Source: Streptosporangiaceae bacterium | GTDB lineage: Bacteria > Actinomycetota > Actinomycetes > Streptosporangiales > Streptosporangiaceae | NCBI GenBank assembly: GCA_030041195.1 | Contig: JASHOI010000274.1 | Location: 1 to 9,346, forward strand | Direction: 5' to 3' | DNA length: 9,346 nucleotides | Shown here: positions 1-9,346 of the stretch, piece after piece | Numbering within the stretch: the first letter of the stretch is position 1 | How the letters are laid out: each line of letters starts with the position of its first letter | Translations under genes and position numbers: made by a program | The notes under the pieces: generated by a model | Told to the model about the DNA's origin: nothing | The model's database searches: none | The model's input: the letters and a program-made list of their open reading frames with translations, nothing else

Positions 1-171
1 CTGGTGCCGCTCGCGGTCGTCGCCGCGCGCGCCGAGGCCTCGCCGCGGCTGCGCCGCACCGCGGAGCGGCGGCTCGCCGACGAGGCCCAGCTCGAGATCC
101 TCCGGCACCGCGTCGACCAGCTCGAGCTGCGGCTGGCCGAGCTCGAGCGGCAGCAGCGGCCGGCCGAGTGA
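1..171 (+). CDS. C-terminal fragment of an unidentified protein with a coiled-coil tail
   Basis: An open frame enters from the left edge and gives 56 residues before a TGA at 169-171. The first eight residues are hydrophobic (LVPLAVVA) and could be the end of a membrane helix or a buried strand. An Arg-rich stretch follows, then about 25 residues rich in Leu, Glu and Arg with heptad-like leucine spacing (LEILRHRVDQLELRLAELE), which looks like a short coiled coil or leucine zipper suited to self-association. The start and most of the protein lie outside the window, so no family can be assigned. The gene converges on the RCC1-type gene, with 13 bases between the two stop codons. That the frame is real is supported by codon-like third-position GC; the function is unknown. 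Confidence 0.6.
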   Translation: MVPLAVVAARAEASPRLRRTAERRLADEAQLEILRHRVDQLELRLAELERQQRPAE

Positions 172-184
172 GACCGCGGCGGGG

Positions 185-1522
185 TCACAGGCTCTTCGAG
201 ACGTTGATGGCCACGTTGTTGGCCGTGGCAGAGATCGACGTGGCGCCGGAGGCGACCAGCACCGGGCTCCTGGCCGTCCGGTCCGACCCGTCGCCGACCT
301 GGCCGACGAAGCTGACGCCCCACGCATAGACCTGGCCGGTTGTGGTGAGCGCGTACGAGGTGGCCGACCCGGTGGCGAAGGTCTGGTAGGTGACGCCGGG
401 GGGAGCGTAGAACCGCACCGGCGAGGCCGACTGGCCGGGGGTTGCGGTGCCCAGCTGGTAGTACGTGTCATCGCCCCAGGACCACATCGAGCCGTCGGAG
501 AGGATCACCAGCGTCTGCCCGTTGCCCCAGATCGAGCCGCCCTGGGCGACCTGCATCACCGGGTCGCGGAGGTTCACGAGCACCGGGACGTCGGAGTTCT
601 TGCGTACCCGCCCGTCGCCGAGCTGGCCGTTGGCGTCGTACCCCCAGTCGTAGTACTGCCCGTCGGACAGCAGCGCCCCGGAGTTGCCGAACGCGGCCAC
701 CAGCTCGGTGACCAGCGAGCCGTTGAGCCCGGCCACCTGGACCGGCGTGGTGCTGTTGCTCATGCTGCCGTCGCCAAGAGAGCCGGCCAGGTTCTGACCG
801 CATGCGTACACGGTGCCGTCAGCGTCGTACAGGGCGTGATTGCTCGCTCCGGCAATGGCGGTGACGTGCGAAAACGGCAGCCTAACCGGCGTCAGGTACG
901 TTTTGGAGTTTCGCGTGCAGAGTTCGCCGCCGCCATTGTGGCCCCAGCCCCAGACGTTTCCCTTGGTGTCGATCGCCATCGCGGTGTCGAACGGCTCGAC
1001 GTCTATCGGTATCGACGCGATCTTCACGCCCCTGGGGAAGTGCACCCGCACCGGCTTGGTGAATGAGTTCAGCTGCTTGCCGTCGCCCAGCTCGCCCTGC
1101 AAACCCAGGCCCCAGGCGTAGAGGGCGCCGTTGGTCAGCAGCGCATATTCGGTCGAGTTCGAGGTTGCGATCTGGGCGATGGGCCCGGGCAGGGTCACGG
1201 CGACCGGCGACCTGACCGTGTCGTAGTTCACGCCTTTCGCGCCGCCGAAGAACGTCCCCCAGTGCTCGACCTCGCCTGTTACCTGCGACTCGGCCGCCGC
1301 CGGGCGGCTGCCCGCCGAGGGGCGGCTGCCCGCCGGCGGCGAGTCCCGAGACGATGACGGTTGATCAGAGGCACAGCCGGCCGTGACCGCGATGGCCAGT
1401 ACGGCCGCGCAGAGCATGGCTCCGGATGACGGCAGGGTCCTGGGGCGCTGCGCCGTCCCGGCGCCGTCTGGGTTGCTGGCCGCGGACCGCGGCGATGTTC
1501 TTGTCAGCCTAGTTAGGTTCAC
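185..1522 (-). CDS. Secreted, probably lipid-anchored RCC1-repeat seven-bladed beta-propeller protein
   Basis: This 445-residue protein starts with GTG. A hydrophobic segment at about residues 35-49 ends in VTAGC, a plausible lipobox with Cys50 as lipidation site, so the mature protein would be tethered outside the membrane. Residues 51-80 form a Ser/Pro/Ala/Gly linker. The rest is built of RCC1-type repeats: seven WG-type turns at W88, W137, W193, C241, W293, W349 and W401, each normally followed by G-x-LGDG and S-x-PV. Seven turns match a closed seven-bladed propeller, with the last strand (about 425-442) able to pair with the first. The fourth turn has Cys241 instead of Trp, and Cys202 lies in the preceding blade, so a disulfide is possible outside the cell. 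RCC1 folds usually act as binding platforms; here the ligand is unknown and no catalytic residues are evident. Met36 (1415-1417) is an alternative start just before the hydrophobic core. The GTG is preferred because of the promoter spacing in front of it. Confidence 0.85.
   Translation of the reverse strand: MNLTRLTRTSPRSAASNPDGAGTAQRPRTLPSSGAMLCAAVLAIAVTAGCASDQPSSSRDSPPAGSRPSAGSRPAAAESQVTGEVEHWGTFFGGAKGVNYDTVRSPVAVTLPGPIAQIATSNSTEYALLTNGALYAWGLGLQGELGDGKQLNSFTKPVRVHFPRGVKIASIPIDVEPFDTAMAIDTKGNVWGWGHNGGGELCTRNSKTYLTPVRLPFSHVTAIAGASNHALYDADGTVYACGQNLAGSLGDGSMSNSTTPVQVAGLNGSLVTELVAAFGNSGALLSDGQYYDWGYDANGQLGDGRVRKNSDVPVLVNLRDPVMQVAQGGSIWGNGQTLVILSDGSMWSWGDDTYYQLGTATPGQSASPVRFYAPPGVTYQTFATGSATSYALTTTGQVYAWGVSFVGQVGDGSDRTARSPVLVASGATSISATANNVAINVSKSL
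1302..1335. repeat. Two-copy 18-base tandem repeat in the RCC1 lipoprotein linker
   Basis: The 16-base unit GGGCGGCTGCCCGCCG occurs at 1302-1317 and again at 1320-1335, a period of 18 bases. It encodes the duplicated PAGSR/SAGSR linker residues after the lipidated cysteine. The repeat keeps the frame, so it should vary linker length only; it is probably a slippage product. Confidence 0.7.
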
Positions 1523-1528
1523 AGAGGG

Positions 1529-1534
1529 ACAATA
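1529..1534 (-). promoter_or_regulatory. Predicted -10 element for a leaderless RCC1-protein transcript
   Basis: Read on the minus strand, TATTGT fits the actinobacterial TANNNT -10 consensus. It is followed by exactly six bases (CCCTCT) and then the GTG start at 1522, so transcription would begin at the start codon itself. No Shine-Dalgarno sequence is visible before the GTG, which fits a leaderless message. No good -35 hexamer is seen 16-18 bases upstream. The hexamer lies within the small palindrome CAATATTG (1530-1537). Confidence 0.5.
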
Positions 1535-1594
1535 TTGGGAGTCTCAGCCGGAAAACCGCGTACTGCGCAATCAGACCGCACTAATCACGAGGAA

Positions 1595-1600
1595 TACAGT
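1595..1600 (+). promoter_or_regulatory. Predicted -10 element for a leaderless methyltransferase transcript
   Basis: TACAGT fits TANNNT and is followed by six bases (AGATCG) and the ATG at 1607, placing the predicted transcription start on the A of the ATG. A GAGGA at 1589-1593 could act as a ribosome site only with a long 13-base spacer, and only if transcription started further upstream. The -35 region is weak. Confidence 0.45.
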
Positions 1601-1606
1601 AGATCG

Positions 1607-2401
1607 ATGCGGCCCAAGGACATCGATACCACGGTTGCGCACCCGGCCCGGGTCTACGACTACTGGCTCGGCGGGAAAGACAATTTCGCCGTCGACCGCG
1701 AAGCGGCCGAGGAGGTGCTGCGGGCCAGGCCGGCGATCCGGCTCAACGTCCGCGCCAACCGGGCGTTCCTGGCCAGGTCGGTGCGGTACCTGGCGGGCGA
1801 GGCCGGCGTGCGCCAGTTCCTCGACATCGGCACCGGCATCCCCAGCGCGAACAACACGCACGAGGTCGCCCAGTCGGTCGATCCCGAGGCCAGGGTCGTC
1901 TACGTTGACAACGACCCCATCGTGCTGGCCCACGCCCGGGCGCTGCTGACCAGTTCCTCCGGCGCGACCGCGTACGTCGACGCCGACCTGCGCGACACCG
2001 CTGCGATCCTCGACCGGGCCGCCAGCACGCTGGATCTCGGCCAGCCGGTCGCGGTCATGCTGATCGCCGTGCTGCACCTGATCCCGGACGCCGACGACCC
2101 GTGGGCCATCGTGGCCCGGCTGATGCGGGCCGTCCCGCCCGGCAGCCACCTGGTGATCTCGCACCCGGCCAGCGACGTCGAGGCGCCGAGCGCCGCGCAG
2201 GCGGCCAGCCGCTACAACGAGCTGGTGGCCTCGCCGATGCGGCGGCGGAGCAAGGAGGAGGTCGGCCGGTTTTTCACCGGGCTGGACGCGGTCGAGCCCG
2301 GCCTGGTCCAGCTGCACCAGTGGCGGCCGGCCGGCAGCGACCCGGTCGCGCCGTCGTCGGGTTACGGCGGCGTGGCCAGCAAGCCGCGGCGCACCGGCTG
2401 A
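1607..2401 (+). CDS. SAM-dependent methyltransferase, SAV2177/DUF574 (PF04672) family
   Basis: A 264-residue protein, the usual length for this actinomycete-rich family. It shows the family N-terminal signature RVYDYWLGGKDNF (residues 15-27), a Rossmann SAM-binding motif I in FLDIGTGIPS (71-80), an acidic motif II around YVDNDP (99-104) that should hold the ribose hydroxyls, Asp125 in YVDAD for the adenine region, and the fourth-strand segment MLIAVLHLIPD (151-161). The C-terminal part has the family-typical QWRP (238-241) and GYGGV (252-256). The substrates of this family are not established, and nothing here reveals one. The ATG at 1607 is chosen because the upstream extension needs a TTG start at 1535 and adds 24 residues unlike the family. 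The gene is divergent from the RCC1 lipoprotein gene across 84 bases, and is followed by GC-rich hairpin repeats. It appears to be transcribed alone. Confidence 0.9.
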   Translation: MRPKDIDTTVAHPARVYDYWLGGKDNFAVDREAAEEVLRARPAIRLNVRANRAFLARSVRYLAGEAGVRQFLDIGTGIPSANNTHEVAQSVDPEARVVYVDNDPIVLAHARALLTSSSGATAYVDADLRDTAAILDRAASTLDLGQPVAVMLIAVLHLIPDADDPWAIVARLMRAVPPGSHLVISHPASDVEAPSAAQAASRYNELVASPMRRRSKEEVGRFFTGLDAVEPGLVQLHQWRPAGSDPVAPSSGYGGVASKPRRTG

Positions 2402-2405
2402 CCAC

Positions 2406-2440
2406 ACCCGCCGGTGGCGGCGCAACCCGCCAGCGGCGGC
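2406..2440. repeat. Direct repeat of two small GC-rich hairpins after the methyltransferase gene
   Basis: ACCCGCCGGTGGCGGC (2406-2421) recurs as ACCCGCCAGCGGCGGC (2425-2440): 14 of 16 bases match with a period of 19. Each copy holds a five-base stem with a three-base loop (CCGCC-GGT-GGCGG and CCGCC-AGC-GGCGG). The repeats begin five bases after the methyltransferase stop, so they could be a terminator lacking a U-tract. Alternatively they are an operator for the DUF4396 gene, since the second copy covers the -35 position of its predicted promoter. Confidence 0.4.
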
Positions 2441-2454
2441 ACGTTCCGGCCCGT

Positions 2455-2463
2455 TGATAAAAT
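2455..2463 (+). promoter_or_regulatory. Extended -10 promoter for the DUF4396 gene
   Basis: TGATAAAAT matches the extended -10 form TGnTANNNT in an otherwise very GC-rich stretch. Transcription would start near 2470, giving a leader of roughly 42 bases before the ATG at 2512. No -35 hexamer is seen, as is common with extended -10 promoters. A palindrome ATGATCAT (2462-2469) overlaps its downstream end. A G-rich stretch at 2501-2509 is the only ribosome-site candidate and lies unusually close to the ATG. Confidence 0.45.
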
Positions 2464-2511
2464 GATCATCGCGCAGCGTAGCGACTCCCGGGCGAGCCGT
2501 GGGGGTGGGTC

Positions 2512-3351
2512 ATGGCACCAACCTGGCTGACGGCCCTGGCGTGGGTCTCCCTGTCGATCTGCTTCGCCTGCGCGGGGGTCATCGGCTACGACATCGCCGG
2601 GAACCGGCGCCGGCAGCCGATGGGCGTGATGAACGCGGTCTACCCGATCACCGCGCTGTACCTCGGCCCGCTGGCGCTGGCGTTCTACTGGCGGTGGGCA
2701 CGGGCCGCCCCCCGGCCGGCGGCACCGGCGTCGGTGAGCCAGGAATCCATGCCCCGGCCGGCGATGGCACCGGCGGGCGACGGCGGGCGGGCGCCCGGCG
2801 GCCAGTCCGCGGATCACGGTATGGCCGGCGGGCACGGGGCAGATCACGCGGGCGCGCCCGCGCCGCCGGGCGAGCGGGGCAAGCGGGGCGAACGGGGCAA
2901 GCCCTGGTGGGCCGTGATGGCCACCGAGGTGAGTCACTGCGGTTCCGGGTGTGTCCTCGGCGACGTGATCTCCGAGTTCGTGATCTTCGCGCTGGCGCTC
3001 ACGATCGCCGGCACCACCCTGTGGGCCGAGTACGCCGGCGACTACATCCTCGCGCTGGCGCTTGGCATCATGTTCCAGTACTTCGCGATCGCCCCGATGC
3101 GCGGCCTGGGCTTCAGGGACGGGCTGCGGGCGGCCGCGAAGGCGGACGTGATATCGCTGACCGCGTTCGAGGTCGGCCTGTTCGGCTGGATGGCGGTGAT
3201 GACGTTCGTGCTGTTCCCAGCGCCGCACCAGCTGATGCCGAACGTGGCCGCGTTCTGGCTGCTCATGCAGATCGGCATGATCATCGGGTTCGCCACCTCC
3301 TGGCCGGCCAACGTCTGGCTGGTCAGGAGGGGCATCAAGGTTCCGATGTGA
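2512..3351 (+). CDS. DUF4396 (PF14342) multi-pass membrane protein with His/Met-rich loop
   Basis: A 279-residue integral membrane protein. Hydrophobic segments lie at about 7-26, 41-62, 152-171, 177-196, 217-236 and 247-266. The DUF4396 hallmarks are SHCGSGCVLGD (141-151), just before the third helix, and the C-terminal TSWPANVWLVRRGIK (262-276). The family has no settled function; the paired cysteines with the adjacent histidine suggest metal or redox chemistry, but that is inference. Between helices 2 and 3 is an insert (about 70-130) rich in Pro, Gly and Ala, with His102, His108 and His112 and Met80, Met85 and Met104, then four collagen-like Gly-X-Y triplets (GERGKRGERGKP). The His/Met cluster resembles a copper- or other metal-binding loop. 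The gene converges on the small membrane protein gene, with 10 bases between stops. An extended -10 promoter lies upstream, so it is probably a single-gene unit. Confidence 0.88.
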   Translation: MAPTWLTALAWVSLSICFACAGVIGYDIAGNRRRQPMGVMNAVYPITALYLGPLALAFYWRWARAAPRPAAPASVSQESMPRPAMAPAGDGGRAPGGQSADHGMAGGHGADHAGAPAPPGERGKRGERGKPWWAVMATEVSHCGSGCVLGDVISEFVIFALALTIAGTTLWAEYAGDYILALALGIMFQYFAIAPMRGLGFRDGLRAAAKADVISLTAFEVGLFGWMAVMTFVLFPAPHQLMPNVAAFWLLMQIGMIIGFATSWPANVWLVRRGIKVPM

Positions 3352-3361
3352 GCTTTGGCCG

Positions 3362-3967
3362 TCAGCTCCGGGCCTGGGCGACGGGGTTCTCGCCGTGCGT
3401 GACGCGCTCCGGGTAGCTCTTGGAGAACCTCAGCATGTACAGGATGATCACGGCCGGGACGGCCAGGCCCAGCAGCAGGTCGGGCAGGCGGCGGGTGGTG
3501 TGCCCGTTGATGGCCGCGGCCGCGACGCGGGAGACGCCCAGCGCGAAGATCGCCACGCCCCAGGCGGTGCTGAGCACCCGGTTGATCTTCTTGAACGTCG
3601 GCGATCCCCAGTAGGCCTGCGGGGTGCTTTCCCTCGCGAACTGCTCGGTGAACGGCACGACCGGGATCAGAGCCAGGATGACCAGCCCGAGCACGAGGCC
3701 AACACCCGAGCCGGCCCACGTGGCCAGCCACCGGTCGTCGTGGGTGCCTAGCGTGAAACCGAGAACGGCCAGCACGGCGAACAGAACGAACGAGCAGATG
3801 TTGAGGATCTTGGGCGGCCAGACCGGGTGGCTCAAGGCCATCGCGACGAGCGCGGCGACGGCCGCGACGAGCGCGGCGACGCCGATGTAGTGGTGCGGCA
3901 GGAGGCGGGACAGGAACGAGAACAGGATCAGCGGGGCGAAGGCGAGGATGAGCGTCAGTGGTTTCAT
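3362..3967 (-). CDS. Small six-helix membrane protein, function unknown (YciB/septation-protein-like topology)
   Basis: From the ATG at 3967 the protein is 201 residues with hydrophobic segments at about 3-20, 27-45, 54-73, 86-104, 132-152 and 162-179, so it is integral to the cytoplasmic membrane. The N-terminal half (LAFAPLILFSFLSRLLP, then two Ala/Val-rich helices) recalls YciB/IspZ-type proteins, but this is a resemblance of layout, not a firm family match. A polar loop between helices 4 and 5 holds PFTEQFARESTPQAYWGSP (105-123), the most distinctive stretch. No catalytic motif is recognised. An ATG at 4003 would add 12 Pro/Arg-rich residues, but it lacks a ribosome site and would put the inverted repeat at 4002-4019 across the start. 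The gene lies 52 bases behind the LAL regulator on the same strand. It has its own predicted promoter and a copy of the regulon operator, suggesting control by that regulator. Confidence 0.8.
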   Translation of the reverse strand: MKPLTLILAFAPLILFSFLSRLLPHHYIGVAALVAAVAALVAMALSHPVWPPKILNICSFVLFAVLAVLGFTLGTHDDRWLATWAGSGVGLVLGLVILALIPVVPFTEQFARESTPQAYWGSPTFKKINRVLSTAWGVAIFALGVSRVAAAAINGHTTRRLPDLLLGLAVPAVIILYMLRFSKSYPERVTHGENPVAQARS

Positions 3968-3974
3968 ACCTCTG

Positions 3975-3980
3975 AACCTA
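3975..3980 (-). promoter_or_regulatory. Predicted -10 element for the small membrane protein gene
   Basis: On the minus strand TAGGTT fits TANNNT and lies seven bases before the ATG at 3967, again consistent with a leaderless message. An AGAGG directly before the ATG is too close to serve as a normal ribosome site. The 18-bp inverted repeat at 4002-4019 ends 21 bases upstream, occupying the -35 region and suggesting activator-dependent initiation. Confidence 0.5.
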
Positions 3981-4001
3981 GGAACGCCCGGCGGGCGAGA
4001 C

Positions 4002-4019
4002 ATCAGCCGAGTGGCGGAT
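4002..4019 (-). promoter_or_regulatory. Operator candidate 1: 18-bp inverted repeat before the membrane protein gene
   Basis: The + strand reads ATCAGCCGAGTGGCGGAT, a dyad of the form ATCnGCCnnnnGGCnGAT with all six outer base pairs matched. It begins directly next to the stop codon of the LAL regulator gene (4020-4022) and is centred about 43 bases upstream of the predicted start of the membrane-protein transcript. A sister site lies at 8061-8078; over a 22-base stretch (3998-4019 and 8057-8078) the two agree at 19 positions. The position and symmetry fit a LuxR-type dimer acting as activator. That the adjacent LAL protein is the binder is inference. Confidence 0.5.
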
Positions 4020-6731
4020 CTAAGCCTGGGCGAAGCGCGCGATCTCGACCCTGGACCGCAGGCCGGTCTTCTGCAGGATGTGCGACACGTGGGTCTGCAC
4101 CGTGCGCGGCGAGACGAACATCCGGGTCCCGATCTCCCGGTTGGTCAGCCCGTCGCGTACCAGTTCGGCGATCCTGACCTCGGTCACGGTCAGGCTCGCC
4201 CAGCCGAAGGCGGCCTCCCGGTGCGCCTCGCGCGACCCCCGGCGGATGCCCAGCGCGCGCATGCGCCCCAGCGCGCGGTTCCGGTCGGGGACGGCGCGCA
4301 TCCGCTGATATCCGGCCAGGGCCGCGTCGAGCGCTTCGACGGCGCGGCCGCGGTCTCCGGCTGCCGCGGCGGCGGCCGCCAGTTCCTCGCGGGCGAACGC
4401 CTCTGCCGCGTGACGGCCGGTTCCGCCGAGATCCGCGGCCGCCTCGTCGAGCGCGTCCGGGTCGGCGGCCAGCATTCCGCGCACCAGGCGGACCGCGTCG
4501 GGCGGGCACAGCGCCGCCACGTCGTCGCCGATCTGGCCGGCCAGCCGCCGGTCCATCCCGGCGAGCGCGACCCTGGTCACGTCGGGTGCCAGGTCGGCGG
4601 CCCAGCGGTCGGGATGGCTGCGGGCCGCCGACCACAGCGTCCTGGCCAGTGTGGCCGCCTCGCGGATCGACCCCTCGGCCTCGAGCACCGCCAGCTCGGC
4701 CAGGCCGGGACGGTCGTGCCCGAACTGCAGCGGCAGGCCGCGGTGCCGGAACGACTCCAGCCGGGCGCGCGCCGCCGCGGTGTCGCCGCGGTGGGCGTCG
4801 ATGTAGGACCGCATGCCCACCGGGTGTGAGATCCAGCCGGTGCTGGTCTCCTCGGCGCGCTCCAGCGCCGCGTCCAGTTCGGCCACGGCGCCGTCCCAGT
4901 CGCCGGCCACGAACGCGATCCCCCCGGCGGCGAACCCGAGGAACGCGTCGACCCACTCGGCCTCCCGTTCCGCGCTGAGCCGCCGGGTGCGGTCGATGGC
5001 GGCCTTCGCCGCCGACGGCCCGGAACTGGCCAGCTCGAACATGGCGGGCAGCACGAGCATGGACGACCGGTACCGGAACGCCCCCGGGTCCAGCTGGATT
5101 TCCTCGCTGGCCCGCAGGTACTCCAGCGCCGCGTCCGCCCGTCCGGACAGGAACGCGGCGGTGGCAGACGTTGCCAGCACAGAACACTGCGCGCCCCGAT
5201 CGCCAGCGGAAACGAAACGAGCCATCATCGCGTCCAGCTCGGCAGCGGGCTGGATCCGGCCGGCCAGGGCCAGCAGCCACGCCCGGGTCGTCTCCAGCTG
5301 GCGGAGAGCGGCTCCCGGCAGCCCGGCGATGCCCATGGTCTGGTCGATCGCCGCGAGGGCCGCCGCGACGTCCCCCCGGTTCGCCAGGGAGCGGATCATG
5401 ACCACCTGCATCTGGAGCGCCACCGCGGGATCGGTGATCGCGGCGATGCGCTGGCGGATCAGCGTTTCCGCCGACTGACCCCGGCCACGGAGGAACAGGG
5501 CCTGGGCGTGGTCGAGCAGCATCGGCTCGGGCAGGTCGGAGCCGCTGATCGCCGCGACGTCGTCGAGCAGGTCGGCGGTGACCTCGGGCGCGTAGCCGCG
5601 GGTCCCCGCGACGGCCTCCTGCAGAGCGGTCATGAGCGCCGGATCGGGGCCGTCGGTGGCCGCCCGCAGCAGATGGTCCGCGATGAGGGTCGGCCGGTAG
5701 CCAGCGGCCGCGAGCACCCCCGCGGTACGCCGGTGAATGTCGCGCCGCGTCGCTTCCGGCAGCTCGCCATAGGCGACCTCGCGGAAGAGGTCGTGCGCGA
5801 AACCAACCGTGCCCGCTGGCTCGCGCCGGACCAGGCCCGACGATATGGCCTGCTCGATCAGCTCGCCGAGCGCGCCGGCCAAGCCCGGCAGCATTCCGGC
5901 CAGGTCGTCGACGCCGACATCCGTCCCCCACACCGCCATGACCGCGAGCACCTCAAAGATGGGCTCGTCCAGCTGTTTGATCTGGGCCCTGATCACCTCG
6001 TCGAGCCCGGTGGCCTGCAGTTCGAGCTCGAATTTGGCCTCGATCGAGTCCGGCGCTCCGGTCGCGAGCGCGCCGGCCTTCTCGTAGGCGCCCAGCAATT
6101 CGCCCACGAAAAGCGGATTCCCGGCCGCCAGCTCCAAGATGCGGCGCAGCAGGGGGCCGGGCCACCGGCCGGTCCGGGCGAACACCATGCGCTCGGCCAT
6201 CATCGGGCCCATCGGCGGCAGCACCAGCCGGGTCCGCGCCTGCCCGACGAGCGTGGTCAGCTGCTCGCGGGACGGGCTGGGCCGCGTGGTGACCAGCACG
6301 GCCAGCGGCAGGCTCCGGCTCGCCCACACCAGCCGGCGGAGCAGGGTGAGCGAGCCCGCGTCGAGGTTGTGGGCATCGTCGACCCACAGCACCACCGGGC
6401 CATCGGCGCATAGTTCGTCGACATGGTCGAAGACCGCGTCGCTCGGGTCGCCGGGAGGCGGCGCGGCGCCGAGCAGCTGAGCGGCGATCGCGAACGGGTC
6501 ATTGCGGCGGCCCGGCTCGCCCGCCCCGCGCAGGACCTTCGCCGTGCCGGGCACGATCGAATCCAGGATCTCCCGGGCCAGAAACGTCTTGCCGATGCCC
6601 GGTGCGCCCTCAACGACGATGCTTGCCCCGGCCGGGGTGAGCTGCTGAACCACTCCGGACACCAGGTCGTGTGCGGCCCGTGCCACGGTGCCACGGTCGG
6701 ATGGCAGTGACCGGCCGGCCACGTCCGCCAT
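4020..6731 (-). CDS. LAL-type LuxR family transcriptional regulator (large ATP-binding)
   Basis: A 903-residue protein with the full LAL architecture. An N-terminal STAND/AAA-type ATPase has Walker A GAPGIGKT (42-49) and Walker B VVLWVDDAH (113-121). A helical region with AAGNPLFVGEL follows, and further on the HDLFREVAYGELP segment typical of LAL proteins. The long Ala/Leu-rich helical middle resembles TPR-like sensor regions. The C-terminal LuxR helix-turn-helix (847-903) includes LTxxE, GLTNREIG and the recognition helix SPRTVQTHVSHIL. LAL proteins are usually cytoplasmic activators that respond to a small ligand or partner through the ATPase module; the ligand here is unknown. The ATG at 6731 is 19 bases after the hydrolase stop, so the gene may be cotranscribed with the hydrolase, but a TANNNT hexamer in the gap offers a second, leaderless start. 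No Shine-Dalgarno is visible. Its likely targets are the inverted repeats at 4002-4019 and 8061-8078. Confidence 0.93.
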   Translation of the reverse strand: MADVAGRSLPSDRGTVARAAHDLVSGVVQQLTPAGASIVVEGAPGIGKTFLAREILDSIVPGTAKVLRGAGEPGRRNDPFAIAAQLLGAAPPPGDPSDAVFDHVDELCADGPVVLWVDDAHNLDAGSLTLLRRLVWASRSLPLAVLVTTRPSPSREQLTTLVGQARTRLVLPPMGPMMAERMVFARTGRWPGPLLRRILELAAGNPLFVGELLGAYEKAGALATGAPDSIEAKFELELQATGLDEVIRAQIKQLDEPIFEVLAVMAVWGTDVGVDDLAGMLPGLAGALGELIEQAISSGLVRREPAGTVGFAHDLFREVAYGELPEATRRDIHRRTAGVLAAAGYRPTLIADHLLRAATDGPDPALMTALQEAVAGTRGYAPEVTADLLDDVAAISGSDLPEPMLLDHAQALFLRGRGQSAETLIRQRIAAITDPAVALQMQVVMIRSLANRGDVAAALAAIDQTMGIAGLPGAALRQLETTRAWLLALAGRIQPAAELDAMMARFVSAGDRGAQCSVLATSATAAFLSGRADAALEYLRASEEIQLDPGAFRYRSSMLVLPAMFELASSGPSAAKAAIDRTRRLSAEREAEWVDAFLGFAAGGIAFVAGDWDGAVAELDAALERAEETSTGWISHPVGMRSYIDAHRGDTAAARARLESFRHRGLPLQFGHDRPGLAELAVLEAEGSIREAATLARTLWSAARSHPDRWAADLAPDVTRVALAGMDRRLAGQIGDDVAALCPPDAVRLVRGMLAADPDALDEAAADLGGTGRHAAEAFAREELAAAAAAAGDRGRAVEALDAALAGYQRMRAVPDRNRALGRMRALGIRRGSREAHREAAFGWASLTVTEVRIAELVRDGLTNREIGTRMFVSPRTVQTHVSHILQKTGLRSRVEIARFAQA

Positions 6732-6737
6732 TTGCCA

Positions 6738-6743
6738 AGCGTA
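6738..6743 (-). promoter_or_regulatory. Possible -10 element for a leaderless LAL-regulator transcript
   Basis: TACGCT on the minus strand fits TANNNT and is followed by six bases (TGGCAA) and the ATG at 6731. It lies in the 19-base gap after the hydrolase gene. The -35 position falls in hydrolase coding sequence and is GC-rich without a match, so this may be an internal promoter that supplies basal regulator, or a coincidence within an operon. Confidence 0.35.
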
Positions 6744-6750
6744 ACTCCGG

Positions 6751-7977
6751 TCATCCAGACCGGGCCGGGAGATGATCCGCCAGCCAGTCGAGCATCTGGG
6801 TGTGCGTCAGCTGGCGCCCGGTCGGCTGGCAGTGGAAGTTCGCGCCATCCGCCTGCGTGAACTCGATGATCTTCTTCTCTCCCGGCAGCAGGTCGTAGAG
6901 CTGCCGCGGCTGGCCGGGGAAGAACTGCTCGTCGTCCGGGTCCAGGATCAGCAGCGGCGTCGTGATCTGGCCGGCCACGTCCCGAACCTGGTACTTCTGC
7001 ACGTCGGTGTACAGGTCGAACCAGTCGGTCATGCCGTACGGCCGGCTCCGGAACGCCAGCGTCCTGGCCATCTGCGGATTGCTGTCCACCCCTGCCTGCA
7101 TGGCGGCGTTGAACGCGTCCTTCTGGCCGGAGCGCAGCAGGTCCGCCATTGCCTCGGGCAGGTGCGTGGTCCATCCCGCCGACACGTCGACCACCCCCGG
7201 GTCGGCCACCGCCGCGACCATCCGGCGCTCGAACGCGACCGCCCGGGTGATCCAGTAACCGCCCTGGCTGATCCCGTAGCCGGTCAGCGCGGACGCGTCC
7301 ACGTCGGGCCGTTCCACCAGGGCGTCGATGACCGGCGTGAGCACCGCCTCCCAGTCGAACCGGAACGGCACGCCGCGCTCGAAGAGCATCGACTGCTGGC
7401 CCGGGCCGTCGAAAACAAAGGCGTTCCATCCCCGCTGCAGCGCCTCGGCCGCGCCGTAGCCCAGCAGCCCCGGCAGCGTGCCGTCGCTGCCGTTGGTGAC
7501 GACGAATGTGGGCCTGGCCGCGCCGGTGGCGTCCGGGCGAAGCAGGTAGCCCGGCAGCGTGGTCCCCTCATAGGGGACCTGCATGCGCAGGTAGCAGCCC
7601 TCCGAGGCGTCGATGACGCCTTCCCAGCACTTGCGGCCCTCCCGGAACGTGGGCAGCAGCACGCTCTGGTCGGCCAGCCCGTCGACGACGGCCAGCGCCT
7701 TGCCGTAGTACTCCGACGCGGCCAGCAGCGCCCAGCGGGCCGTCCGGCTGTGCCCGCTGCGGGCGGCCTGCTGCCCTCGCGCGGCCAGGTCGGCGGCCGT
7801 CGCCGTCCACGCGTCGAACCAGCTCTGCCGGTCGCCGTCGGTGATCCGGTCGAGGGTGGCCAGCACGAACCCGACATCGCCAATCCCGCTGGCCGCGGCG
7901 CCAAGGACGATCCGCGACTCGTAATCGAAGTCCGCGTCCGCGAAGAAGCCTCCGGCCGAGGTCCTGCTGGCACTCAT
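6751..7977 (-). CDS. Alpha/beta hydrolase of the 2,6-dihydroxypseudooxynicotine hydrolase / FrsA-like group
   Basis: A 408-residue protein. An N-terminal helical cap of roughly 130 residues (with SWFDAWTATAADLAARG at 52-68 and a Tyr pair in EYYGKA) precedes the core hydrolase fold. The oxyanion-side loop is TNGSDGTLP (161-169). The nucleophile is Ser237 in GYGISQGG (233-240). The acid is most likely Asp349 in LDPDDEQFFPG (345-355), and the base is His382 in DGANFHCQ (377-384), giving a complete triad. This cap-plus-core layout matches the group that includes the C-C bond hydrolase of bacterial nicotine breakdown and dipeptidyl-peptidase-like hydrolases; the substrate here is not known. No signal peptide is seen, so it should be cytoplasmic. 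The ATG at 7977 has a strong ribosome site (7985-7996). The gene is divergent from the FAD monooxygenase, followed after 19 bases by the LAL regulator, and has an operator candidate 83 bases upstream. Confidence 0.9.
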   Translation of the reverse strand: MSASRTSAGGFFADADFDYESRIVLGAAASGIGDVGFVLATLDRITDGDRQSWFDAWTATAADLAARGQQAARSGHSRTARWALLAASEYYGKALAVVDGLADQSVLLPTFREGRKCWEGVIDASEGCYLRMQVPYEGTTLPGYLLRPDATGAARPTFVVTNGSDGTLPGLLGYGAAEALQRGWNAFVFDGPGQQSMLFERGVPFRFDWEAVLTPVIDALVERPDVDASALTGYGISQGGYWITRAVAFERRMVAAVADPGVVDVSAGWTTHLPEAMADLLRSGQKDAFNAAMQAGVDSNPQMARTLAFRSRPYGMTDWFDLYTDVQKYQVRDVAGQITTPLLILDPDDEQFFPGQPRQLYDLLPGEKKIIEFTQADGANFHCQPTGRQLTHTQMLDWLADHLPARSG

Positions 7978-7984
7978 GCGACAT

Positions 7985-7996
7985 CCCTTCCTTCCC
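7985..7996 (-). promoter_or_regulatory. Strong ribosome binding site deciding the hydrolase start
   Basis: The minus strand reads GGGAAGGAAGGG, ending seven bases before the ATG at 7977. This purine-rich site fixes the start and argues against a 160-residue N-terminal extension that stays open upstream. An out-of-frame ATG lies at 7984, between site and start. Confidence 0.75.
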
Positions 7997-8060
7997 GATC
8001 GGCAGCCAGCCCGTTGCTCACCGCGTCTCGCCCATCCTCGGCAGCGCGCCCAGGGAAGAC

Positions 8061-8078
8061 ATCGGCCATGTGGCGGAT
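8061..8078. promoter_or_regulatory. Operator candidate 2: 18-bp inverted repeat midway between hydrolase and monooxygenase
   Basis: The + strand reads ATCGGCCATGTGGCGGAT, of the same form ATCnGCCnnnnGGCnGAT as the site at 4002-4019. Its centre (8069.5) is exactly halfway between the hydrolase start at 7977 and the monooxygenase start at 8162. Rightwards, 18 bases separate it from TAGCCT (8097-8102). Leftwards, 21 bases separate it from a weaker GAGGAT (8039-8034 on the minus strand), the same spacing as at the sister site. Both predicted transcripts would start about 40-43 bases from its centre, so one bound dimer could activate both genes. Confidence 0.55.
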
Positions 8079-8096
8079 GAGCCCAAGGACGCGCAC

Positions 8097-8102
8097 TAGC
8101 CT
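8097..8102 (+). promoter_or_regulatory. Predicted -10 element for the FAD monooxygenase gene
   Basis: TAGCCT fits TANNNT and would start transcription near 8109, giving a leader of about 53 bases that contains the GAGGG ribosome site (8149-8153). No -35 hexamer is visible; the inverted repeat at 8061-8078 lies across that region, as expected for an activator-dependent promoter. Confidence 0.4.
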
Positions 8103-8161
8103 GAACGTGACGTGGCGGGGATCCCCGGCCATTCGCGAGACTCGAGACGAGGGCGAAAAGC

Positions 8162-9310
8162 GTGGCGCTGCGGGCGGTGGTCGTCGGCGGCGGGATCGGC
8201 GGGACCGCTGCGGCGGTCGCGCTGGCGCGGGCCGGGATCGACGTCGCGGTGTACGAGCAGGCGGAGCGGCTGGGCGAGGTCGGCGCGGGAGTTTCGCTGG
8301 CGCCGAACGGGCTGCGGATGCTGGACCGGCTCGGGGTCGCCGCGGGGATTGAGCGGCTGGGCGCGCGGCACGTGTCCACCGAGCTCTTGCTGTCCGACGG
8401 GCGGCCCGCGCGGCACGAGCCGCAGCAGTTCGCGCGCGCAGGCCACAACGTGGGCATTCACCGCGCCGACCTGCTCGAGCTGCTCGTGGCCGAGCTGCCG
8501 CCGGGCACGGTGCGGACCGGGCATCGGTGCACCGGCCTGCGCGAGGACGCCGGCGGCGCCGTCGTCGGCTTCGGCAACGGGACGACGGCCAGGGCGGACG
8601 TGGTGATCGGGGCGGACGGCATCCACTCCGTGCTGCGCGGGTTCGTCGTCGCGCCCGCGCAACCCGTATTTTCCGGTGTGGTGGCCTACCGCGGGCTGGT
8701 GCCGTGCCCGGGCGGGTACCCGGCCGGCACGATGCGCATGTGGGTCGGTGAGAGCAAGCACTTCCTGGTGTTTCCGGTGCGCGCCGGGCGGCTGCTCAAC
8801 TACGTGGGATTCGTCCCGTCGGGCACCTCGGTCCGGGAGTCGTGGTCGGCGCCCGGAGACCCGGTCGCACTGGCCGCGCACTTCACGGGCTGGGATCCGG
8901 TCATCGCGGAGGTCATCGCGGCGATCAGCGGGCCGGGTGGCAGCGGCTTCCAGTGGGGTATGTACGACCGCGCGCCGCTGCCGCGGTGGAGCAGCGGACG
9001 GCTGACGCTGCTCGGCGACGCGGCGCACCCGATGCTGCCGCACCTGGGCCAGGGCGTAAACCAGGCCCTCGAGGACGCGGTATCGCTGGCCACGCTGCTC
9101 GGCGCCGTCACGAGCCCGGCGGGGGTGCCGCCGGCCCTGGCCGCGTACCAGGAGCTGCGCCGGGACCGCACCGCGCGGGTCCAGCTCGGCTCACGGCGCA
9201 ATGGCGCCGGCTACGACAGCTCCGGAAGCCAGCTCACCGACCGGCGGTGGATCTACGAGTACGACGCGTGGGCCGAGGCAGCGGCGCTCGCTGGCGCTCG
9301 GGTTCGTTAA
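8162..9310 (+). CDS. FAD-dependent aromatic monooxygenase, salicylate hydroxylase-like (PF01494)
   Basis: A 382-residue single-component flavoprotein hydroxylase of normal length. It has the dinucleotide-binding GGGIGG (9-14) followed by Glu32 of the first beta-alpha-beta unit, the DG motif in GADGIHS (150-156) that contacts FAD and NAD(P)H, and the GD motif in LLGDAAHPMLPHLGQG (283-298). The C-terminal YEYDAW (366-371) is also common in salicylate hydroxylase-like proteins. Enzymes of this group add one oxygen to an aromatic ring using NAD(P)H and oxygen, in the cytoplasm; the ring acted on here cannot be read from sequence. The GTG start is supported by GAGGG (8149-8153) with an eight-base spacer. 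The gene is divergent from the alpha/beta hydrolase and shares the inverted-repeat operator at 8061-8078 with it, which suggests consecutive steps in one pathway. Its TAA stop overlaps a possible convergent gene. Confidence 0.9.
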   Translation: MALRAVVVGGGIGGTAAAVALARAGIDVAVYEQAERLGEVGAGVSLAPNGLRMLDRLGVAAGIERLGARHVSTELLLSDGRPARHEPQQFARAGHNVGIHRADLLELLVAELPPGTVRTGHRCTGLREDAGGAVVGFGNGTTARADVVIGADGIHSVLRGFVVAPAQPVFSGVVAYRGLVPCPGGYPAGTMRMWVGESKHFLVFPVRAGRLLNYVGFVPSGTSVRESWSAPGDPVALAAHFTGWDPVIAEVIAAISGPGGSGFQWGMYDRAPLPRWSSGRLTLLGDAAHPMLPHLGQGVNQALEDAVSLATLLGAVTSPAGVPPALAAYQELRRDRTARVQLGSRRNGAGYDSSGSQLTDRRWIYEYDAWAEAAALAGARVR

Positions 9311-9346
9311 CTCTTCCGCGCGACGCCGCTCCAGGCGGTGATCTCC
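9307..9346 (-). CDS. Possible C-terminal end of a convergent gene entering from the right
   Basis: On the minus strand an open frame comes in from the right edge and ends at a TAA (9309-9307), encoding a tail that ends EITAWSGVARKS. The palindrome GTTAAC (9306-9311) supplies stop codons to both this frame and the monooxygenase. Twelve residues are too few to identify a family or to prove coding, though a convergent gene here would be unremarkable. Confidence 0.3.
   Translation of the reverse strand, partial: EITAWSGVARKS

Follow-up and report, generated by a model that had tools for sequence, protein, structure and literature searches.

The window analyzed here (the whole stretch of 9,346 nucleotides from a Streptosporangiaceae bacterium) has a G+C content of 72%, and seven genes were called in it. 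These encode an RCC1-repeat protein, a PF04672 methyltransferase, a DUF4396 protein, a small membrane protein, a LAL regulator, an alpha/beta hydrolase, and an FAD monooxygenase. The RCC1-repeat gene (185-1522) has a GTG start and, judged by eye, a possible lipoprotein-type N terminus, and the DUF4396 protein (2512-3351) carries a long low-complexity N-terminal region ahead of its domain. No Pfam match was found for the small membrane protein. Organism names accompanied few of the listed relatives and were either Streptosporangiaceae bacterium or Trebonia sp.

Table 1. Genes, dyads, and putative promoter elements in the part of the window under study
Feature	Position	Strand	Remarks
Dyad A, ATCGGCCATGTGGCGGAT	8061..8078	none	Intergenic; hydrolase and FAD monooxygenase genes diverge from it
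Dyad B, ATCAGCCGAGTGGCGGAT	4002..4019	none	Downstream of the LAL stop codon, ahead of the membrane-gene start
Alpha/beta hydrolase, 408 aa, first gene of operon	6751..7977	-	PF00326; solved relatives 3fnb, 2jbw, 8qd1
LAL regulator, 903 aa, AAA ATPase domain and C-terminal LuxR (GerE) HTH	4020..6731	-	PF00196, PF13401, PF13191
Small protein, membrane protein by sequence, weakly like VC0807 family	3362..3967	-	24.8 bits vs curated cutoff of 65
FAD monooxygenase, salicylate/3-hydroxybenzoate hydroxylase type	8162..9310	+	PF01494; NCBIfam matches below cutoffs
-10-like hexamer GAGGAT, hydrolase-LAL operon	8034..8039	-	Putative; 30.5 bases from dyad A centre
-10-like hexamer TAGCCT, FAD monooxygenase	8097..8102	+	Putative; 27.5 bases from dyad A centre
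-10-like hexamer TAGGTT, membrane gene	3975..3980	-	Putative; 30.5 bases from dyad B centre

As the initial annotation had claimed, ATCNGCCNNNNGGCNGAT occurs exactly twice in the window, at 4002-4019 (dyad B) and 8061-8078 (dyad A), and both copies are intergenic, dyad B within the 52 bases between the LAL stop and the membrane-gene start and dyad A within the 184 bases separating the hydrolase and FAD starts. Its placement of dyad A midway between the two divergent start codons also proved exact, with the centre 92.0 bases from each, and the agreement that it gave for a 22-base stretch was recovered, with 19 of 22 bases identical between 8057-8078 and 3998-4019. Such identity is not rare alone, as 18 overlapping 22-mer pairs in the window reach 19. 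With up to three mismatches allowed, ATCNGCCNNNNGGCNGAT matched 15 times in the window (8.73 expected; 6 of 200 shuffles reach 15), and all 13 of the nonexact matches had three. The bases outside the seven called genes number 679 of 9,346 (7% of the window), and both dyads lie among them.

A pair of dyads agreeing at 19 of 22 bases, present once in the real window, appeared in 7% of 300 simulated windows (first-order Markov sequences; a dyad being at least six of nine pairs in 18 bases). Two strict dyads of the dyad A/B shape with identical arms were found in 6.7% of the Markov simulations. Taken alone, the dyad pair is thus only mildly surprising, and the argument has to rest on position and conservation. 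From composition, about 0.001 copies of the motif were expected per window, a figure that overstates the surprise because the motif was derived from dyads A and B themselves. Across 100 genomes given as relatives of Trebonia kvetii (G001), the bare 12-letter motif, without flanks, had 120 copies in about 565 Mb (∼0.21 per Mb, a low frequency that overstates the surprise in the same way), spread over 56 genomes. Its predicted absence from coding sequence elsewhere did not hold for this bare form: at 25 of 30 loci inspected from the 120 copies it lay in a coding-like frame, as called with a rough third-position rule on the two best frames, and five of the 25 were borderline. The reversed motif was rarer in the same genomes, although it contains TAG and is therefore an unfair control. 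The 12 letters by themselves would predict poorly; flanks and promoter spacing would be needed. No exact copy was present in the 24 collection loci described below together with loci L025 and L026 (416,587 bases), and none with fewer than two mismatches in L025 to L032. A perfect 22-base palindrome extending the motif (L059 position 1501; G073 contig 286) was dropped, as the contig stretch examined held no LAL, hydrolase, or FAD relative.

Each of the three genes or operons next to a dyad is preceded by a -10-like hexamer. When the first base of the hexamer was taken as -12 and its distance to the dyad centre measured, the implied dyad centres were -42.5 for both the membrane gene and the hydrolase and -39.5 for the FAD monooxygenase. 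A sigma-70 scan of 3900-8300 found no promoter, so we infer the transcription starts; the inverted repeats themselves are present, and their position near -42 depends on the putative hexamers. TANNNT is found at 8 of 1,348 noncoding positions and is not matched by GAGGAT; its occurrence near the expected place at two of the three promoters may be called suggestive and no more. The hexamer TAGGTT would make the membrane-gene transcript nearly leaderless. For the hydrolase-LAL operon, the spacing of dyad A from the putative -10 element would suit class II activation.

LAL regulators are common in actinobacteria. The one encoded here, the only regulator in the window, has the N-terminal ATP-binding domain (PF13401/PF13191, residues 34 to 145), the C-terminal LuxR HTH (PF00196, residues 846 to 901 of 903), and the length of about 900 aa that define membership of this group, and the domain search found neither a receiver domain match nor an autoinducer-binding domain. 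By sequence, the solved structures nearest to its HTH are DevR and NarL. All 120 listed LAL proteins, including that of the window, contain SPRTVQTHVSHI, which we take to include the recognition helix, and the residue before it is V in 114 and I in 6. The hydrolase matched SMU_737, 2,6-dihydroxypseudooxynicotine hydrolase, and Ayg1; the latter two cleave C-C bonds. The FAD protein resembles 3-hydroxybenzoate and salicylate hydroxylases, with scores below the curated cutoffs. The signal of the LAL regulator might be an aromatic compound or a ketone on which the hydrolase acts, but this is a guess.

Genome searches with the LAL and hydrolase proteins, which scored no more than the few best first-look candidates of each genome, reached no orthologue. 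Alignment of the LAL protein against a genome collection gave 24 loci among the matches listed, at only 24 to 44% identity; at an E value of ≤1e−60, this protein had no match among 60 relatives or 200 family genomes around T. kvetii, and the LALs in G001 and G002 were only about 31% identical. For the hydrolase, 6 of 200 family genomes had matches at ≤1e−80 (41 to 53% identity) and 4 of 345 class genomes at ≤1e−110 (45 to 48%), and in overlapping sets of 297 order, 341 family, and 345 order genomes there were none at ≤1e−120. Viral contigs held no relative of the hydrolase or LAL, and plasmids carried only hydrolases below 60% identity. As operator DNA could consequently not be aligned directly, relatives' proteins with an N terminus running upstream were read instead, codon by codon, through codon degeneracy of the annotated extensions.

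Among the 119 hydrolase relatives listed, N-terminal extensions of at least 15 residues were present in nine and of at least 30 residues in seven, and the two shorter ones (15 or more but under 30 residues) stop short of the dyad. All seven of the longer extensions carry [MV][AT]DV[SFC] 90 to 93 bases before the hydrolase start (92 in the window), at the place of ATGGCNGATGTCT, the hydrolase-side half of dyad A plus the flank common to dyads A and B. The GGC triplet of this half-site is possible in six of the seven; P0028 has T for A, which breaks it, so that the half-site is kept without a forced change in six and with one change in one. Five of the seven extensions begin at a codon within the dyad, and a start codon there was thus needed for them to be listed. 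The remaining two, P0055 and P0113, span the whole dyad. In P0055 (IRHMAD) it fits with no mismatches 102 bases from the hydrolase start (101 in the window), and in P0113 (VRRMAD) it fits with one mismatch; over 91,788 background offsets in 60 proteins, there were 0 fits with no mismatches and 24 with one. Residue shuffles of the extension reached the observed fit anywhere in 11 of 2,000 cases for P0055 and 98 of 2,000 for P0113, and a second place in the P0055 extension fits the dyad with one mismatch. In the P0113 entry, a PF06736 protein and the upstream-read hydrolase are annotated as one protein of 661 aa, by fusion or by annotation. These readings speak for an operator-like dyad A, preserved at least in its hydrolase-side half, before the hydrolase-LAL operon.

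Contigs of equal size, a proxy for the same contig, were compared among the 119 relatives listed for each protein (longest contig per cluster). The hydrolase and LAL relatives listed had at least 19 such contigs in common, including those of three of the seven half-site keepers (P0028, P0043, and P0115), and no contig of the listed FAD relatives was equal in size to one of either set. The hydrolase-LAL pair thus appears to be a long-standing unit, which the FAD gene seems to adjoin only locally. The evidence for dyad B comes from two of the LAL relatives with C-terminal extensions: that of P0217 fits dyad B with one mismatch, as do 58 of 2,000 residue shuffles, and that of P0157 has three mismatches and does not fit. 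Extensions of the FAD relatives (8 to 27 aa) are too short to reach a dyad, and the spacing of the FAD hexamer (27.5) differs from that of the hydrolase and the membrane gene (30.5). As read through protein extensions, conservation of the dyad upstream of relatives amounts to the half-site in all seven readable cases for the hydrolase and to one ambiguous and one negative case for the membrane gene. Of the regulon of three targets envisaged in the initial annotation, the hydrolase-LAL operon is the part that gained support; dyad B would be a less certain second target before the membrane gene, and control of the FAD monooxygenase by dyad A is the weakest part, since this neighbor seems not to be conserved.

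On balance, we consider it reasonably likely that dyad A serves the hydrolase-LAL operon as a conserved operator, probably bound by the operon's own LAL as an activator. We infer the LAL as binder and the sign of its effect, as with the transcription starts above. A LAL dimer would bind dyad A through its NarL/LuxR-type HTH; centred near -42.5, the site would overlap the -35 region, and the LAL could activate its own operon by class II activation, a case of positive autoregulation. Through dyad B the LAL would control the downstream membrane gene in the same way, and the divergent FAD monooxygenase gene may be a further target of dyad A.

The same conservation could be coding in origin: translation from the ATG in dyad A would then yield a leader peptide or a hydrolase with an extended N terminus, and the resemblance to a dyad would be a by-product. 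On the minus strand, a 31-codon open reading frame (7974-8069) does run from this ATG to a stop overlapping the hydrolase start (ATGA), and the matching stretch is annotated as the hydrolase N terminus in seven relatives. In six relatives and the window, spacer columns 7, 12, 15, and 20 to 23 are invariant beside columns 3 and 4, so the constraint is not confined to the dyad; column 12 falls in the -10-like hexamer. However, in the window this reading frame is not that of the hydrolase, and G+C occupies 20 of its 32 third positions compared with 92% in genes (P = 4e−6), which makes coding constraint in the window unlikely. In addition, 19 of the 22 bases recur at dyad B ahead of an unrelated gene, and 110 of the 119 listed hydrolase relatives have no extension of at least 15 residues. 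We therefore regard a coding origin as improbable. That the dyads are a chance pair without function is more improbable still: the frequency of such pairs in Markov windows and of the bare motif in other genomes speaks for it, whereas both copies fall in the small noncoding fraction of the window at promoter-like spacing, and half of dyad A is kept at the same distance in relatives.

Dyads of this length are bound by several regulator families, and the sequence of a dyad does not name its binder. Both dyads might thus be operators for another transcription factor encoded elsewhere, such as a TetR- or GntR-type repressor, with the LAL using another sequence; MalT, also a LAL, has a short, asymmetric box (PMC9628970). 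Against this, the window encodes no other regulator, three of the seven half-site relatives share an equal-sized contig with a LAL relative, and the spacing suits an activator that overlaps the -35 region; we judge a different binder to be unlikely, if less so than a coding origin.

If the LAL is indeed the activator acting at dyad A, a broader picture can be drawn, which we offer tentatively and hold to be possible rather than probable. An LAL family of uncultured soil actinobacteria would have a defined symmetric operator (ATCNGCCNNNNGGCNGAT core plus GATGTCT flank) near -42.5. By binding there, the LAL would turn on its own hydrolase-LAL operon, the membrane gene and, in this genome, also the newly adjoined FAD monooxygenase. 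Such a protein would be a self-activating sensor for a hydroxylase-hydrolase pathway of an aromatic compound and would have a predictable binding consensus. Mechanistically, this would be textbook gene control of a sort ordinary in bacteria. With a motif linked to a single LAL-hydrolase pair that has many metagenomic relatives, the targets could be predicted and, from them, the substrate. The titles and abstract openings returned by a literature search contained no description of the motif or the operon.

Several known systems resemble this arrangement in part. DevR and NarL, the solved proteins closest in sequence to the HTH of the LAL, bind dyads of inverted heptamers; their binding sequence differs from the window dyads, and the window LAL lacks the receiver domain match. 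MalT and SCO6993 are, like the window LAL, large proteins with an N-terminal ATP-binding domain and a C-terminal LuxR HTH (PMC9628970). SCO6993 is described as binding palindromes and its own promoter, and as a repressor with a binding consensus that could not be predicted (PMC9628970). The window dyads are symmetric, unlike the MalT box, and activation is proposed here where SCO6993 represses. The lux box of LuxR-type activators, an inverted repeat centred at -42.5 (PMC3376562), offers a parallel in geometry, as an 18- to 20-bp inverted repeat with a LuxR-type HTH as its binder; for the window dyads, both the position near -42.5 and the binder are predicted. It differs in sequence, and the regulator here is instead a LAL with an ATPase domain.
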